A DNA stretch of 64,000 nt from Rhizobium sp. BK313 (lineage in GTDB: Bacteria; Pseudomonadota; Alphaproteobacteria; Rhizobiales; Rhizobiaceae). Made by a program: the position numbers and the translations under genes. Of this stretch, positions 1 to 64,000 are shown in pieces. The notes under the pieces were generated by a model, which saw nothing but the letters and a program-made list of their open reading frames with translations, searched no databases and was not told the origin of the DNA. The stretch spans positions 1,116,001 to 1,180,000 of the forward strand of contig NZ_JACHZQ010000001.1 of assembly GCF_014193655.1 (NCBI RefSeq), written 5' to 3'. Numbering within the stretch: the first letter of the stretch is position 1; each line of letters starts with the position of its first letter.

Positions 1-44
1 TGCCTTGATTGACTTGCAGGGGCCGAAAGCCTAATCATTGCGGC

Positions 45-425
45 ATAACGAATGGTTCCCGAGCGGCGATCTGCCGCATGGGATGAAAAGGGAATGTGAA
101 GGAGCGGACCCAACTCGGGCGTTCTCATCACAGCCGACCCCGCGACTGTAGAGCGGTCAGGGTCTTCCATCCGGTCTGAGGGTATTTCGCTGATGGTCCG
201 CGTGGTGCGGGCGGGCGAAAGCAACTTCGGGACGGAAAAGCCACTGGCGTGGCATCGTGATCAACCAAGGCTGGACGCCTCTAGTTCTACGAATCGTCCG
301 CTTTTTCATGATGCTAGCCGGGAAGGCGAGGGAGATCCGCTGGTGCAGGATCGGGGGTGACCGATTTCGGTCCGCCCCCGCTTGCTGCGCCTCATCCGCG
401 AGCCAGGAGACCTGCCATGCGTGCC
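45..425 (+). promoter_or_regulatory. Cobalamin (adenosylcobalamin) riboswitch
   Basis: This long structured leader precedes the cobP-cobW-cobN-cobO operon. The landmarks of the class appear in order: GGTTCCC near 54, GATGAAAAGGGAA near 82-94, a CCCGCGACTGT core near 138-148, GCCACTGG near 240, GGGAAGGCGAG near 320, and a near-consensus B12 box AGCCAGGAGACCTGCC at 401-416. Binding of adenosylcobalamin is known to lower expression of downstream genes in this class, so feedback repression of the operon is inferred. The peripheral stems between about 150 and 390 are longer than the minimal fold. The boundaries are approximate, and I did not fold the RNA. Confidence 0.9.
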
Positions 426-479
426 GGGTACAAGGCCCACCCCAGGGACGGATGTCCCGCTGCCAGCACGGAGGTTGTC

Positions 480-572
480 ATGGCGCGAAATGAGTTTTTG
501 GCGTGCAAGCGCCTGCTTTTCGGTTTCAGCACGCGTCGTGCCGACCTTCGCCCTCGTGTGGGGCGGAGATAG
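480..572 (+). CDS. Possible leader peptide between riboswitch and cobP
   Basis: A 30-codon frame begins at an ATG with a strong Shine-Dalgarno (GGAGG at 470-474, five bases away) just downstream of the B12 box. It ends at 572, three bases before the cobP start. The predicted peptide is very basic (ends TRRADLRPRVGRR) and I recognise no family. The spacing would allow translational coupling to cobP, and GGAGG could be the site the riboswitch occludes. It may equally be a chance frame in the expression platform, since cobP has its own GGAG at 565-568. Confidence 0.3.
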   Translation: MARNEFLACKRLLFGFSTRRADLRPRVGRR

Positions 573-575
573 CTG

Positions 576-1103
576 ATGCCGTCCTCACTGTCCCGTGCCG
601 TCCTTGTTCTCGGCGGCGCACGCTCCGGCAAATCCCGATTCGCCGAATCGCTGATCTCGGACACGGGTCTCGACCGTCACTATGTGGCGACAGGGCAAGC
701 CTGGGACGAGGAAATGCGCGATCGTATTGCCCAGCATCGCGCCGAGCGGGGTGATTTCCTCTGGACGACGCATGAGGAGCCGTTCGATCTGACGGCCCGG
801 CTGGCGGCGATCGACGGAGAGGGCCGCGCTGTTCTCGTTGATTGCCTGACGCTTTGGGTCACCAATCTGATGATGGCGGAGCGCAACATCGCGGCGGAAT
901 TTTCCGCTCTCACCGAATTTCTACCACAGGCAAAGTCGCGTCTTGTCCTCGTTTCCAACGAGGTCGGGCTTGGCATCGTGCCTGAAAACCGTATGGCGCG
1001 CGAGTTCCGCGATCATGCCGGCCGGTTGCACCAGATGATCGCGGCGGCGAGCGCCGAAGTCTATTTTATCGCGGCGGGGCTGCCGCTGAAAATGAAGGGT
1101 TGA
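576..1103 (+). CDS. cobP: Adenosylcobinamide kinase / adenosylcobinamide-phosphate guanylyltransferase
   Basis: This bifunctional enzyme of late cobalamin synthesis phosphorylates adenosylcobinamide and then transfers GMP to give adenosylcobinamide-GDP, the acceptor used by CobS(CobV). The protein is 175 residues, normal for the CobU/CobP family. It has a P-loop GGARSGKS at residues 13-20 and a conserved [12 protein letters not shown] stretch followed by RIAQHR, whose His54 corresponds to the guanylylated histidine of the family. The [11 protein letters not shown] and [10 protein letters not shown] blocks follow. The start has GGAG seven bases upstream. It is the first confirmed gene of the riboswitch operon, and its stop lies five bases before the cobW ATG. 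Confidence 0.96.
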
Positions 1104-1108
1104 TCCGC

Positions 1109-2158
1109 ATGAACCAGGAAAAGATTCCCGCCACCGTCATTACCGGCTTCCTTGGTGCCGGCAAGACGACGATGATCCGCAATCTCTTGCAGAACGCGGG
1201 TGGCAAGAAGATCGCCCTCATCATCAACGAATTCGGCGATCTCGGCGTCGACGGCGACGTGCTGAAGGGCTGCGGCGCGGAAAACTGCACCGAAGACGAT
1301 ATCATCGAGCTGACCAATGGCTGCATTTGCTGCACCGTGGCCGACGATTTCATCCCGACCATGACTAAGCTTCTGGAGCGCGAAGCACGCCCGGATCACA
1401 TCGTTATCGAGACCTCCGGCTTGGCTCTGCCACAGCCGCTGGTCGCCGCCTTCAACTGGCCGGATATTCGCACCCAGGTCACCGTCGACGGCGTCATTAC
1501 CGTGGTCGATAGCGCCGCTGTAGCCGCCGGCCGTTTCGCCGATGATCACGATGCTGTCGAAGCCCGTCGCGTCGAGGACGAATCGCTCGATCACGAAAGC
1601 CCGATCGAGGAGCTGTTCGAGGATCAGCTGACCTGCGCGGATCTCATCGTCCTCAACAAGACCGACCTGATCGACGTTGCCGGCCTTAGCCGCGTCCGCA
1701 CCGAAGTTGCTTCCCGCACCGCCCGTAAGCCTGTCATCATCGAAGCGAAAAATGGTGACGTTCCGGCTGCCATCCTGCTCGGCCTGGGCATTGGCACCGA
1801 AGGCGACATTGCCAACCGCAAATCGCATCACCAGCTGGAGCACGAGGACGGCACCCCCCACGATCACGATGAATTCGACAGCTTCGTCGTCGATCTCGGT
1901 CCGATTGCCGACCCGGCTGTCTTTGTCGAGAAGTTGAAGGGCGTGATTGCCGAACACGATGTCCTGCGCCTCAAGGGTTTCGTCGATGTGCCCGGCAAGC
2001 CTATGCGCCTGCAAATCCAGGCTGTCGGCAGCCGTATCGACCACTATTTCGATCGCGCCTGGACGCCCGGCGAAGCGCGCGCGACGCGGCTGGTGGTGAT
2101 TGGACTGCATGAGATGGATGAAGGGATCGTACGCAAGGCCATGGAAGCGTTGGTCTAA
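1109..2158 (+). CDS. cobW: Cobalamin biosynthesis GTPase CobW
   Basis: CobW is a G3E-family GTPase thought to deliver cobalt to the CobNST chelatase during aerobic cobalamin synthesis. The 349-residue protein shows a P-loop GFLGAGKT (13-20), the metal-binding GCICC motif at residues 71-75, an NKTD guanine-specificity motif, and a His/Asp-rich stretch (HHQLEHEDGTPHDHDE) before the C-terminal domain, consistent with metal handling. A TTG at 1100 would add three residues, but the ATG at 1109 is the better start. It sits between cobP and cobN with only nine bases to cobN, so it is clearly cotranscribed. Its cobalamin role is supported by position; a second, zinc-type paralogue is encoded at 25.5-26.7 kb. 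Confidence 0.95.
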   Translation: MNQEKIPATVITGFLGAGKTTMIRNLLQNAGGKKIALIINEFGDLGVDGDVLKGCGAENCTEDDIIELTNGCICCTVADDFIPTMTKLLEREARPDHIVIETSGLALPQPLVAAFNWPDIRTQVTVDGVITVVDSAAVAAGRFADDHDAVEARRVEDESLDHESPIEELFEDQLTCADLIVLNKTDLIDVAGLSRVRTEVASRTARKPVIIEAKNGDVPAAILLGLGIGTEGDIANRKSHHQLEHEDGTPHDHDEFDSFVVDLGPIADPAVFVEKLKGVIAEHDVLRLKGFVDVPGKPMRLQIQAVGSRIDHYFDRAWTPGEARATRLVVIGLHEMDEGIVRKAMEALV

Positions 2159-2167
2159 GGCGAAGCC

Positions 2168-5100
2168 ATGCATCTCCTCCTAGCCCAAAGGGGAACGATC
2201 AGCGATGGCGAGGAGGCGATTGATCTCGGCCAGTCGCCGGGCGATATCCTGTTCCTGTCGGCCGCGGATACCGAGCTTGCGGCGATTGCCTCTGCTTATG
2301 GGCGGGGGGAGACCGCTCGTTCGTTGCGGCTCGCGAGCCTGATGAGCCTCAAGCATCCTATGTCCGTCGACACCTACATCGAGCGGACGGCGCGGCATGC
2401 GAAGCTGATCGTCGTGCGGGCACTTGGTGGCGCCAGCTATTTTCACTATGCGCTCGAGGCACTGCATGCTTGCGCTGTTCGCAACGGCACGTTCATCGCA
2501 GTGCTGCCGGGGGATTCGAAGCCTGATCCGGGGCTCACGCCGTTTTCCAACGTTGCGCTCGAGGACCTCAATGCACTTTGGTCCTATCTGATCGAAGGCG
2601 GTGACGCCAATTCACGGGCATTTCTCGGCTATGCCGAGGCGATGCTGTCAGGAGCGGAGAAACCGGCTCCGGCGGCGCCGTTGATGAAAGCGGGAATCTG
2701 GTGGCCGGGTAGGGGCGTCATCGGCGTTGATGAGTGGAGAAGCATCTCTCTGTCGTCAACAGCAGCGGAGGAGGGATTTGTCCCCCCGACTGCCGCAATC
2801 TCTTTCTACCGCGCTCTCGTCCAAAGCGGCGAAACCAAGCCTATTGAAGCCATGATCGAGGCTCTTATTGCCGAAGGCATGCGACCTTTACCGGTGTTTG
2901 CCTATAGCCTCAAAGATTCAGTGTCAGTCGGTATTCTCGAAAGTGTTTTCGCTGAGCTGATGCCGGACGTGGTGATCAACACAACCGGCTTTGCCGTTTC
3001 GGCGCCAGGGGCTGATCGCCAGCCGACCGTATTGGAGGCGAGTGACGCCGTCGTACTGCAGGCAATCTTCTCGGCGTCCTCCAGGGAGGCTTGGGAAGCC
3101 TCATCGCAGGGGCTATCGGCGCGCGATCTCGGCATGAACGTGGCGCTGCCGGAGGTGGACGGGCGTGTGCTGGCCCGCGCTGTCTCGTTCAAGGCAGCGG
3201 CACGTTATGATGATCGCGTCGAGGCCAATATCGTTGCGAGCGAGCCGGCCGAGGACCGTATGCGTTATACCGCTCGATTGGCAGCCAATTGGACACGGTT
3301 GCGCAGAATATCGCCGCAGGACCGGCGTGTGGCGCTGGTCATGGCCAACTATCCAAACCGAGACGGACGACTCGGCAATGGCGTCGGGCTCGATACGCCG
3401 GCGGGTACGATAGAAGTACTAAAGGCGATGCAGGCGGCGGGTTATCCGGTTGCCGATATTCCCGCCGACGGCGATGCATTGATGCGTCATTTGATGGATG
3501 GGCCGACCAATTCCGGCCACGATGGCAGGATCGTTCGCGAGACGCTTTCTTTAAGCAAATACAGATATTTCTTCTCGTCTCTTCCCATCCAGATTCAGGA
3601 TGAGATCACCGCCCGTTGGGGCAATGCGGAGAGCGATCCTTATGTTCGCGACGGCGCCTTTGCCCTGCCTTTTACCCGTTTCGGCGACGTGCTGGTCGGC
3701 ATCCAGCCTGCGCGCGGCTACAATATCGATCCAAAGGAAAGCTATCATTCTCCGGACCTCGTGCCGCCGCACGGCTACCTCGCTTTCTATGCGTTCCTGC
3801 GTCAATCCTTCGGCGCGCATGCCGTCGTCCACATGGGCAAGCATGGAAATCTCGAATGGCTGCCCGGCAAGGCCCTGGCTCTTTCGGAAGCCTGTTATCC
3901 CGAAGCGATCCTTGGGCCAATGCCGCATCTCTATCCCTTTATCGTCAATGATCCCGGCGAGGGTACGCAGGCCAAGCGGCGCACGAGCGCCGTCATCATC
4001 GATCACCTGACTCCGCCTTTGACCCGCGCTGAAAGCTATGGGCCGCTCAAGGATCTCGAAGCGCTGGTAGACGAATATTACGAGGCCTCCGGCGGCGACC
4101 CTCGCCGTATCCGGCTGTTGCGCAAGCAGATCCTCGATCTGGTTGCCGACATCGGGCTCGATCAGGATGCCGGCATTGCCAAAGGCGAAGGCGAGGATGA
4201 GGCGTTGAAGAAACTCGACGCCTATCTTTGCGACCTCAAGGAAATGCAGATCCGCGACGGATTGCATGTTTTCGGCGTATCCCCATCCGGAAGGCTGCTG
4301 ACAGATTTGACGGTGGCTTTGGCGCGTGTGCCGCGGGGGTTGGGTGAGGACGGCGACCAGAGCCTGCAGCGGGCGATTGCTAGGGATGCGTTCGGACCAG
4401 AGAGAGCGGAGGGTGCGATACCCCCCTCGGTCGCTCTCGCGACATCTCCCCCACAAGGGGGGAGATCGTTAGCCCGCGGAGCCTCTTCGTATCAAGTAGA
4501 GATTGAACCCGTTGACGCTATGCGCAGCGATTTGGGAGAGCGGAGCGGCATACTCCAACCGATCTCCCCCCTTGTGGGGGAGATGTCAGCGAAGCTGACA
4601 GAGGGGGGTATTCCTCCGCAGAAGCCATTCGATCCATTGGATTGCGATATGGCGGCGGAATGGATTGGATCGCGTCCCGATATTCTCGCCGACAGGTCCG
4701 ACACTCCGTGGCGCACACAAGGCGATACCGTCGAGCGTATCGAACTTCTGGCCGCGAGGTTCGTTGCCGGCGAAATTGCCTGTCCCGAAAACTGGCCGCA
4801 AACCCTTACCGTCCTTGCCGGAATCGAATCTCGCCTCAAACCTTCGATACTCGCCTGTGGTGACGCCGAAATTGCTGCGCTTATGAAAGGCCTTGACGGC
4901 CGGTTTGTGCCGCCCGGCCCCTCCGGTGCGCCGACGCGCGGCAGGCCGGATGTTTTGCCGACGGGTCGGAATTTCTATTCCGTCGACAGCCGCGCCGTCC
5001 CGACGCCTGCGGCCTATGAGCTTGGCAAGAAGTCGGCCGAGCTTTTGATCCGCCGCTATGTGCAGGATCACGGAGAGTGGCCGGTTTCCTTCGGGCTGAC

Positions 5101-6160
5101 GGCCTGGGGCACGTCGAATATGCGCACCGGCGGTGACGATATTGCCCAGGCGCTGGCCTTGATCGGCGTCAGGCCAGTTTGGGACATGACCTCGCGGCGG
5201 GTTACCGGCTATGAGATCATCCCACCGGCTCTCCTGAACCGGCCACGGGTCGATGTTACCCTTCGCATTTCCGGCTTCTTTCGAGATGCCTTTCCGGAGC
5301 AGATCGCGCTGTTCGATAAAGCGATCCGCGCGGTCGGTGCGCTGGATGAGGATCCCGCCGATAATCCGATTGCAGCGCGTATGCGCGGCGAGGTCGAACG
5401 ATTAAAGGCTGCCGGATTGGATGAGGCTTCGGCTAACCGACGAGCCGGTTACCGCATCTTCGGTTCCAAACCCGGCGCTTACGGAGCCGGCCTGCAGGCG
5501 CTGATCGACGAAAAGGGTTGGGAGCGGCGCGCCGATTTGGCAGAAGCCTATCTCGTCTGGGGCAGCTATGCCTATGGCGCCGGCGACGAAGGTCGGGCCG
5601 AGCGTGGCGTGTTCGAGGAGCGGCTGCGTTCGATCCAGGCGGTGGTGCAGAACCAGGACAATCGGGAGCATGACCTGCTCGACAGCGACGATTACTACCA
5701 GTTCGAAGGCGGCATGGCGGCTGCGGCGGAACAGCTCGCAGGCGCGCGTCCTTCGATCTATCACAACGACCACTCCCGGCCAGAAAAACCGGTCATCCGC
5801 TCGCTGGAAGAGGAGATCGGCCGTGTGGTGCGCGGTCGCGTCGTCAATCCGAAGTGGATTGATGGTGTCATGCGCCACGGCTACAAGGGCGCCTTCGAGA
5901 TATCAGCCACGGTCGACTATCTCTTCGCCTTCGCCGCGACGACGGGTGCTGTACGCAATCACCATTTCGAGGCGGTCTATCAGGCTTTTGTCGCCAATCC
6001 GCGGGTGCGTGATTTCATGGCGGAGAAGAATCCGGCGGCTTTGCGGGAGATGAAGGAGCGTCTGTTGGAAGCGATCGATCGTCAGCTCTGGACGCCACGC
6101 AGCAATTCGGCACAATTCGATCTGAAGACGCTGGTGAGGGACAAGGAGGTCGTGGCGTGA
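2168..6160 (+). CDS. cobN: Cobaltochelatase subunit CobN
   Basis: CobN is the large subunit of the ATP-dependent aerobic cobalt chelatase that, with CobS and CobT, inserts Co(II) into hydrogenobyrinic acid a,c-diamide. At 1330 residues it is longer than the roughly 1275 usual for the family. The CobN/Mg-chelatase H blocks are clear, for example VVHMGKHGNLEWLPGKAL near residues 556-573, GYNIDPKESYHSPDLVP, and AWGTSNMRTGGDDIAQAL in the C-terminal half. The extra length is explained by residues about 751-815, which are encoded by two inverted repeat elements and read as low-complexity sequence (ISPLVGEMSAKLTEGG). The frame stays open through the insert, so the gene is probably functional. Its stop overlaps the next start by four bases. 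Confidence 0.96.
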   Translation: MHLLLAQRGTISDGEEAIDLGQSPGDILFLSAADTELAAIASAYGRGETARSLRLASLMSLKHPMSVDTYIERTARHAKLIVVRALGGASYFHYALEALHACAVRNGTFIAVLPGDSKPDPGLTPFSNVALEDLNALWSYLIEGGDANSRAFLGYAEAMLSGAEKPAPAAPLMKAGIWWPGRGVIGVDEWRSISLSSTAAEEGFVPPTAAISFYRALVQSGETKPIEAMIEALIAEGMRPLPVFAYSLKDSVSVGILESVFAELMPDVVINTTGFAVSAPGADRQPTVLEASDAVVLQAIFSASSREAWEASSQGLSARDLGMNVALPEVDGRVLARAVSFKAAARYDDRVEANIVASEPAEDRMRYTARLAANWTRLRRISPQDRRVALVMANYPNRDGRLGNGVGLDTPAGTIEVLKAMQAAGYPVADIPADGDALMRHLMDGPTNSGHDGRIVRETLSLSKYRYFFSSLPIQIQDEITARWGNAESDPYVRDGAFALPFTRFGDVLVGIQPARGYNIDPKESYHSPDLVPPHGYLAFYAFLRQSFGAHAVVHMGKHGNLEWLPGKALALSEACYPEAILGPMPHLYPFIVNDPGEGTQAKRRTSAVIIDHLTPPLTRAESYGPLKDLEALVDEYYEASGGDPRRIRLLRKQILDLVADIGLDQDAGIAKGEGEDEALKKLDAYLCDLKEMQIRDGLHVFGVSPSGRLLTDLTVALARVPRGLGEDGDQSLQRAIARDAFGPERAEGAIPPSVALATSPPQGGRSLARGASSYQVEIEPVDAMRSDLGERSGILQPISPLVGEMSAKLTEGGIPPQKPFDPLDCDMAAEWIGSRPDILADRSDTPWRTQGDTVERIELLAARFVAGEIACPENWPQTLTVLAGIESRLKPSILACGDAEIAALMKGLDGRFVPPGPSGAPTRGRPDVLPTGRNFYSVDSRAVPTPAAYELGKKSAELLIRRYVQDHGEWPVSFGLTAWGTSNMRTGGDDIAQALALIGVRPVWDMTSRRVTGYEIIPPALLNRPRVDVTLRISGFFRDAFPEQIALFDKAIRAVGALDEDPADNPIAARMRGEVERLKAAGLDEASANRRAGYRIFGSKPGAYGAGLQALIDEKGWERRADLAEAYLVWGSYAYGAGDEGRAERGVFEERLRSIQAVVQNQDNREHDLLDSDDYYQFEGGMAAAAEQLAGARPSIYHNDHSRPEKPVIRSLEEEIGRVVRGRVVNPKWIDGVMRHGYKGAFEISATVDYLFAFAATTGAVRNHHFEAVYQAFVANPRVRDFMAEKNPAALREMKERLLEAIDRQLWTPRSNSAQFDLKTLVRDKEVVA
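4418..4611. repeat. Inverted pair of rhizobial palindromic repeat elements inside cobN
   Basis: The segments 4418-4468 and 4560-4611 are near-perfect reverse complements. Each contains a CATCTCCCCCACAAGGGG-type block and a short hairpin. The hairpin is GTCGC..GCGAC in the left copy and GTCAGC..GCTGAC in the right copy, so the stem is preserved although bases differ. About 90 bp of unrelated sequence lies between. The arrangement resembles rhizobial intergenic mosaic (RIME-like) elements, but here it is translated in frame within cobN. The family name comes from memory and was not searched. Confidence 0.85.
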
Positions 6161-6756
6161 GCGTGGTCGATGCTCTTCTTCAGGTTTTTCACGGCTACGT
6201 CGCTTCGCGAAGCGATCCCGTATTGAGACGTTTCGTCGAAGGTTTCGATTGGCGGATGGCTGAGCGGCCACTTGAGCCTCATAGTCTGCCGGTCTTGGAC
6301 TATCTAAATGTGCTCCATCCACCAGTCGATGGCGCAGAGGGCGAACTGTTTTCCGGTCTCGCGGCGGCGGCGAGCGCATTGCACTGGGCGCAAACCTATA
6401 ACATCGCCGATTTTGGCGCTGATTTTCTGCAGAGATACGGTTGGGTCGAGCTTTTTGGTACGCGTGGCCACTTCGTCAGCGACGAAATGGCCGGTGGCTT
6501 CCTGATGCTCGGACCGGATGTGCACTATCCGGATCACCATCATATCGCCGAGGAAATCTATATCCCGCTGACCGATGGCTCACAGTGGAGCAAGGACAGC
6601 CAAGCCTTCCTGCCACGCTGGACGGGCGAGATCATTCATCACCCCTCGGATATTCGCCACGCGATGCGAACCGAGAGGACACCGTTGGTGGCGCTTTACC
6701 TTTGGCGAGGCGGACCGCTGGCGCAGAAATCGATAATTCCAGGGAGAGCAGTATGA
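6157..6756 (+). CDS. DddL-like cupin protein (DMSP lyase family) in the cob operon
   Basis: This 199-residue protein has a C-terminal cupin whose motifs match the dimethylsulfoniopropionate lyase (DddL-type) family. A metal-binding block YPDHHHIAEEIYIPLTDG lies near residues 127-144 and a second block HHPSDIRHAMRT with PLVALYLWRGG follows. It starts at a GTG overlapping the cobN stop (GTGA), with GGAGG at 6144-6148, and its own stop overlaps the cobO ATG, so it is translationally coupled on both sides. DMSP cleavage is the known activity of characterised relatives. In this operon a corrinoid- or ligand-related role is an equally open inference. There is no signal peptide. The fold assignment is firm; the substrate is unknown. 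Confidence 0.8.
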   Translation: MSVVDALLQVFHGYVASRSDPVLRRFVEGFDWRMAERPLEPHSLPVLDYLNVLHPPVDGAEGELFSGLAAAASALHWAQTYNIADFGADFLQRYGWVELFGTRGHFVSDEMAGGFLMLGPDVHYPDHHHIAEEIYIPLTDGSQWSKDSQAFLPRWTGEIIHHPSDIRHAMRTERTPLVALYLWRGGPLAQKSIIPGRAV

Positions 6757-7397
6757 GCGAAGAGATGGCCGAAACGGGCGCAGAAGCGCCACGGAACGAT
6801 GACGCGCGCCATGCCGACAAGATGGCCAAGAAGAAGGCCGCACGCGACAAGATCATGGCGACGAAGACGGATGAGAAGGGGCTGATCATCGTCCACACCG
6901 GCAAGGGCAAGGGCAAGTCGTCGGCCGCTTTCGGCATGATCTTTCGTCATATCGCCCACAGGAAGCCGTGCGCGGTGGTTCAGTTCATAAAGGGCGCGAT
7001 GTGGACCGGCGAGCGGGATCTGATCGAAAAGCATTTCTCCGATATCTGCCAGTTCCACACCATGGGCGAGGGGTTCACCTGGGAGACGCAGGATCGTGCC
7101 CGCGACGTGGCAGCCGCTGCTGCGGCCTGGGAGAAGGCCAAGGAGTTGATCCGCGACGAGCGAAATTCGATGGTGCTGCTCGACGAAATCAACATCGCAC
7201 TTCGCTACGATTATCTTGATATCAATGACGTTCTGACCTTCTTGCGGGAAGGGAAGCCTGTCATGACCCATGTTGTGCTGACCGGCCGCAACGCGAAGGA
7301 AGAGCTGATCGAGATCGCCGATCTCGTCACCGAAATGGAGCTGATCAAGCATCCGTTCCGCTCCGGTATCAAGGGGCAGCCGGGCGTCGAATTCTGA
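6753..7397 (+). CDS. cobO: Cob(I)yrinic acid a,c-diamide adenosyltransferase
   Basis: CobO transfers the 5'-deoxyadenosyl group of ATP to reduced corrinoid, forming the Co-C bond. The 214-residue protein has the family P-loop GKGKGKSS (residues 50-57) after a charged N-terminal tail, then VVQFIKGAMWTGERDLIE, the EGFTWETQDRARD block, VLLDEINIALRYDYLD and THVVLTGRNAKEEL, all hallmarks of CobA/CobO/BtuR enzymes. The start ATG at 6753 overlaps the preceding stop (ATGA). An open frame extends upstream, but that part lies within the DddL-like gene. It is the last gene of the riboswitch operon and is followed by palindromic repeats that may end transcription. Confidence 0.96.
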   Translation: MSEEMAETGAEAPRNDDARHADKMAKKKAARDKIMATKTDEKGLIIVHTGKGKGKSSAAFGMIFRHIAHRKPCAVVQFIKGAMWTGERDLIEKHFSDICQFHTMGEGFTWETQDRARDVAAAAAAWEKAKELIRDERNSMVLLDEINIALRYDYLDINDVLTFLREGKPVMTHVVLTGRNAKEELIEIADLVTEMELIKHPFRSGIKGQPGVEF

Positions 7398-7451
7398 CTA
7401 GAGCATCCCGCTTTCAGGTGGAATCACCGGAAAGCGGATAGGATGCTCTAG
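7398..7451. repeat. Palindromic repeat / probable terminator after cobO
   Basis: An imperfect inverted repeat has arms CTAGAGCATCCCGCTTTC and GAAAGCGGATAGGATGCTCTAG around a short loop. It lies directly after the cobO stop. The outer CTAGAGCATCC/GGATGCTCTAG arms are exact. Such TAGAGC-bounded palindromes are frequent between rhizobial genes. A role in transcription ending or mRNA stability is inferred. Confidence 0.7.
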
Positions 7452-7462
7452 ATTCCAAAAAA

Positions 7463-7506
7463 CTAGAGCGACCTTTGCGCTTTCGAGTGAACGCACGGCA
7501 CTCTAG
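7463..7506. repeat. Second TAGAGC palindrome, overlapping the 3' end of the WYL regulator
   Basis: A second, different imperfect palindrome with CTAGAGC..CTCTAG ends and inner TTTGCG..CGCAC arms sits 11 bases beyond the first. Its right end provides the stop codon of the minus-strand regulator gene (7503-7505). It probably acts as a 3' end for one or both converging transcripts. Confidence 0.65.
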
Positions 7507-8237
7507 AGAAGCGAGGCGCTTTGATCGGCAGCGGCGATGTAGATCTTCGGATCGCCGACGCGAAAAGTAGTCGATTGCAGTTCGGCCGAGCGGATGCGAT
7601 CGACACGGAAGGTGCGGATATCGTCGCGCAGGTGATCCCAGGTGATGAGATACCAGACGGGCGCATTCAAATAGAGGAATTGCGGCTCGATCCGGCGGCT
7701 TGTCACAACGCCGTCGCGTGCCTCGTAATCGATGATCACTTGCCGCTGCTCGAAGAAGGCTTGTGACACAAGTGCAAGATTGGCCCGGCTCGGCGGGACG
7801 TAGCTATTGACGACGTTGAGCGTTGCTGGCCCGCCGACGATGATGCGGCGACGCAAGTCGCGGATGCGGCCTTGGTAGCCTTCGGCAAAGGCAGCGGACA
7901 CCTTGCGCTTGATCGAAGTCAGATACTGCAACAGCAAAGGCGAGCCGACTTTTTCGGCAATGGTGATGCTGAGCAGCAGGTCGATCGTTTCGAGATGATC
8001 GAGATGAAGCCGGCCGAGCGACCAGCTACGATGCAGTTGCATCCCGCCGCCACGGCCACGGTCGGCGTCGATCGGCAGGCCGCTTTGGCGTAGCAGTGCA
8101 ATGTCGCGGTTGAGGGTGCGCAGGCTGACGCCCATCTCGGCCGCGAGCTCGGCGGCGGTCGCGTGCTCACGTTCGCGAAGCAGCCCTTTCAGCTCTTCCA
8201 GCCTGTTCAGCCTTGTTCCATCTGCTTTGCGTGCCAT
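7503..8237 (-). CDS. HTH/WYL-domain transcriptional regulator (YafY-type)
   Basis: This is a 244-residue regulator. The N-terminal winged helix-turn-helix spans about residues 9-65 (ATAAELAAEMGVSLRTLNRD is the HTH core), followed by GLPIDADRGRGGGMQL, typical of the DeoR/HTH_11 class. A central helical linker leads to a WYL-type domain near residues 160-225 (VIIDYEARDG, PVWYLITWDH, FRVDRIRSAEL). WYL domains are known to bind ligands or nucleic acid. It is transcribed divergently from the ABM-fold gene at 8311 across a 73-base gap, so control of that gene and of the AlkD-like gene behind it is likely but inferred. Confidence 0.88.
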   Translation of the reverse strand: MARKADGTRLNRLEELKGLLREREHATAAELAAEMGVSLRTLNRDIALLRQSGLPIDADRGRGGGMQLHRSWSLGRLHLDHLETIDLLLSITIAEKVGSPLLLQYLTSIKRKVSAAFAEGYQGRIRDLRRRIIVGGPATLNVVNSYVPPSRANLALVSQAFFEQRQVIIDYEARDGVVTSRRIEPQFLYLNAPVWYLITWDHLRDDIRTFRVDRIRSAELQSTTFRVGDPKIYIAAADQSASLL

Positions 8238-8310
8238 GGCTGAAATATGTCGTTATCTGTCCTATTAAGCAATAAGGAAGGGCGATCTGACTCAACCCGA
8301 GGATAAGACG

Positions 8311-8628
8311 ATGACGGGAAAAGTTATGGAATGGGCGCCATTCAGGCTTCGCCGCGACGTATCCGAAGGCGCGCTTCTGGCAGCGGCTGCAAAAATGCAG
8401 GATCGCTTTTTGAAGCAACAGCCCGGTTATCTCAATCGCGAATTGGTGCGCGCCAGTGATGGCACCTATGTCGATGTCATTTGGTGGCGCTCTCATGCTG
8501 ACGCGGCCGCCGCGATGCCGAAGGTACATGCGAGCAAGGACTGTCTCGACTATTTCGATCACATGCAGATCGATGCTGCCAATGCCGGCACCAGCGTGCT
8601 GCACTTCGAACAACTGCGGAGCTTTTGA
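8311..8628 (+). CDS. Small dimeric alpha/beta-barrel (ABM-like) protein
   Basis: This is a 105-residue single-domain protein whose pattern fits the dimeric alpha-beta barrel / antibiotic biosynthesis monooxygenase superfamily: a first strand, a helix containing the AAAKMQDRFLKQQPGYLNRELVR stretch, then VDVIWWRSHADAAAA and a second helix with HASKDCLDYFDHM. There is no signal peptide or membrane segment. An AGGA lies upstream of the ATG. It stands divergent from the WYL regulator and eight bases ahead of an AlkD-like gene, so the three may form a regulator-target unit. The enzymatic activity cannot be told from sequence; members include monooxygenases and heme-degrading or non-catalytic proteins. 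Confidence 0.65.
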   Translation: MTGKVMEWAPFRLRRDVSEGALLAAAAKMQDRFLKQQPGYLNRELVRASDGTYVDVIWWRSHADAAAAMPKVHASKDCLDYFDHMQIDAANAGTSVLHFEQLRSF

Positions 8629-8636
8629 GGGATAGC

Positions 8637-9746
8637 ATGGCGGAACGGCTGAAGGATCGCTTCGGTGCTGAGGTGCCGACCCGTATCGCCGAAATGATCG
8701 GCGCGGTGCATCCGGCATTCGACAGGAACAGGTTCGTTGCCGCGACGCTCGACGGGTATGAGCCGCTGGAGCTGATGGATCGCGGGCGGGCGATTGCGCG
8801 TAGCCTCAAGGCGTTCTTGCCTGGAGATTATCCCAAGGCGGTCGATATTCTCATTCGCTCGCTGGGTCCGGAAATGGATGGCAGCGACAATTTCGGCATG
8901 ACGCCGTTTCTTTATCTGCCGCATACGATTTTTGTAGCGGACAACGGCATCGAACACTTCGAACCGTCCATGCGGGCGCAATATGAGCTGACCAAGCGTT
9001 TTACCGCCGAATTCTCTATCCGCACCTTTCTCGACAAACGTCAGCACGAGACATTGGAGCGGCTGCGCCTCTGGGCCGGCGACGCCAATGTGCATGTCCG
9101 ACGGCTGGTCTCGGAAGGCACTCGCCCGCGCCTTCCGTGGGCTCAGCGGCTCCGCGGCTTCCAGGCCGATCCGGCGCCCGTGCTGGAGCTGCTGGAGCTG
9201 CTGAAGGACGATCCGGAGCTTTATGTCCGGCGTTCCGTCGCCAACAATCTCAACGATATCGGCAAGGATCATCCCGGCATTCTCATCGACACGGTGCGCC
9301 GCTGGGGCGTGGATGCGCCGGAGGAGCGTCGACGGCTGATCCGCCACGCGCTCCGCTCCGCGGTCAAGCGCGGCGAGGCCGATGCGATCGGTGCGATGGG
9401 TTATTCCGGCGCGGAAGGCATTCGCGTCGGCAGCGCCGAGATAATGCCGGCGAGGGCGCAGATGGGCGATATCGTCCGCATCGGCTTTTCCCTCGTTAAC
9501 GACGGAGAAGCCGCGCAATCCCTGCTGGTCGATTTTGCCGTGCACTTCGTCAAGGCCAACGGCTTGGCAAGGCCAAAGGTTTTCAAGCTGACCTCAGTTT
9601 CATTGGCGTCCGGCGAAACGGCGCAGTTCTCCAAGGCATTGCGCCTGGATGACCTGACCACGCGCAAACATTATCCGGGGCTGCACCGGGTCGAGGCCAT
9701 GGTCAACGGCGTGGCGTTGGAAGTGGGAGAGTTTGTGTTGGGTTAG
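8637..9746 (+). CDS. DNA alkylation repair protein (AlkD-type HEAT-repeat)
   Basis: This is a 369-residue protein built from helical HEAT-like repeats. Segments such as VHVRRLVSEGTRPRLPWAQR, DPELYVRRSVANNLNDI and ERRRLIRHALRSAVKRGE match the AlkC/AlkD DNA glycosylase class, which removes alkylated purines. The C-terminal third, from about residue 270, is beta-rich (QMGDIVRIGFSLVNDGEAAQ) and looks like an extra immunoglobulin-like domain beyond the core fold. The ATG at 8637 has GAGGGA just upstream; a TTG at 8625 would add four residues. It lies directly after the ABM-like gene and is probably cotranscribed with it. Confidence 0.8.
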   Translation: MAERLKDRFGAEVPTRIAEMIGAVHPAFDRNRFVAATLDGYEPLELMDRGRAIARSLKAFLPGDYPKAVDILIRSLGPEMDGSDNFGMTPFLYLPHTIFVADNGIEHFEPSMRAQYELTKRFTAEFSIRTFLDKRQHETLERLRLWAGDANVHVRRLVSEGTRPRLPWAQRLRGFQADPAPVLELLELLKDDPELYVRRSVANNLNDIGKDHPGILIDTVRRWGVDAPEERRRLIRHALRSAVKRGEADAIGAMGYSGAEGIRVGSAEIMPARAQMGDIVRIGFSLVNDGEAAQSLLVDFAVHFVKANGLARPKVFKLTSVSLASGETAQFSKALRLDDLTTRKHYPGLHRVEAMVNGVALEVGEFVLG

Positions 9747-9810
9747 CGACTGAAAAACTTGCCCGAACGTCGGGCCATCGAGATAGAAAGCGCTTGGTCG
9801 AGCGGTTTCA

Positions 9811-10623
9811 TCAACTCTCCTGCACGAGTGCGGCCATCTCTTTCAACGCCTCGGCCGTCGCCTGATCCGCAGGAAAAAGGGATTCGATCGCCAGTTCCGC
9901 CAGGGTAATATCGACGGGCGTGCCGAAGATAGTGGTTGTCGAAATGAACGAGAGGCGTCCGGCGTCGGTAACGAGTTCGAGCGGTACGGCGATGCCGGCA
10001 TAATCGCGGCTGGGCGCGCTTGGCTTATGTGTTGCCGACATAGGGTAGGCCGTGAGTTCCTTCAATAAATCGGAAAGCAGCGGGTCGCCAGTCGCTACGA
10101 TCTGCTGGCGCAGCCTTTCCAGCAGATGCGCGCGCCATTCCTGAAGATTGAAGATGCGCGGCGCAAGGCCGTTCGGATGCAGGCTGAGTCTCAGGACATT
10201 CACCGGCGGCTTGATCAGCGTGGCATCGACGACGCCGGAGAGCAGGGGCGCAACAGCGGCGTTTGCGGCGATCAGCGTCCAATGCCGGTCGATCGCCAGT
10301 GCCGGAAATGGTTCGTGGCCCTTCAGAATGACGTCGATGGCCCGGCGTGCGGGAGCTAGCGCCGGATCGTCCAGAGAACGCTCCGGGAAGACCGGGGCAA
10401 AACCAGCGGCCAGCAGCATCGGATTGCGCTCTCTAAGCGGCACGTCCAGGCGCTCAGCGAGATGCATCAGCATGTCGCGGCTTGGAAGTGAGCGCCCGCT
10501 CTCGATGAAGCTGAGATGCCGTTGCGATATCTCGGCTTCGAGGGCGAATTCGAGCTGGCTCAAATGGCGGCGTTGCCGCCATTCGCGCAAGTAGTCGCCG
10601 AGAGGGCGGGCGGGCATCATCAT
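9811..10623 (-). CDS. XRE-family regulator with MmyB-like ligand-binding domain
   Basis: This 270-residue regulator has an N-terminal helix-turn-helix (about residues 8-65: LGDYLREWRQRRHLSQLEFA, then EISQRHLSFIESGRSLPS). It is followed by an MmyB-like domain (FPALAIDRHWTLIAANAAVAP, then NVLRLSLHPNGLAPRI), the usual architecture of this common alphaproteobacterial regulator type. Three consecutive ATG codons offer starts; the first overlaps the stop of the upstream SnoaL-like gene (ATGA), indicating translational coupling. The pairing suggests the small SnoaL protein belongs to the same response, but the target and ligand are unknown. Confidence 0.85.
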   Translation of the reverse strand: MMMPARPLGDYLREWRQRRHLSQLEFALEAEISQRHLSFIESGRSLPSRDMLMHLAERLDVPLRERNPMLLAAGFAPVFPERSLDDPALAPARRAIDVILKGHEPFPALAIDRHWTLIAANAAVAPLLSGVVDATLIKPPVNVLRLSLHPNGLAPRIFNLQEWRAHLLERLRQQIVATGDPLLSDLLKELTAYPMSATHKPSAPSRDYAGIAVPLELVTDAGRLSFISTTTIFGTPVDITLAELAIESLFPADQATAEALKEMAALVQES

Positions 10624-10985
10624 ATGGCCGCCGGGGCTTGGTCGAGAAAGCCGTGAACCGTTTTCAGCCTTTCGCCGTCGAGAATGGCAAAATCCGTGCC
10701 CTTGATCAGAGGCTCATCGCCTTCGGCGCCGAGGCTCCAGGAGAAACGGATGTTCTCGCCGTAGCGATCGGCCGGGCCGGCGAGCTTGAAGCGGAAGCCG
10801 GGGAGACGGGTATGCACGGCGGCGACCAGTGCGTCGATCTGCTCATGGCCTTCGCCGCGCATCAGCGGATCGACGTAGGTGCAGGATTCAGTCCAGGCTT
10901 CAGTGATGAGGGCGCGTCGGCGCTCCGCATCGGTCTCGTTCCAGACTGCCAGATAGCGTTCGGCAATTGTTGTCGCATCGGTCAT
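10620..10985 (-). CDS. SnoaL-like / NTF2-fold small protein
   Basis: This is a 121-residue single-domain protein with the NTF2/SnoaL pattern: an N-terminal helix with AERYLAVWNETDAERRRALI, a strand region WTESCTYVDPLMRGEGHEQIDALV, then FRFKLAGPADRYGENIRFSW and IKGTDFAILDGERLKTVHGF. Members include isomerases, polyketide cyclases and non-enzymatic proteins, so no reaction is assigned. It is the first gene of a two-gene unit with the XRE regulator, whose start overlaps its stop. No signal peptide is seen. Confidence 0.75.
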   Translation of the reverse strand: MTDATTIAERYLAVWNETDAERRRALITEAWTESCTYVDPLMRGEGHEQIDALVAAVHTRLPGFRFKLAGPADRYGENIRFSWSLGAEGDEPLIKGTDFAILDGERLKTVHGFLDQAPAAI

Positions 10986-11088
10986 AGGGTCAACTCCTTT
11001 GGATCACCTGAACCATTCAGGCAAGGCGATCATGGGTGAGCCCTTCAGCACTATCAATTACGTGGCAGGTAATCAAAGCCGCCTGGTA

Positions 11089-11874
11089 TCAAAACCCCAG
11101 CCAGCTGCGTACAGGATTGGTCGGGTCGGCAAGCAGCTTGATGGCGAAGGCGATGCAGACGATGACCAGCAGCGGCTTGATCAGCCTCGCGCCGATGCGC
11201 ATGGCAAGCCGTGAACCGGCTTGAGCGCCGAGGAACTGACCAAGCCCCATGGTGAGGCCGACCTTCCAGAGGATGACGCCTGAGAAGATGAAGACGATCA
11301 AACCGCCGAGGTTGGAGCCGAAATTCAATAGCTTCGTATGCGCAGTCGCCTTCAGCATGCCGAAGCCGACGAGTGTGACGAAAGCGAGCATGAAGAACGA
11401 GCCCGTTCCGGGACCGAAGGCGCCATCGTAAAAGCCGATCAGCGGCACGAAGGTGAAGCCAAAGAGGGTTGCGCTCATGCGGCCGTGTTTTTCGATATCG
11501 TTGAGATTGGGCTTGAAGGCGAAATAAAGCGCTATGGCGATCAAGAGGAATGGCAGGACGATCCGCAGGACGTCACCGGGCATGATCGTCGCCAGCGTCG
11601 CGCCCAACATGCCGCCGCCGACGGCCATCAACGCCATCGGTAACTGCGTACGAAGCTGCACATGGCCCTGGCGGGCATAGGCAATGGTCGCGGAAGCCGC
11701 GCCGCAGATCGATTGCAGCTTGTTGGTGCCGAGCGTCTGCAACGGCGGGATGCCGACAAGCAGCATGGCAGGCACGGTGATCAACCCGCCGCCACCGGCA
11801 ATCGAATCAACAAAACCGGCGAAGAAGGCGGCGGCGAAGAGCAGAAGCAGCAGATGAAGGGTGATGTCTTGCAA
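11089..11874 (-). CDS. TauE/SafE-family membrane transporter
   Basis: This is an integral membrane protein of about 261 residues with roughly eight hydrophobic segments. The family N-terminus is plain (FAAAFFAGFVDSIAGGGGLI, then GTNKLQS), and a second-half GFYDGAFGPGTGSFFML block is typical of TauE/SafE permeases, which are linked to export of sulfite or organosulfur anions. The open frame runs back to 12081, but those extra residues are hydrophilic, unlike the family and overlap the cobE start region. I therefore place the start at a TTG at 11874 just before the first membrane segment. That start lacks a strong ribosome binding site and is the least certain part. The substrate is unknown. 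Confidence 0.85.
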   Translation of the reverse strand: MQDITLHLLLLLFAAAFFAGFVDSIAGGGGLITVPAMLLVGIPPLQTLGTNKLQSICGAASATIAYARQGHVQLRTQLPMALMAVGGGMLGATLATIMPGDVLRIVLPFLLIAIALYFAFKPNLNDIEKHGRMSATLFGFTFVPLIGFYDGAFGPGTGSFFMLAFVTLVGFGMLKATAHTKLLNFGSNLGGLIVFIFSGVILWKVGLTMGLGQFLGAQAGSRLAMRIGARLIKPLLVIVCIAFAIKLLADPTNPVRSWLGF

Positions 11875-12079
11875 GGCGAGAAACTCGGAGGCATGGGGTT
11901 TCGTGCGCCTTCTTGCATTCGACCGGCGCAACCGCAATTGCAGTTGAGACACAGTCGGTGAAATTGACGGGCAGGAGGATGGTTCTGTAGATGGTCGCGT
12001 GAGTGTGCTTTTGACGCGCCCTAGCATGGTGCGCGGCAACGGCAGATTCTCCTGACTTTCCCTGCGAGGCTCTTTTCCC

Positions 12080-12493
12080 ATGACGCCGTCCGATCACTCC
12101 CTTGTTTCCACCCGCCGCTATGTTCTCGGCCTGGGTTGCGAGCGCGATACAGACTGGAACGATGTGCGTCTGCTTGCTGAACGGGCTTTGCGGGAGATCG
12201 GGATAGAGGTCGATCAGGTCCTTGCGATTGCTTCGATCGATACGCGGAATAACGAACCGGCGATACTGGAGGTGGCGGCCCATCTTCGCCTGCCGCTGCT
12301 TTTTTTTGATGCTGCAACACTGGAACGTGAGACGCCGCGCTTGAAGAATCCGTCGGAACTCGTCTTCGCTCACGTCGGCTGCCACGGCGTCGCCGAAGCC
12401 GCCGCCCTGGCTGCTGCTGGACCCATCGCGGAGCTTGTTCTTCCAAAAATAAAATCCGGCTTTGCCACTGCTGCGATTGCGAAAATCGGCTGA
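12080..12493 (+). CDS. cobE: Cobalamin biosynthesis protein CobE (CbiG C-terminal type)
   Basis: This is a 137-residue protein matching the CobE / CbiG-C fold. It has a strand-glycine start YVLGLGCERDTDWNDVRLLAERAL, then AIASIDTRNNEPAILEVAA, a central LPLLFFDAATLERE, and HVGCHGVAEAAALAAAG near the end. CobE is required for aerobic cobalamin synthesis but its precise reaction is unsettled; the anaerobic relative CbiG opens the ring lactone. It lies apart from the precorrin methylase genes, which are not in this window, with a nucleoside hydrolase between it and cobA. The ribosome binding site is weak (GAGG near 12064). Confidence 0.85.
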   Translation: MTPSDHSLVSTRRYVLGLGCERDTDWNDVRLLAERALREIGIEVDQVLAIASIDTRNNEPAILEVAAHLRLPLLFFDAATLERETPRLKNPSELVFAHVGCHGVAEAAALAAAGPIAELVLPKIKSGFATAAIAKIG

Positions 12494-12696
12494 ATTGTCG
12501 GCTCGCCGGCATTGTTTTGTCGCACCCTGCGATGAAATTGCATCCGATATTGCAGAAATGGCGGCCGTGGCTATGGTGAGGCATTTCGCCGTTCGCGGTT
12601 CGCGCGGGTCCCGGCGACTTCGGAGCTTGATCCCTAAAACTGCGGCGCGGTTTTTGGATAAGGTCAGGCTCATCAAAAGGATAACAAGGAAAAATC

Positions 12697-13656
12697 ATGC
12701 ACAAGGTCATTTACGACACGGACCCTGGCGTCGACGACGCTATGGCGCTTCTCTTCCTGCACCGTCATCCGGATATCGATCTTCTCGGCGTCACCACGGT
12801 GTTCGGCAATGCTTCCGTCGACACGACCACGCGCAATGCGCTGTTTCTGAAGCGCGAGTGGAGCATTCCGTGCCCGGTTGCCCGTGGCGCCAGCGTCACG
12901 TTCGATCCGTCGCGGCAGGAGCGGGCTTGGCCCACCTCCGTGCACGGCCACAACGGCCTTGGCGATATTGCGGTTCCGGCAACGATCGAGCTGCCGACCG
13001 ATCCGCGTCCGGCCTATCAGTTCATCATCGATACTGTCCGTGCCAATCCGGGCGAGGTAACGCTGGTCGCCGTCGGCCGCATGACCAATCTGGCGCTGGC
13101 GCTAAAGCACGATCCTGAGATCGCCAGGCTGGTAAAGGATGTCGTCATTATGGGCGGCAATTTCTATGTTCCGGGCAACGTAACGCCGGTGGCGGAAGCC
13201 AATATCCATGGCGATCCGGAAGCCGCCGATGCCGTCATGACCGCATCCTGGAAAGTCGTGGTCGTCGGCCTCGACGTGACCGCGATTACCACGATGAGCC
13301 GCAGCTATCTTGCCGAGATGGCGAAGGCCGGCGGTCCGTCCGTGCAATTGTTGTCGGACCTGTCGCAATCCTATATCGACTTCTATAGCCATGCAGTGGA
13401 CGACGGCATGATGGTGCATGATAGCTGCGCCTGCGTCTATGTCGTGGCGCCGGAACTGTTCGATACCATCGAAGGTGCGGTCCGTGTCGTCTGCGGCGGC
13501 ATTGCCGACGGCCAGACCATCGTCAAACCGAACGGCCGACGTTTTCCGCCGAGCGAATGGGACAATCTGCCGAGCCAGATCGTCTGCACAGGCATCCGCT
13601 CCCAAACGGTTATCGATCTGATCCGCGATGTGATTCTCGACAAGGCGAACCACTGA
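12697..13656 (+). CDS. Inosine/uridine-preferring nucleoside hydrolase
   Basis: This is a 319-residue member of the IUNH family, which cleaves the N-glycosidic bond of ribonucleosides using a Ca2+ site. The diagnostic DTDPGVDDAMAL aspartate cluster is at residues 7-18. The family signature VVIMGGNFYVPGNVTPVAEA and the neighbouring NIHGDPEAADAV are intact, and a C-terminal HDSCACVYV block carries the active-site histidine region. Two AAGGA-like motifs precede the ATG, and a hairpin terminator follows. It interrupts the cobE-to-cobA stretch. Whether it has any part in corrinoid nucleoside salvage is pure speculation; ordinary purine/pyrimidine salvage is the default reading. Confidence 0.93.
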   Translation: MHKVIYDTDPGVDDAMALLFLHRHPDIDLLGVTTVFGNASVDTTTRNALFLKREWSIPCPVARGASVTFDPSRQERAWPTSVHGHNGLGDIAVPATIELPTDPRPAYQFIIDTVRANPGEVTLVAVGRMTNLALALKHDPEIARLVKDVVIMGGNFYVPGNVTPVAEANIHGDPEAADAVMTASWKVVVVGLDVTAITTMSRSYLAEMAKAGGPSVQLLSDLSQSYIDFYSHAVDDGMMVHDSCACVYVVAPELFDTIEGAVRVVCGGIADGQTIVKPNGRRFPPSEWDNLPSQIVCTGIRSQTVIDLIRDVILDKANH

Positions 13657-13664
13657 GATCAGAT

Positions 13665-13700
13665 TTGGAGAGGGCGGTTACGCCGTCCTCTCCAAAAGAT
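13665..13700 (+). terminator. Hairpin terminator after the nucleoside hydrolase
   Basis: A stem with arms TTGGAGAGGGCG and CGCCGTCCTCTCCAA (two-base bulge) around GTTA lies nine bases after the stop. It is followed by AAAGAT rather than a T-run, so it may be a weak or Rho-assisted end. Confidence 0.6.
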
Positions 13701-13965
13701 ACTTGTTCGCGCGACTGTCTATTTTCTAATATTATCAAATTGTTGTGCCGGCCCTCTGACAATTCGAATCAAAGAATTTGAGCGATGAAATCGTCTTTTT
13801 CCTTGCGGTCTTCGTCGCTTGGGGAAAAGCGAATAGCGCAGCGCCGCTGCCACTGAGATCCGGTCTGTCCTATCATCCCGGGATGGAGATGGGAGTCGAG
13901 CCTGGAGCCGCCTTATCCCATTCTCAAGATTGCAATTTTGGCCATCCGAGCATAGGACAGGTGGG
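13701..13965. other. Intergenic region upstream of the cobA operon
   Basis: This gap must hold the promoter of cobA-cobB-cobC-cobD. It starts AT-rich (13720-13790) and becomes GC-rich toward the gene. I looked for a second cobalamin riboswitch and found no convincing B12 box. No conserved gene is seen. Confidence 0.5.
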
Positions 13966-14814
13966 ATGAACGATACCGCATTTTCCAATCTGCCGGCCCT
14001 GGAGCCGGGCTCCGTCTGGCTCGTTGGCGCCGGGCCGGGTGATCCCGGGCTGTTGACCTTGCTCGCGGCCAAAGGATTGGCGGAGGCGGATATCATCGTG
14101 CACGATGCGCTCGTCAACGAGGATTGCCTGAAACTCGCCCATCCCGGTGCAATGCTGGAATATGCGGGCAAGCGCGGCGGTAAGCCGTCCGCCAAGCAGC
14201 GGGACATTTCGCTGCGCCTTGTCGAGCTGGCGCGTGCGGGCAAGCGTGTGTTGCGGTTGAAGGGCGGCGATCCCTTTGTCTTCGGGCGCGGCGGCGAAGA
14301 GGCGTTGATGCTGGTCGAACACGGCATTCCGTTCCGCATCGTGCCGGGCATTACCGCCGGTATCGGCGGTCTTGCTTATGCCGGCATTCCTGTCACCCAT
14401 CGCGACGTCAATCATGCCGTCACCTTCCTGACGGGCCACGATTCCTCCGGCGTTGTGCCGGACGCGATCAATTGGGAAGCGATCGGCAGGGGCTCGCCCG
14501 TCATCGTCATGTACATGGCGATGAAGCATATTGCGCAGATTAGCGCCAATCTCATCGCCGCCGGCCGTTCGGCCGACGAGCCGGTCGCTTTCGTCTGCAA
14601 TGCGGCCACGCAGGCGCAGCAGGTGTTGGAGACGACGCTGGGGCAGGCTGAGACCGATGTCGCTGCGTCCGGCCTGGAACCGCCGGCGATCGTCGTGGTC
14701 GGCGATGTCGTACGGCTGCGGCCCTCCCTCGATTGGCTGGGGGCTCTATCCGGCCGCAAGCTCCTGCCGGAGACGGAAGTGCGGGCGGGTGCCGCTCACA
14801 AGGTATCGGCATGA
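13966..14814 (+). CDS. cobA: Uroporphyrinogen-III C-methyltransferase (SUMT)
   Basis: CobA uses two SAM molecules to methylate uroporphyrinogen III at C2 and C7, giving precorrin-2, the branch into corrin and siroheme synthesis. The 282-residue protein has all SUMT signatures: VGAGPGDPGLLTLLA (about residues 22-36), VHDALV, the KRGGKPSAKQRDI block, RLKGGDPFVFGRGGEE and VPGITAGIGG. The ATG at 13966 follows AGGTGGG. An upstream in-frame TTG is possible but less likely. Its stop overlaps the cobB start (ATGA), so it leads a coupled operon. There is no CysG-type dehydrogenase domain, so precorrin-2 here probably feeds mainly cobalamin. Confidence 0.95.
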   Translation: MNDTAFSNLPALEPGSVWLVGAGPGDPGLLTLLAAKGLAEADIIVHDALVNEDCLKLAHPGAMLEYAGKRGGKPSAKQRDISLRLVELARAGKRVLRLKGGDPFVFGRGGEEALMLVEHGIPFRIVPGITAGIGGLAYAGIPVTHRDVNHAVTFLTGHDSSGVVPDAINWEAIGRGSPVIVMYMAMKHIAQISANLIAAGRSADEPVAFVCNAATQAQQVLETTLGQAETDVAASGLEPPAIVVVGDVVRLRPSLDWLGALSGRKLLPETEVRAGAAHKVSA

Positions 14815-16118
14815 GCGGCCTGCTGATCGCCGCGCCCGCCTCGGGCTCGGGCAAGACCACGGTTACGCTCGGCCTCTTGCGGGCTTTGCGGAAAAGGGGG
14901 ATCGCAGTGGCGCCGGGCAAAGCCGGCCCTGACTATATCGACCCCGCCTTCCTCGCGGCTGCCAGCGGTTCGCCCTGCCTCAATTTCGATCCCTGGGGCA
15001 TGCGGCGCGAATTGATCTCCGCCAATTCGGCGCTGCATCGTGCCGGCGGAAGAATGCTGGTCATCGAAGCCATGATGGGGCTGTTCGATGGCGCGGCGGA
15101 TGGTTCCGGCACGCCGGCTGATCTCGCTGCTTTTCTTGGGCTTTCTGTCGTGCTGGTGGTCGATGCCTCGCGCATGTCCCAATCGGTTGCCGCCCTGGTC
15201 AGCGGCTTTGCTAATTTCCGCGCCGATGTCCGCATCGCCGGCGTCGTCCTTAACCGCGTCGGCAGCGACCGGCACGAGGCAATGCTGCGCCGGGCATTGG
15301 TGGCCGTGCGTATTCCCGTGGCCGCCGTCATTCGCGGCGACAAGGGGCTCACGCTGCCGGAGCGGCATCTCGGGCTGGTGCAGGCGGGGGAACATGCGGG
15401 GCTTGAGGAATTCATCGAACATGCGGCGGAGACGCTGTCCAAGGCATGTGATTTCGGATTGCTGCTGCGCGCTGCCCACCAGAATATCGTCCGGCCATCG
15501 GCCGCCAACATTGCCCGGCTGATGCCGTTTGGACAACGCATCGCTGTCGCGCGCGATATCGCTTTCGCCTTCTGTTACGAGCATATGCTGCTTGGCTGGC
15601 GCCGGCGCGGGGCGGAGATTTCGTTTTTCTCGCCGCTTGCCAATGAGGCTCCGATGACGGATGCAGACGCTATCTACCTGCCGGGCGGCTACCCGGAACT
15701 GCATGCGGGCAAGCTTGCCACCGCGACCCATTTTCATGGGGCGATACAGGCTGCAGCCGCGCGCGGTGTGCGAATCTATGGCGAGTGCGGCGGCTATATG
15801 GTGCTTGGCGACGGATTGGTGGATGCGACCGGCGTGCGCCATGAGATGCTCGGCCTGCTACCGGTCGTCACCAGCTATGAGAAGCGCCAGCGGCATCTCG
15901 GTTACCGGCGCGTGACACCACTTGCCGGTTCTTTCTTCGAGCGGCCGATGACGGCACATGAATTTCACTATTCGACTATCGTCTCCGAAGGCGCGGCTGA
16001 TCGGCTGTTTGAAGTCAAGGACGCGCTTGGGGCAGATCTTGGCACGGCCGGCCTGCAACGCGGCAATGTCGCTGGGTCCTACATGCACCTGATCGACCTT
16101 GGTGGTGACGCCGCATGA
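14811..16118 (+). CDS. cobB: Hydrogenobyrinic acid a,c-diamide synthase
   Basis: CobB amidates the a and c side chains of hydrogenobyrinic acid with glutamine and ATP, making the substrate of the CobNST chelatase. The 435-residue protein has an N-terminal ATP-binding half with P-loop APASGSGKTT (about residues 6-15) and PGKAGPDYIDP, then MMGLFDGA. The C-terminal half is a type 1 glutamine amidotransferase with the nucleophile in YGECGGYMVLG and the histidine in MTAHEFHYS. The start overlaps the cobA stop and the end overlaps the cobC ATG. The length and motif order match CobB/CbiA. Confidence 0.95.
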   Translation: MSGLLIAAPASGSGKTTVTLGLLRALRKRGIAVAPGKAGPDYIDPAFLAAASGSPCLNFDPWGMRRELISANSALHRAGGRMLVIEAMMGLFDGAADGSGTPADLAAFLGLSVVLVVDASRMSQSVAALVSGFANFRADVRIAGVVLNRVGSDRHEAMLRRALVAVRIPVAAVIRGDKGLTLPERHLGLVQAGEHAGLEEFIEHAAETLSKACDFGLLLRAAHQNIVRPSAANIARLMPFGQRIAVARDIAFAFCYEHMLLGWRRRGAEISFFSPLANEAPMTDADAIYLPGGYPELHAGKLATATHFHGAIQAAAARGVRIYGECGGYMVLGDGLVDATGVRHEMLGLLPVVTSYEKRQRHLGYRRVTPLAGSFFERPMTAHEFHYSTIVSEGAADRLFEVKDALGADLGTAGLQRGNVAGSYMHLIDLGGDAA

Positions 16119-17113
16119 CGAACAGGATCGTGCATGGCGGTGGCATCACGGCAGCGGCTCGTCTTTACGGCGGACGACCGGAGGACTGGCTCGATCTGTC
16201 GACCGGCATCAATCCCAATCCCGTCGCTTTGCCGGAGATTCCCGTTTCAGCCTGGCACCGGCTGCCGGACCAGCATCTGGTGGAACGGACGAGGGAGGCG
16301 GCGAGGATCTATTATCGCAGCGGCGATATCCTGCCGTTGCCGGTCCCGGGTACGCAATCGGTGATCCAGCTTCTGCCGCGGCTTGGATCGGTGAGCGGTG
16401 CCGCCATCCTGTCGCCGACCTACGGGGAATATGCCCGCGCCTTTGCGCTGGCCAATCTGCCTGCCCTTAAGATTGCCGAGATCGGTGATCTCAGTCTCGG
16501 GCGCAATCTGGTCATCGCCGTCAATCCCAACAATCCGGATGGCCGAACGCTGTCCGTCGACCGGTTGCGGGAATTGCATGATCGGCTGCAGGATCGAGAC
16601 GGCATGCTCGTAGTCGACGAAGCGTTCGGGGATATGGAGCCGGAAAGCAGCCTTGCGCCGTATGCTTCCTCGATGCCGAACCTCATCATCTTTCGTTCCT
16701 TCGGCAAATTTTTTGGGTTAGCCGGTCTGCGCCTCGGTTTCGCCATCGCGGAAGCCTCGATCTCAGAGCGTTTCGAAGACTGGCTCGGCCCTTGGGCCGT
16801 TTCCGGACCGGCGCTTTCACTGGCCGCCTCCCTGATGGCGGGTGACACGACCACCATTCGCAACCGCATTCTCGATCGGCGGGCGGCGCTGGACATTGTT
16901 CTGAGCGGGGCCAAACTCAAGACGGTCGGAGGCACCGGCCTATTCGCGCTTGTTGCCGACGACCATGCAAGCGACATATATTCGCATCTTTGCCGCCATC
17001 ATATTCTCGTCCGCAAGTTCGACTATGCGCCGAATTGGCTGCGTATTGGTCTTGCTCCGGACGAGGAGGCCGATCGCAGGCTTGCCGGGGCGCTCGAGGA
17101 TTATTCGATATGA
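16115..17113 (+). CDS. cobC: Threonine-phosphate decarboxylase CobC
   Basis: CobC is a PLP-dependent fold-type I enzyme that decarboxylates L-threonine-O-3-phosphate to (R)-1-amino-2-propanol phosphate, the linker of the nucleotide loop. The 332-residue sequence shows LDLSTGINPNPVALPEIP near the N-terminus, the VNPNNPDGR aminotransferase motif, VVDEAFGD, and the PLP lysine in FRSFGKFFGLAGLRLGF (about residues 193-209). The ATG overlaps the cobB stop and its own end overlaps the cobD start. In alphaproteobacteria this gene name covers the CobD function of Salmonella. Confidence 0.93.
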   Translation: MTNRIVHGGGITAAARLYGGRPEDWLDLSTGINPNPVALPEIPVSAWHRLPDQHLVERTREAARIYYRSGDILPLPVPGTQSVIQLLPRLGSVSGAAILSPTYGEYARAFALANLPALKIAEIGDLSLGRNLVIAVNPNNPDGRTLSVDRLRELHDRLQDRDGMLVVDEAFGDMEPESSLAPYASSMPNLIIFRSFGKFFGLAGLRLGFAIAEASISERFEDWLGPWAVSGPALSLAASLMAGDTTTIRNRILDRRAALDIVLSGAKLKTVGGTGLFALVADDHASDIYSHLCRHHILVRKFDYAPNWLRIGLAPDEEADRRLAGALEDYSI

Positions 17114-18090
17114 TGACCGACGAACACTTGCTTATCCTCATTCTGGCATTGCTATTGGACCGAATCATCGGCGATCCCGATTGGCTGTGGCAGCGCGTGC
17201 CGCATCCCGTCGTACTGTTCGGCAGGGCGATTTCCTTCTTCGACCGCCATTTCAACGCAAAAGAACTGCCGGGTTTGACGCGCCGCCGCAACGGCGTGAT
17301 GTCGATCGTCGCGCTGCTGTTCGGCGCGGTCATTGCCGGCTGGGCCGTGCATGGACTGCTCGCCTTTTTCGGCTGGCTCGGCATCTTGGTCGAGGCAGGG
17401 CTGGTGGCGATCTTCCTGGCGCAGAAGAGCCTGGCCGACCATGTCGGCGAGGTATCAAAGGCGTTGCGCAGCGAGGGATTGGACGGTGGACGCCGCGCCG
17501 TATCGCGTATCGTCGGCCGTGATCCAGAAACGTTGGATGAGCCCGGCGTTTGCCGCGCCGCGATCGAGAGCCTTGCCGAGAATTTCTCGGATGGCGTCGT
17601 GGCGCCGGCGCTCTGGTATGCCGTTTTCGGCCTGCCGGGCCTGTTTGTCTACAAGATGCTGAATACCGCCGATTCGATGATCGGCCATAAATCCGAGACC
17701 TATATCGACTTCGGCTGGGCTGCCGCCCGGCTGGACGACATCGCCAACTGGCCGGCCGCGCGGCTGTCGATTCTGTTGATTGCCGCCGGCGCACTCGCCA
17801 AGAAGGGGATTTCGGCGCTCGGCAATACCATTCGCGTTGCGGTCCGTGACGGCGGGCTGCATCGGTCGCCGAATTCGGGCCGGCCGGAAGCGGCGATGGC
17901 GGGGGCCCTGGATATCCAGCTTGCCGGGCCGCGCGTCTATGGCGGCCAGGTCGTGCGCGAACCGATGATCAACGGTTCCGGCCGCGATATCGCCACCGTC
18001 AGCGATGTCGAGGCCGGCATCTCGATCTTCTATTCGGCATGCACAATGCTGACGCTCGTTGCCTTTATCGCCTTCCTGTTGCTGTTGTAA
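17110..18090 (+). CDS. cobD: Adenosylcobinamide-phosphate synthase (CbiB type)
   Basis: This membrane enzyme of 326 residues attaches the aminopropanol moiety to the f side chain of adenosylcobyric acid. The N-terminal LLDRIIGDPDWLWQRVPHPV is the family signature. NFSDGVVAPALWYAVFGLPG and LNTADSMIGHKSETYIDFGW are the conserved central blocks, and several hydrophobic segments (about residues 60-105 and the C-terminus) indicate membrane insertion. The frame extends upstream into cobC; I use the ATG at 17110, which overlaps the cobC stop by four bases. It is the last gene of the cobA operon. Confidence 0.93.
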   Translation: MMTDEHLLILILALLLDRIIGDPDWLWQRVPHPVVLFGRAISFFDRHFNAKELPGLTRRRNGVMSIVALLFGAVIAGWAVHGLLAFFGWLGILVEAGLVAIFLAQKSLADHVGEVSKALRSEGLDGGRRAVSRIVGRDPETLDEPGVCRAAIESLAENFSDGVVAPALWYAVFGLPGLFVYKMLNTADSMIGHKSETYIDFGWAAARLDDIANWPAARLSILLIAAGALAKKGISALGNTIRVAVRDGGLHRSPNSGRPEAAMAGALDIQLAGPRVYGGQVVREPMINGSGRDIATVSDVEAGISIFYSACTMLTLVAFIAFLLLL

Positions 18091-18212
18091 TTGGCCGGTC
18101 CGCATTAACGAATTGTTCATTATCTGTATTAATCTAGTATAATTAGAGAGGTGATAGTTTTTCCGTCCGTCGGAATTGTTTCAAAAAGAAGCAAACGATG
18201 GAAGGGGACAAG

Positions 18213-18641
18213 ATGAAACGAATACTGGCAGCCGCTGCCGCATGTCTATGCCTGCAGTTTCATGTCGCTTCAGCACAGGCTGCGACTGTTCTTGCCAATA
18301 TTGATCTCCGATCGCAGACGATGACCGTTTCCGAGGACGGCGTTCTCAAGTATCGCTGGAAGGTATCGACGGCACGCAGGGGCTATGTGACCCCAACCGG
18401 TTCCTATACGGCGAAATGGCTGTCGCGCGATCATCGCTCGAAGAAATACGACAATGCGCCTATGCCTTATGCGGTGTTTTTCAATGGCGGCTATGCAGTG
18501 CACGGCACCTATGAGCTGAAGCATCTCGGCCGGCCCGCCTCGCATGGCTGCGTCCGTCTCGAGCCGCGAAACGCCGCGACTTTCTTCTCGTTGACATCGG
18601 AGGTGGGCCTGAGCAACACGCGTATCGTCATCAACCAATGA
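18213..18641 (+). CDS. Secreted L,D-transpeptidase (YkuD domain)
   Basis: This is a 142-residue exported protein that probably forms 3-3 peptidoglycan crosslinks or attaches proteins to the wall. An N-terminal signal peptide (residues 1-24, ending around SAQAA) precedes a short YkuD catalytic domain. The histidine of YAVHGTYELKHLGRPASHG and the catalytic Cys113 in SHGCVRL match the family. The ATG at 18213 has AAGGGG at good spacing; an ATG at 18198 would add five residues. It is monocistronic, preceded by an AT-rich segment at 18110-18180. The short length means there is no LysM or other substrate-binding domain. Confidence 0.92.
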   Translation: MKRILAAAAACLCLQFHVASAQAATVLANIDLRSQTMTVSEDGVLKYRWKVSTARRGYVTPTGSYTAKWLSRDHRSKKYDNAPMPYAVFFNGGYAVHGTYELKHLGRPASHGCVRLEPRNAATFFSLTSEVGLSNTRIVINQ

Positions 18642-18894
18642 TCGTCGCTTGCTCTTTGCTCGGGCGATATGGGTGGGATTGCAACTAATTTGCTTTGCTT
18701 TGTCGCTAAGCCGCAATACTGCCGCATCTTGCCCGCATGTCGGCCGTTATTCCGGCAATTGTGCATCGGAAGTATCTTTGCTGTTTAGGCAACAGTGCTT
18801 CGCCAAATTACGGGGGTCTCGGGTGGAAACCATTGGCTTTTGGAATGGATTTCCCTATGAGGAGGGTTGAATTATCATTTCAAGAGGTATGGGC

Positions 18895-19173
18895 GTGACT
18901 GCTACATTCGACAAAGTTGCCGACATCATCGCTGAGACAAGCGAAATCGACCGTGAAACGATCACCCCAGAGAGCCACACGATCGACGACCTCGGCATCG
19001 ATAGCCTCGATTTCCTGGACATCGTCTTTGCCATCGACAAGGAATTCGGCATCAAGATTCCGCTGGAACAATGGACGCAGGAAGTCAACGAGGGCAAGGT
19101 TTCGACCGAGGAATACTTCGTCCTCAAGAATCTCTGCGCCAAGATCGACGAACTGCGCGCCGCCAAGGGCTGA
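18895..19173 (+). CDS. acpXL: Specialised acyl carrier protein AcpXL
   Basis: AcpXL carries the very-long-chain 27-hydroxyoctacosanoate that rhizobia attach to lipid A. The 92-residue protein has the phosphopantetheine serine at Ser37 in [10 protein letters not shown]. It has the long C-terminal part ([18 protein letters not shown]) typical of AcpXL, not of housekeeping AcpP. I choose the GTG at 18895, giving an [12 protein letters not shown] start with AGAGG seven bases upstream; an ATG at 18889 lies too close to that site. It is the first gene of the six-gene VLCFA cluster and is separated from fabZXL by a hairpin. Confidence 0.95.
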
Positions 19174-19196
19174 GCAACGTCTTTGCTTTTTTTGAC

Positions 19197-19227
19197 GCCC
19201 AGCCGCTCCTGAATATGGCGGCCGGGC
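19197..19227 (+). terminator. Hairpin between acpXL and fabZXL (partial terminator)
   Basis: Arms GCCCAGCCGC and GCGGCCGGGC (one mismatch) enclose an 11-base loop 24 bases after acpXL. A T-run (TTTTTTT, 19187-19193) lies before the stem, not after it, and GGTTTCATTCTT follows. It could lower expression of the enzymes relative to the carrier protein. The role is inferred. Confidence 0.45.
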
Positions 19228-19295
19228 GGTTTCATTCTTAACTATCGTATCCTGCCCGGGCCATAACGTGTCACCGGGTCGGATCGGAGGCGTTG

Positions 19296-19769
19296 ATGCT
19301 GCTGGAATATTTCCAGATGATTGACCGGGTCGAATCGGTCGATCTGTCCAAGGGCCTTTTGAAGGCGCATTCGGTTGTCCCGGCGAAGAGCCCTGTTTTC
19401 GAAGGCCATTTTCCCGGCATGCCGCTTGTTCCCGGCGTCCTCCTGATCGAAACCATGGCACAGGCGTCGGGCATGCTCGTGCTCGCGGCGACGAAATTTG
19501 CCTATATGCCGTTCCTGATGTCAGTCGACGGCGCCAAGATGCGCACCTTCGTCGAGCCGGAAGCCGAACTCGACATCGTTGCGGAACTGGAGCATGACGG
19601 TTCGGGCTTTGCGGTGACCAAGGCGCGGATCACCATAGCCGGCAAGAAGATCTGCGATGCGCAGTTGAAGCTGCGCACCATGCCGTTTAATGAGGTGCCG
19701 CTCGCCGATATCGTGCGCAAGCGGGCAGGCGAGGTTGGGCTTCTCGATGCCATCGCCGCCAATGGCTGA
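19296..19769 (+). CDS. fabZXL: 3-hydroxyacyl-ACP dehydratase FabZXL
   Basis: This is a hotdog-fold dehydratase acting in elongation of the lipid A very-long-chain acyl group on AcpXL. The 157-residue protein has the FabZ active-site signature GHFPGMPLVPGVLLIETMAQ, with His38 and Glu52 as expected catalytic residues. GGAGG at 19286-19290 points to the ATG at 19296 in preference to the TTG at 19293. It lies between acpXL and the two condensing enzymes. A housekeeping fabZ is expected elsewhere, so this copy is probably specific to the C28 chain. Confidence 0.9.
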   Translation: MLLEYFQMIDRVESVDLSKGLLKAHSVVPAKSPVFEGHFPGMPLVPGVLLIETMAQASGMLVLAATKFAYMPFLMSVDGAKMRTFVEPEAELDIVAELEHDGSGFAVTKARITIAGKKICDAQLKLRTMPFNEVPLADIVRKRAGEVGLLDAIAANG

Positions 19770-19812
19770 GGTTTCCGGCTTGCATGGCGCCGCATTCTAA
19801 GAGGATTGATGA

Positions 19813-21018
19813 ATGAGCAAGGCTCAGAATGATGTGGTGATCACGGGTATCGGTATCGTTACCTGTCAGGGCGTCGGCAAGGATGCGCATGTCGCCGTGC
19901 TGACATCGGACAAGGTGCCGCCGACCATCGTCGAAACCGAGAAATTCAAGCCCTATCCCGTGCATCCGTTGCCGGAGATCGACTGGTCGCAGCAGATCCC
20001 GAAGCGCGGCGATCAACGGCAGATGGAAAACTGGCAGCGTATTGGCGTCTTCACTGCTGGCCTGGCGCTGGATGATGCAGGATTCAAGGACGATCTCGAG
20101 GCTTGCGGCAGCATGGACATGATCGTTGCGGCCGGTGGTGGCGAGCGCGATCTCAATGTCGATACGCTGATTGTCGACGAGGGCCTGAAGCGCAACGACC
20201 GCGAGCTGCTTCTGAACGAGAAGCTGACGACCGAGCTCCGTCCAACGCTGTTCCTGGCACAGCTTTCCAATCTGCTCGCCGGCAATATTTCCATCGTTCA
20301 CAAAGTCACTGGTTCGTCGCGGACCTTCATGGGCGAGGAGGCTTCGGGCATCTCCGCCGTCGAAACCGCTTTCCATCGTATCAAGTCGGGCGAATCGAGC
20401 CATGCATTGGTGGGCGGCGCGTTTTCGGCTGAGCGTCTGGACATGATCCTGTTGATCGAGTCGGTCAATGCACATGCCCTCGGCGATTGGCATCCCATCT
20501 GGTCGCGCAAGTCGGAAGACGGCGGCGGCATGATCATGGGATCACTGAGCGCCTTCCTCGTGCTGGAATCGCGTGCCCATGCGGAAGGCCGGGGGGCGCT
20601 CATCTATGCGACCATCGATGCAGTCGAGGGCGATCGCGGTCGCCGTGACGACGGCAAGTTCGAGGCGCGGCTGGAGCGCATGCTTACGCCCGCCAAGCAG
20701 GGCCAGGAAGAGTCGACCGTTGTCTTTTCAGGCACCACAGCGATCCCCGATCTTGCCAAGCGCGAAAAAGCCGTGCTCGAAGCACAGCTTCCGGCCGCCG
20801 CTATTCGCGCCTATTCCGGCATTTCTGGTCATGGGCTGGAGAGCCAGTTTCCGCTCGGAATCGCTTTCGCAGCGCTTGCCGTCGCCAACAAGGCCAAGGT
20901 GCCGCCCTTCGATACGACGCACGAAAAGCCGATGGCAGCCGGCGCGCGTAAGGCTGTCGTGACTACCATTGGTCATGCGCGCGGAGAAGGCGTCGCTGTA
21001 CTTTCAGCCGAAGCGTGA
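19813..21018 (+). CDS. fabF2XL: KAS-like protein lacking the catalytic cysteine (FabF2XL)
   Basis: This 401-residue protein has a beta-ketoacyl-ACP synthase fold (DVVITGIGIVTCQGVGKDAH start, LVLESRAHAEGRG), but its active site is altered. Where FabF1XL next door has ACASG, this protein has EEASG, so the nucleophilic cysteine is replaced by Glu176. The HGTST histidine region reads FSGTTAIP. Only the second histidine survives, in SGISGHGLES. This resembles the chain-length-factor subunit of type II polyketide synthases, so a heterodimer with FabF1XL is a reasonable inference. It is 12 bases from fabF1XL and clearly coexpressed. Confidence 0.88.
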   Translation: MSKAQNDVVITGIGIVTCQGVGKDAHVAVLTSDKVPPTIVETEKFKPYPVHPLPEIDWSQQIPKRGDQRQMENWQRIGVFTAGLALDDAGFKDDLEACGSMDMIVAAGGGERDLNVDTLIVDEGLKRNDRELLLNEKLTTELRPTLFLAQLSNLLAGNISIVHKVTGSSRTFMGEEASGISAVETAFHRIKSGESSHALVGGAFSAERLDMILLIESVNAHALGDWHPIWSRKSEDGGGMIMGSLSAFLVLESRAHAEGRGALIYATIDAVEGDRGRRDDGKFEARLERMLTPAKQGQEESTVVFSGTTAIPDLAKREKAVLEAQLPAAAIRAYSGISGHGLESQFPLGIAFAALAVANKAKVPPFDTTHEKPMAAGARKAVVTTIGHARGEGVAVLSAEA

Positions 21019-21030
21019 GGAGTTAAGATC

Positions 21031-22317
21031 ATGACCGCATCCGCCTATAAGGATCATCTTGGCCGCCCGATCGTCGCCGTTACCGGCATGGGCATCATCA
21101 CCTCGCTCGGCCAGGGATTGCAGGATAATTGGAACGCGCTTTCTTCAGGTACGTCTGGCATCCACGGCATCACCCGCTTCCCGACCGACGGGCTTTCGAC
21201 GCGCATTGCCGGCACGGTGGATTTCATCGACATCCCGGTGCCGAACGCCGTCGAGCGCTCCTATGCCTTCGCCCGCGAGACCACGATCGAGGCGTTGGCC
21301 CAAGCCGGCATTTCCGGCGATTTCAATGCGCCGCTTTTCCTTGCCGCACCACCGATCGAACCGGAATGGAGCGCGCGCTTCGATCTGGCCGACCGTTCGC
21401 CGCCGGCGGATCATCCCGGCGATGTTTATGAGCGCTTCCTTGCCGCAATGCGTGAGCGCCCCGATCCGGCATTCCACGAGGCAGCCCTGTTCGGTGCCAT
21501 TTCCGAGCGTCTTGCCGACCGTTTCGGCACGCGCGGCCTGCCTGTAACCCTATCCACCGCCTGTGCATCGGGCGTTACCGCGATCCAGCTCGGCATCGAG
21601 GCAATCCGGCAGGGCCGCACGACGCGAGCGCTGACGGTCGCGACTGATGGCTCGCTCAGTGCCGAAGCGCTGATCCGCTTTTCGCTGCTTTCGGCGCTGT
21701 CGACGCAAAACGACCCGCCGACCAAGGCATCCAAGCCGTTCAGCAAGGATCGCGACGGCTTTGTCATCGCAGAAGGTGCCGCAACGCTGGTGTTGGAATC
21801 ACTGGAATCAGCACTGGCCCGCGGTGCGAAGATCCTCGGCATCATGAAGGGTGCCGGCGACAAGGCCGATTCCTTCCACCGTACGCGCTCGTCGCCGGAC
21901 GGCGGCCCCGCGATCGCAACGATCCGGGCTGCTCTTACCGATGCGGGAATGGCGGAGACCGATATCGGTTATATCAACGCGCACGGCACCTCGACGCCGG
22001 AAAACGACAAGATGGAATACGGTTCGATGTCCGCCGTCTTTGGTGAACGGTTGCCGACTATCCCCGTATCGTCCAACAAGTCGATGATCGGCCACACGCT
22101 TACGGCAGCCGGCGCGGTCGAAGCCGTGTTCTCGCTGCAGACGATGCTCACTGGTACGCTGCCGCCGACCATCAACTACAACAATCCCGATCCGTCGATC
22201 ATTCTCGACGTCGTGCCGAACAAGAAGCGCGAAAAGCAGGTAGGCGCCATCCTTTCGAACTCCTTCGGGTTCGGCGGACAGAACGCCAGCCTTGTCATGG
22301 CGCTCGAACCGGCTTAA
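21031..22317 (+). CDS. fabF1XL: 3-oxoacyl-ACP synthase FabF1XL (active condensing enzyme)
   Basis: This is a 428-residue KAS II-type condensing enzyme of the lipid A VLCFA cluster. The full Cys-His-His triad is present: Cys178 in LSTACASGVTA, the histidine of NAHGTSTPENDKMEY, and the histidine of SSNKSMIGHTLTAAGAVE. The C-terminal SNSFGFGGQNASLVM block is also intact. A long insertion (about residues 95-165, from DLADRSPPADHPGD) distinguishes it from housekeeping FabF. The start follows GAGGAG at 21018-21023. It probably extends acyl-AcpXL with malonyl units, paired with the cysteine-less neighbour. Confidence 0.93.
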   Translation: MTASAYKDHLGRPIVAVTGMGIITSLGQGLQDNWNALSSGTSGIHGITRFPTDGLSTRIAGTVDFIDIPVPNAVERSYAFARETTIEALAQAGISGDFNAPLFLAAPPIEPEWSARFDLADRSPPADHPGDVYERFLAAMRERPDPAFHEAALFGAISERLADRFGTRGLPVTLSTACASGVTAIQLGIEAIRQGRTTRALTVATDGSLSAEALIRFSLLSALSTQNDPPTKASKPFSKDRDGFVIAEGAATLVLESLESALARGAKILGIMKGAGDKADSFHRTRSSPDGGPAIATIRAALTDAGMAETDIGYINAHGTSTPENDKMEYGSMSAVFGERLPTIPVSSNKSMIGHTLTAAGAVEAVFSLQTMLTGTLPPTINYNNPDPSIILDVVPNKKREKQVGAILSNSFGFGGQNASLVMALEPA

Positions 22318-22371
22318 TCGGGCCTTCGAAGAAAAAGACATTACTGCGCCCGAGGGGCGGGGGATTTTGCC

Positions 22372-23400
22372 ATGCGCGCTTTGCAATTGATCGACGACCG
22401 CAAACTTGAGATCACCGATCTACCAGAGCCCGAGGCTCCTGGTGCGGGTGAGGTGACCCTGCGCGTCAAAGCGGTCGCGCTCAATCATATCGATGTCTGG
22501 GGTTGGCGCGGGATGGCGTTCGCCAAGCGCAAGATGCCGCTCGTCATCGGTGCGGAAGCCGCCGGCGTCGTCGAAGCGATCGGACCGGGGGTCGCCAATG
22601 TGCTGCCGGGCCAGCTCGTGTCGATCTATGGTGCGCGCACCTGCGGGCTCTGCCGCCATTGCCGTGAAGGCCGCGACAACCTCTGCGAACATGTCGGCGG
22701 CGTACATGGTTTCCATCTCGATGGTTTCGCACAGGAGAAGGTCAATCTGCCGGCACGCCTGCTGGTCCCGGCTCCTCCCGGTGTCGATGCGATCGGTGCG
22801 GCACTGGCGCCGGTCACCTTCGGCACTGTCGAGCATATGCTGTTCGATAACGCCAAGCTGGAGCCGGGTGAAACTATTCTCGTCCATGCCGGCGGTTCCG
22901 GCATCGGCACGGCTGCAATCCAGCTTGCCAAGAAGATCGGCTGCACCGTCATTACGACGGTCGGCTCCGACGACAAGATCGAGAAGGCCAAGGCGCTCGG
23001 CGCCGATCACGTCATAAACTATCGCACCGACCGCTTCGAAGGCGTCGTGCGCAAACTGACCAAGAAGAAGGGCGTCGACGTCGTCTTCGAACATGTCGGG
23101 AAAGATACGTGGGCCGGTTCGATGCTGTGCATGAAGCGCGGCGGACGTCTCGTTACCTGCGGCTCGACCTCGGGCGTCTCCACCGAGATGAACCTGATGA
23201 TGTTGTTCCAGCAGCAGTTGAAGCTGCTCGGCTCCTTCGGCTGTCGGATGGAAAACATGGCGAATGCCATGCAAAAGATGGCGCGCGGACTGGTGCATCC
23301 GGTGATCGACACCGAAGTGAGCTTTGGCGATATCGACCGGGCGCTGGAGCGGATGGAATCGCGCCAGATTTTCGGCAAGATCATTCTCAAGATGGATTAA
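22372..23400 (+). CDS. adh2XL: Zinc-type alcohol dehydrogenase / quinone oxidoreductase-like Adh2XL
   Basis: This is a 342-residue medium-chain dehydrogenase. The N-terminal GroES-like domain carries the structural zinc cysteines in CGLCRHCREGRDNLCEH, and the NAD(P)-binding Rossmann motif is ILVHAGGSGIGTAAIQLAKK (about residues 166-185). The catalytic-zinc position is HIDVWGWRGM, where a conserved cysteine is replaced, so the enzyme may act more like an enoyl reductase. In the VLCFA cluster it could supply the enoyl-reduction step or oxidise the terminal group. It lies 54 bases after fabF1XL and just before lpxXL. Confidence 0.85.
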   Translation: MRALQLIDDRKLEITDLPEPEAPGAGEVTLRVKAVALNHIDVWGWRGMAFAKRKMPLVIGAEAAGVVEAIGPGVANVLPGQLVSIYGARTCGLCRHCREGRDNLCEHVGGVHGFHLDGFAQEKVNLPARLLVPAPPGVDAIGAALAPVTFGTVEHMLFDNAKLEPGETILVHAGGSGIGTAAIQLAKKIGCTVITTVGSDDKIEKAKALGADHVINYRTDRFEGVVRKLTKKKGVDVVFEHVGKDTWAGSMLCMKRGGRLVTCGSTSGVSTEMNLMMLFQQQLKLLGSFGCRMENMANAMQKMARGLVHPVIDTEVSFGDIDRALERMESRQIFGKIILKMD

Positions 23401-23405
23401 CCGGC

Positions 23406-24353
23406 GTGAAGCTCGTCCTTACCCGGATCGTGCTTGCCGTCAGGCATTTCCGTCAATGGCTGATCGCCCAGATCATCTTCGGCTTTCTGAATTTCCTGAA
23501 GCTGTTTCCGGCAGACGGCGGCATCAACTTCGCTGATTGGCTGACCCGCAAGATCGGGCCGCGCATGCGCCGGCACAAGCTGATGATGACCAATCTGCGC
23601 AACGCTTTTCCTGAGAAGAGCGAGGCAGAAATCGGCCAGATTGCGCTGGCGAGTTGGGGCAATATGGGGCGACTGGCGGCGGAATATGTCTTCCTTGACC
23701 GGCTGTTCGATTTCGATCCATTCAGCGAGGAGCCGGGCCGTATCGAGGTATCCGGCATTCCGATCTTTCTCGATCTCAGGGAAAATCCGCGGCCGTTTAT
23801 CGTCTTTACCGGGCATACCGGCAATTTCGAGCTGCTGCCGGTCGCGGGAGCGTCCTTCGGACTGAAGGTCACCGTGCTTTTTCGCCCCCCGAACAATCCC
23901 TACGTGGCACAGAAGGTTTTCGATTTTCGCGCCAAGCGCATGGGTAACCTCGTGCCCTCGCATGCGGGATCGTCTTTCACCCTGGCGCGGCAATTGGAGG
24001 CCGGCGGCGGCGTCGGCGTGCTGGTCGACCAGAAATTTCGCAAGGGGTTGAAGACGCTGTTCTTCGGTCGCGACGTCAAGACCAATCCGCTGCTGCCGAA
24101 ACTGGTCCGTCAGTTCGATTGCGAGGTTTACCCAGCTCGCTGCATCCGGTTGCCCGGCAATCGCTATCGGCTGGAGATCGAACCGAGACTGGAGATGCCC
24201 CGCGACGAGCGCGGCAATCTCAATTTGCCCGCGACGGCGCAGTTGCTGAACGACAAGGTAGAAAGCTGGGTGAGGGAGTATCCTGAGCAGTGGCTGTGGT
24301 ATCACGACCGCTGGAATATCAAAAAGTCTGTTTTTAAGAAATTACTTAAATAA
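23406..24353 (+). CDS. lpxXL: Very-long-chain lipid A acyltransferase LpxXL
   Basis: LpxXL transfers 27-hydroxyoctacosanoate from AcpXL to the lipid A precursor at the inner membrane. The 315-residue protein is an LpxL/HtrB-family acyltransferase with an N-terminal hydrophobic anchor (about residues 5-30), the catalytic HTGNFE motif (His137, Glu142), VLVDQKFRKGLKTLFFG and the C-terminal YPEQWLWYHDRW block. The start is a GTG five bases after the adh2XL stop. The open frame continues upstream in adh2XL but is not gene-like there. It is the last enzyme of the cluster. Confidence 0.92.
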   Translation: MKLVLTRIVLAVRHFRQWLIAQIIFGFLNFLKLFPADGGINFADWLTRKIGPRMRRHKLMMTNLRNAFPEKSEAEIGQIALASWGNMGRLAAEYVFLDRLFDFDPFSEEPGRIEVSGIPIFLDLRENPRPFIVFTGHTGNFELLPVAGASFGLKVTVLFRPPNNPYVAQKVFDFRAKRMGNLVPSHAGSSFTLARQLEAGGGVGVLVDQKFRKGLKTLFFGRDVKTNPLLPKLVRQFDCEVYPARCIRLPGNRYRLEIEPRLEMPRDERGNLNLPATAQLLNDKVESWVREYPEQWLWYHDRWNIKKSVFKKLLK

Positions 24354-24607
24354 AACCATTCGTAGCAGAATGAACCAATGTAAGGCCGATGAGGTCCCAT
24401 ATTTGACCTTGGGTAAGTCTTGCCTTTCGAAAAATTCGCCTTCCCCGAGAACTTCAATTCACCAGGATTGAATGTGAGGGTAAGTCATGTTATTTCAATC
24501 GCAAGAAAGTTTGGCGAGATAGCGGACGCCAGGCTGAAGATTCTTGGTCATGGTCGTGTCGGGATGAGGCCCGATGCTGAACTATGGGCAAGGACAGGAG
24601 GGCAACT

Positions 24608-25342
24608 TTGCTGGCACTCTTTCATGCCTTCTCCATGAAATGCACCCAGATTCAACGGGCGATCAAACTGGGTGATGATGAACTTGTAGGTTCACTTGAT
24701 CGCGAATTGGAGCCGCTCGTCACAGCGATCCTAGCCTATAAAGCCACCAGTCTTCTCGAAATGTACATGCAGTTGCAATTTATGAGCAATCTCATCCGCG
24801 AGGAATCGGATGACCGCTCACGGGTGGTGCGCAATTCTGCGTCTTTGTCTTCGTTGATCGATCGCTATTTCGGCGGCGCCAGCGAGGCTGCGGCCGAAGT
24901 GCTGATGGCGTTTTCCACAGAGAAAAACGAGCACGTCGGCGAGGTTGCGGGTTTCGACGAAGACAACGTTTTGAACGATGTCATTCTCGACAGCCTGCCG
25001 GACCGTGTCGCCGTCATCACTCGCGATTATCGCTATCTCTACAGCAATGCGGCCAACTCCGAATTCCTGGAGTCGAAACCGATCGAGCTGGTCGGCCGGC
25101 ACCTCTCAGAGTTCATCGGTCCCGAACGGTTTGAAAACAGCGTCAAGATCAAGCTCGACGCGTGCTTTGCTGGCGAGACGGTTGATTGCCTCTATCCGGC
25201 CTATCGCCCGGCAGAGGCAAACAAGACCTTGCATTGCCGGATGACGCCGCTGCGTGCGACCAAGTCGAGAGGCGAAGTGATCGGCGCTCTGTTGGTCGTG
25301 CATGAAGTCGGCGTTGTTCCGGCGAACATGCTGGTGGCTTGA
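24608..25342 (+). CDS. PAS-domain protein
   Basis: This is a 244-residue cytoplasmic protein. The first 120 residues are helical and charged, and a PAS domain follows from about residue 125 (LPDRVAVITRDYRYLYSNAANSE, then GRHLSEFIGPERFEN), ending with a redox/ligand-type strand pattern up to GALLVVHEVGV. There is no histidine kinase, GGDEF or helix-turn-helix output domain, so it probably works through a partner. GGAGGG at 24597-24602 supports the TTG at 24608; an ATG at 24584 would add eight residues. The 254-base gap before it shows no other gene. No function is known to me. Confidence 0.75.
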   Translation: MLALFHAFSMKCTQIQRAIKLGDDELVGSLDRELEPLVTAILAYKATSLLEMYMQLQFMSNLIREESDDRSRVVRNSASLSSLIDRYFGGASEAAAEVLMAFSTEKNEHVGEVAGFDEDNVLNDVILDSLPDRVAVITRDYRYLYSNAANSEFLESKPIELVGRHLSEFIGPERFENSVKIKLDACFAGETVDCLYPAYRPAEANKTLHCRMTPLRATKSRGEVIGALLVVHEVGVVPANMLVA

Positions 25343-25351
25343 CCGGTCCAT

Positions 25352-25543
25352 TCAGGCTCCGAACAATAGACGTTCGATCACGCCCGCAAATGTGCGGGCG
25401 CTTATGTAGTTGTCCTCTTCCTCTTCGTCATCGAAAGCCGAGGAACCGACCTTCGAGTCTCTTGCTACGAATTCGTTTTCGCTCCCATCCACCTCGCATT
25501 CGAAGCAAAGGCAGCGGAAGTCTATGGCGTGGGGTTCGCTCAT
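25352..25543 (-). CDS. Possible small Cys-containing protein coupled to the zinc GTPase
   Basis: A 63-codon frame begins at an ATG overlapping the stop of the upstream CobW-family GTPase (ATGA), the same coupling seen at many real junctions in this window. The product is acidic (DDEEEEDN) and has three closely spaced cysteines (CLCFEC) near residues 11-16, which could bind a metal. I recognise no family. A hairpin with arms CGCCCGCA/TGCGGGCG (25381-25400) lies within its 3' part, so it may instead be terminator territory. Confidence 0.45.
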
Positions 25544-26745
25544 GCGGCCGACCTGTTCCAGCTCGCAAAGGGGTCTGGCAGATTTCTCCAGCGCTCGGGC
25601 GTGAATTCGTTGGCCTCGATCAGGCAGGCGTCCAACTCGGCAGTTATCTTTTGCTGATCCATGGGATCGGCGCCGATGAAAACCAGTTCCTGGCGGCGAT
25701 CTCCCCAGATTGGATCGAGGTAGGGGCCAATCGCCCGCTTGAAGGCGGGATCGCGTGGCCATTGCTCTTGCGGTACAGAGGCCCACCAGAGGCCCATCTT
25801 GCCGGTGCGAACCAGCGCGCCAGCCTGGCTCATCTCGCCGACATAGTGCGGCCGAGTGGCGAGCCAGAAGAAGCCTTTGGCGCGCACGACGCCCGGCCAT
25901 GAGCGATTGAGGAATGCTTGAAATTTTGTGGGGTCCAAGGGTCTCTTCGCGCGATAGACGAAGGAGCGTATGCCGTATTCCTCCGTTTCGGGAATGTGAT
26001 CCCTGAAGCCATGCAGCTCCTTGTACCAGAGCGGATGCGTCTCGGCGCGGTCGATATCGAAGCGGCCTGTACCAAGAACGTCGGACAGTTGCACAACGCT
26101 GAAATCGGTCTCGATAAGCTGTGCATCCGGATTGAGGCCGACGATGATCTTGCGCGCAGCATCGCGCTGGTCTGCAGTCGCCGTGCCGACCTTGTTGAGG
26201 ACGACGACATCGGCGAACTCGATCTGTTCGACGAGGAGATCCACCAGGGTCCTGTTGTCGCCGTCGCCGGCGGTCTCGCCACGATCGGCGAGGAAATCGG
26301 TCGAACCATAGTCGGCAAGCAGGTTGGCGGCATCGACCACCGTCACCATCGTATCGAGTTTGGCAACGTCCGACAGGCTTGCGCCGTTGTCGTCGCGGAA
26401 TTCGAAGGTGGTGGCGACCGGTAGGGGCTCGGATATGCCGCTGGATTCGATCAGCAGATAGTCGAAGCGATCCTGCTCGGCGAGCTGGCGCACCTCTTTC
26501 AGGAGATCGTCACGCAGCGTGCAGCAGATGCAGCCATTGGTCATTTCAACCAATTGCTCCTCCGTACGCGAGAGATCGGCGCCGCCGTCGCGCACCAGCG
26601 CGGCATCGATGTTGACCTCGCTCATGTCGTTGACGATGACCGCCACGCGCAGGCCTTGTCGGTTGTTGAGGATATGGTTGAGCAGCGTCGTCTTGCCGGC
26701 GCCGAGAAAACCGGAGAGGACGGTGACCGGGAGTTTCCTGTTCAT
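25540..26745 (-). CDS. CobW-family zinc metallochaperone GTPase (ZigA-like)
   Basis: This 401-residue G3E GTPase probably moves zinc to client proteins during zinc shortage. It has a P-loop [10 protein letters not shown] (residues 11-20), the metal-binding TNGCICC motif (about residues 69-75), VVLNKVG in place of NKxD, and the CobW C-terminal domain ([15 protein letters not shown], then [12 protein letters not shown]). A perfect palindromic Zur-box candidate lies 14 bases upstream of the ATG, and znuA and the znuCB-zur operon follow. Zinc, not cobalt, is therefore the likely metal. It differs clearly from the cobalamin CobW at 1.1 kb. Confidence 0.9.
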
Positions 26746-26758
26746 GGCAACCTCATTT

Positions 26759-26776
26759 GTAATGTAATATCATTAC
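26759..26776. promoter_or_regulatory. Zur-box candidate upstream of the CobW-family GTPase
   Basis: GTAATGTAATATCATTAC has six-base arms that are exact reverse complements (GTAATG/CATTAC) with a six-base spacer. It lies just upstream of the minus-strand GTPase start and resembles alphaproteobacterial Zur operators. Zur is encoded at 29.6 kb. Confidence 0.75.
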
Positions 26777-26837
26777 GTTTCCAATTGTGAAAAAAGCGAG
26801 CAAATGGCCCGCTGCTTTCGTCGATATATTGTCTCTC

Positions 26838-27800
26838 TCAGGAGAGGCAGGTCTTCAGGGAATTGGCGATGTTGCGCATCAGGTCGAAATAGAGATCCGG
26901 CCCTTGCGGCAGTGTCGCCGCTTCCGGATCGAGCACCCCGGATTTTGCGGATGTGCCCTCGATGACGACATTGACCAATTTCGGCTCAAATTGCGGCTCG
27001 GCAAAGACGCAGGTGGCGCCGAGATCGGCGACCTTGCCGTGGATTTCCGCCACCCGTTCCGCGCCGGGGATGCTTTCCGGGCTTACCGTGATTGAGCCTG
27101 CGACATGCACCCCGTAGCGGCGCTCGAAGTACTGATAGGCATCGTGGAAGACGATGAAGGGCTTATTCTTTACGGGCGCGACGGTCGAAGCGATTTCCGT
27201 ATCGAGCGCGTCCAACTTGTCGTCCAGCGCTTTCTGGTTCGCTTCATAGGTCAGGGCGTTGGCGGGATCGGCTGCGACCAATGTGGTGGTGATTTCAGCC
27301 GTCATCGCCTTGGCATTGTGCGGATCGAGCCAAAGATGCGTGTCGAACTGTCCATGACCGTCGTCGTGATCTTGCGAATCGCCCGCGTCGGCCGCCGGTT
27401 CGTCGCCATCGTCATCCGCTTCGAATGCGCCGCCCTGACGGAATTTCAGCTTGGCGATGCCCGGCGCCTTATCGAGTTCAACGACGAGCGCGTTCGAGCC
27501 GAGGGCCGAGAGGGGCTTTTCCAGGAAAGCCTCCATGCCGGGACCGACCCAGAAGACCACCTTTGCGCCTTCCAGTGCCCGCGCATTCGATGGTTTCAGC
27601 GCGTAGGTGTGTGGTGAGGCGGCACCATCGACGATCAAGTCCGGTGTGCCGACGCCTTGCATGATTGCGGCGACGAGGGAGTGAACGGGCTTGATCGATA
27701 CCACGACTTCCGGCGGATCGCTTGCGAGTGCGGGGGCGGCGAATAGCCCGGAAAACAAAAGCGATGCGGCAAGGGGGAAGATGGCCTTTGGCAGGATCAT
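26838..27800 (-). CDS. znuA: Zinc ABC transporter substrate-binding protein ZnuA
   Basis: This 320-residue periplasmic protein captures Zn2+ for the ZnuBC transporter. A signal peptide spans residues 1-26 (ends PALAS). The cluster-9 features are clear: VVVSIKPVHSLVAAIM, the zinc histidine of SPHTYALKPS, an acidic/His loop (EADDDGDE..DHDDGHG) near residues 126-152, HLWLDPHNAKAM, and a third histidine in IVFHDAYQYFERRYGV. It is transcribed away from znuC across a short gap holding two palindromic Zur-box candidates, so zinc-dependent repression is expected. Confidence 0.95.
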   Translation of the reverse strand: MILPKAIFPLAASLLFSGLFAAPALASDPPEVVVSIKPVHSLVAAIMQGVGTPDLIVDGAASPHTYALKPSNARALEGAKVVFWVGPGMEAFLEKPLSALGSNALVVELDKAPGIAKLKFRQGGAFEADDDGDEPAADAGDSQDHDDGHGQFDTHLWLDPHNAKAMTAEITTTLVAADPANALTYEANQKALDDKLDALDTEIASTVAPVKNKPFIVFHDAYQYFERRYGVHVAGSITVSPESIPGAERVAEIHGKVADLGATCVFAEPQFEPKLVNVVIEGTSAKSGVLDPEAATLPQGPDLYFDLMRNIANSLKTCLS

Positions 27801-27824
27801 GCGATATTGCCCTTGAATGGGTTC

Positions 27825-27861
27825 TGTTATGTTATTACATCAATTGCGTTATGCTATAACG
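27825..27861. promoter_or_regulatory. Zur operator region between znuA and znuC
   Basis: Two candidate sites lie in the divergent control region: an imperfect one, TGTTATGTTATTACAT (27825-27840), and a perfect palindrome CGTTATGCTATAACG (27847-27861, three-base spacer). They could repress znuA and znuCB-zur together. Their presence also argues that znuC starts downstream, at 27901. Confidence 0.75.
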
Positions 27862-27900
27862 TGTGCGATAGCAAGGCGCAACAGCGCAAATGGAAATTTC

Positions 27901-28779
27901 ATGCTTTCTTCCGTGGACAACAAGAGCCGACCACTAGTGTCGCTCCATGACGTCGGCGTCCGCCGCGGCGGACGTTGGTTGGTGCGCGGCGTCGATTTTT
28001 CAGTGAGCCGCGGCGAGATCGTCACCCTGATCGGCCCGAACGGTTCCGGCAAGTCGACGAGCGCTAAGACTGCGATCGGCGTGTTGAAGCCGGATGAGGG
28101 CAGCGTCGAGCGCATCGCCGGTCTCAAAGTCGGTTATGTCCCGCAGAAGCTCGCTATCGACTGGACCCTGCCGCTGAGCGTCCATCGTTTGATGACCTTG
28201 ACCGGGCCGTTGCCCGAACCGGAGCTGAAAGCGGCTTTGGAGGCGGTGGGTATCGCCCATCTCGCCAAGGCGGAAGTGCAGCATCTCTCCGGCGGCGAGT
28301 TTCAACGGGCGTTGTTGGCGCGCGCCATTGCCCGCAAACCGGACCTGCTGGTGCTGGACGAACCGGTGCAGGGCGTCGACTTCAATGGCGAGATCGCGCT
28401 CTACGATCTCATCAAATCGATCCGCAATTCAGAAGGCTGCGGCATTCTGCTGATCTCGCATGATCTGCACGTCGTCATGGCCGCGACTGACACCGTTGTT
28501 TGTCTCAATGGCCATGTCTGCTGCCGTGGCACGCCACAAGCGGTCACTCAGAGCCCGGAATATGTCAGGCTGTTCGGCACGCGGGCGGCGCAATTGCTGG
28601 CGATCTACAGCCATCATCACGACCATACGCACCTGCCCGACGGCCGCGTGCAGCATGCTGACGGCTCGATCACCGATAACTGCCGCGCGGATGACGGCCA
28701 TCACGGCCATGACCATCACGATCATGACCATGCTCACCATGATCATGATCAGCATGCCGCAGGAGAACGCCATGTTTGA
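27901..28779 (+). CDS. znuC: Zinc ABC transporter ATP-binding protein ZnuC
   Basis: This is the 292-residue ATPase of the high-affinity zinc importer. The Walker A is LIGPNGSGKST, the ABC signature is HLSGGEFQRALLARA, and the Walker B is LLVLDEPVQGVD. The last 50 residues form a His/Asp-rich tail (HHHDHTHLPDGR, then DDGHHGHDHHDHDH), common in zinc systems and likely to bind metal. The open frame extends to 27817, but that would run through the Zur-box region, so the ATG at 27901 is preferred despite a weak ribosome site. It overlaps znuB by eight bases. Confidence 0.95.
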   Translation: MLSSVDNKSRPLVSLHDVGVRRGGRWLVRGVDFSVSRGEIVTLIGPNGSGKSTSAKTAIGVLKPDEGSVERIAGLKVGYVPQKLAIDWTLPLSVHRLMTLTGPLPEPELKAALEAVGIAHLAKAEVQHLSGGEFQRALLARAIARKPDLLVLDEPVQGVDFNGEIALYDLIKSIRNSEGCGILLISHDLHVVMAATDTVVCLNGHVCCRGTPQAVTQSPEYVRLFGTRAAQLLAIYSHHHDHTHLPDGRVQHADGSITDNCRADDGHHGHDHHDHDHAHHDHDQHAAGERHV

Positions 28780-29599
28780 CGATTTCTTCCTGCGCGCCGT
28801 CGTTGCGGGCGTCGGGCTGGCGCTGACCACCGGGCCGCTCGGCTGCTTCATCATCTGGCGGCGCATGGCCTATTTCGGCGACACGATCTCGCATTCGGCG
28901 CTGCTCGGTGTGGCGCTGTCGCTGCTCTTCCAGCTCAATCTGACGCTCTCCGTCTTCGCGGTCGCAGCGGCTGTGTCGATCCTGCTCCTGTTCCTTCAGC
29001 GCCGGCAGGCACTGTCGGCGGATGCTTTGCTCGGCATTCTGTCGCATGCGACGCTAGCGATCGGCCTCGTCATCGTCGCTTTCATGAGCTGGGTAAGGAT
29101 CGATCTCATCGCTTTCCTGTTCGGCGATATCCTTGCGGTCAGCCGCTCGGATATCGCGCTGATCTGGGGCGGTGGCATTCTGGTATTGGCGGCGATTGCC
29201 TGGCTTTGGCGGCCCTTGCTCGCGTCCACCGTCAATCCGGAGCTGGCCGAAGCAGAGGGCCTGCAGCCGGAGCGAGCGAAGCTGTTCTTCATGCTGCTGA
29301 TGGCAGTCGTCATTGCCATCGCCATGAAGATCGTCGGCATCCTGCTGATCACCGCGCTGCTGATCATTCCTGCCGCGACCGCTCGCCGCTTTGCCGCGAC
29401 GCCTGAGATGATGGCGGTTTTCGCCTCATTGATCGGTGCTATTGCCGTCGTCGGCGGGCTGTTCGGCTCATTGCGTTACGACACGCCCTCCGGCCCGTCG
29501 ATTGTTGTCGCGGCGCTCATTCTGTTTATCATCAGTCTGCTGCCCCTTGCCCGCAGGGCTGGCGCGCCGACGGCGCAACAGGGAGGACAGGAATCATGA
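28772..29599 (+). CDS. znuB: Zinc ABC transporter permease ZnuB
   Basis: This is a 275-residue inner-membrane permease of the ABC-3 family with about eight hydrophobic segments. The family pattern is visible: ALTTGPLGCFIIWRRMAYFGD followed by ISHSALLGVAL near the N-terminus, DALLGILSHATLAIG in the middle and KIVGILLITALLIIPAATAR near residues 190-209. The start ATG lies inside the 3' end of znuC and its stop overlaps the zur start, so the three genes are coupled. It forms the membrane channel for zinc delivered by ZnuA. Confidence 0.94.
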   Translation: MFDDFFLRAVVAGVGLALTTGPLGCFIIWRRMAYFGDTISHSALLGVALSLLFQLNLTLSVFAVAAAVSILLLFLQRRQALSADALLGILSHATLAIGLVIVAFMSWVRIDLIAFLFGDILAVSRSDIALIWGGGILVLAAIAWLWRPLLASTVNPELAEAEGLQPERAKLFFMLLMAVVIAIAMKIVGILLITALLIIPAATARRFAATPEMMAVFASLIGAIAVVGGLFGSLRYDTPSGPSIVVAALILFIISLLPLARRAGAPTAQQGGQES

Positions 29600-29994
29600 C
29601 CACTCCGATACTCACCAAGAACCAGACGCTTGTTTTCGATGTCCTGACCAAGGCGGAGGCGCCGCTAAGCGCCTATACCATCCTCGACAAGCTGCGAGAC
29701 CATGGTTTTCGCGCGCCGCTGCAGGTCTATCGGGCGCTGGACAAGTTGCTGGAATATGGTGTCGTCCATCGCCTCGAGAGCATCAACTCCTTCGTCGCCT
29801 GCGCCCATCCGGATGAGAATTGCCATAGCCACGGCCTCGTCGCCTTCGCTATCTGCGAGAGTTGCGGCCAGGTAATCGAATTCCACGATCATGAAGTGGA
29901 TCACCGGCTGATGGACTGGCTGAAATCGCAGAAGTTCAAGGCGGAGAAGTCGACCATCGAAATCCGAGGGCACTGCGCAAGCTGCGCCGCCTGA
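29596..29994 (+). CDS. zur: Zinc uptake regulator Zur (Fur family)
   Basis: This 132-residue Fur-family repressor senses zinc. The N-terminal winged helix is residues about 5-75 (LTKNQTLVFDVLTKAEAPLS, then RAPLQVYRALDKLLEYG). The dimerisation/metal part has HPDENCHSHG, a CESCG pair and a C-terminal CASC pair, giving the four-cysteine structural zinc site of Zur proteins. It is coupled to znuB by an ATGA overlap, so its level follows its own regulon. Its targets in this window are probably the three palindromes at 26.76 and 27.83-27.86 kb. Confidence 0.93.
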   Translation: MTTPILTKNQTLVFDVLTKAEAPLSAYTILDKLRDHGFRAPLQVYRALDKLLEYGVVHRLESINSFVACAHPDENCHSHGLVAFAICESCGQVIEFHDHEVDHRLMDWLKSQKFKAEKSTIEIRGHCASCAA

Positions 29995-30174
29995 TGGATG
30001 CTTCCAGCCCTCGCGATATCCGGCGTCGACGTCGTAGGTCAACGTCTGGTTTTGGTGTCCAAGTTTAGGAAGATGTGGTTTCTAGTTTTAAATTACTATT
30101 TGCTAATATATTGACTCCCCTCAGAATTGTGCCATCTAATTTCGGTTACCGGAGGTTATTGTTGGGGGGTAACA

Positions 30175-30810
30175 ATGACACAGTTCACGAACGATCTGGT
30201 AGCGGCCTGTAATGCGGAATATGCCCGCTGGGACAATGGAGCGGGAAAAGAAACCTGGGGAAGGCCGCAGCATAGCAAGGATTATTATCTCTTTGTGAAA
30301 GACTACTGGAAGAGCGTTGGCAACAACCAGCTCGATGGCAGGACCGTCTCCGATGGCGTAAGACCGGCTTGGTCTTCAGCCTTTGTTTCCTTCTGCGTGA
30401 AGACTGGCGGGGCGGGGACAAAATTTCTCTACACCCAGGCGCATTGCCACTATGTCAAGAAAGCAATGGACCAGGCGAGCGGTGCCATCAACAATTTCGG
30501 CTACAAGGCGCGAAAGAGCGATGCCTATAAACCGAAGGTCGGCGATATCATCGTCGGGGGGCGCGAATATGCCCTTACCTATAATTACGAAAAAGCGGCG
30601 ATGATCTATGAGGCAGATAGTTTCTATCCCTCGCACGGCGACATCGTCATTGGGCTGACTGCGACGCACGCGCTGACCATGGGCGGCAACATCAAAGACA
30701 ATGTCGACCAGAAACGCCTCAAGCTGACTGATACCGGTTACTTGAGAAATCGGGTGACCAGCTCGGGCAGAGAGATTCCGTGGGTCGCCATTCTCGAATG
30801 CCTAATGTGA
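30175..30810 (+). CDS. DUF2272-type protein, putative cell-wall peptidase
   Basis: This 211-residue protein matches the DUF2272 pattern: a helical start (FTNDLVAACNAEYARWDNG), RPAWSSAFVSFCVKTGGAG near residues 71-89, FLYTQAHCHYVKKAM, and a late KPKVGDIIV plus SHGDIVIGL strand region. The layout recalls papain-like NlpC/P60 enzymes, with Cys83 and following histidines as candidate catalytic residues; that is inference. There is no signal peptide. GGGGGG sits just upstream of the ATG, and 30060-30120 before the gene is very AT-rich. It is paired with a lysozyme-like gene 31 bases downstream. Confidence 0.65.
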   Translation: MTQFTNDLVAACNAEYARWDNGAGKETWGRPQHSKDYYLFVKDYWKSVGNNQLDGRTVSDGVRPAWSSAFVSFCVKTGGAGTKFLYTQAHCHYVKKAMDQASGAINNFGYKARKSDAYKPKVGDIIVGGREYALTYNYEKAAMIYEADSFYPSHGDIVIGLTATHALTMGGNIKDNVDQKRLKLTDTGYLRNRVTSSGREIPWVAILECLM

Positions 30811-30841
30811 TTTTAGTCCGAGCCGATCTGGGGGGACGGAC

Positions 30842-31651
30842 ATGCCCAACGCACCACAAGACTGGACCGCGTCAGCCGTAGCGATCACGCCCGGATTCGA
30901 AACCTCGGGCGACCCTTTCAAGGGCGTCTCCGGCGATTTCGACGGGATGGGGATTTCCTGTGGCGCCTTGCAATGGAATATCGGCCTTGGCTCGCTCCAG
31001 CCGCTCGTAAGGGCGGCGGGCAAACCTGTCGTGTTGGCGGCGATGCCGACATTCGGGGCAGAGATGTGGCAGGCATGTTCGGGTTCGATCAGGGATGGGC
31101 TTGCCATCGTTCGCGGCTGGCAAAACGGGACGACTTTGAAAGCCCTGGCGAAATCGGAATTGCGTACGCTGATGGGGACGCCCGAAATGCGCACGCAACA
31201 GCAGATCCGCATCGATGCAGTTGCCGACACAGCCTATCGGTGGGCGGATAGGTGGGCAAACACGCGAAATGGCACACAGGCATCCAAGCGCTTGTTTTGC
31301 TGGTTTTTCGATGTGGCAACGCAGAACGGTGATCTCGAGGGACTGACGCCGCAGGCCGTGAAGGATTTCATCGCGCTGAACCGGCCCGACAAGGTGGACG
31401 ACCTTATCTGCGACTTCCTGGCGAGCCGAACGGGCACTAGCGGTCACGTCACGGATGCCAACAAGAATGGGGCTTTATGGAGAAACCCGGCCGGGGCGGA
31501 AAGGCTGGAAGTTCTTTGCATGAGCTATCTGCGATCGAAGACGTCAAATCCGAGGTGGCGGCATGTCGTGCTGAACCGCAAGGGCGCGATCGCATTCGGC
31601 AAAGGCTGGGTGAACTCGTCGCTCTACGACTTCTCATCGCATGGATTGTAA
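30842..31651 (+). CDS. Lysozyme-like protein, putative peptidoglycan hydrolase
   Basis: This is a 269-residue protein. Its N-terminal part (ITPGFETSGDPFKGVSGDFD, then GMGISCGALQWNIGLGSLQP) resembles the lysozyme-superfamily segment found in phage and bacterial peptidoglycan hydrolases, where a glutamate and a downstream Asp/Gln line the active site. Glu20 is the candidate acid. The rest is largely helical with TLMGTPEMRTQQQIRIDA and LYDFSSHG at the end. There is no signal peptide or cell-wall anchor. It lies 31 bases after the DUF2272 gene, so the two probably act together, perhaps as exported effectors or as a phage-derived lysis pair. The family match is from memory and modest. Confidence 0.55.
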   Translation: MPNAPQDWTASAVAITPGFETSGDPFKGVSGDFDGMGISCGALQWNIGLGSLQPLVRAAGKPVVLAAMPTFGAEMWQACSGSIRDGLAIVRGWQNGTTLKALAKSELRTLMGTPEMRTQQQIRIDAVADTAYRWADRWANTRNGTQASKRLFCWFFDVATQNGDLEGLTPQAVKDFIALNRPDKVDDLICDFLASRTGTSGHVTDANKNGALWRNPAGAERLEVLCMSYLRSKTSNPRWRHVVLNRKGAIAFGKGWVNSSLYDFSSHGL

Positions 31652-31721
31652 TGTCATCGGCGCGGCGACACGACCGGCGCTACCGTCCTCCAGGGCTTGG
31701 GCGATCGATGCAGGAAATCTC

Positions 31722-32252
31722 TCAATCCAGCCGTTTCAAATCTCGCGCAAAGCGCTGCCAATTGGCGACATAGTTGCGGGCTGAGCGGCGCAGGCCTTCG
31801 ATGGCAGCCTCGTCCAGAACGCGGATCGCCTTGGCCGGTGCGCCGACGATCAACGAGCCATCCGGAAATTCCTTGCCTTCGGTAACCAGTGCATTGGCAC
31901 CGACGAGGCAATTGTTTCCGATCTTCGCGCCGTTCAGGACGGTAGCGCCCATGCCGATCAGCGAATTGTCGCCGATGGTGCAGCCGTGGATGATCGCATG
32001 GTGGCCGATGGTGCAGCCCTCACCGATCGTGGCCGGGAAACCGGGATCGGTGTGCACTAGCACCCCTTCCTGGATGTTCGTAGCTTTGCCGACGACAACA
32101 GGCTCGTTGTCGCCGCGCAGGACCGCGCCGAACCAGATGCCGACATCTTCGCCGAGTTCCACTTTGCCGATCACACTTGCGTCCGGCGCGATCCAATAGC
32201 GGCCGGGATCAGGCGTCCTCGGCACCAGACCGGAAAGGGCATAGAGCGGCAT
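31722..32252 (-). CDS. Gamma-carbonic anhydrase-like hexapeptide-repeat protein
   Basis: This is a 176-residue left-handed beta-helix protein of the YrdA/CaiE/PaaY group. Hexapeptide repeats run through residues 25-135 (IGKVELGEDVGIWFGAVLRG, then TIGHHAIIHGCTIGDNSLIG). The metal histidines of gamma-carbonic anhydrases are represented by HTDPG and GHHAIIHG. The C-terminal helix packs with RRSARNYVANWQRFA. Some members are carbonic anhydrases and others are thioesterases or scaffolds, so activity is uncertain. It is encoded 15 bases after the FAH-family gene on the same strand. Confidence 0.88.
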   Translation of the reverse strand: MPLYALSGLVPRTPDPGRYWIAPDASVIGKVELGEDVGIWFGAVLRGDNEPVVVGKATNIQEGVLVHTDPGFPATIGEGCTIGHHAIIHGCTIGDNSLIGMGATVLNGAKIGNNCLVGANALVTEGKEFPDGSLIVGAPAKAIRVLDEAAIEGLRRSARNYVANWQRFARDLKRLD

Positions 32253-32267
32253 CGCATTTCTCCTCGA

Positions 32268-32963
32268 TCAAACGACGTTCAGCACCAGCGTCGCGACGCC
32301 ATCGACGGCGCAGCTGATCTTGTCGCCGCGCGTAACAGGGCCGACGCCGGCCGGGGTGCCGGTCATGATGACATCGCCGGGCGCCAGCGTGAACAGTTTC
32401 GACAGCTCGGCGATGATCTCAGGCACCTTCCAGATCATCTGCGACAGGTCGCCCCTCTGCGCCGACTCGCCGTTGCGTATCAGCCAGATACCGCCCTTGT
32501 CGGGATGTCCGACGCGCGTTGCCGGGACGAGAGCGGAAACGGGGGCAGAGTGTTCGAAGGCCTTGCCGATTTCCCAGGGGCGGCCGAGCTTCTTGGCTTC
32601 GCCCTGCAGGTCGCGGCGGGTGAAATCGATGCCGACGGCATAGCCGTAAATGCAATCCAGCGCCTGATCGGCCGGAATGTCGGCGCCGCCGCTTTTCAGC
32701 GCGATCACCAGCTCGACCTCATGGTGCACATCCGACGACAACGACGGATAGGGGAAATCGCCATTCGGCAAAAGATTGTCCGGGTTCTTCTGGAAGAAGA
32801 AGGGCGGTTCGCGGCTGGGGTCGTGGCCCATTTCGATCGCGTGGTCGGCATAATTGCGGCCGACGCAATAGACGCGGCGGACGGGGAAAGATGCGGTTTC
32901 GCCTTCAATCGGCAGTAGGACGGGTGCGGGTAGGGGGATGACGGTGGCAAACTGTTCGGTCAT
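32268..32963 (-). CDS. Fumarylacetoacetate hydrolase family protein
   Basis: This is a 231-residue FAH-fold enzyme, probably a fumarylpyruvate/acylpyruvate hydrolase or isomerase of aromatic breakdown. Signatures include RVYCVGRNYADHAIEMGHDP, PPFFFQKNPDNLLP, the metal-binding HHEVELVIAL, YAVGIDFTRRDLQ, and the GDVIMTGTPAGVGPV block near the C-terminus. The ATG at 32963 gives the usual length and is preceded by GAAGAG; an upstream ATG at 33026 adds 21 unlikely residues. It leads a two-gene unit with the hexapeptide-repeat protein. Confidence 0.92.
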   Translation of the reverse strand: MTEQFATVIPLPAPVLLPIEGETASFPVRRVYCVGRNYADHAIEMGHDPSREPPFFFQKNPDNLLPNGDFPYPSLSSDVHHEVELVIALKSGGADIPADQALDCIYGYAVGIDFTRRDLQGEAKKLGRPWEIGKAFEHSAPVSALVPATRVGHPDKGGIWLIRNGESAQRGDLSQMIWKVPEIIAELSKLFTLAPGDVIMTGTPAGVGPVTRGDKISCAVDGVATLVLNVV

Positions 32964-33205
32964 GATATTCTCTTCAAATAGTTCGTCTGCTGCCGGAAGA
33001 TCCATGCCTTCCGACTCCAACGGCAACCTAGCACCAATGGAGTGGGGGGGAAAACCAACCTTCGGAAACGTTTTGGTGTAAAGCGTGGCGCAGAAGGGTT
33101 TTGCGTGTCCACTGACACCCTGAGAAACGATGGCTGGACATTTGCCGTAGCCTCTGCGAACCCGCTGATCTGTGCAGACGACGGGAACTGTGGCATAACT
33201 AAACC

Positions 33206-34177
33206 ATGGCGATAAATGTCTTGGGGGTTCATACCGATCAGGTTAGGACGGCACAGGCGACGGGCAATTCGCTTTCGGTCGCCTATTCCGTGGCGGTCCT
33301 CTGCTGGCTGCTGTCGGCCGGCGTCTATATCGCCGCAAAATGGGTCTCTCACGAAATGCCACCCTGGGCGCTCTGCTTCTGGCGCGTGGCGATCGCCTGG
33401 GCCATCCTCTTGCCGATCGTGCGCCGGCATTTTGGCGCCATGGTTGCGCTTGCGAGGGCTCGTCCGCTGGAACTGCTCTGCATTGGCGGAATCGGGCTTG
33501 CGATCTGCCAGGGCCTGCTCTTCACCGGCCTGGAACATGCGGATGCCACAACAGCCGGCATTATCATGGCTCTAATTCCAATTATCACGATGATCCTTGC
33601 CCGCCTCATTCTGGGCGAGCCGATGGGAATATGGCAGGTGACGGGATCGATCATCGCCTTCCTCGGGATCGTGGTCATCGTCGTCAAGGGCAGCCCGGCG
33701 GCATTGATGCGCCTCGATATCAATCCAGGGGAGCTGTGGATCGTCGCCGGCTCTTTCTGCTTCAGTCTCTACACTGTTCTGCTTCGCCGCGCGAAATTCG
33801 ATATAGAGCGCCTCCCGCTGTTAGTGCTGCTCTTGGGCGCCGCAGTGCTCACGGCGCTGCCTTTCTACCTCTGGGAGCTCGGTTCCGACGAGCGCACGGC
33901 GCTCAACGGCAATGGGCTGATCGCGCTCGCCTATGTGGCGATCCCTGGCGGAGCGATAACCTATTACCTCTTCAATCGGAGCGTTGAGGCGCTGGGCGCG
34001 GCGCGCGCCGGCGTGCTTCTTTATCTGCAGACAATTTTCGTCGCCATACTCGCCTATCTGATCCTCGGCGAGCAATTGCAAACATATCACCTCGAAGGGG
34101 CGGCGATCATCATCGTCGGCCTTCTTCTCGTCACCTTGCTGAAGCCGAAGACCGAACCCGCGGCAGCAAAGCCTTGA
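33206..34177 (+). CDS. DMT-superfamily (EamA) transporter
   Basis: This is a 323-residue membrane protein with ten hydrophobic segments in two EamA repeats (about residues 28-155 and 165-310). Typical features are KWVSHEMPPWALCFWRVAIA in the first helix pair, TTAGIIMALIPIITMILARL, and FVAILAYLILGEQLQ near the end. Such proteins export amino acids, metabolites or drugs; the substrate cannot be told here. A cytoplasmic N-terminal tail of 25 residues precedes the first helix. It is transcribed away from the FAH gene and stands alone before dusA. Confidence 0.88.
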   Translation: MAINVLGVHTDQVRTAQATGNSLSVAYSVAVLCWLLSAGVYIAAKWVSHEMPPWALCFWRVAIAWAILLPIVRRHFGAMVALARARPLELLCIGGIGLAICQGLLFTGLEHADATTAGIIMALIPIITMILARLILGEPMGIWQVTGSIIAFLGIVVIVVKGSPAALMRLDINPGELWIVAGSFCFSLYTVLLRRAKFDIERLPLLVLLLGAAVLTALPFYLWELGSDERTALNGNGLIALAYVAIPGGAITYYLFNRSVEALGAARAGVLLYLQTIFVAILAYLILGEQLQTYHLEGAAIIIVGLLLVTLLKPKTEPAAAKP

Positions 34178-34405
34178 GGCTCAGATATTGGCGGCGGCGT
34201 TGGTGATCCCACTGCAACACCTTTGCTGGGCGACCATTTGCGGCAGGCTGTGAACTTTGACGCCGTCTCGCTTTATTCCTATCTCTGCTGTATATCGCCT
34301 TTCGAAATCGTGCCCATCCTGTTGCTGCACGCCTTTTAAGGTCGCTTCGACGCAGCGATAGAAACTTGGAATGGGCCAAACAAAGTTTATGCGAGCAAAC
34401 TAGAC

Positions 34406-35446
34406 ATGACCAAATCGGCAGAAAAGCCCGGAGTGCAGGCGGATAGCCTTTATGGCCGCAAGCCCGTTTTCGCCGTGGCCCCGATGATCGACTGGACGGA
34501 TAGGCATTGCCGTTTTTTGCACCGGCAGATCAGCCGCCACGCGTTGCTCTATACCGAGATGGTGGTGGCGGATGCGATCATTCATGGGCCGCGCGACCGG
34601 CTGCTGGGTCATGACGTCAGCGAGCATCCGGTGGCGCTGCAGCTCGGCGGCTCGGATCCGGACAAGCTTGCGGAAGCGGTGCGGATCGCCGAAGCCTATG
34701 ACTATGACGAGATTAACCTCAATGTCGGCTGTCCTTCGGATCGCGTGCAGTCGGGCACCTTCGGCGCCTGCCTGATGCTGACGCCGGAGACGGTGGCGGC
34801 TTGTATTGCGGCGATGAAGGCGGTTTCCAAGGCACCGGTGACGGTGAAATGCCGGATCGGCGTCGATGAGCAGGAGCCGGAACAGGCACTGCCGGAGCTG
34901 ATCACTCGCGTGCTCGACGCTGGCGCCGATGCGATCTGGATCCATGCCCGCAAGGCCTGGTTGAAGGGTCTTTCGCCGAAGGAAAATCGCGAGATCCCGC
35001 CGCTGGACTACGATATCGTCTACCGGATGAAACAGCGTTGGCCGGATGTTTTCATCGGCATTAATGGCGGCATTCAGACGCTGGATCAGGCCGAGGCGCA
35101 TCTTGCCCATGTCGATGGCGTCATGCTCGGCCGCGCCGCCTATCAGAACGCCGCCATCCTCGCAGATGTCGATCACCGCTTCCATGGCGAACCGTCCGTC
35201 GAGCCGGATTGGACCGACCTTCGCGACCGGATGATGGCCTATACGGAGCGCCATATTGCCAATGGCGGCCGCCTGCAGCATGTCGCCCGCCACATGGTCG
35301 GCCTCTTCACCGGCCTGCCGGGCGCGCGCCGCTATCGCCAAATCCTCTCCACCGATGCCAATAAGCCGGGGGCAGGGCCGGAGGTGATCGCGGCGGCATT
35401 TGCGGCGGTGGATTTTATGGGTCAGAGCGAGCGGGTGAGTGCGTAA
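34406..35446 (+). CDS. dusA: tRNA-dihydrouridine synthase A
   Basis: DusA is an FMN/NADPH enzyme that reduces uridines 20/20a in the D-loop of tRNA. The 346-residue TIM-barrel protein has the family start VAPMIDWTDRHCRFLHRQ, the catalytic cysteine region NVGCPSDRVQSGTFGACLM (about residues 109-127), VKCRIGVDEQ, WIHARKAWLKGLSPKENRE and GINGGIQTLDQ. The fit to DusA is strong and extends over the whole length, including the C-terminal helical domain (RHMVGLFTGLPGARRYRQIL). A multi-hairpin repeat region follows it. Confidence 0.95.
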   Translation: MTKSAEKPGVQADSLYGRKPVFAVAPMIDWTDRHCRFLHRQISRHALLYTEMVVADAIIHGPRDRLLGHDVSEHPVALQLGGSDPDKLAEAVRIAEAYDYDEINLNVGCPSDRVQSGTFGACLMLTPETVAACIAAMKAVSKAPVTVKCRIGVDEQEPEQALPELITRVLDAGADAIWIHARKAWLKGLSPKENREIPPLDYDIVYRMKQRWPDVFIGINGGIQTLDQAEAHLAHVDGVMLGRAAYQNAAILADVDHRFHGEPSVEPDWTDLRDRMMAYTERHIANGGRLQHVARHMVGLFTGLPGARRYRQILSTDANKPGAGPEVIAAAFAAVDFMGQSERVSA

Positions 35447-35464
35447 GGCACGGACCCCTCACTT

Positions 35465-35613
35465 GCAATTTCTAAACTGGTGAAATTGCTTTCTCGCCCG
35501 CCAGGGGCGAGATGGGGTTCCGCATTTGCCGCACGCGCCGGCCCTTCGCTTTGGGCTCCGGGCGTTCGTCGCTGCAATCGACCCACTGGGTCGATTGCTT
35601 CGGCTGTGCCGAA
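35465..35613. repeat. Cluster of palindromes between dusA and cspA
   Basis: Four separate inverted repeats lie within 150 bp: GCAATTTC/GAAATTGC (35465-35489), TCTCGCCC/GGGCGAGA (35492-35512), a perfect 12+12 palindrome with GCAATCGACCCA arms (35574-35598), and TTCGGC/GCCGAA (35599-35613). This looks like a mosaic of short palindromic repeat elements and not coding sequence. Confidence 0.75.
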
Positions 35614-35636
35614 CCGCTCCTCACCCACAAACGAAA

Positions 35637-35662
35637 AACGGCGCGGTTTTTGCCGCGCCGTT
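35637..35662 (-). terminator. Rho-independent terminator of cspA
   Basis: Ten-base arms AACGGCGCGG/CCGCGCCGTT enclose a six-base loop. On the minus strand the hairpin is followed by TTTTTCGTTTG. It lies 31 bases after the cspA stop. Confidence 0.9.
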
Positions 35663-35692
35663 CAAAACCTTATCCGGGTAATCAACTAAGGC

Positions 35693-35905
35693 TTAGGAAG
35701 CCTTGATGTTGACAGCCTTCGGGCCCTTGCCCATGCGATCCGGCTCGGTGTCGAAGGTGACCTGCTGGCCTTCGCGCAGCGACTGGATGCCGGAAGCCTG
35801 GAGAGCGGAAATGTGGACGAATACGTCCTTAGCGCCGCCGTCCGGGGTGATGAAACCAAAACCCTTGTCCTGGTTGAAGAATTTTACGATGCCCTTGGTG
35901 GCCAT
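35693..35905 (-). CDS. cspA: Cold-shock domain protein
   Basis: This is a 70-residue single cold-shock domain that binds single-stranded RNA/DNA and acts as an RNA chaperone. The RNA-binding motifs are KGFGFITP (RNP1-like, about residues 14-21) and DVFVHISAL (RNP2-like, about residues 27-35). Typical flanking strands [11 protein letters not shown] and [20 protein letters not shown] complete the fold. It has a long upstream leader (35906 to at least 36040), as is usual for cold-shock genes whose mRNA structure controls translation. A clear terminator ends it. Confidence 0.95.
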
Positions 35906-36043
35906 TGGGATAGTCCTTTTCCCTACAGTCTGAGTATTCTGTCCGGGAACCTTCCCGGACGGCTTTGCCCCCGCGCCATGCGAAAGCCAGTCGAGAAGTT
36001 CACGTACGGGGAAAGAACGTCTACGCAGAGGATAAACCTCTGT

Positions 36044-36390
36044 AGGCTGCCTCGCGCAGTCGGCATTGCCAAATCAGTCCAGTCACCGGCATGCAAATGC
36101 CCGAGCGGCCATATGGGTGACAGGATTTGCGACAAAAGGCAAGGGGCAAAATTGTGGCGAGGCGGGAACGAGGCGAGATAGAGCGGGGATTTCAACGGGT
36201 TGGGGAGGTGGTCCATATCCCTGATGATGGCGTCCTTGTTCCACTTTGATACTACGTTCAGCGGGAGTTATTCGAGCAACGATCGACGGCATGGCTTGGT
36301 GAAGATTTGTTCGCCATGAGCTCATTTGAATAACGGCCGAGACTATCCTTGCACAATCATGGTCCGCTTGGCGGCATCAGCCGTCACTAG
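36044..36390. repeat. Diverged direct repeat, copy A
   Basis: This segment aligns along its full length with 39650-39985 in the same orientation. Shared landmarks in order are AGGCTGC, GGCATTG, GATGCAAATG-like, CGAGCGG.CATATGGG, GACAGGA, CAAAAGG.AAGGGGCAA, GATCGACGG.ATGGC, GAGCTCA and CACAATCAT.GTCCGCTTGGCG. By eye about three quarters of bases match, with small gaps. No intact frame is conserved between copies. The 138 bases between cspA and this repeat are the cspA leader. Confidence 0.8.
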
Positions 36391-36648
36391 AGGAGGCGGC
36401 CAGAACGAGCCCTATTTGCGAAGGCCTGACTCTCAATCGAGTAGCCTCCTGGCTCGCCGGGACTTCCGGCAAGGTCAAACCGCTCTCAAACATCGGACTT
36501 CCACTCGGGAAGCAGATTCTGAGGAACGCAATATGACCCGATCTGATCTTGCGATTTGCCGAATTGAGCAGACGAGAATACTTTACGTCTTGCACATATT
36601 AATCGTTAATGGCGAAATATTTCATCCTCAGAGAAGCGAAGCGACTGT
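36391..36648. other. Intergenic region before the alpha/beta hydrolase
   Basis: This non-coding stretch becomes AT-rich at 36590-36635 (CTTGCAC, then TTAATCGTTAATGG), probably holding the promoter of the membrane hydrolase. No conserved gene is seen. Confidence 0.5.
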
Positions 36649-38301
36649 ATGCGTAGCTGGGTGATAAAGTTCTGGCGCTCGCTTTCTGCCTGCGGCCTCG
36701 TCGCGGGTACGCTGTTCTTCGTCGCGTCTCTTACGCCGACCCTCATTCCTCGAACCTATCTGACCCAGGGCGTGCTCTCCGGGGCATGTTTCGCCGTCGG
36801 TTACGGCATAGGGGCCGCATGGCACTGGCTGTGGGCTTATATGGAGCTTCCGGAACCGCGTGAGCGGCTTTTGCTTGTTCTCAAGATTGCTGTCACGGCC
36901 GCATGTGCCGTCGTCGCCATAATGTTCCTGTGGCAGACTGCAGGATGGCAGAATTCAATCCGTCAGCTGATGCAACTCGAGCCTGTGACGAGCGCACACC
37001 CGTTTGAAGTCTGCATCATCGCGATCGTCACGTTCCTGGTGCTCGTCGCGCCAGTACGGCTCTTCAAGCGCATCTCCCGTTTAATTTCAGAAAGGTCGGA
37101 TCGTTTCGTCCCGCGCAGGGTTTCGAAGGTGATCGGCTTCGCTGTCGCGATACTGTTGTTCTGGACGATCGCGAACGGCGTGCTCGTCCGCTACGCGCTG
37201 CACGTGGTCGATTCGTCTTTCGCGACGTTTGATGCTCTAATCGAACCGGATCGAGCGCAGCCGACAGCTCCACTCAAGACGGGCAGCGCGGCTTCCCTCC
37301 TCAGCTGGGAAGAACTCGGACGGGCGGGGCGGGAGTTCCTTGCGACGGGGCCTACCGCGGCGGAAATAAGCGCCTTCACTCAGACGGATGCGCTCGAACC
37401 CATCCGGGTCTATGTCGGGCTTCGGGCGGCCGATACGGCGGACGAAAGGGCGCAACTCGCCGTCGAAGAATTGAAGCGTGTCGGCGCCTTCGAACGCTCG
37501 ATACTCGTCATCATCACGCCGACCGGCTCCGGCTGGATCGATCCCGCGTCGATGGACACGCTCGAATATCTTCGCCATGGCGACGTGGCAAGCGTGGCTC
37601 TGCAGTACTCCTATCTGTCAAGTCCGCTGTCGTTGCTGGTCGAGCCGGACTACGGCTCGGAGGCGGCAAGGGCTTTGTTTGCTGCCGTCTATGAATACTG
37701 GACGACGCTCCCTCGGGATAAGCGGCCAAAGCTCTATCTGCACGGTCTCAGCCTCGGTGCGATGAACTCCGAAAAATCGATGGAGCTTTTCGAGATCCTT
37801 GGCGATCCCATTCAAGGGGCGTTGTGGAGCGGCCCGCCCTTCGAGAGCAGAATATGGCGCAACATGACCGAGCATCGCAATGCCGGCTCGCCGGCTTGGT
37901 TGCCGCAGGTCCGGGATGGTTCGTTCGTCCGCTTCATGAACCAGAACGGCGACGCCGGTCCGGCAAACGCGCCTTGGGGTCCGATGCGCATCGTCTACCT
38001 CCAGTATGCGAGCGATCCGATTACGTTTTTCGATTATCGCGATCTCTATCGTCGTCCCGAGTGGATGGATGCGCCACGCGGCCCGGACGTCTCGCCGGAG
38101 CTGCGGTGGTACCCGGTCGTGACGATGCTGCAGCTGGTCATCGACATGGCCGTCGCGACCAATACGCCGATGGGCTACGGTCATGTCTTTGCACCCGAAC
38201 ACTATGTGGACGCATGGCTCGCCGTGACGGATACACAGGGCTGGTCTGCCGACCAGATCACGCGATTGAAGCAATATCTTGCCGCTCGCGGCAGGAAGTG
38301 A
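36649..38301 (+). CDS. Membrane-anchored alpha/beta-hydrolase (Abhydrolase_9 type)
   Basis: This is a 550-residue protein with four N-terminal hydrophobic segments (about residues 12-35, 42-62, 77-98 and 118-140) and a fifth near 165-185. A cytoplasmic or periplasmic hydrolase domain follows from about residue 240. The nucleophile elbow is LYLHGLSLGAMNSEKS (Gly-Leu-Ser-Leu-Gly), and a late GYGHVFAPEHYVDAW holds the likely catalytic histidine. The layout matches the Abhydrolase_9 family of unknown substrate. It is followed by a Tat-exported deacylase, and the pair is bounded by direct repeats. The ribosome site is weak. Confidence 0.82.
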   Translation: MRSWVIKFWRSLSACGLVAGTLFFVASLTPTLIPRTYLTQGVLSGACFAVGYGIGAAWHWLWAYMELPEPRERLLLVLKIAVTAACAVVAIMFLWQTAGWQNSIRQLMQLEPVTSAHPFEVCIIAIVTFLVLVAPVRLFKRISRLISERSDRFVPRRVSKVIGFAVAILLFWTIANGVLVRYALHVVDSSFATFDALIEPDRAQPTAPLKTGSAASLLSWEELGRAGREFLATGPTAAEISAFTQTDALEPIRVYVGLRAADTADERAQLAVEELKRVGAFERSILVIITPTGSGWIDPASMDTLEYLRHGDVASVALQYSYLSSPLSLLVEPDYGSEAARALFAAVYEYWTTLPRDKRPKLYLHGLSLGAMNSEKSMELFEILGDPIQGALWSGPPFESRIWRNMTEHRNAGSPAWLPQVRDGSFVRFMNQNGDAGPANAPWGPMRIVYLQYASDPITFFDYRDLYRRPEWMDAPRGPDVSPELRWYPVVTMLQLVIDMAVATNTPMGYGHVFAPEHYVDAWLAVTDTQGWSADQITRLKQYLAARGRK

Positions 38302-38405
38302 TCGCTGGCCGCGACGAGTGGCCTATGCGAGCGGTTTGGTGATGAAAGTCTACGCATTCAGCATTCGACTTTAGCTTTTCACACGACATAAGGGAGACCC
38401 TAGTC

Positions 38406-39611
38406 ATGTCGGACAAACCTAGAAAAGGCCTCGATCGCCGCGATCTGTTAAAGGCCTCCATTGCCACGGTCGGCGCCGCGGCCGCACTGGCGGCCAACGC
38501 GGGCTCCGTGAACGCCCAAGCCTCAACGACTTCCTCTGCCGGCCAAGCATCGGGTGCGTCACAAGCGACGGTTTATACCGGCGATGTGATCCAGGGGACG
38601 AAAGTCGTCAGCGCGCTCGACGTCAACGACCTGGAGCCCGGCAAGAAGCACCTTTTGTATTTTCAGGGCGTAGAGATGCCGACCGGGCAGCACTGGTATG
38701 TGTCTGTCATCGTCGCCAAGGGAGCGAAGCCGGGCAAGCGCGGCGTCCTGACCAGTGGCGTGCATGGCGACGAGATGAGCTCCATACATACGGTCCAGGC
38801 CGTGATGAACCAGCTCGATCCGGCGCAGATGTCGGGCACGGTCATGGCGGTCACCGACGTGGCACGCCCGGCCATGGAAAGCATGCAGCGCAGGTGGCCC
38901 AATCAGGGCAGGGGCATTGATCTGATCGATATGAACCGGGAATGGCCTGGGAACGAGAATGGTCTCACCGCGACCAGCCGACACGCCGGGCTGCTGTTCA
39001 ACCGGCTGTTGCGGCCGAACGCCGACTTTGCGATCGACTTCCACACCGGAACAACCGGATTCGAAGTCTCCGCATTCAATATTGCAGAGATGGACGTACC
39101 CGAGATCAAGGCGATGGTGGAGCTCTATCCCGTCGGCCAGATCTTCGATAACCCTACATATCCCAGTGTCCTGCATAACGCGTTTATCGCCGTGGGCATC
39201 CCGTCCTTCTGCCCGGAGATCGGGGCTGCCCGCCACCTGGACATCGAAATGATCTCGCTCTTCGTGGAAGGCACGATGAACGTCCTTAGGCATCACGGCA
39301 TCGTTGCCGGGCCGATGGGCCGGACAGGCAAGGACGTTAATGTCTTCATCGGCAACAGCGCGTTCCCGATCCTGGCAACCCAGGGCGGGATCGTCGAGCA
39401 TTTGGTCAAGCTCAACGACAAGGTCGAACCCGGACAGAAGCTGGCCATCCAGCGCAACAGCTTCGGCGAAGTGGTCGCGGAATATACGAGCGGCGTGGCC
39501 GGAGAGATAACGGGCCAGCGCAGCGATGCAATGTCCGAGCCCGGCAACCCCCTGGTATTCATCCTCTTCCACAAGGTGGCGCCAGAGGGCGTTGAGTCCT
39601 ATCCCGAGTGA
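38406..39611 (+). CDS. Tat-exported M14-type deacylase (AstE/AspA family)
   Basis: This 401-residue protein has a twin-arginine signal (LDRRDLLKASIATVGAAAAL, residues 11-30) followed by a Ser/Gln-rich linker and a zinc carboxypeptidase-like domain of the succinylglutamate desuccinylase/aspartoacylase family. The zinc site is shown by TSGVHGDEMSSIHTV (HxxE) and a later DFHTGTTGF histidine. The C-terminal barrel-like part (NVFIGNSAFPILATQGGIVE, then VEPGQKLAIQRNSFGEVV) is typical of the family. It probably removes an acyl group from a periplasmic amide. The Tat signal implies cofactor loading before export. It lies 104 bases after the alpha/beta hydrolase. Confidence 0.88.
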   Translation: MSDKPRKGLDRRDLLKASIATVGAAAALAANAGSVNAQASTTSSAGQASGASQATVYTGDVIQGTKVVSALDVNDLEPGKKHLLYFQGVEMPTGQHWYVSVIVAKGAKPGKRGVLTSGVHGDEMSSIHTVQAVMNQLDPAQMSGTVMAVTDVARPAMESMQRRWPNQGRGIDLIDMNREWPGNENGLTATSRHAGLLFNRLLRPNADFAIDFHTGTTGFEVSAFNIAEMDVPEIKAMVELYPVGQIFDNPTYPSVLHNAFIAVGIPSFCPEIGAARHLDIEMISLFVEGTMNVLRHHGIVAGPMGRTGKDVNVFIGNSAFPILATQGGIVEHLVKLNDKVEPGQKLAIQRNSFGEVVAEYTSGVAGEITGQRSDAMSEPGNPLVFILFHKVAPEGVESYPE

Positions 39612-39649
39612 GTTCACATCCTGTCGAAGCGGCTTAGGCGAACTGACGA

Positions 39650-39985
39650 GGCTGCTTGGCGCTGCCGGCATTGGCACATCAGGCCAGTCACCCGGATGCA
39701 AATGTCCGAGCGGGCATATGGGCGACAGGACAAAAGGTAAGGGGCAATATTGAGGCGAAGGGGAATGACGCGAAATAGGGTTGGAATTTCAAGTGGTTGG
39801 AATGTGATGCATGCCCTCATGATCGCCGCATTTGTTTCGTTTTTGGCACCACGTTGCAGCGGGGAGTTATGCGAGCAGGGATCGACGGTATGGCTTTGGT
39901 GACAATTTGCTCACGATGAGCTCAATAGTCGCGGAGGTTATCCCTGCACAATCATTGTCCGCTTGGCGCCATTAGCGGCCGTTCA
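39650..39985. repeat. Diverged direct repeat, copy B
   Basis: This is the partner of 36044-36390, beginning 38 bases after the deacylase stop. It keeps the same order of conserved blocks, with a short deletion after GACAGGA and several small gaps. The remaining gap to the FAD oxidoreductase (39986-40201) shows no gene, only a GGGGGGCGG ribosome site at its end. Confidence 0.8.
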
Positions 39986-40201
39986 AAGTAACGAAGTACC
40001 ACTCTTGAGCCGAACCTGGGACACAGCCATCACGATGTCGATAAAGGTCGGCAACTCAGGGTGGATCGCATGGCTTGCCCGTTGCCGACCTCGACCTCGC
40101 ATAGCCGCCAAACCCCTATTCGCATATCCTGTTTTGCGCATGCAGCGGTCGTCATGCCGTGTTATATGGTTAAGCTTGCGATCTCAGCCGGGGGGCGGAT
40201 C

Positions 40202-41542
40202 ATGTCGAGCTTGCTTCTGAGGGAAATCGCGGCCGGGCAGCTCGACGGAGAGCTCCTGACCCCGACGCATTCCAATTACGATCAATATCGGCGGGTCTGG
40301 AACGGCATTGCGGACAAGCGTCCGGCCGCGATCGTCCGGGCGCGAACGGTGCGGGATGTACGGGTCGCGGTGCATGCCGCAGCGGCCTCCGGCTCCCTCC
40401 TTGCCGTCCGCGGTGGTGGCCATAGCATTCCGGGCCTCTCGACCTGTGACGACGGGCTCGTCCTCGACCTGTCACCTATGCGGGCGATAAAAATGGACGT
40501 GGATGGGCGGACCGCCGAAGTTGACGGCGGCTGCCTTCTCGGCGATCTCGACCGGGCCATCGTCCCGCACGGTTTTGTGGTGCCTGCAGGCGTCATTTCT
40601 CACACCGGTGTCGCCGGCCTAACGCTCGGCGGCGGCATGGGCTGGGCGAGCCGCAAATACGGCCTCACGATCGACAGCCTGCTCGGTGCGGAGATCGTCA
40701 CGGCCAAGGGTGACGTCGTGTGGGCCGATGCGGCATCCGATCCGGAGCTCTTCTGGGGCATCCGGGGCGGCGGCGGCAATTTCGGCGTCGTGACCCGCTT
40801 TCTCTTCCGAATGCACAACCTCGGTCCCGTTGCCGTCGGACGCTGGACTTACCCGCTGGCCAATGCCGTAGATGGCCTTCGCCGTCTTCGCGACCTGTCG
40901 CGCACGGTGCCGCGCGATCTCACCCTGAATTTCACCCTGTCCGGTTCGGAGCTCACCATAACCGTCGTCTGGCTGGGAGATCGTGGGGGTGCGGAACGGG
41001 CGCTGGCGCCCTTCGGCTCTCTGGCCGGAACGGGGCACGGCGGCATGACCGCCATGACCTTCCTCGATTTGCAGAGCCGCAATGACGAACTCTTCGCATG
41101 GCTGCGGCGCTACTATGTGAAAGGCGGTTTCTGGCGCGACATGAACGAGGCTGCCATTCCGCACATGCTCCGCCAGATCGCAGATGCCCCGACGGACGAT
41201 TGCGAGATCAGCGTGTTGATGCTCGGCGGTGCGGTGCGCGATGTGGCTGAGGAGGCCACCGCCTATTCCGGACGTGAAGCTAGCTATTACTGGCTGACCG
41301 AGCCGGTCTGGGACGACCCGTCCGAAGACCCTTCATGCATCGATTGGGGCCGCCAAACAGCCCGCGACTTGGTCGACCCCTCGATGGAGGGAAACTATGT
41401 CAACGAGCAAGGCGATGTCGATTCCGGGATCGCCGTCGAAGCTTATGGCGCGACCAAATATCAGCGTCTGGCGCGGCTTAAGCAACGTTTGGATTCCGGA
41501 AACCTTTTCCGGCTGAACCAGAATATCAGCCCCGCAGCCTGA
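40202..41542 (+). CDS. FAD-linked oxidoreductase (BBE-like)
   Basis: This is a 446-residue flavoprotein of the PCMH/berberine-bridge group. The FAD-binding domain carries the covalent-flavin histidine in LLAVRGGGHSIPGL (about residues 60-73), then AGVISHTGVAGLTLGGGMGW. The second attachment cysteine of bicovalent relatives is replaced by SH here, so single His attachment is likely. The C-terminal BBE motif is seen as EGNYVNEQGDVDS plus RLARLKQRLDSGNLFRLNQN. The ATG at 40202 follows GGGGGCGG. The substrate is unknown; relatives oxidise sugars, alkaloids or phenolics. Confidence 0.9.
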   Translation: MSSLLLREIAAGQLDGELLTPTHSNYDQYRRVWNGIADKRPAAIVRARTVRDVRVAVHAAAASGSLLAVRGGGHSIPGLSTCDDGLVLDLSPMRAIKMDVDGRTAEVDGGCLLGDLDRAIVPHGFVVPAGVISHTGVAGLTLGGGMGWASRKYGLTIDSLLGAEIVTAKGDVVWADAASDPELFWGIRGGGGNFGVVTRFLFRMHNLGPVAVGRWTYPLANAVDGLRRLRDLSRTVPRDLTLNFTLSGSELTITVVWLGDRGGAERALAPFGSLAGTGHGGMTAMTFLDLQSRNDELFAWLRRYYVKGGFWRDMNEAAIPHMLRQIADAPTDDCEISVLMLGGAVRDVAEEATAYSGREASYYWLTEPVWDDPSEDPSCIDWGRQTARDLVDPSMEGNYVNEQGDVDSGIAVEAYGATKYQRLARLKQRLDSGNLFRLNQNISPAA

Positions 41543-41911
41543 CTTTTGGAGTGCATGTACAACAAGCCACGCCGACCGGTCCTGTCGCTTCCACGAGGAA
41601 GGGGCTGTGGCGCTGCGACATGATGAGGCGCATAGAAGAACGGACGCTAGGGTCAATAGCAGCCGAGACACCACGGCTGCTTTGCGCCAAAAGCAGACAT
41701 GCGCTCCCCACGAAGCGGTGACCGATTTGGGGCCGGGAGCGGTCTGTCCGCATTCGAGGACCAAACTGCGATAGCGGCCATTCATCAATCGATCAGAGGA
41801 GTTGCTCGGTGGATCGGAAAAGTCGAGATGGGTCGATACCCAAAATTAGAGAATGCTGAACAAAATTCGGGAGCGCGCCAACAAGTAGAAATCGCAGGAG
41901 CTTGATTGCTA
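41543..41911. other. Intergenic region with a dispersed-repeat fragment
   Basis: No intact gene is seen between the convergent FAD oxidoreductase and LysR genes. On the minus strand 41680-41700 reads ATGTCTGCTTTTGGCGCAAA, a short motif I recall as very common in Rhizobiales intergenic DNA. The rest is unremarkable. Confidence 0.45.
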
Positions 41912-42835
41912 CTATGGAACTTCAGCGTAGCGGATGATGCTCTGATTTTGTACGTTGGCGACTAATTCGTCAGAACGAGACAAAAATCGGCGGAGCAAAG
42001 GTGAGGAATTTGAATCGTTGTATCCTAAGGTGAGATCAATTGTCGGAGGCATACCCTCAAGTGCTCTAGCAACGACATTTGGCGTCAGCATATTTTGCGC
42101 ATAAAGCGGAATAAGCGTTATTCCACCTGTAGACACGACGAGCGACATTGCTGATGGTAAGCCGTCACCTTCGTACTCTGCCTTGAGGGTAATCCCAACC
42201 TTCGACGCGTACTCCTGGATCACGGATTGCAATACCGGAGAAATTCTAGCCGAACTGACGTAAGTTTCGCGGGCAAGGTCCTGCGGTCGGATCTTTTTGC
42301 GCGACGTCAAGCGATGGTCCGCCGGCAGCACGGCGATCAGTGGCTCCTTGGTTAAAAACTTAAAGGACACACCAACACTCTGCGTCTCGGGGCGAAGGAA
42401 AGCGACGTCCAGCTTGCCTCGCATCAGTGCCAGAGCCAGGTCCGGGGAAGACTGACTGGACAATATGATTTCAACCTCCGGCGCTTCCTCACGAATAATG
42501 CGCAATGCATGGGGTAGCCACACGACCTCTTGCCCTGCGAGAAAACCGATAACGAACGACTGCTTCTCCGGCCGTTCTGCCCGCCGGGCCCCTTCCGCAG
42601 CCGCCTCGACTTGCAATAACGCCAGACGCGCGTGATCAAGAAACACTTTACCGGCGGCGGTGAGCGTCACGCCGCGCGGCTGCCGCTCCAGCAGTTTTAC
42701 TCCGACTTCGGTTTCCAGATCGCGAATTTGCCTGCTGAGTGAGGGCTGGGAAGTGTTTAGCCGCCGCTCGGCTGCGGTCAGTAAGCTTCCCTCCTCCGCA
42801 ACAGCAACAAAATAGCGCAAATGCCTCAGTTCCAT
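41912..42835 (-). CDS. LysR-family transcriptional regulator
   Basis: This is a 307-residue LysR regulator. The winged helix-turn-helix occupies residues 1-60 (MELRHLRYFVAVAEEGSLLT, with NTSQPSLSRQIRDLETEVG as recognition part). The effector domain follows from about residue 90 (FVIGFLAGQEVVWLPHALRI, DLALALMRGKLDVAFLRPE, STGGITLIPLYAQNM). It is divergent from the haloperoxidase-type hydrolase at 42999, and the shared 163-base gap contains a palindrome near its own promoter. Control of that hydrolase, and perhaps of the FAD oxidoreductase, is the natural inference. The inducer is unknown. Confidence 0.92.
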   Translation of the reverse strand: MELRHLRYFVAVAEEGSLLTAAERRLNTSQPSLSRQIRDLETEVGVKLLERQPRGVTLTAAGKVFLDHARLALLQVEAAAEGARRAERPEKQSFVIGFLAGQEVVWLPHALRIIREEAPEVEIILSSQSSPDLALALMRGKLDVAFLRPETQSVGVSFKFLTKEPLIAVLPADHRLTSRKKIRPQDLARETYVSSARISPVLQSVIQEYASKVGITLKAEYEGDGLPSAMSLVVSTGGITLIPLYAQNMLTPNVVARALEGMPPTIDLTLGYNDSNSSPLLRRFLSRSDELVANVQNQSIIRYAEVP

Positions 42836-42845
42836 CGGGTCCTCG

Positions 42846-42864
42846 CTATACCTTTAAGGCATAG
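42846..42864. promoter_or_regulatory. Palindromic LysR operator candidate
   Basis: CTATACC and GGCATAG (one mismatch) flank TTTAA, 11 bases upstream of the LysR start. Related half-sites (AAGGTATTTG, ATATAAGG) follow at 42877-42900. This fits a T-N11-A type LysR binding region shared by the divergent genes. Confidence 0.55.
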
Positions 42865-42998
42865 CTCGAACCTACAAGGTATTTGTCTTTCATATAAGGG
42901 GGGATTTAGTTGACGTCGCAATTTTGGGATATGATCAAACGCGCCTCACCGGAGGTATTTCCCAATCAACTGTGTCCAATCGGAGAAGGAGCGACTCG

Positions 42999-43817
42999 AT
43001 GCCTACAATCACTACCGCGGACGGCGTAAACATCTTCTACAAGGACTGGGGCTCAGGCCAGCCGATCGTTTTCAGCCACGGCTGGCCGCTGTCGGCGGAC
43101 GACTGGGACGCCCAGATGACCTTCTTCCTTCGCCACGGCTATCGGGTGATCGCCCACGACCGGCGCGGCCACGGCCGGTCCGACCAGCCCGGCACCGGCA
43201 ACGACATGGACCACTGGGTTGCCGACCTCGCGGCCCTGACCGAGCACCTCAACCTGCGCGACGCGATCCACATCGGCCACTCCACGGGTGGCGGTGAGGT
43301 GGCTCGCTATGTCGCCCGCCACCCGGAGCGCGTCGCGAAGGCCGTACTGGTCGCTTCCCTGACTCCGAACATGTACCGGAGCGAGGAAAACCCGTCCGGT
43401 CAGTCGCCGGAGTGGTTCGAAGCGATCCGCGCGGGCGTGCTGGGCAACCGGTCGCAGTTCTTCCGGTTCGTCCCTGAGAACCCGTTCTACGGTTACAACC
43501 TCGACGGGGCCGAGCCTTCGGAGGCGATCATTGCGAACTGGTGGCGCCAGGGCATGGCCGGTGGTGCCCTGGCTCACTACGCGACTGTCGACTCTTGGCT
43601 GGAAGATTATACCGAAGACCTCAAGAAGATCACCGTGCCGGTGCTGGTGATGCATGGCGAGGCCGATCAAGTCGTCCCCTTCGCAAGTTCCGTGCCGCGT
43701 GCGGTCGACCTGCTCAAGAACGGGTCGCTTAAGACCTATCCAGGCTACCCCCATGGTATGCTGACCACACATGCGGATGTCCTCAACCCCGACCTGCTCT
43801 CGTTCATCAGGTCTTGA
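42999..43817 (+). CDS. Cofactor-free haloperoxidase-type alpha/beta hydrolase
   Basis: This is a 272-residue alpha/beta hydrolase of the non-heme chloroperoxidase/perhydrolase group. The oxyanion region is VFSHGWPLSADDWDAQM, the nucleophile elbow is HIGHSTGGGEVARYVARHPE (Ser near residue 98), the acid lies in VMHGEADQVVPF, and the histidine in YPGYPHGMLTTHADVLN. The ATG follows AAGGAG. From about codon 28 to 190 nearly every third base is G or C (GAC, CAC, AAC, GGC, CGG), unlike adjoining genes, suggesting acquisition from a higher-GC, perhaps actinobacterial, source. It is probably controlled by the divergent LysR gene. True substrates are usually esters. Confidence 0.9.
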   Translation: MPTITTADGVNIFYKDWGSGQPIVFSHGWPLSADDWDAQMTFFLRHGYRVIAHDRRGHGRSDQPGTGNDMDHWVADLAALTEHLNLRDAIHIGHSTGGGEVARYVARHPERVAKAVLVASLTPNMYRSEENPSGQSPEWFEAIRAGVLGNRSQFFRFVPENPFYGYNLDGAEPSEAIIANWWRQGMAGGALAHYATVDSWLEDYTEDLKKITVPVLVMHGEADQVVPFASSVPRAVDLLKNGSLKTYPGYPHGMLTTHADVLNPDLLSFIRS

Positions 43818-43847
43818 CGACATCGACCGGACCTCGGCCGGACGTTC

Positions 43848-43872
43848 TGTCACCCGGCAGTGCCGGGTGACA
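43848..43872 (+). terminator. Perfect hairpin after the haloperoxidase-type gene
   Basis: Twelve-base arms TGTCACCCGGCA and TGCCGGGTGACA are exact complements around one base, 30 bases after the stop. No T-run follows, so it may be a Rho-assisted end or a repeat-type palindrome. Confidence 0.6.
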
Positions 43873-44315
43873 CCTGTTGGTGCTAGTACGTGGAGCGTTC
43901 CCGGAGGGTGCTTCCGACAGTGACAATTTGCTTGGTGCGAAGCGAAAGATACGACTTGTCGCGCTTAAATTTTTCGTTGCGGTGGCCGATTACTCCACCG
44001 GCCGAAATGGCTCGGCATCTCGGCTTCGACATCTAGGAATTAAGAGCGGGGGGATGTCCGTCGATTTAATGTCGGAAGTACCACCAGCTTCCGAAGTGCT
44101 CATTATAGGCTCGTTTTTCGGCTTCCGCCTTTAGGTAACTTCAGGCTGGCGTTGCTTTCGTCTTTGAGTTTTATGGCGCTCAGCTCGATGGCAGCTTTTG
44201 GGACACTGACATGGTGTCTGAACGGGTGAAATGGGGGCGCGAAGCTGTCCTTTAATGGCTAGACTGTCAATGTCCGCTATGGGTCCGAAAGCCGCCACAA
44301 GAAACTGAAAAGCCC
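43873..44315. other. Gene-free region before uvrB
   Basis: No intact gene is seen. A frame at 43877-44134 contains KFFVAVADYSTGRNGSASRL, which faintly resembles a LysR N-terminus but has no continuation. At 44270 the plus strand reads ATGTCCGCTATGGGTCCGAA, a second copy of the short dispersed motif found at 41.7 kb. The region looks like accumulated gene and repeat remnants. Confidence 0.45.
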
Positions 44316-47129
44316 CTACCTCCCAGGCCGCCCCGTCTTCCCCTTGGTCCGGCCCTTCCTCTGCTTCTCATCCACCGCATCCTCATAGGACCCGACGCCC
44401 GGCTTCGCTCGGATGATCGGCTTGTCCGGCACCTTGCCGATCACCGGCTTTTCCGTGCGCCCGACGGTCATTTCGTCGAGGGTGTTTTTGCGGAAGAGGG
44501 GTGTGCCGGCGTCGCTGCCAGGCCCCATTTCGTCCAGGTTGGGCTTGGCGAAATAGGAGGTCGATTGATCGGCATTTTCGATCGTCGCGCTCGGTCCTCG
44601 GCTCGCGCTGCGCTTGGCCGGCGATGACGATCCCTTGCTTTCCAGGCTCTTTGCCTCTTCCCGCGCCATCGGATCGTCCATGACGGCCAGTTCGGCGGCC
44701 TTGAGGCGTTTGATTTCGTCGCGCAGGCGGGCGGCCTTTTCGAAGTCGAGGTCGGCGGCGGCGTCGCGCATGGCTTTTTCCAGCGCGTTGAGGTGGGTCT
44801 GCAGGTTGTTACCGACGAGGTGGCCGCCATCGGCAAAGCCCTTGCCGGAGGCGCCGCCGATGTCGGCGCGGACATGGTCCTTCTCATAGACGCTGTCGAG
44901 AATGTCTGAGATCTTCGCCTTCACCGATTCCGGGGTAATGCCGTGTTCCTCGTTATAGGCCATCTGCTTTTCGCGGCGGCGGCTGGTTTCCTCCATCGCC
45001 CGCTTCATCGACCCGGTGATATTGTCGGCATAGAGGATTACCTTGCCGTCGACGTTACGCGCGGCGCGGCCGATCGTCTGGATCAGCGACGTCTCCGAGC
45101 GCAGGAAGCCTTCCTTGTCGGCGTCGAGGATGGCGACAAAGCCGCATTCTGGAATGTCGAGACCTTCGCGCAAGAGGTTGATGCCGACGAGCACGTCGAA
45201 AGCACCCAGACGAAGATCGCGGATGATCTCGATGCGCTCCAGCGTGTCGATGTCGGAATGCATATAGCGGACACGTACACCCTGTTCATGCAGATATTCG
45301 GTCAGGTCCTCGGCCATGCGCTTGGTCAGCACGGTGCAGAGGGTGCGGTAGCCCTTGGCGGCGGTTTCGCGGATTTCGCCGACGACGTCGTCGACCTGGG
45401 TGCGGGCAGAGCGGACCTCGACCGGCGGGTCGATCAGGCCGGTCGGGCGAATGACCTGTTCGGCAAAGACGCCGCCGGATTGCTCCATCTCCCAGCCGCC
45501 CGGCGTTGCCGACACGGCGATCGTATCCGGGCGCATGGCGTCCCATTCCTCGAAGCGCAAGGGACGGTTGTCCATGCAGGAGGGCAAGCGGAAGCCGTAT
45601 TCGGCCAGCGTCGCCTTGCGCCTGAAGTCGCCGCGATACATGCCGCCGATCTGGCTGACGGAGACGTGGCTCTCGTCGATGAACAGCAGAGCGTTATCGG
45701 GGATATATTCGAACAGGGTCGGCGGCGGCTCGCCGGGGTTGCGGCCGGTGAGATAGCGCGAATAGTTTTCGATGCCGGCGCAGGAGCCGGTCGCTTCCAG
45801 CATTTCGACGTCGTAGCGGGTGCGCTGCTCCAGGCGCTGCGCCTCCAGCAGACGGCCGGCCTTTTCCAGCTCGGCGAGCCGGATCTTCAGCTCTTCCTTG
45901 ATATGGCGGATAGCGCCGTTCAGTGTCGGGCGCGGGGTGACATAGTGCGAATTGGCGTAGATCTTCACCGATTTCAGGTCGCCGGTCTTCTGCCCGGTCA
46001 AGGGATCGAATTCGGTGATGGCGTCGATCTCGTCGCCGAACATGGAGATGCGCCAGGCGGCATCCTCCAAGTGGGCCGGGAAGATTTCGATCGTGTCGCC
46101 GCGGACGCGGAAGGAACCACGAATGAAATCCATGTCGCGGCGCTTGTATTGCTGCGCCACGAGGTCGGCCAGCAATTGCCGCTGGTCCAGCCGGTCGCCG
46201 ACATTCATCTGAAAGGTCATGGCCGTATAGGTCTCGACCGAACCGATACCGTAGATGCAGGAGACCGAGGCGACGATGATGCAATCGTCGCGTTCCAGCA
46301 GCGAACGTGTCGCCGAGTGGCGCATGCGGTCGATCTGTTCGTTGATCGAGGATTCCTTCTCGATGAAGGTATCCGAGCGCGGCACATAGGCTTCTGGCTG
46401 GTAATAATCGTAATAGGAGACGAAATATTCGACCGCGTTGTCCGGGAAGAAATTCTTGAATTCGGAATAGAGCTGAGCGGCCAGCGTCTTGTTCGGCGCC
46501 AGGATGACGGCGGGGCGCTGCGTCGCCTCGATCACCTTCGCCATAGTGAAGGTCTTGCCGGAGCCGGTAACGCCGAGAAGCACCTGGCTGCGGTCGCCAT
46601 TTTCCAATCCTTCGACGAGGTCGCGGATCGCGGTCGGCTGGTCGCCGGCGGGCTCATAGTCCGAGACCATGCGGATCGGGATGCCGCCTTCGGATTTGTC
46701 CGGCCGGGCAGGGCGATGCGGCGTCCAGATCTTGCCGTTCTTATGCAGCGGATTGCCGCTCTCGATCAGTGCCGACAGCGCCTCGACCGTCGCGGTGACT
46801 GCGGTACCGGCATTGGCGGCATTCTCCAGTGACGTATCCATACCCGCGACCGGATTAAGACCTGCCGCAGCGCGCGTCTTCGGATCGGTTGAGCCGCCCA
46901 TGGAGGTGCCGCGCGCCGACTTGGAGGCGGCGATTTCCACCTTCTTGCGGTGCTTGCCGGCTTTCGAGGCGATCTGCCGCTGTGTTTCCACGCCGGCCGC
47001 CTCGGCGTCCGCTTCGAGCTGCTTGACCCAATCGGCGACGCTGCCGCTGAGCGGCGCGCCTTCAAACGAGGCTTGCGGCGCCTCTTCGAAACCAGTCGGG
47101 GCGGGGAAATGTTTCGGTGATTTTGCCAT
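44316..47129 (-). CDS. uvrB: UvrABC excinuclease subunit B
   Basis: UvrB is the damage-verifying helicase-like core of nucleotide excision repair. The 937-residue protein contains Walker [14 protein letters not shown], the damage-probing beta-hairpin segment [26 protein letters not shown], the helicase motifs ([21 protein letters not shown]) and a UVR domain ([20 protein letters not shown]) near residues 805-835. The usual length is about 670, so there is an extra N-terminal tail of about 140 residues and a C-terminal tail of about 90, both charged and low-complexity. The ATG at 47129 precedes [11 protein letters not shown]; the open frame upstream to 47429 is not gene-like. Confidence 0.96.
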
Positions 47130-47416
47130 GGGCGGAATATGGAGGGAGTCAGTGCGGATGTGAAGGGGGGAAGAGTACAAAAGGGAAACAGACAGTCGAT
47201 TTTTCCGCTGGTCGATCACGCGAAATGTGATGGAACCCTCGCTTTGCAAAGGCGTTGGCGTAGGCTGCCCCAGCCATCCGCCGCACTCATTCCGCGAGGG
47301 CGGGAGGAGGAGCCCGCCGCAGCGTCGAACCCGCCTGGCGAGAGTGCCGGGCTCCCACCTTGCTTCGACGGCATCCGGAATTGCCCGCCTCGCCGCCGCC
47401 ATCCGGTCGGAGGACC

Positions 47417-48670
47417 ATGATGTCAGCATTGGATAGTTTACGCTCTTTATCCCCGCAACAACGCAATACCGTCATCGCGGCCTATCTCGGCTGGACGCTT
47501 GATGCTTTCGATTTCTTCATATTGGTCTTCGTTCTCAAACATATCGCCGACGAGTTTCATACCGATGTCCCCGCTGTCTCGGTGGCGATCTTCCTGACGC
47601 TTGCCATGCGGGCGGTGGGTGCGCTGATCTTTGGCCTCGCCGCCGATCGCTTCGGCCGGCGGATAACGCTGATGGCGAATGTACTGCTTTATTCTATCTT
47701 CGAGTTCTTAACCGGTTTCTCGACAGGGCTGACGATGTTCCTGATACTACGGGCGCTCTTCGGCATCGCCATGGGCGGCGAATGGGGTGTTGGCGCCTCG
47801 CTGACGATGGAAACCGTGCCGGAGGACTCGCGCGGCATCGTGTCGGGCATTCTGCAAGCCGGCTATCCTTCCGGCTATCTGCTGGCTTCGATCGTGTTCT
47901 TCCTGCTGTTCCCGATCATCGGCTGGCGCGGCATGTTCATGGTCGGCGCTGTGCCGGCGCTGCTGGTGCTCTACATCCGCCGCAGCGTGCAGGAATCACC
48001 ATCCTTTCTTGCGCGGCAGGCGAAGCCCCAGCGGCCGTTCCTTACTGTCCTGCGAGAAAACATTCCGCTATTCCTGTGGGCAGTCCTACTGATGACCGCC
48101 TTCAATTTTTTCAGCCATGGCACACAGGATCTCTACCCGACCTTTCTCGAGGCCCAACGGCAGTATGACAGCTACACGGTCGGCGCCATCGCCATCGTCT
48201 ACAATATCGGCGCGATGATCGGCGGCTTGTTCTTCGGAGCGCTGTCGCAACGCATCGGCCGGCGGCGGGCGATCGTCATCGCTTCGGTGCTGGCAATCCC
48301 GGTCGCCCCGCTCTGGGTTTATGCGCATGGGCCGGTGCTGCTCGCTGTCGGCGCCTTCCTGATGCAGTTCTTCGTGCAGGGCGCCTGGGGCATCGTGCCG
48401 GTACATCTCAATGAGCTGTCGCCGGACGAGGTGCGCGGCACATTCCCCGGTTTCGCCTATCAGCTCGGCAACCTGCTCGCATCCGGCAATGCCACGATTC
48501 AGGCGGGCCTGGCGGCGCATTGGAACGGCGACTATGCCTTCGCGCTGTTGATCGTATTGATCATCGTTGCCGTCGTCGTGGCATTGTTTTCCGGTTTTGG
48601 CTTCGAGAAGAAGGGCATCCGCTTCGGCGGGAAGGGGATGGAGGAGTCCCGAGGCGCGATGCCGATCTGA
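47417..48670 (+). CDS. MFS transporter (sialate/lactate-type acid:H+ symporter family)
   Basis: This is a 417-residue membrane transporter with twelve hydrophobic segments. The MFS signature between helices 2 and 3 is [18 protein letters not shown] (about residues 75-92), and [20 protein letters not shown] in helix 1 with [18 protein letters not shown] in helix 4 place it with carboxylate/aromatic acid or sialate symporters. The second half repeats the motif as [21 protein letters not shown] precedes two adjacent ATG codons (47417, 47420); the second has better spacing. It is divergent from uvrB. The substrate is probably an organic acid, by inference. Confidence 0.88.
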
Positions 48671-48723
48671 TCGCCGCCCCCGTCGAAGCATGGCCGGCGG
48701 CTCCGCGCCGCCGGCCTCCAGCC

Positions 48724-49236
48724 TTACTTGCCGCAGATCTCGGAAATCTTTGCCTGCGCAAAGCCGCGGGCCAGTTCCTGTAATCCGCCCACTTGAGAGA
48801 TCAGGTCGCCAATCGGGCCGCTGACGCCGACATGGGAATCGGTGATCCTGCAGGCGCCGGCATCGACGGTCACTGAAGCCTCGAGCTGCCCTTTGACCGT
48901 CGCCTGGACGATACCGTGCGATTTGCAGGCGAGATCGGCGCGGGCGTTGATCTGCACACCACCGGGGGCGCTGCAGACATCGAGCGATTTGACCTCAAAT
49001 TTTTCCTTGTGGTCTAGTCCCGGCAGTTTCTTGCAGGGGTCGGCCTCGTTGACCGATTTCTCGATCTGCGGACCGAACTTGCTCTGCAGCACCGACCAGC
49101 AAGAGCCGGGCGCGGCCTGAGCCTGCGCGGACGTTGTGGGCAAAGGCGAGAGCGGCAGGGCGAAGGCGATAGCCAGCAATCCCATGCGAAGCGACGGAAA
49201 GAGTGAGGAGGGCAGTGCAGCGGATGTTTTGATCAC
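48724..49236 (-). CDS. Secreted hypothetical protein
   Basis: This is a 170-residue exported protein starting at a GTG. A signal peptide covers about residues 1-40 (hydrophobic core MGLLAIAFALPLSPLP, cleavage after SAQAQA). The mature part has six cysteines (SCWSV, DPCKKLPG, DVCSAPGG, LACKSHG, ACRITDS, EICGK) that could form three disulfides, and several beta-strand-like alternations. I recognise no family. The gene lies 53 bases past the convergent MFS gene. A longer frame to 49329 exists but would bury the signal peptide. A periplasmic location is the only firm inference. Confidence 0.7.
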   Translation of the reverse strand: MIKTSAALPSSLFPSLRMGLLAIAFALPLSPLPTTSAQAQAAPGSCWSVLQSKFGPQIEKSVNEADPCKKLPGLDHKEKFEVKSLDVCSAPGGVQINARADLACKSHGIVQATVKGQLEASVTVDAGACRITDSHVGVSGPIGDLISQVGGLQELARGFAQAKISEICGK

Positions 49237-49548
49237 GACGGTCGATTCCTGGCGGCTAAGATAGGACGCTATTTGCGGTGGTACTCTTCCATGTCTCCGG
49301 CCGATGTAGCAATCCCGTATCTGCGGCAAAGGTGAGGCGCGGCGGTTCAGCCCTCATCACTTTGCAGTCGCTGAAACGGTCATAGAGCGCTTGGTCGCGC
49401 CAGACGATTAGGAGATATATCCACCAGACGAAGCCAAAGAGAAGGAAGCGCTAGGCAGCGAAATCCATTCGTCTTATGATTCGGACGATGTGTCGGCCCA
49501 GCCTTTGAGGAGAGGCGCCGGCGAATGGTGCATTCCGGGAGGGTTGAG

Positions 49549-50484
49549 ATGTCGGGTTCGTTGCGTTCTGTGCTGGATGAAACAGTGTCCGGGTTGGCAC
49601 CGCTTGAGGCTGATGGCAAGATCCTGTCGGTGGCGCAGAACCGCTTCGGCTATCTCGAACCTACAGATGCCGCGACCGATGTAGCGACGCTTCGCGAGCA
49701 ATATCATGAGCATGGCTATCTCTGGCTCAAGGGATTTCTGAAGCGACAGGATGTGCTCGATTTCCGCGCCTGGGTGTTTGCGCATCTGATGGAAACCGGG
49801 CTTCTTCAACCTGACTCCGATCCCATGACCGGGCTCGCCGCCATGGGAGAAGCCGACAAGGCGCTGGCCGACCGGCGGCTGATGTCGCTGGTGCGTTCGG
49901 TGGCCTATGAGGGCTTCTGCACGCAGCCGCGGCTCGCTTGCTTCATGGACGAATTCCTGCAGGGCATCTCCTATCTGCACAAGCGCAAGATCATGCGCTT
50001 CACCCGGCCGAATACCAGCGCCGTCACCCCCGCGCATTACGATCTCGTCTATCTGCGCGGCGGCACGAGCCGCATCGTCACAGCCTGGATTCCGATTGGC
50101 GACATTCCGATCGACATGGGCGGCCTCGTCTATCTCGAGGGATCGCATAGGATCGGCGCTGACATGGAGAAGGAGTTCGCGATCAAGGGCGCATCGCTCA
50201 CGCCGGAGGAACGCGTCAGCGCCTTCAACAAGAACATGACCGAAGGCGGCTGGGTCTCCAAGGATCTGCCCGATATGGCTGAGCGCTTCAATACGCGCTG
50301 GCTCGCCGCCGATTACGAGGCCGGCGATATCATGCTGCACAGTCCCTACATGATCCATGCGTCCACGACCAACCGCGACCCGCTCGGACGCCTGCGCCTG
50401 TCGACAGATATCCGCTACCAGAATGTCGAGGACGAAATCGACGCCCGCTGGAGCAACCATTGGAGCCTGGGGGACATGCTCTAG
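49549..50484 (+). CDS. Phytanoyl-CoA dioxygenase (PhyH) family protein
   Basis: This is a 311-residue Fe(II)/2-oxoglutarate oxygenase of the PhyH fold. The metal ligands are the HxD pair in TPAHYDLVYLRGG (about residues 164-176) and a distal histidine in SPYMIHASTTNRD, with RLRLSTDIRYQ supplying the 2-oxoglutarate arginine. An early YHEHGYLWLKGFLKRQDVL is typical of the family. GGGAGGG five bases before the ATG fixes the start. Relatives hydroxylate lipids, osmolytes or secondary metabolites; the substrate here is unknown. It stands alone, convergent with the Sel1-repeat genes. Confidence 0.9.
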   Translation: MSGSLRSVLDETVSGLAPLEADGKILSVAQNRFGYLEPTDAATDVATLREQYHEHGYLWLKGFLKRQDVLDFRAWVFAHLMETGLLQPDSDPMTGLAAMGEADKALADRRLMSLVRSVAYEGFCTQPRLACFMDEFLQGISYLHKRKIMRFTRPNTSAVTPAHYDLVYLRGGTSRIVTAWIPIGDIPIDMGGLVYLEGSHRIGADMEKEFAIKGASLTPEERVSAFNKNMTEGGWVSKDLPDMAERFNTRWLAADYEAGDIMLHSPYMIHASTTNRDPLGRLRLSTDIRYQNVEDEIDARWSNHWSLGDML

Positions 50485-50500
50485 ACGCGAGCGTTCTTAC

Positions 50501-50899
50501 TCAATTCATTTGATCGAGAATACTCTGCGCCGGCGCATAACCTTGAGCAGCGGCTTTCCGGAACCAGCCTATCGCCGTATTGCGGTCTCTCGTGACGCCA
50601 TCGCCGCGGAGATAAGCGAAGCCGAGATGGAATTGCGCCTTGGGCAGACCTTGATCGGCCGCCTTGGCAAACCAGGCAATGGCCTGGGCATAATCCTGCG
50701 GGACGCCTTTTCCGAGCGCATAAAGGCTGCCGAGCCCATCTTGCGACACCGCATCGCCTTTGTCTGCCAAAGGCTGCCAATAGGCGAGGGCACTGGCATA
50801 GTCGCCCTTGTCATAGGCGGCTTGCCCTTCGTCCGCGTGTGCATGGAAGGCGACTGAGAGCGCTAGCGTCAGTCCGAGGCCTATCTGTCTGAGCCGCAT
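50501..50899 (-). CDS. Small secreted Sel1-repeat protein
   Basis: This is a 132-residue exported protein. A signal peptide covers residues 1-23 (VAFHAHA), followed by GQAAYDKGDYASALAYWQPLADKGD, a TPR-like helix pair shared with its neighbours. Two full Sel1 repeats follow (AVSQDGLGSLYALGKGVPQD, then PKAQFHLGFAYLRGDGVTRD) and a partial third. Sel1 repeats are alpha-solenoid protein-interaction modules. The ATG at 50899 is preceded by GGGAG. It is the shortest and last of three related genes in a row, probably arising from duplication. Confidence 0.88.
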   Translation of the reverse strand: MRLRQIGLGLTLALSVAFHAHADEGQAAYDKGDYASALAYWQPLADKGDAVSQDGLGSLYALGKGVPQDYAQAIAWFAKAADQGLPKAQFHLGFAYLRGDGVTRDRNTAIGWFRKAAAQGYAPAQSILDQMN

Positions 50900-50995
50900 C
50901 CGGCGATCTCCCATCCATGATTCCTGTTCGGGCAAGACCTAAGCGTAGCGGAGTGTCGGCGCAAGGCTGGGAGCGGCTTCGTCCATCCCGTCATC

Positions 50996-52174
50996 TCAAA
51001 TCGGGATGCCCTTCTGCAACGGCCTGTCCTTGTTGTCATCGGGCTCATTGTCGTTTCGGCCCATCGTCTTGGCTTTACGGAACCATTCGAAGGATTTTGC
51101 CCAATCGACCGGTACTCCGTCGCCATCGCGGTACATGACGCCAAGGTTGAAGGCTGCGTCGGCATAGTTTTGTGCGGCCGCCTTCTCGAACCAGTCGACC
51201 GCCTGGGGGCCGTTCTTGGCAACGCCTTCGCCATCGCGATACATCACGCCGAGATTGTATTCAGCGTCGACGTCATTTTGATCCGCCGCCTTGCGGAACC
51301 ATATGATCGCCTGGGCATCGTCTTCGGCAACTCCGTCGCCATCGGCATACATGGCGCCGAGATCATATTGCGCATCGGCATCACCTTGATCGGCTGCCTT
51401 GCGGAACCATGAGATAGCTTGATTGCCGTCCTTGGCCACACCTTCTCCGTCGCGATACATGATGGCGAGATTATATTCCGCTTCGATCTTGCCCTGATCT
51501 GCCGCCTTGCGGTACCAGGCTACAGCCTCTGCATTGTCCTGAGGCACGCCGTCGCCTTCGTCATACATGATAGCGAGATTGTATTGCGCGTCGGCATTGC
51601 CCTGGTCGGCGGATTTGCGATACCAGCCGACGGCTTCGCTCTTGTCCTGAGTCACACCATCCCCATTGTCGTACATGACTCCGACATTGAACTGCGCATC
51701 CGCGTCGCCCTGCTTGGCTGCCTTGCTGTACCAGAGGAAGGCTTGCGCCTTATCCTGGGTCACGCCTTCGCCGTTGTCGTACATCAAAGCGAGGTTGTAT
51801 TGCGCGTCGCGATAGCCTTGCTCCGCGGCCTTGCGGTACCAGACGATGGCCTGAGCGTCATCGGTTGCGACACCTTCGCCTTCGTCATACATGGTTCCGA
51901 CGTCGAACTGCGCCTCGGCACTGCCCTGGTCGGCCGCCTTACGGTACCAGTTGAGCGCCTGCGTGAGATCCTTCTCGACGCCATCACCCTCCTCGTACAT
52001 TTCGCCGAGTTTCAGTTGTGCCGCGGCGTCGCCCCTATTCGCAAGGGGGCGCCAATAATCCAGCGCCGCTTTGTAATCGCCCCGGTCATAGGCGTCCTGC
52101 CCAAGATCCGCATGCGCAATGCCAATGGATGACAGAGCAAAAAGCAGTCCGATGGCCATCCTCTTGAAATGCAC
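50996..52174 (-). CDS. Secreted Sel1-repeat protein with nine repeats
   Basis: This is a 392-residue exported solenoid protein. A signal peptide spans residues 1-22 (GIAHA), then the lead helix pair GQDAYDRGDYKAALDYWRPLA and nine consecutive 36-residue Sel1 repeats (pattern ADAQYNLAIMYDEGDGVPQD) up to about residue 368. The C-terminal tail is charged (NDNEPDDNKDR). Strongly acidic loops (YEEGDG, YDNGEG, YRDGDG) recur at the same place in each repeat. It is the middle of three tandem Sel1 genes. Periplasmic scaffolding or regulation is the usual role for such proteins, but no partner is known. Confidence 0.92.
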   Translation of the reverse strand: MHFKRMAIGLLFALSSIGIAHADLGQDAYDRGDYKAALDYWRPLANRGDAAAQLKLGEMYEEGDGVEKDLTQALNWYRKAADQGSAEAQFDVGTMYDEGEGVATDDAQAIVWYRKAAEQGYRDAQYNLALMYDNGEGVTQDKAQAFLWYSKAAKQGDADAQFNVGVMYDNGDGVTQDKSEAVGWYRKSADQGNADAQYNLAIMYDEGDGVPQDNAEAVAWYRKAADQGKIEAEYNLAIMYRDGEGVAKDGNQAISWFRKAADQGDADAQYDLGAMYADGDGVAEDDAQAIIWFRKAADQNDVDAEYNLGVMYRDGEGVAKNGPQAVDWFEKAAAQNYADAAFNLGVMYRDGDGVPVDWAKSFEWFRKAKTMGRNDNEPDDNKDRPLQKGIPI

Positions 52175-52262
52175 GACCTACCCCTCAGCTCGTAATCTCT
52201 TCATATGAATAGTAAAAGCGGCAATGGGCGCGGGCGAAAAACGTCCGCGCATCGTTGTCTTC

Positions 52263-53855
52263 CTATGGCAACAGCGTCGTCAGCAATTGGAGAACCACCC
52301 AGCCCGGTGCTTCGCCTTTGCCGTTCGTCTTGACGGGTTCTTCGCTCTCCGGGCCGATGTCCTTGAGCGGACCGTCGCTATTGGCGGCCATATAGCTCAG
52401 GTTATATTGCGCTTCCGACAGTCCTTGGTCTGCTGCCTTGTGGAACCAATCGGAAGCCAGGTTCGTATCCTTGGGCGCGCCGTAGCCATTGTAGTACATG
52501 TATCCCAAGCGGTATTGGGCGAGGGCATCACCTTGCTCGGCCGCCTTGCGAAAGAGGTCGGCGGCCCGGGTATAGTCCTTAGGAACGCCGTTGCCGCTGT
52601 AGTAGAGATAGCCGAGGGCGCATTGGCCCTCCGAATTGCCCTGGTCGGCGGATTTGCGATACCACGCAGCCGCTTCGGCCTTGTCCGACAATGTACCCTG
52701 ACCATTGCCATACATCTGGCCCAGCGCATATTGCGCATCCGAGCGGCCCTGGTCGGCCGACTTGCGGTACCATTCCAGCGCCTTGCCGTAATTCTCGGGA
52801 AGGCCGCGGCCGCTGGCGTACATGAAGGCGAGGGCGTATTCGCCTTGCGCGTCTCCTTGCTTGGCAGCCTTGCGATACCATTCGACCGCAACATCATTAT
52901 TTACCGGTACGCCCTGACCATTGGCATAGAAGTAGCCGACGGCATATTGGGCATCCGCGCGGCCCTGCTCGGCCGATTTGCGGTACCATTGCAGCGCCTG
53001 CTTATAGTCCTGCGGAACGCCGAGGCCGCTCGCGAAGCTGTAACCAAGCGCATATTGCGCGTCGGGGCGGCCCTGCTCCGCAGATTTCGTATACCAGGAG
53101 TAAGCCTGTCCATCGTCCCGATCCACGCCTCGGCCGTTGGCATAGGCGTAGCCCAGCGCATATTCGCCCTGTGCATCGCCCTGGTCGGCCGATTTTTGAT
53201 ACCATTCTACAGCCTGGCTTTGATCCACGGCTGAGCCAAGGCCGTTATCAAACATATAGCCTAGCGCATATTGCGCATCGCTGCGCCCTTGGTCGGCCGA
53301 CTTGCGATACCAGCCGAGCGCGATCGTATCGTCCTCGCGCACGCCGAAGCCATGCGAATACATGTAGCCAAGGGCATACTGCGCCTGCGGTTGGCCGTGG
53401 GCGGCGGATTTCTGATACCAGCCGACCGCCTGCTCGTTGTCGACATCCATAGCGCGGCCATTGGCATAGGAATAGCCGATAGCATATTGCGCATCGGCAT
53501 TGCCCTGCTCGGCGGCCTTGCGGTACCAGGCATTCGCTTGTTCCTGGTCCTTATCGATGCCGCGGCCGTTGGAATACATGTAGGCGAGGGCGTATTCGGC
53601 CTGGGCGTTCCCCTGTGCTGCCGCCTTTTGGTACCATTCGAAAGCCTGCGTATCGTCATGTTCGACGCCCTGGCCGTTGGCATAGCGATAGCCGAGGCCA
53701 TATTGGGCAGCCGCATTGCCCTCTTTTGCGAACTGCACCCAATATTTCAGCGCGATCGAGGTATCGCCCGGTCCTGGCGCGGGATCATCGGCATAAGCAA
53801 ACGGAGCCAGTGAAAGAGCAAGTGCCAATCCAAAAGCAAAGCTGTTGAGCTTCAA
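52263..53855 (-). CDS. Secreted Sel1-repeat protein with twelve to thirteen repeats
   Basis: This is a 530-residue exported protein, the first and largest of the trio. A signal peptide covers residues 1-22 (APFAYA). Twelve full Sel1 repeats and a partial one follow (pattern SDAQYALGYMFDNGLGSAVD, then EWYQKSADQGD) to about residue 500, then a short tail ending VVLQLLTTLLP. The repeats are more alike here than in the neighbour, consistent with internal expansion. Because the units are 108 bp long, long open frames also appear on the opposite strand. The likely role is as a periplasmic protein-interaction solenoid; nothing more specific can be said. Confidence 0.92.
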   Translation of the reverse strand: MKLNSFAFGLALALSLAPFAYADDPAPGPGDTSIALKYWVQFAKEGNAAAQYGLGYRYANGQGVEHDDTQAFEWYQKAAAQGNAQAEYALAYMYSNGRGIDKDQEQANAWYRKAAEQGNADAQYAIGYSYANGRAMDVDNEQAVGWYQKSAAHGQPQAQYALGYMYSHGFGVREDDTIALGWYRKSADQGRSDAQYALGYMFDNGLGSAVDQSQAVEWYQKSADQGDAQGEYALGYAYANGRGVDRDDGQAYSWYTKSAEQGRPDAQYALGYSFASGLGVPQDYKQALQWYRKSAEQGRADAQYAVGYFYANGQGVPVNNDVAVEWYRKAAKQGDAQGEYALAFMYASGRGLPENYGKALEWYRKSADQGRSDAQYALGQMYGNGQGTLSDKAEAAAWYRKSADQGNSEGQCALGYLYYSGNGVPKDYTRAADLFRKAAEQGDALAQYRLGYMYYNGYGAPKDTNLASDWFHKAADQGLSEAQYNLSYMAANSDGPLKDIGPESEEPVKTNGKGEAPGWVVLQLLTTLLP

Positions 53856-54006
53856 AGGTACGTCCTCCCGCCTGCAAGCTGATATTCAAGGGTTGTAGAA
53901 CATGGAGATGGCAGTAGTTTTACCGACATCATTCGGTGCGCCGCCGCCGTTCCCTTACATGGAATGCAACAAAACATGGGCGTCGCTCCCTGTATGGCCG
54001 GATTTC

Positions 54007-54597
54007 TCAACCGGGAAGAACATCATAGAGACGGAAAATCCAGGTAAATTGGTAGATCAGCCCGATCGTCACGAACGCCGCCTGGAAGCGGCGATTGGCG
54101 GTGATGGCGGCAATGATACAGAGGACGATGTAAACGACGTTGCGCGTCGGGTATTCCCAGCCCAGCGACCGGAAATAGGTCTCACCCTTCAGCAGCGTAT
54201 CGATGAGGTCGACGGCGTAGGTGACGGCGAGGAGGCCGAAGAACCAGCGGCGACGCGAGATGAAATATTCCTCGAAGCCGCCATAATCCTCGATCGAGGG
54301 AGGATTCAGCAGCACGCAGAGGAAATAGAACAGGCAGCAGAAGCAGATGAGGAAAAGATAGACGCCGAAATTGATTTCCGCCACGGATTGCAGCCTATAT
54401 TCCCACCACCAGAAATGGATGATGAACAGGAACATCGACAGCACCCAGCCGAGATGCACCAGATAGACGCGGTTCTTGCCAGGCGATTGCACGAAACCGG
54501 CGAGGCGCATCAGGAGCTGGGCGAGGGCAAGGCCGATGACCATGCTCATCACCGTCCTGATATAGACGTAGACCTCGGGCGTCCGTGCGGCTTCCAT
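54007..54597 (-). CDS. Integral membrane protein of unknown function
   Basis: This is a 196-residue protein with about six hydrophobic segments (residues about 12-33, 45-64, 74-98, 115-135, 150-167 and 170-188). It begins MEAARTPEVYVYIRTVMSMV and has a conserved-looking aromatic stretch FIIHFWWWEYR after the second segment. I recognise no family, and no charged motif suggests a transporter mechanism. The ATG at 54597 is preceded by GGAGAG and lies four bases after the thioesterase stop, so the two genes are cotranscribed. A function linked to acyl-CoA or membrane lipids is only a guess from that pairing. Confidence 0.75.
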   Translation of the reverse strand: MEAARTPEVYVYIRTVMSMVIGLALAQLLMRLAGFVQSPGKNRVYLVHLGWVLSMFLFIIHFWWWEYRLQSVAEINFGVYLFLICFCCLFYFLCVLLNPPSIEDYGGFEEYFISRRRWFFGLLAVTYAVDLIDTLLKGETYFRSLGWEYPTRNVVYIVLCIIAAITANRRFQAAFVTIGLIYQFTWIFRLYDVLPG

Positions 54598-54601
54598 CCT
54601 A

Positions 54602-54991
54602 TCAGCTCTCCGAAGGAACGGGCTTCGGCGCGCCATTTTCGTCGAGTGCCACCATGATGAATGTGCCGGCTGTGACCTTCTCCAATTTGTTGTAACGCGA
54701 ACGGTGAGCCCAAGCTTCGACGTTGAGCGTGATCGACGTGCGGCCGACACGTTCGATATGTGTATAGACACTCAAGGTATCGCCGATCTTCACCGGCAGC
54801 TCGAAAGCCATTTCCTTAACGGCGGCGGTGACGACGCGGCCACGGGCCCGCTCGGCAGCGCGAATGCCGCTTGCCAAGTCCATCTGCGCCATAACCCAGC
54901 CGCCGAAGATGTCGCCGGCGGGATTGGCATCGGCAGGCATGGCCAGCGTGCGCAGGGTCAACTCGCCTCTTGGCTTGACGCTGTCGTTCAT
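54602..54991 (-). CDS. Acyl-CoA thioesterase (YciA-like hotdog)
   Basis: This is a 129-residue hotdog-fold thioesterase that hydrolyses acyl-CoA. The signature PADANPAGDIFGGWVMAQMD (about residues 19-38) has the catalytic aspartate of the YciA/BACH group, followed by VTAAVKEMAFELPVKIGDTL and SITLNVEAWAHRSR. The protein has one hotdog domain, so it would work as an oligomer. It starts a two-gene unit with a small membrane protein. YciA relatives prefer medium- to long-chain acyl-CoAs; the chain length here is unknown. Confidence 0.93.
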   Translation of the reverse strand: MNDSVKPRGELTLRTLAMPADANPAGDIFGGWVMAQMDLASGIRAAERARGRVVTAAVKEMAFELPVKIGDTLSVYTHIERVGRTSITLNVEAWAHRSRYNKLEKVTAGTFIMVALDENGAPKPVPSES

Positions 54992-55246
54992 TCAGTCGCT
55001 CCTATCGACAAAGCCTTTGATTCCGGCGTTCAACCTACGCAATCGAGCTGCGATGGGAAAGACTTCGTCTACGTTCGACAACAGGTCTCTCGATTGAAGA
55101 TGATCTTTTTTCGGAACGCTTCACGCCTTTCGGAGCTGTCCGTGACGTCCATCTTCCATTAGGCGGTAAGCATTCATTCACCGTTTTTATTTAAGATTCG
55201 TAATAGTTGCCGACCGTGGCTGGGGCAGCAGGAGCGGATCTAAAGT

Positions 55247-56503
55247 ATGGCGTATTTGTCCTTTCTGCGGCGGGCTGCTCTGCCGTTGCTAGTATCGTCG
55301 GCGCTGGTCGCCTGTACGGCCGACAGCCTCGTACCACCGTCGAACATCGATAGCAGCGCCCGTGTCGGCTCGATCAAGCCACACCGCAGCGTGTCGCAAA
55401 GGCAGTTCACCTATCAAGGCGATCAGGCCCCCGTAAATTCCGCTTCCGCCAACTACACCAACACCTACAATCTTTCCGGCAACAGGCAGAGCGCCGCTTC
55501 GATGCCCGCCTCGGCTGCCGCCAAACAGGGCCGCCTGCCGATGGGCAGCGGCGATGAAGCCGTGACCACCACGGACGTTGAGCAGGGCCTGGCGCAGCAG
55601 TCGGACCTGCCCTCCCAAGGTGTCAACATGGACGCCGAGCTTGGTGTCGGACCGAGTGAGGAAGATCAGTCCGGACCGGTCGTCGGGTTGGCGCAGGAGG
55701 AAGGCCAGAATATTGCCGAGGGCGAGACCGATCAGCCTGTCGTCGACGGTATCGGCTCCGACACGCCGGTGCAGGCCAACCGCTCCATCATTCAACGGCC
55801 AGCCGCGCAGGCCGAACTCAATCAGTCGCCAATCCGACGCCAACAGCCGAACACACAAGTCGCGATGCTGCCACGCGTCGACAATCCGATGCCGCGGATC
55901 GAACAGCAGGAGGAGGCGCCGCAATCGACACCAGGCGTGATGCCTGCATCGGAAATCGCTTGCCGGCAGGAATTGCAACGCATGGGCGTCGTCTATAACG
56001 ACAAGCCGGCAATTTCCAGTGGCCCGGCCTGCCAGGTTCCTTATCCGGTTTCGTTGAGTGGGCTTTCCGGCAACATCGCCGTCAGGCCGGCAGTAACGTT
56101 GAATTGTCAGGTGACGCTTGCCTTTGCCAAATGGGTGAAGAACGAATTGGCGCCGGCGGCCCGCACGCGTTATTGGACGGGTATCGGCACCATCGTGCCG
56201 CTCGGCGGCTATTCCTGCCGCCGGATGAACAATAGCCATCAACGCTACAACCCGATGTCGGAACACGCCCATGGCAATGCCATCGACGTCGGCACCTTCA
56301 TTCTGAAAAACGGCCATGTGATCGATGTCCGTAGGAAGGGCCTGTTCTCCTTCCGCGAGGGCCGGCTGCTGAAAGCGGTGCGCAGCGACAGTTGCCGCTA
56401 TTTCGACACCGTGCTCGGTCCGGGCAGCAACGCCGAGCACTGGAACCATTTCCACTTCGATCTCAGGGATCGCCGGGGCGGGCGGCGTTACTGCAGCCTG
56501 TAG
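55247..56503 (+). CDS. Extensin-like lipoprotein
   Basis: This is a 418-residue protein with a lipoprotein signal (lipobox LVAC, Cys23). A long Gln/Ser/Pro-rich disordered linker covers residues 24-235, and an extensin-like C-terminal domain follows from about 240. That domain carries RYNPMSEHAHGNAIDVGTFI and AEHWNHFHFDLRDR, whose histidines and aspartate resemble the zinc site of VanY/LAS peptidases, plus conserved cysteines. Envelope attachment and a peptidoglycan-directed function are inferred. The domain family is widespread in alphaproteobacteria but its reaction is not established. A 255-base non-coding gap precedes it. Confidence 0.9.
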   Translation: MAYLSFLRRAALPLLVSSALVACTADSLVPPSNIDSSARVGSIKPHRSVSQRQFTYQGDQAPVNSASANYTNTYNLSGNRQSAASMPASAAAKQGRLPMGSGDEAVTTTDVEQGLAQQSDLPSQGVNMDAELGVGPSEEDQSGPVVGLAQEEGQNIAEGETDQPVVDGIGSDTPVQANRSIIQRPAAQAELNQSPIRRQQPNTQVAMLPRVDNPMPRIEQQEEAPQSTPGVMPASEIACRQELQRMGVVYNDKPAISSGPACQVPYPVSLSGLSGNIAVRPAVTLNCQVTLAFAKWVKNELAPAARTRYWTGIGTIVPLGGYSCRRMNNSHQRYNPMSEHAHGNAIDVGTFILKNGHVIDVRRKGLFSFREGRLLKAVRSDSCRYFDTVLGPGSNAEHWNHFHFDLRDRRGGRRYCSL

Positions 56504-56609
56504 TACCCGGCTCGCCGAGGTCAGCAGCGGATTTGCCGGGGGCGAAACCTGGTTTACCTGCGGATGGAATCGCAGTTTACTGCGGCCGCCGAGACGGGAG
56601 AACTATTGG

Positions 56610-56864
56610 ATGGTAGAGGCACCAAGAAGGAAGAGAGGCCTGGGGAAGGCGCTGGTCGCCGCTCTCGTGGCGATCATTCTCGTGATCGGCGGGCGCTGGT
56701 ATGCCTATGTCGCCTATGCCGATAATCCTTTTGACGAAGTTGGCATCGGTCTCAACACGATGATGCCGGACTCGATCCGCGAAAAGGGTTGCTCGATGTT
56801 GAAGGCGCGCTTCGAAAACAAAACGCTGCCCCCGGCAGGTTGCGGCGTCAACGGCAATTGGTAA
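56610..56864 (+). CDS. Small membrane protein
   Basis: This is an 84-residue protein with a basic start (MVEAPRRKRGLGK), one hydrophobic segment at residues 14-30 and a periplasmic tail of about 50 residues ending CGVNGNW. Two cysteines in the tail (KGCSML, AGCGVNG) could pair. I recognise no family. The start at 56610 is supported by an upstream GAGAA. It lies 106 bases after the extensin-like gene and could share its transcript. Confidence 0.65.
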   Translation: MVEAPRRKRGLGKALVAALVAIILVIGGRWYAYVAYADNPFDEVGIGLNTMMPDSIREKGCSMLKARFENKTLPPAGCGVNGNW

Positions 56865-56884
56865 ATTGCCAATCGGTAGCCGGC

Positions 56885-56912
56885 AAAAGAAAAAGCCGGC
56901 ACGAGGCCGGCT
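56885..56912 (-). terminator. Minus-strand Rho-independent terminator without a matching gene
   Basis: Read on the minus strand, AGCCGGC and GCCGGCT pair around a five-base loop and are followed by TTTTTCTTTT. On the plus strand no T-run follows. No minus-strand coding gene lies upstream of it, which suggests a non-coding transcript. Confidence 0.8.
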
Positions 56913-57010
56913 GGAGTGGCGCACAGCAACGACAGGGGATCTTTGCTGGCTCCGGAAAAAGAATTTCATGTTGCAATGACGCATGCAGTATGGATGCGAG
57001 GGCAATCAAT
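56885..57010 (-). ncRNA. Candidate small RNA
   Basis: The region 56865-57252 holds no coding gene, yet a strong minus-strand terminator ends at 56885. A transcript of roughly 70-130 nt starting somewhere near 56950-57010 would explain it. No clear promoter or known sRNA family was recognised, so the 5' end is a guess. The rest of this intergenic region (57011-57252) shows only the likely promoter of the ABC exporter. Confidence 0.35.
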
Positions 57011-57252
57011 CTTGAAATATCATCGGCGCCGACGCTGTCGCCAAGAGGCGTTGGGCGGAGTGCGACAGTCGTTGCTCACCTAAGGCAAGATATGCCCGAC
57101 GAAGGTCACGATTTGATGACAGACAGTGGTTTGTTTCTTTTCCTTGAGCGAACGCACTGTTCCATTCTGGCGGGATGGTAAAAGCCGCTTGGCGACTATA
57201 TAGCGGGCAAACGCCGCAAAACTAATCAGAAAAGCCGGACTTCGCCTGCATC

Positions 57253-58179
57253 ATGGCCCCGATCATTTCTATTCGTAACCTCACCAAAACCTATTCCAAC
57301 GGGTTTCAGGCACTGAAGGGCATTGATCTCGATGTCGAGCAGGGCGAGATTCTGGCGCTGCTCGGGCCGAACGGCGCGGGCAAAACGACGATGATTTCAA
57401 TCGTTTGCGGAATCACCAATCCCAGCGGCGGTACAGTGACCGTCGGCGGTCATGATGTCGTCAGGGAGTTTCGCGCCACGCGCGCGATGATCGGCCTGGT
57501 GCCGCAGGAGCTGACGACCGACCAGTTCGAGACGGTATGGAACACCGTCAGCTTTTCACGTGGCCTGCATGGCAAGAAGCCGAATCCGGCACATATCGAG
57601 CGGGTGCTGCGCGATCTGTCGCTCTGGGAAAAGCGAGACAATACGCTACGCCAGCTATCCGGAGGCATGAAGCGGCGCGTCCTGATCGCCAAGGCACTGT
57701 CGCACGAGCCGCAGATCCTCTTCCTGGACGAGCCGACGGCGGGCGTCGACGTGACGCTGCGCAAAGATATGTGGCATGTGGTCGAGCGACTGCGAGCGTC
57801 CGGCGTCACCATCATCCTGACGACTCATTATATCGAGGAGGCTGAGGAGATCGCTGATCGCGTCGGCGTTATCAATGACGGTAAGCTGCTGCTTGTAGAG
57901 GAGAAGAAGGCGCTGATGGCCAAGCTCGGTCGCAAACAGCTAATCCTCGACCTTTTGGAGCCGCTGGACGCCGTTCCGCATTGCCTTGATGGCAATGGTT
58001 TATCGCTGGGGCCGAATGGCACGACGTTGATCTACGATTACGACTCCGAGCACGAGCAGTCGAGCATCGCGGCGCTGCTGTCGCGTTTGGCGGCCGAGGG
58101 CATTCATTTCAAGGACCTGTCGACGCAGCAGAGCTCGCTCGAAGACATCTTCGTATCGCTGGTGGGAGAAGACAAATGA
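57253..58179 (+). CDS. ABC-2 type exporter ATP-binding protein
   Basis: This is a 308-residue ATPase of the DrrA/NodI/CcmA group. The Walker A is [14 protein letters not shown] (about residues 36-49), the Q-loop is [11 protein letters not shown], the signature is [18 protein letters not shown], the Walker B is [12 protein letters not shown], and the H-loop is [15 protein letters not shown]-terminal extension of about 80 residues (from about 230) ends with the [17 protein letters not shown] helix typical of this group. The stop overlaps the permease ATG. It probably exports a lipid, polysaccharide or drug; the overall pattern is YadG-like. Confidence 0.93.
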
Positions 58180-58937
58180 ACTTCGAGGCGGTCAAATCCA
58201 TCTATGCCTTCGAGATGGCGCGTACGCGCCGCACGCTGCTGCAGAGCGTCGTCTCACCTGTCATTTCCACCTCGCTGTATTTCATCGTCTTCGGTGCTGC
58301 GATCGGCTCGCGCATCCAGTTGGTGGAGGGCGTCTCTTATGGTGCTTTCATCACGCCGGGCCTGATCATGCTGACGCTGCTCGGCCAGTGCATCAGCAAC
58401 GGTTCCTTCGGCATCTATTTTCCGAAGTTCACCGGCACGATCTATGAGGTTCTTTCCGCACCCGTCGCCATGGCGGAAATCGTCCTCGGCTATGTCGGCG
58501 CTGCTGCGACCAAGGGCATGCTGATCGGGCTGATCATCCTGCTGACGGCGAATTTTTTCGTGCATATCACCATCGAGCATCCTTTCATGATGATCCTGTT
58601 CTTCGTGCTGACGGCGGTGACTTTCAGCCTGTTCGGCTTCATGATCGGCATCTGGGCCGGGAATTTCGAGCAGCTCAACCTCATTCCCATGCTGGTCGTG
58701 CCGCCGCTGACCTTCCTCGGCGGCAGCTTCTATTCCATCAATATGTTGCCACCCTTCTGGCAAGCAGTCAGTCACTTGAATCCGGTCCTTTATCTTGTCA
58801 GCGGTTTCCGCTGGAGCTTCTTTGGCATCGCCGACGTCAATCCGGTGCTGAGCCTCAGCATGATCACGCTTTTCCTCATCATCTGCCTCGCGACTTTGGG
58901 CTGGATTTTCAAGACGGGCTATCGGTTAAGGAACTGA
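58176..58937 (+). CDS. ABC-2 type exporter permease
   Basis: This is a 253-residue membrane protein with six hydrophobic segments and the ABC-2 signature [20 protein letters not shown] followed by [20 protein letters not shown] (about residues 160-200). YadH-like permeases share this pattern. It is coupled to the ATPase gene by an ATGA overlap, and the two together make a full exporter when dimerised. The substrate is unknown. Nothing follows it for 170 bases, so the operon probably ends here. Confidence 0.92.
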
Positions 58938-59110
58938 TTGACAGGCGCTTTCCTGCAAACACGCCGGTTGCCATTGCTGTCTTTGCAGTTCATAAATTCG
59001 ATGCCCACGTCACTGGCGAAGCAAGATGGCAAACCATCGGGGAGCGTGGGTGAGATGATAAACAAGCCGCGCGCCTGGGCATCCAACTCGAGCCTTGTTG
59101 CAGGTGTACC

Positions 59111-60439
59111 ATGCCCACAATCCCTCAGCGCCATTCATTGACCGATGTTCTCTCGCGCCTCGATCTGCTGACCAATTGGGAGCGCAAGCCACGCGGAGAG
59201 ATGCGTGTCGGCCTCGATCCGATGCTCGATCTCATGCAGAGGCTCGGCAATCCCCATCGAAGCTTCCGTGCCATCCATGTTGCCGGTACCAAGGGCAAGG
59301 GTTCCGTTTCTGCGCTCATCGAGGCCGCCTTGCTGCATGCGGGATGGCGGGTCGGCCGTTATGCCTCGCCGCATGTCGACCGTGTGAATGAGCGGATCAG
59401 CGTGTCAGGCCGCGCGGTCGAAGACGACGCACTGGCAAGGGCATTGGAACAGACGCTGGACAGCTACGAGCCTGCAAAGCGGGAAGCGACGGCCGGTGAG
59501 GATGCCACCTGGTTCGACGTGATAACCGCCGCCGCCTTTCTTGTATTCAAAGATGCCGGTCTGGACTGGGTGATTGTTGAAGTCGGCCTTGGCGGTCGGC
59601 TGGATTCCACCAACGTCGTCTTTGGCGAGGTCGCGGTCGTCACCAATATCGAGCTCGAGCATACGGAAATTCTCGGCAGCACACGTGAAGCGATTGCGAG
59701 CGAGAAGGTTGGCATATTAAAGCCCGGTGCGGTCCTCGCAACGACACTTCCCATTAGCGACGCTGCGGGCCAGGTTTTGCAGCAACGCGCAGACGAACTC
59801 GGTTGTCGCGTATTGCGCACCAATTTTTCAGATGATGCAACGATTGCCGACAGAAATGCAGCGCTTGTTGGCATCGTTCTCGATTATTTGGGACAGCACG
59901 GCGAACGCGTGCGCGAGGGTGGTAAGGTAGGAATTCCAATCGGCGCGTGGCTGCTTGACCAGGCGGTCAAGGATAGCGCGCGTCTACCGGGACGGATGGA
60001 GCGGCTTGCCTTCAAACTGCCCGGAGCCCCAAACACGGCCCCACGTGTGGTGCCAGTAGTGATGGATGGCGCGCATGTTCCGTTCAATATCGAGGCTGTT
60101 TTGCGGGATATTAGCCGCTCTCAAGAGTTCGACAGCAGATGCGTCGCTATTGTTGCGCTGGCGTCCGATAAGGATGCACGGGGATTCCTGACGGTCCTGT
60201 CTCGCTACGTTGCCCACGTACTGTTTACAGAGGCGTCAGGGTCCGGCCGGTTTTATCCGGCCAGCGAGCTGGAGGCGTTGGCAACATCCATGGGAATCGC
60301 CTGTGAATCTGAGCCGGATGTGCGAAAGGCATTGGAAAGCGCCGCGACGATGGCGTCAGAAAATGGTGGCTGGGTCCTCGTTACCGGGTCGCTCTATCTT
60401 GTAGGAGCGCTGCGAGGCGTAGTGTTAAAAAGCGGCTGA
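59111..60439 (+). CDS. FolC-like Mur ligase (folylpolyglutamate/dihydrofolate synthase family)
   Basis: This is a 442-residue Mur-ligase-fold protein. The ATP loop is HVAGTKGKGSVSALIE (about residues 56-71), with YASPHVDRVNERISVSG, DWVIVEVGLGGRLDSTNVV, TNIELEHTEILGSTREAIAS and a C-terminal MDGAHVPFN block, all matching FolC. FolC adds glutamate to dihydropteroate or folates. Rhizobia usually encode a folC next to accD; this one is alone and reads GTKGKGS rather than the GTNGKGS I expect there, so it may be a second, divergent copy with another amide-forming role. It starts at an ATG downstream of the ABC exporter. Confidence 0.85.
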   Translation: MPTIPQRHSLTDVLSRLDLLTNWERKPRGEMRVGLDPMLDLMQRLGNPHRSFRAIHVAGTKGKGSVSALIEAALLHAGWRVGRYASPHVDRVNERISVSGRAVEDDALARALEQTLDSYEPAKREATAGEDATWFDVITAAAFLVFKDAGLDWVIVEVGLGGRLDSTNVVFGEVAVVTNIELEHTEILGSTREAIASEKVGILKPGAVLATTLPISDAAGQVLQQRADELGCRVLRTNFSDDATIADRNAALVGIVLDYLGQHGERVREGGKVGIPIGAWLLDQAVKDSARLPGRMERLAFKLPGAPNTAPRVVPVVMDGAHVPFNIEAVLRDISRSQEFDSRCVAIVALASDKDARGFLTVLSRYVAHVLFTEASGSGRFYPASELEALATSMGIACESEPDVRKALESAATMASENGGWVLVTGSLYLVGALRGVVLKSG

Positions 60440-60445
60440 TTGACG

Positions 60446-60970
60446 ATGGATATCAATATTCGATCGGCTTCTCCCAATGACGCTGCGGCCATCGCCAACC
60501 TGCACGTCGCTGTCTGGCGCGAGACCTATCGAGGGCTTGCACCCACAGAAGTTTTTCGCACACTCGACGAAGGCTATCGGCAAGCTCGGTGGGCATTGAC
60601 ATTGGCCGAGCCTGGTCGTCATCAACTCGTGCTTCTTGCCGAGCAAGACAATCGGTTGGTCGGCATAGGCGCGGTCGGCGCGCCGTCGCAGCCCGTTTTC
60701 GAAGGGCGAGGGGAGATACGGTCTCTCTATGTAGATCCTGCCACAAAACGCCAGGGTCTCGGCCGTCGCCTGATGCGGGAACTGGCGCGGCATCTTGCCG
60801 GCCTCCATTATCCCGGCGCCGCTCTGAGCGTCGTTGCCGGCAACGATCCGGCAATCGCATTTTACCGGTCGTTGGGCGGACGGATGGCAGGACGTTATAT
60901 CGATCCCGGCCCGATTTGGCGATCGGACAACATCATCTTCGTGTGGGACGATTTGTCGTCGTTGATCTAG
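60446..60970 (+). CDS. GNAT-family N-acetyltransferase
   Basis: This is a 174-residue acetyltransferase. The N-terminal NIRSASPNDAAAIANLHVAV and WRETYRGL are typical, and the acetyl-CoA binding motif A is EIRSLYVDPATKRQGLGRRL (about residues 87-106), followed by ALSVVAGNDPAIAFYRSLGG. The ATG is at 60446, six bases after the folC-like stop; a TTG at 60440 would add two residues. The acceptor is unknown. It is probably cotranscribed with the FolC-like gene. Confidence 0.9.
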   Translation: MDINIRSASPNDAAAIANLHVAVWRETYRGLAPTEVFRTLDEGYRQARWALTLAEPGRHQLVLLAEQDNRLVGIGAVGAPSQPVFEGRGEIRSLYVDPATKRQGLGRRLMRELARHLAGLHYPGAALSVVAGNDPAIAFYRSLGGRMAGRYIDPGPIWRSDNIIFVWDDLSSLI

Positions 60971-60986
60971 CGTCGAGCGGGCCTCT

Positions 60987-61892
60987 TTATCCTTGGGCGG
61001 CTTTCCTCCGAGGTGCCATCGTCATGGCCATCACGCCGATAATGACGCAGACGAGGCCAATGCCGGCTGTCGGAGTCAGGGGCTCGCCGAGAAAGACAGC
61101 GCCGATGGCGACGCCGATCGGGACGCGCAAATAGGCTTGCGCAGTAGTGCCGATCGAGCCAAGGGTCTGGATCAGCCGGAAATAGATCGAGAAGGCAAGG
61201 GCAGTCGACAGGATTGCAAGCGCGAAGAGGGCGCCGACCGATGCCGTCGAAGGCGCAAGTGTCCATGGCTGATCCACAACCAGGCTGACAGGGATGAGGA
61301 TGACGGCGCCGCAGAGAAGCGAGCCGACTGCCGGCATCATCGGATCGAGACCCTTGAAATTGCGGCCAAACAGGGAGGCTCCGGCATAGCAGATCGATGC
61401 CGCGACGACGGCAAGCTGTGCCGGCAATTGCCGGCCGAAACCGTTCAAGGCGTCGACGCCGATGATGAAGCAGATGCCCGTCAATCCGATCGCGATACCA
61501 AAAAGCTTGTGTATCGTGACGCGCTCGTTGCGCAGCAGGGTCGCCGCCAGCACGAAGGTGAAGATCGGTGTGGTGGAATTCAGTATGGTCGCCAGACCGG
61601 CATCCACCGTTCGCTCGGCCCAGGCGATCAAGGTGAACGGAATGACGCTGTTCAAGCAAGCCTGAACGAGGAAGCGACGCCATGTGGCGGGATCCCGCGG
61701 CAGCGTCAGCCCGCGCCAGAGGAGGATCGCAAACAGTACGCCGCCAGCGATGAGAGTGCGGGAGGCGATCAGGGTGATCGGCGGAATCGTCGTCACGCCG
61801 ATCCTGATGAAGGTGTAGGAGGCGCCCCACAAGGTCGCGAGCATGAGCAGGAGCATAAGCTCCGTCGTCGTGTTGGTTTTGGTCGGCGACAT
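60987..61892 (-). CDS. DMT-superfamily (EamA) transporter
   Basis: This is a 301-residue protein with ten hydrophobic segments in two EamA repeats. Diagnostic segments are LLMLATLWGASYTFIRIGV at helix 1, VDAGLATILNSTTPIFTFVL in the first half, and SIGTTAQAYLRVPIGVAIGA then FLGEPLTPTAGIGLVCVIIG in the second. The substrate is not predictable. It converges on the GNAT gene with a 16-base gap. It is only distantly similar to the other EamA protein at 33.2 kb, so recent duplication is unlikely. Confidence 0.9.
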   Translation of the reverse strand: MSPTKTNTTTELMLLLMLATLWGASYTFIRIGVTTIPPITLIASRTLIAGGVLFAILLWRGLTLPRDPATWRRFLVQACLNSVIPFTLIAWAERTVDAGLATILNSTTPIFTFVLAATLLRNERVTIHKLFGIAIGLTGICFIIGVDALNGFGRQLPAQLAVVAASICYAGASLFGRNFKGLDPMMPAVGSLLCGAVILIPVSLVVDQPWTLAPSTASVGALFALAILSTALAFSIYFRLIQTLGSIGTTAQAYLRVPIGVAIGAVFLGEPLTPTAGIGLVCVIIGVMAMTMAPRRKAAQG

Positions 61893-61985
61893 GACGGCTG
61901 AACTTTCGAGATCTATGATGGCGTATGCATCGTGCCTAGCGTTTAATTGGCTCGTGATGCTTCGAGTCTCATCGAAGTATGCTGC

Positions 61986-62687
61986 TCAATCCCGTAACCG
62001 CAGCTCATCCGTCTGCATCTGCATCGATCCCAGCGTTTCGAGGAAGCTCATGCCAAGCAGGCTCTGGTCGAGCTTGCCTTCTTCGGCGACGGTCGCTTTG
62101 ACGTCGCGGCGCAGGATCGGGCCGATGGCGACGGAGCCGAGTTCAACCGGGGCAGCCCTGGCCCGGCCGTTGGCGGTGATGACCGTCATGGAATAGGTGA
62201 GATTTTCCGGGATGATGCCGACGCGCTCGGCATCTTTCTGCGATAAAGCAATGACACTGGCTCCGGTGTCGACGAGCATGTCGATCGGCTGGCCGTTGAT
62301 CATCACTTGCGCCTCGAAATGGCCGTTCAACAGCTTGTGTAGAATGACTTCCTGGCCGCCTTCGCTGGTCGTGACGACAACAGCGTGTCCGGGCAGCAGG
62401 CCGGCCATTAGCCGATCGCCGACTTGCTGGGCATCGCGGCGGTAAATATAGGCCGTCGCCAGCGCCATGATGATGACCAGCCAGATCAGCAGATTGCGGA
62501 GAGACTGGCTGGCGGTATGGCGGCTAGCCCAGATGCCGGCGCTCATGATCAGGGCGAGCGGTACCAGATAGACGACGCCGGCAAAGTCGTCGTTGTCCAT
62601 GCCGAAAGTCGTACCGCCGTTATTGTTGAATACGAGGAGCGCGAGACCGATGCCAATGATGGCGAGCGCGACGTTCAGGCGGTTCAT
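61986..62687 (-). CDS. Membrane-anchored retropepsin-like aspartic protease
   Basis: This is a 233-residue protein of the TIGR02281/clan AA type. Three hydrophobic segments lie within residues 5-85, followed by a single aspartic-protease domain with the active-site MLVDTGASVIALSQKDAERV (about residues 138-157) and a second conserved LDQSLLGMSFLETLGSM block. Such one-domain proteases dimerise to form the active site. Its start overlaps the stop of the DUF1289 gene (ATGA). The substrate is unknown; the protease domain probably faces the periplasm. Confidence 0.9.
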   Translation of the reverse strand: MNRLNVALAIIGIGLALLVFNNNGGTTFGMDNDDFAGVVYLVPLALIMSAGIWASRHTASQSLRNLLIWLVIIMALATAYIYRRDAQQVGDRLMAGLLPGHAVVVTTSEGGQEVILHKLLNGHFEAQVMINGQPIDMLVDTGASVIALSQKDAERVGIIPENLTYSMTVITANGRARAAPVELGSVAIGPILRRDVKATVAEEGKLDQSLLGMSFLETLGSMQMQTDELRLRD

Positions 62688-62905
62688 ACGGCGCTGCGCT
62701 CCCGCGCCAGCCGCTGGCGGCGGGTCTCCCGGCGCGGCTTGCGTTCGACGGTGGCAAGGCGCTCAGGCAGGACCTGCATGATCTCACTGCGCTCACCGTC
62801 GCTGTAGGTCATCCACGCGCCGATTTCTTCGCGCGTACGCCCACAGCCGAAGCAATAGCCGGTGTTGATGTCGATGGAGCAGACAAGGATGCAGGGTGTG
62901 AGCAT
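62684..62905 (-). CDS. DUF1289 small cysteine-rich protein
   Basis: This is a 73-residue protein with the DUF1289 signature: TPCILVCSIDINTGYCFGCG with four cysteines in the first 24 residues, probably binding a metal or Fe-S cluster. REEIGAWMTYSDGERSEIM and a basic C-terminal tail (RKPRRETRRQRLARERS) follow. The start ATG at 62905 gives the usual family length; the frame continues upstream without similarity. It is coupled to the aspartic protease downstream and lies 20 bases after cobS on the same strand, so all three may be cotranscribed. Confidence 0.88.
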   Translation of the reverse strand: MLTPCILVCSIDINTGYCFGCGRTREEIGAWMTYSDGERSEIMQVLPERLATVERKPRRETRRQRLARERSAV

Positions 62906-62924
62906 AAGGCCATATATCGATGCT

Positions 62925-63707
62925 TCAAACGCACATGGCAAGGGTACAGAAGGCGGCGATCTCGCAAATCTGCTGCGTTGCACCGATGGTGTCGCCGGTG
63001 TGACCGGAAAGCCTTTGGCGCACCCGCCGCGTAAAGAGAAGTGCCGCGGCTGCGGTGACCAAAAGGCATAGGATAAAGGCGGGAAGCCTGAGGCTCGGCC
63101 AGAGCAGAAAAGCAGAAAATACCAGCGCGGTGATAAGCGCCATCTGCGTTGCGCCGTAATCCGGTTTCCCGGCTGAGGCGGCAATTCCGTCCGGCTTGGC
63201 GGCAGGCAGAACATACCAATGCCAGACCATGGCACCGCGGCTAAGCGCTGCAGCAGCCGGTAAAGCAAGGGCTGCGGCAAAGTGCGGGAGACCGCGAGCG
63301 ATGACGGCAAGCGCTGCGGCACGAAGTCCGAAAGAGAGGATCAGTGCTATCGCACCATAGGTGCCGATGCGGCTATCCTTCATGATGGCGAGTGCTCTAT
63401 CGCGATCCTTGCCGCCCCCAAGGCCATCCGCCGTGTCGCTGAGACCGTCCTCGTGCAGGGCGCCTGTTGTTATGGTCTGGACTGCAAGTGCCAACAGTGA
63501 CGCCATCAACGGGTCGGCGTGGAAGGCAAGCAGCACGGCGAACACGATCGCGGCGGGCAGGGCAATCAGCAAGCCGGCGAGCGGGAAAGTACGGGAGATG
63601 CGGTCGAGCTTACCGTCGTAGCCTTCGAAGAAGGAAGGCGGCACGGGAATGCGGCTTAAGAAGGCGACGGCGCGCGCAACGTTGCTTGTGTATTCCCGAA
63701 TATTCAT
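62925..63707 (-). CDS. cobS: Adenosylcobinamide-GDP ribazoletransferase (cobalamin synthase)
   Basis: This 260-residue membrane enzyme, also called CobV in Pseudomonas nomenclature, joins adenosylcobinamide-GDP with alpha-ribazole (phosphate). The family block [20 protein letters not shown] followed by [16 protein letters not shown] (about residues 82-117) is unmistakable, with several hydrophobic segments and a C-terminal [17 protein letters not shown] motif. The ATG at 63707 is preceded by GGGGAGAGG; longer upstream frames lack similarity. It is divergent from cobT across 123 bases that hold both promoters, and it precedes the DUF1289 and protease genes. Confidence 0.95.
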
Positions 63708-63830
63708 CCTCTCCCCGTTATCCCTGCGACAGCATCGGGCGTTTTTGGAGTTGTTCGCACCCGTGCCGACGACTAATAGAGTCGCACGCAAAAAACCTGA
63801 TTTGACATCAAAAGACAAGGAACGGCATTC

Positions 63831-64000
63831 ATGAGCGTTACCGGCCTGCCATTCGATGATTTCCGCACGCTGCTACGCGACCTTCCGGGTCCGGATTCCC
63901 GAGCGCTGGTGGCGGCGCGCGAGCGTGACGCGCAGCTCACGAAGCCGCCGGGTGCCCTCGGCCGCCTCGAAGAGATTGCCTTCTGGCTTGCCGCCTGGAC
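63831..64000 (+). CDS. cobT: Nicotinate-nucleotide-dimethylbenzimidazole phosphoribosyltransferase, 5' part
   Basis: Only the first 56 codons lie in the window; the gene continues past its edge. The start ([20 protein letters not shown]) and the block [20 protein letters not shown] match CobT/CobU enzymes, which convert dimethylbenzimidazole and NaMN to alpha-ribazole phosphate, the lower-ligand nucleotide used by CobS. AAGGAA precedes the ATG. Its position divergent from cobS fits the pathway. In Pseudomonas nomenclature this gene is cobU, distinct from the chelatase subunit CobT. Confidence 0.88.

Follow-up and report, generated by a model that had tools for sequence, protein, structure and literature searches.

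A DddQ-like cupin encoded beside cobN or cobQ as a possible accessory enzyme of late corrinoid metabolism

Introduction

The cupins gathered in Pfam family PF16867 are described as DMSP lyase-like, and a 2018 article by Lei et al. is said to state in its title that this family includes enzymes of unknown function. The best point of comparison within the family is the DMSP lyase DddQ, for which solved structures exist and whose catalytic residues are listed as Y120, H123, H125, E129, Y131 and H163 (PMC4437653). A metal-dependent cupin placed within a biosynthetic cluster has its own precedent in the dioxygenase SbzM, assigned to the altemicidin and SB-203208 pathway (PMC6331615). A literature search, conducted largely without subscription papers, returned no paper treating a cupin as a cob gene; three papers hold both cupin and cob terms and, in the portions available, do not join them (PMC7689651, PMC2904699, PMC12284477). 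The aerobic B12 pathway is usually taken as complete, and a gene found in two different cob operons and retained with cobQ after loss of the remaining pathway would represent an overlooked late function. Here we describe such a candidate, identified in a 64,000-nucleotide stretch of the Rhizobium sp. BK313 genome (hereafter the window), and its relatives in other genomes.

Results

The window opens with a cobalamin riboswitch (36-433, + strand; Rfam RF00174, 49.2 bits against a gathering threshold of 31.5) leading a cobU-cobW-cobN-cupin-cobO operon on the same strand. The operon comprises cobU, encoding a CobP-type kinase/guanylyltransferase (576-1103; PF02283, 205.8 bits; NF004469, 218.4 bits), cobW (1100-2158; TIGR02475, 565.3 bits), cobN, encoding the cobaltochelatase large subunit (2168-6160; TIGR02257, 1736.8 bits), an open reading frame for a 199-aa cupin (6157-6756) and cobO, encoding the corrinoid adenosyltransferase (6753-7397; PF02572, 209.8 bits; NF004637, 282 bits). 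The GTG start codon of the cupin gene shares GTGA (6157-6160) with the cobN stop, and its TGA stop shares ATGA (6753-6756) with the cobO ATG, giving a four-base overlap at either end, while a Shine-Dalgarno-like AAGGAGG (6143-6149, +) lies within cobN, seven bases 5' of the cupin start codon. Both the riboswitch-controlled cobalamin operon and the double overlap had been put forward in an earlier sequence-only reading of this DNA, and both are confirmed here. The cobQ gene is located about 2 kb ahead of the window on the same strand, and the genome holds a single PF16867 copy.

Elsewhere in the window, a TauE/SafE exporter gene (11092-12081, - strand) adjoins a CobE-like CbiG_C gene (12080-12490, +), with a cobA-like tetrapyrrole methylase gene further along (13930-14811, +), and a ZMP/ZTP riboswitch is present at 58999-59087 (+; RF01750, 59 bits).

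The sole Pfam match of the cupin protein is PF16867 (DMSP_lyase), at 101.7 bits against a curated cut-off of 27; NCBIfam models gave no match. The sequence-only reading had called the protein DddL-like; in comparisons that did not include DddL, its nearest solved relative is DddQ instead. The predicted fold is a cupin barrel preceded by N-terminal helices, as in DddQ structure 4la2. Residues Y124, H127, H129, E133 and Y135 (codons within 6526-6561, +) correspond to DddQ Y120, H123, H125, E129 and Y131, and H168 (codon 6658-6660, +) to DddQ H163. All six are present in each of the 79 distinct sequences of a residue alignment of 82 rows (rows L105, L109, L136 and L146 excluded), and the first five are likewise identical in the sequence segments compared from three DddQ structures. 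Eight positions were initially flagged as differing from DddQ; after positions 7 and 186 were dropped for falling at the ends of the DddQ stretches, six remain, including G114 and W144, that are at least 98% conserved in the cob-linked set and differ in all three DddQs.

Phylogenetic inference places the three solved DddQs, together with six hits from the class, in a clade of their own (100/99, branch 0.98) that contains no cob-linked sequence and leaves the window cupin outside. The sequence-only reading had raised the prospect of tight clustering with proven DMSP lyases, which this topology does not show. The cob-linked cupins nevertheless group with the DddQ clade against the other PF16867 members (100/100), and 30 further PF16867 loci from the order, scored with the cob-linked profile, reach just 39-82 bits and fall outside its clade (96/93). 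Four loci of the window's genus (L002, L006, L007 and L011) encode other PF16867 proteins that reach up to 202 bits and likewise lie outside the cob-linked clade.

These data bear on the alternative that the protein is a true lyase of DMSP, or of a related sulfonium or thioether propionate, merely travelling in cob operons. Its nearest solved relatives, its complete catalytic set and its grouping with the DddQ clade all fit such an enzyme, but the separate DddQ clade and the six divergent conserved positions argue against it, and it would leave two separate cob placements (see below) without a reason; we regard it as unlikely. The protein might also be non-catalytic, with a regulatory or binding role in which it senses a corrinoid or metal, given that cupins are frequently sensors and that records differ in naming it, some as a transcriptional regulator and others, for example, as a "dimethylsulfonioproprionate lyase family protein". 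The Pfam search found no DNA-binding domain, however, and the full catalytic set is invariant, making a sensor distinctly improbable.

The distribution of the gene was examined at three scales. A scan of named genomes, which detects near relatives only, found 29 loci, 28 of them with the cobN-cupin-cobO order (Rhizobium tropici, R. rhizogenes, R. lusitanum, R. leucaenae and relatives) and one with the cupin directly before cobQ. A family survey identified 56 places above 142 bits in 55 of 394 genomes; below this value came a contig-end piece at 89 bits (G717) and then matches of at most 80 bits. We fetched up to 15 kb around each of 56 places, namely all those above 142 bits minus the window's own, plus G717. 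In the class sample (385 genomes), only G979 had a near relative (188 bits, 40% identity), with none of cobU, cobW, cobN, cobO or cobQ in the 15 kb around it, and all other matches were at or below 116 bits. Viral contigs queried with a Mesorhizobium protein contained no relative.

Among the fetched places, the cupin immediately precedes a same-strand cobQ in 42 (two of which are the two ends of one G678 contig, with one sequence) and immediately follows cobN in 10, with cobO behind it in eight and a contig end in two. Of the remaining four, two (G542 and G521) have cobQ located elsewhere, one is cut by a contig end and one, L145 (42% identity), has no cob neighbour. The two surveys overlap, in that four of the 56 places (L091, L092, L093 and L105) were also found by the named-genome scan, as L042, L049, L054 and L058; in addition, L109 duplicates L108. 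The cupin thus adjoins cobN or cobQ in 52 of 56 places across lineages, and its placement is a lineage trait rather than local chance. The contrary outcome named in the sequence-only reading, a gene found mostly outside cob operons, is not what the survey shows. A TauE-like gene (named by eye) is also a frequent neighbour in cupin-cobQ loci.

A place flanked by cobN and cobO, as seen in the window and 28 of 29 named-genome loci, together with the predicted cupin metal site, would suit a cobalt chaperone or store feeding CobN beside its operon neighbour CobW. This idea does not account for the 42 places with cobQ instead, nor for the 6 of 50 cupin genomes that have no CobN (see below), and we consider it highly improbable.

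A divergent pair of genes for acyl-CoA dehydrogenase and 3-hydroxyisobutyrate dehydrogenase flanks 42 of the 56 places, raising the alternative that this pair is the cupin's true partner, with the cupin acting in valine breakdown, where it would cleave thiol adducts of methacrylate or acrylate, and with cobQ as a bystander. Such adducts would resemble DMSP, and in G542 and G521 the cupin sits at the pair without an adjoining cobQ. Against this, Rhizobium-type and g151/g178 loci carry the cupin at cobN-cobO without the dehydrogenase pair, and the pair adjoins cobQ without a cupin in four genomes; we judge this explanation improbable. As a separate observation, cobQ is divergent to the two dehydrogenase genes at L187, L198, L212 and L232, a neighbourhood that lasts with or without the cupin.

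In G412, G411, G434 and G420, cobQ lies beside the divergent acyl-CoA dehydrogenase gene with no space for a cupin; in the cupin-cobQ places the cupin is therefore an additional gene heading the unit that contains cobQ. Across the 40 loci measured, the cupin stop lies -4 to 14 bases from the nearest cobQ start, with 15 overlaps (L105, L136, L144, L145 and L146 excluded, L138 missed by the search pattern). Of the 28 distinct Rhizobium-type loci from the named-genome scan (31 before removal of three repeats), 27 have a TGA that overlaps the cupin start and terminates the preceding frame, and 26 retain the ATGA shared with cobO; in the six measured g151/g178 loci, by contrast, 9 to 26 bases separate the cupin from the following ATG. 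In the cupin tree, the Rhizobium cobN-cupin-cobO group (100/100) and a g151, g178 and g191 group (83/99) form separate branches, so the cobN-cobO slot is either ancestral or was entered twice; overall, the cob placements reflect either two insertions or one gene that moved.

Two sequence irregularities were noted at these loci. The cobQ of G523 (G523:C1:2628428-2629860) matches in two pieces in different frames, indicating a frameshift or a sequencing error. In-frame TGA codons in G749, G523, G718, G636 and G687 were considered as selenocysteine and rejected, the codon being an ordinary stop that the match had overrun.

A cobalamin riboswitch was found in the window and in all six cobN-type loci searched, but in none of nine cupin-cobQ loci searched, nor in L127, L128 or L145. 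The B12 control proposed in the sequence-only reading thus fits the window and the cobN-type loci searched but not the cupin-cobQ loci searched, and so does not seem general.

The relationship between the cupin and the B12 pathway was assessed by searching for CobN in 50 cupin genomes, out of a total of 56 when G717 is added to the 55, and in 30 cupin-free genomes. Five of the 50 cupin genomes had no match and G519 had weak matches only, yielding six cupin genomes without CobN; G248 and G522, below the cut-off but with strong pieces on broken contigs, were counted as CobN-bearing. Further searches covered CobH (27 genomes), cobQ (51), CobO (18), CobD (18), CobS (20), B12-binding proteins (20) and the PduO-type adenosyltransferase (24). 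The same six genomes also lack CobH, CobO, CobD and CobS (the fragmentary G634, G518 and G717 are likewise without CobS), yet all six keep cobQ over the cut-off, B12-binding proteins and the PduO-type enzyme. Missing data are an unlikely cause in G427, G633 and G678, since these assemblies have 1 to 5 contigs and are 99-100% complete. The six non-producers fall in genera g169, g170 and g172; since all five genes are present in G424, another g169 member, the pathway was probably lost more than once.

A cobQ match was found in all 21 cupin genomes tested, making it the only tested cob function that always accompanies the cupin; B12-binding proteins (20/20 genomes) and the PduO-type adenosyltransferase (24/24) are equally regular without the cupin. 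Among cupin-free genomes, cobQ is present in 25 of 29 and CobN exceeds the cut-off in 25 of 30, so the pathway itself does not depend on the cupin. Non-producers retain cobQ in 6 of 6 cases with the cupin, as opposed to 1 of 5 without it (Fisher p = 0.015), a value we do not rely on because the genomes are related, the genes are neighbours and the cobQ of the exception is at the same locus. That exception, G420 (L232), has no cupin and lacks CobH, CobO, CobD and CobS, yet has an open cobQ at the same acyl-CoA dehydrogenase locus; cobQ may therefore have been kept there independently of the cupin, which weakens the link between the cupin and CobQ.

Estimates of dN/dS for the cupin in three non-producer pairs, covering five of the six genomes (G425 left out), are 0.13-0.21, within the 0.07-0.35 range of six CobN-bearing pairs; for cobQ they are 0.12-0.15 in the non-producer pairs versus 0.025-0.073 in the CobN-bearing pairs. 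Both genes are thus under purifying selection in the tested non-producer pairs, cobQ less strictly than in producers, although part of the divergence of these pairs may predate the loss of the pathway.

Discussion

Non-producers retain the cupin, which speaks against a general role in ring synthesis, in lower-ligand assembly, in supplying cobalt to CobN or as a partner of CobO; we rejected these candidates. Because the same genomes keep both the cupin and cobQ, what is left is the CobQ step, a nearby corrinoid or the finished cofactor. Several carboxylates are still free in the corrinoids that precede CobQ, and at least one in hydrolysed cobalamins; this, and the chemistry of the fold, which points to a carboxylate bound by a metal and to a tyrosine as the base, lead us to a late, carboxylate-bearing corrinoid as the substrate. 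We therefore tentatively propose, with a probability of roughly 0.4, that the DddQ-like cupin is an accessory enzyme acting on such a corrinoid at the CobQ stage or after. Its role would be accessory, since cobQ also occurs in 25 of the 29 tested genomes that have no cupin. In the proposed mechanism, H129, E133 and H168 would hold a divalent metal, a corrinoid side-chain carboxylate would bind to it, and Y135 would act as base at the adjacent carbon, the part proposed for Y131 in DddQ. The most plausible setting is perhaps salvage or repair, directed at corrinoids that are damaged or incompletely amidated, a role that would explain why non-producers retain the cupin with CobQ. Among the possibilities raised in the sequence-only reading, a corrinoid role is thus favoured by the neighbourhood of cobN or cobQ and by the separate clade of the solved DddQs, while metal handling is weakened by the genomes without CobN.

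Several observations run counter to the corrinoid reading. In G542 and G521 the pathway genes tested are present with the cupin apart from cobQ, the relatives in L145 and G979 have no cob neighbours at all, and the cobQ of non-producers is less constrained than that of producers. The catalytic residues would fit a DMSP lyase just as well, and the reading assumes that a DddQ-sized pocket would admit a corrin side chain.

A bolder version, which we think quite unlikely, would make the cupin and CobQ a corrinoid repair pair. The cupin would take a proton beside the metal-bound carboxylate of a damaged or wrongly configured side chain and so correct it, CobQ would re-amidate the product, and bacteria no longer making B12 would keep only these two proteins to mend scavenged vitamin; DddQ would then be a sister branch of the same stock.

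Under the accessory-enzyme reading or its repair version, a cupin kept with cobQ after pathway loss would be a case in which corrinoid salvage or repair can be tested. Annotations carrying the DMSP lyase family name may also overcount DMS producers among soil bacteria, and the cob-linked cupin provides a close relative for studying how DddQ arose.

Compared with known systems, the cupin has in common with DddQ (PDB 4la2, 4la3, 5jso, 4b29 and 5cu1) the six catalytic residues and the predicted fold, and differs in branching apart from the clade that the three tested DddQs form, in six conserved positions and in its location in cob operons. It is a Pfam member of the DMSP lyase-like cupins, among which the cob-linked clade is separate from the other members of the order. 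With the DMSP lyase cupins DddK, DddY and DddW it has in common a cupin barrel with the HxH...E...H motif. SbzM is likewise a metal-dependent cupin within a biosynthetic cluster, with a different chemistry and a different context.
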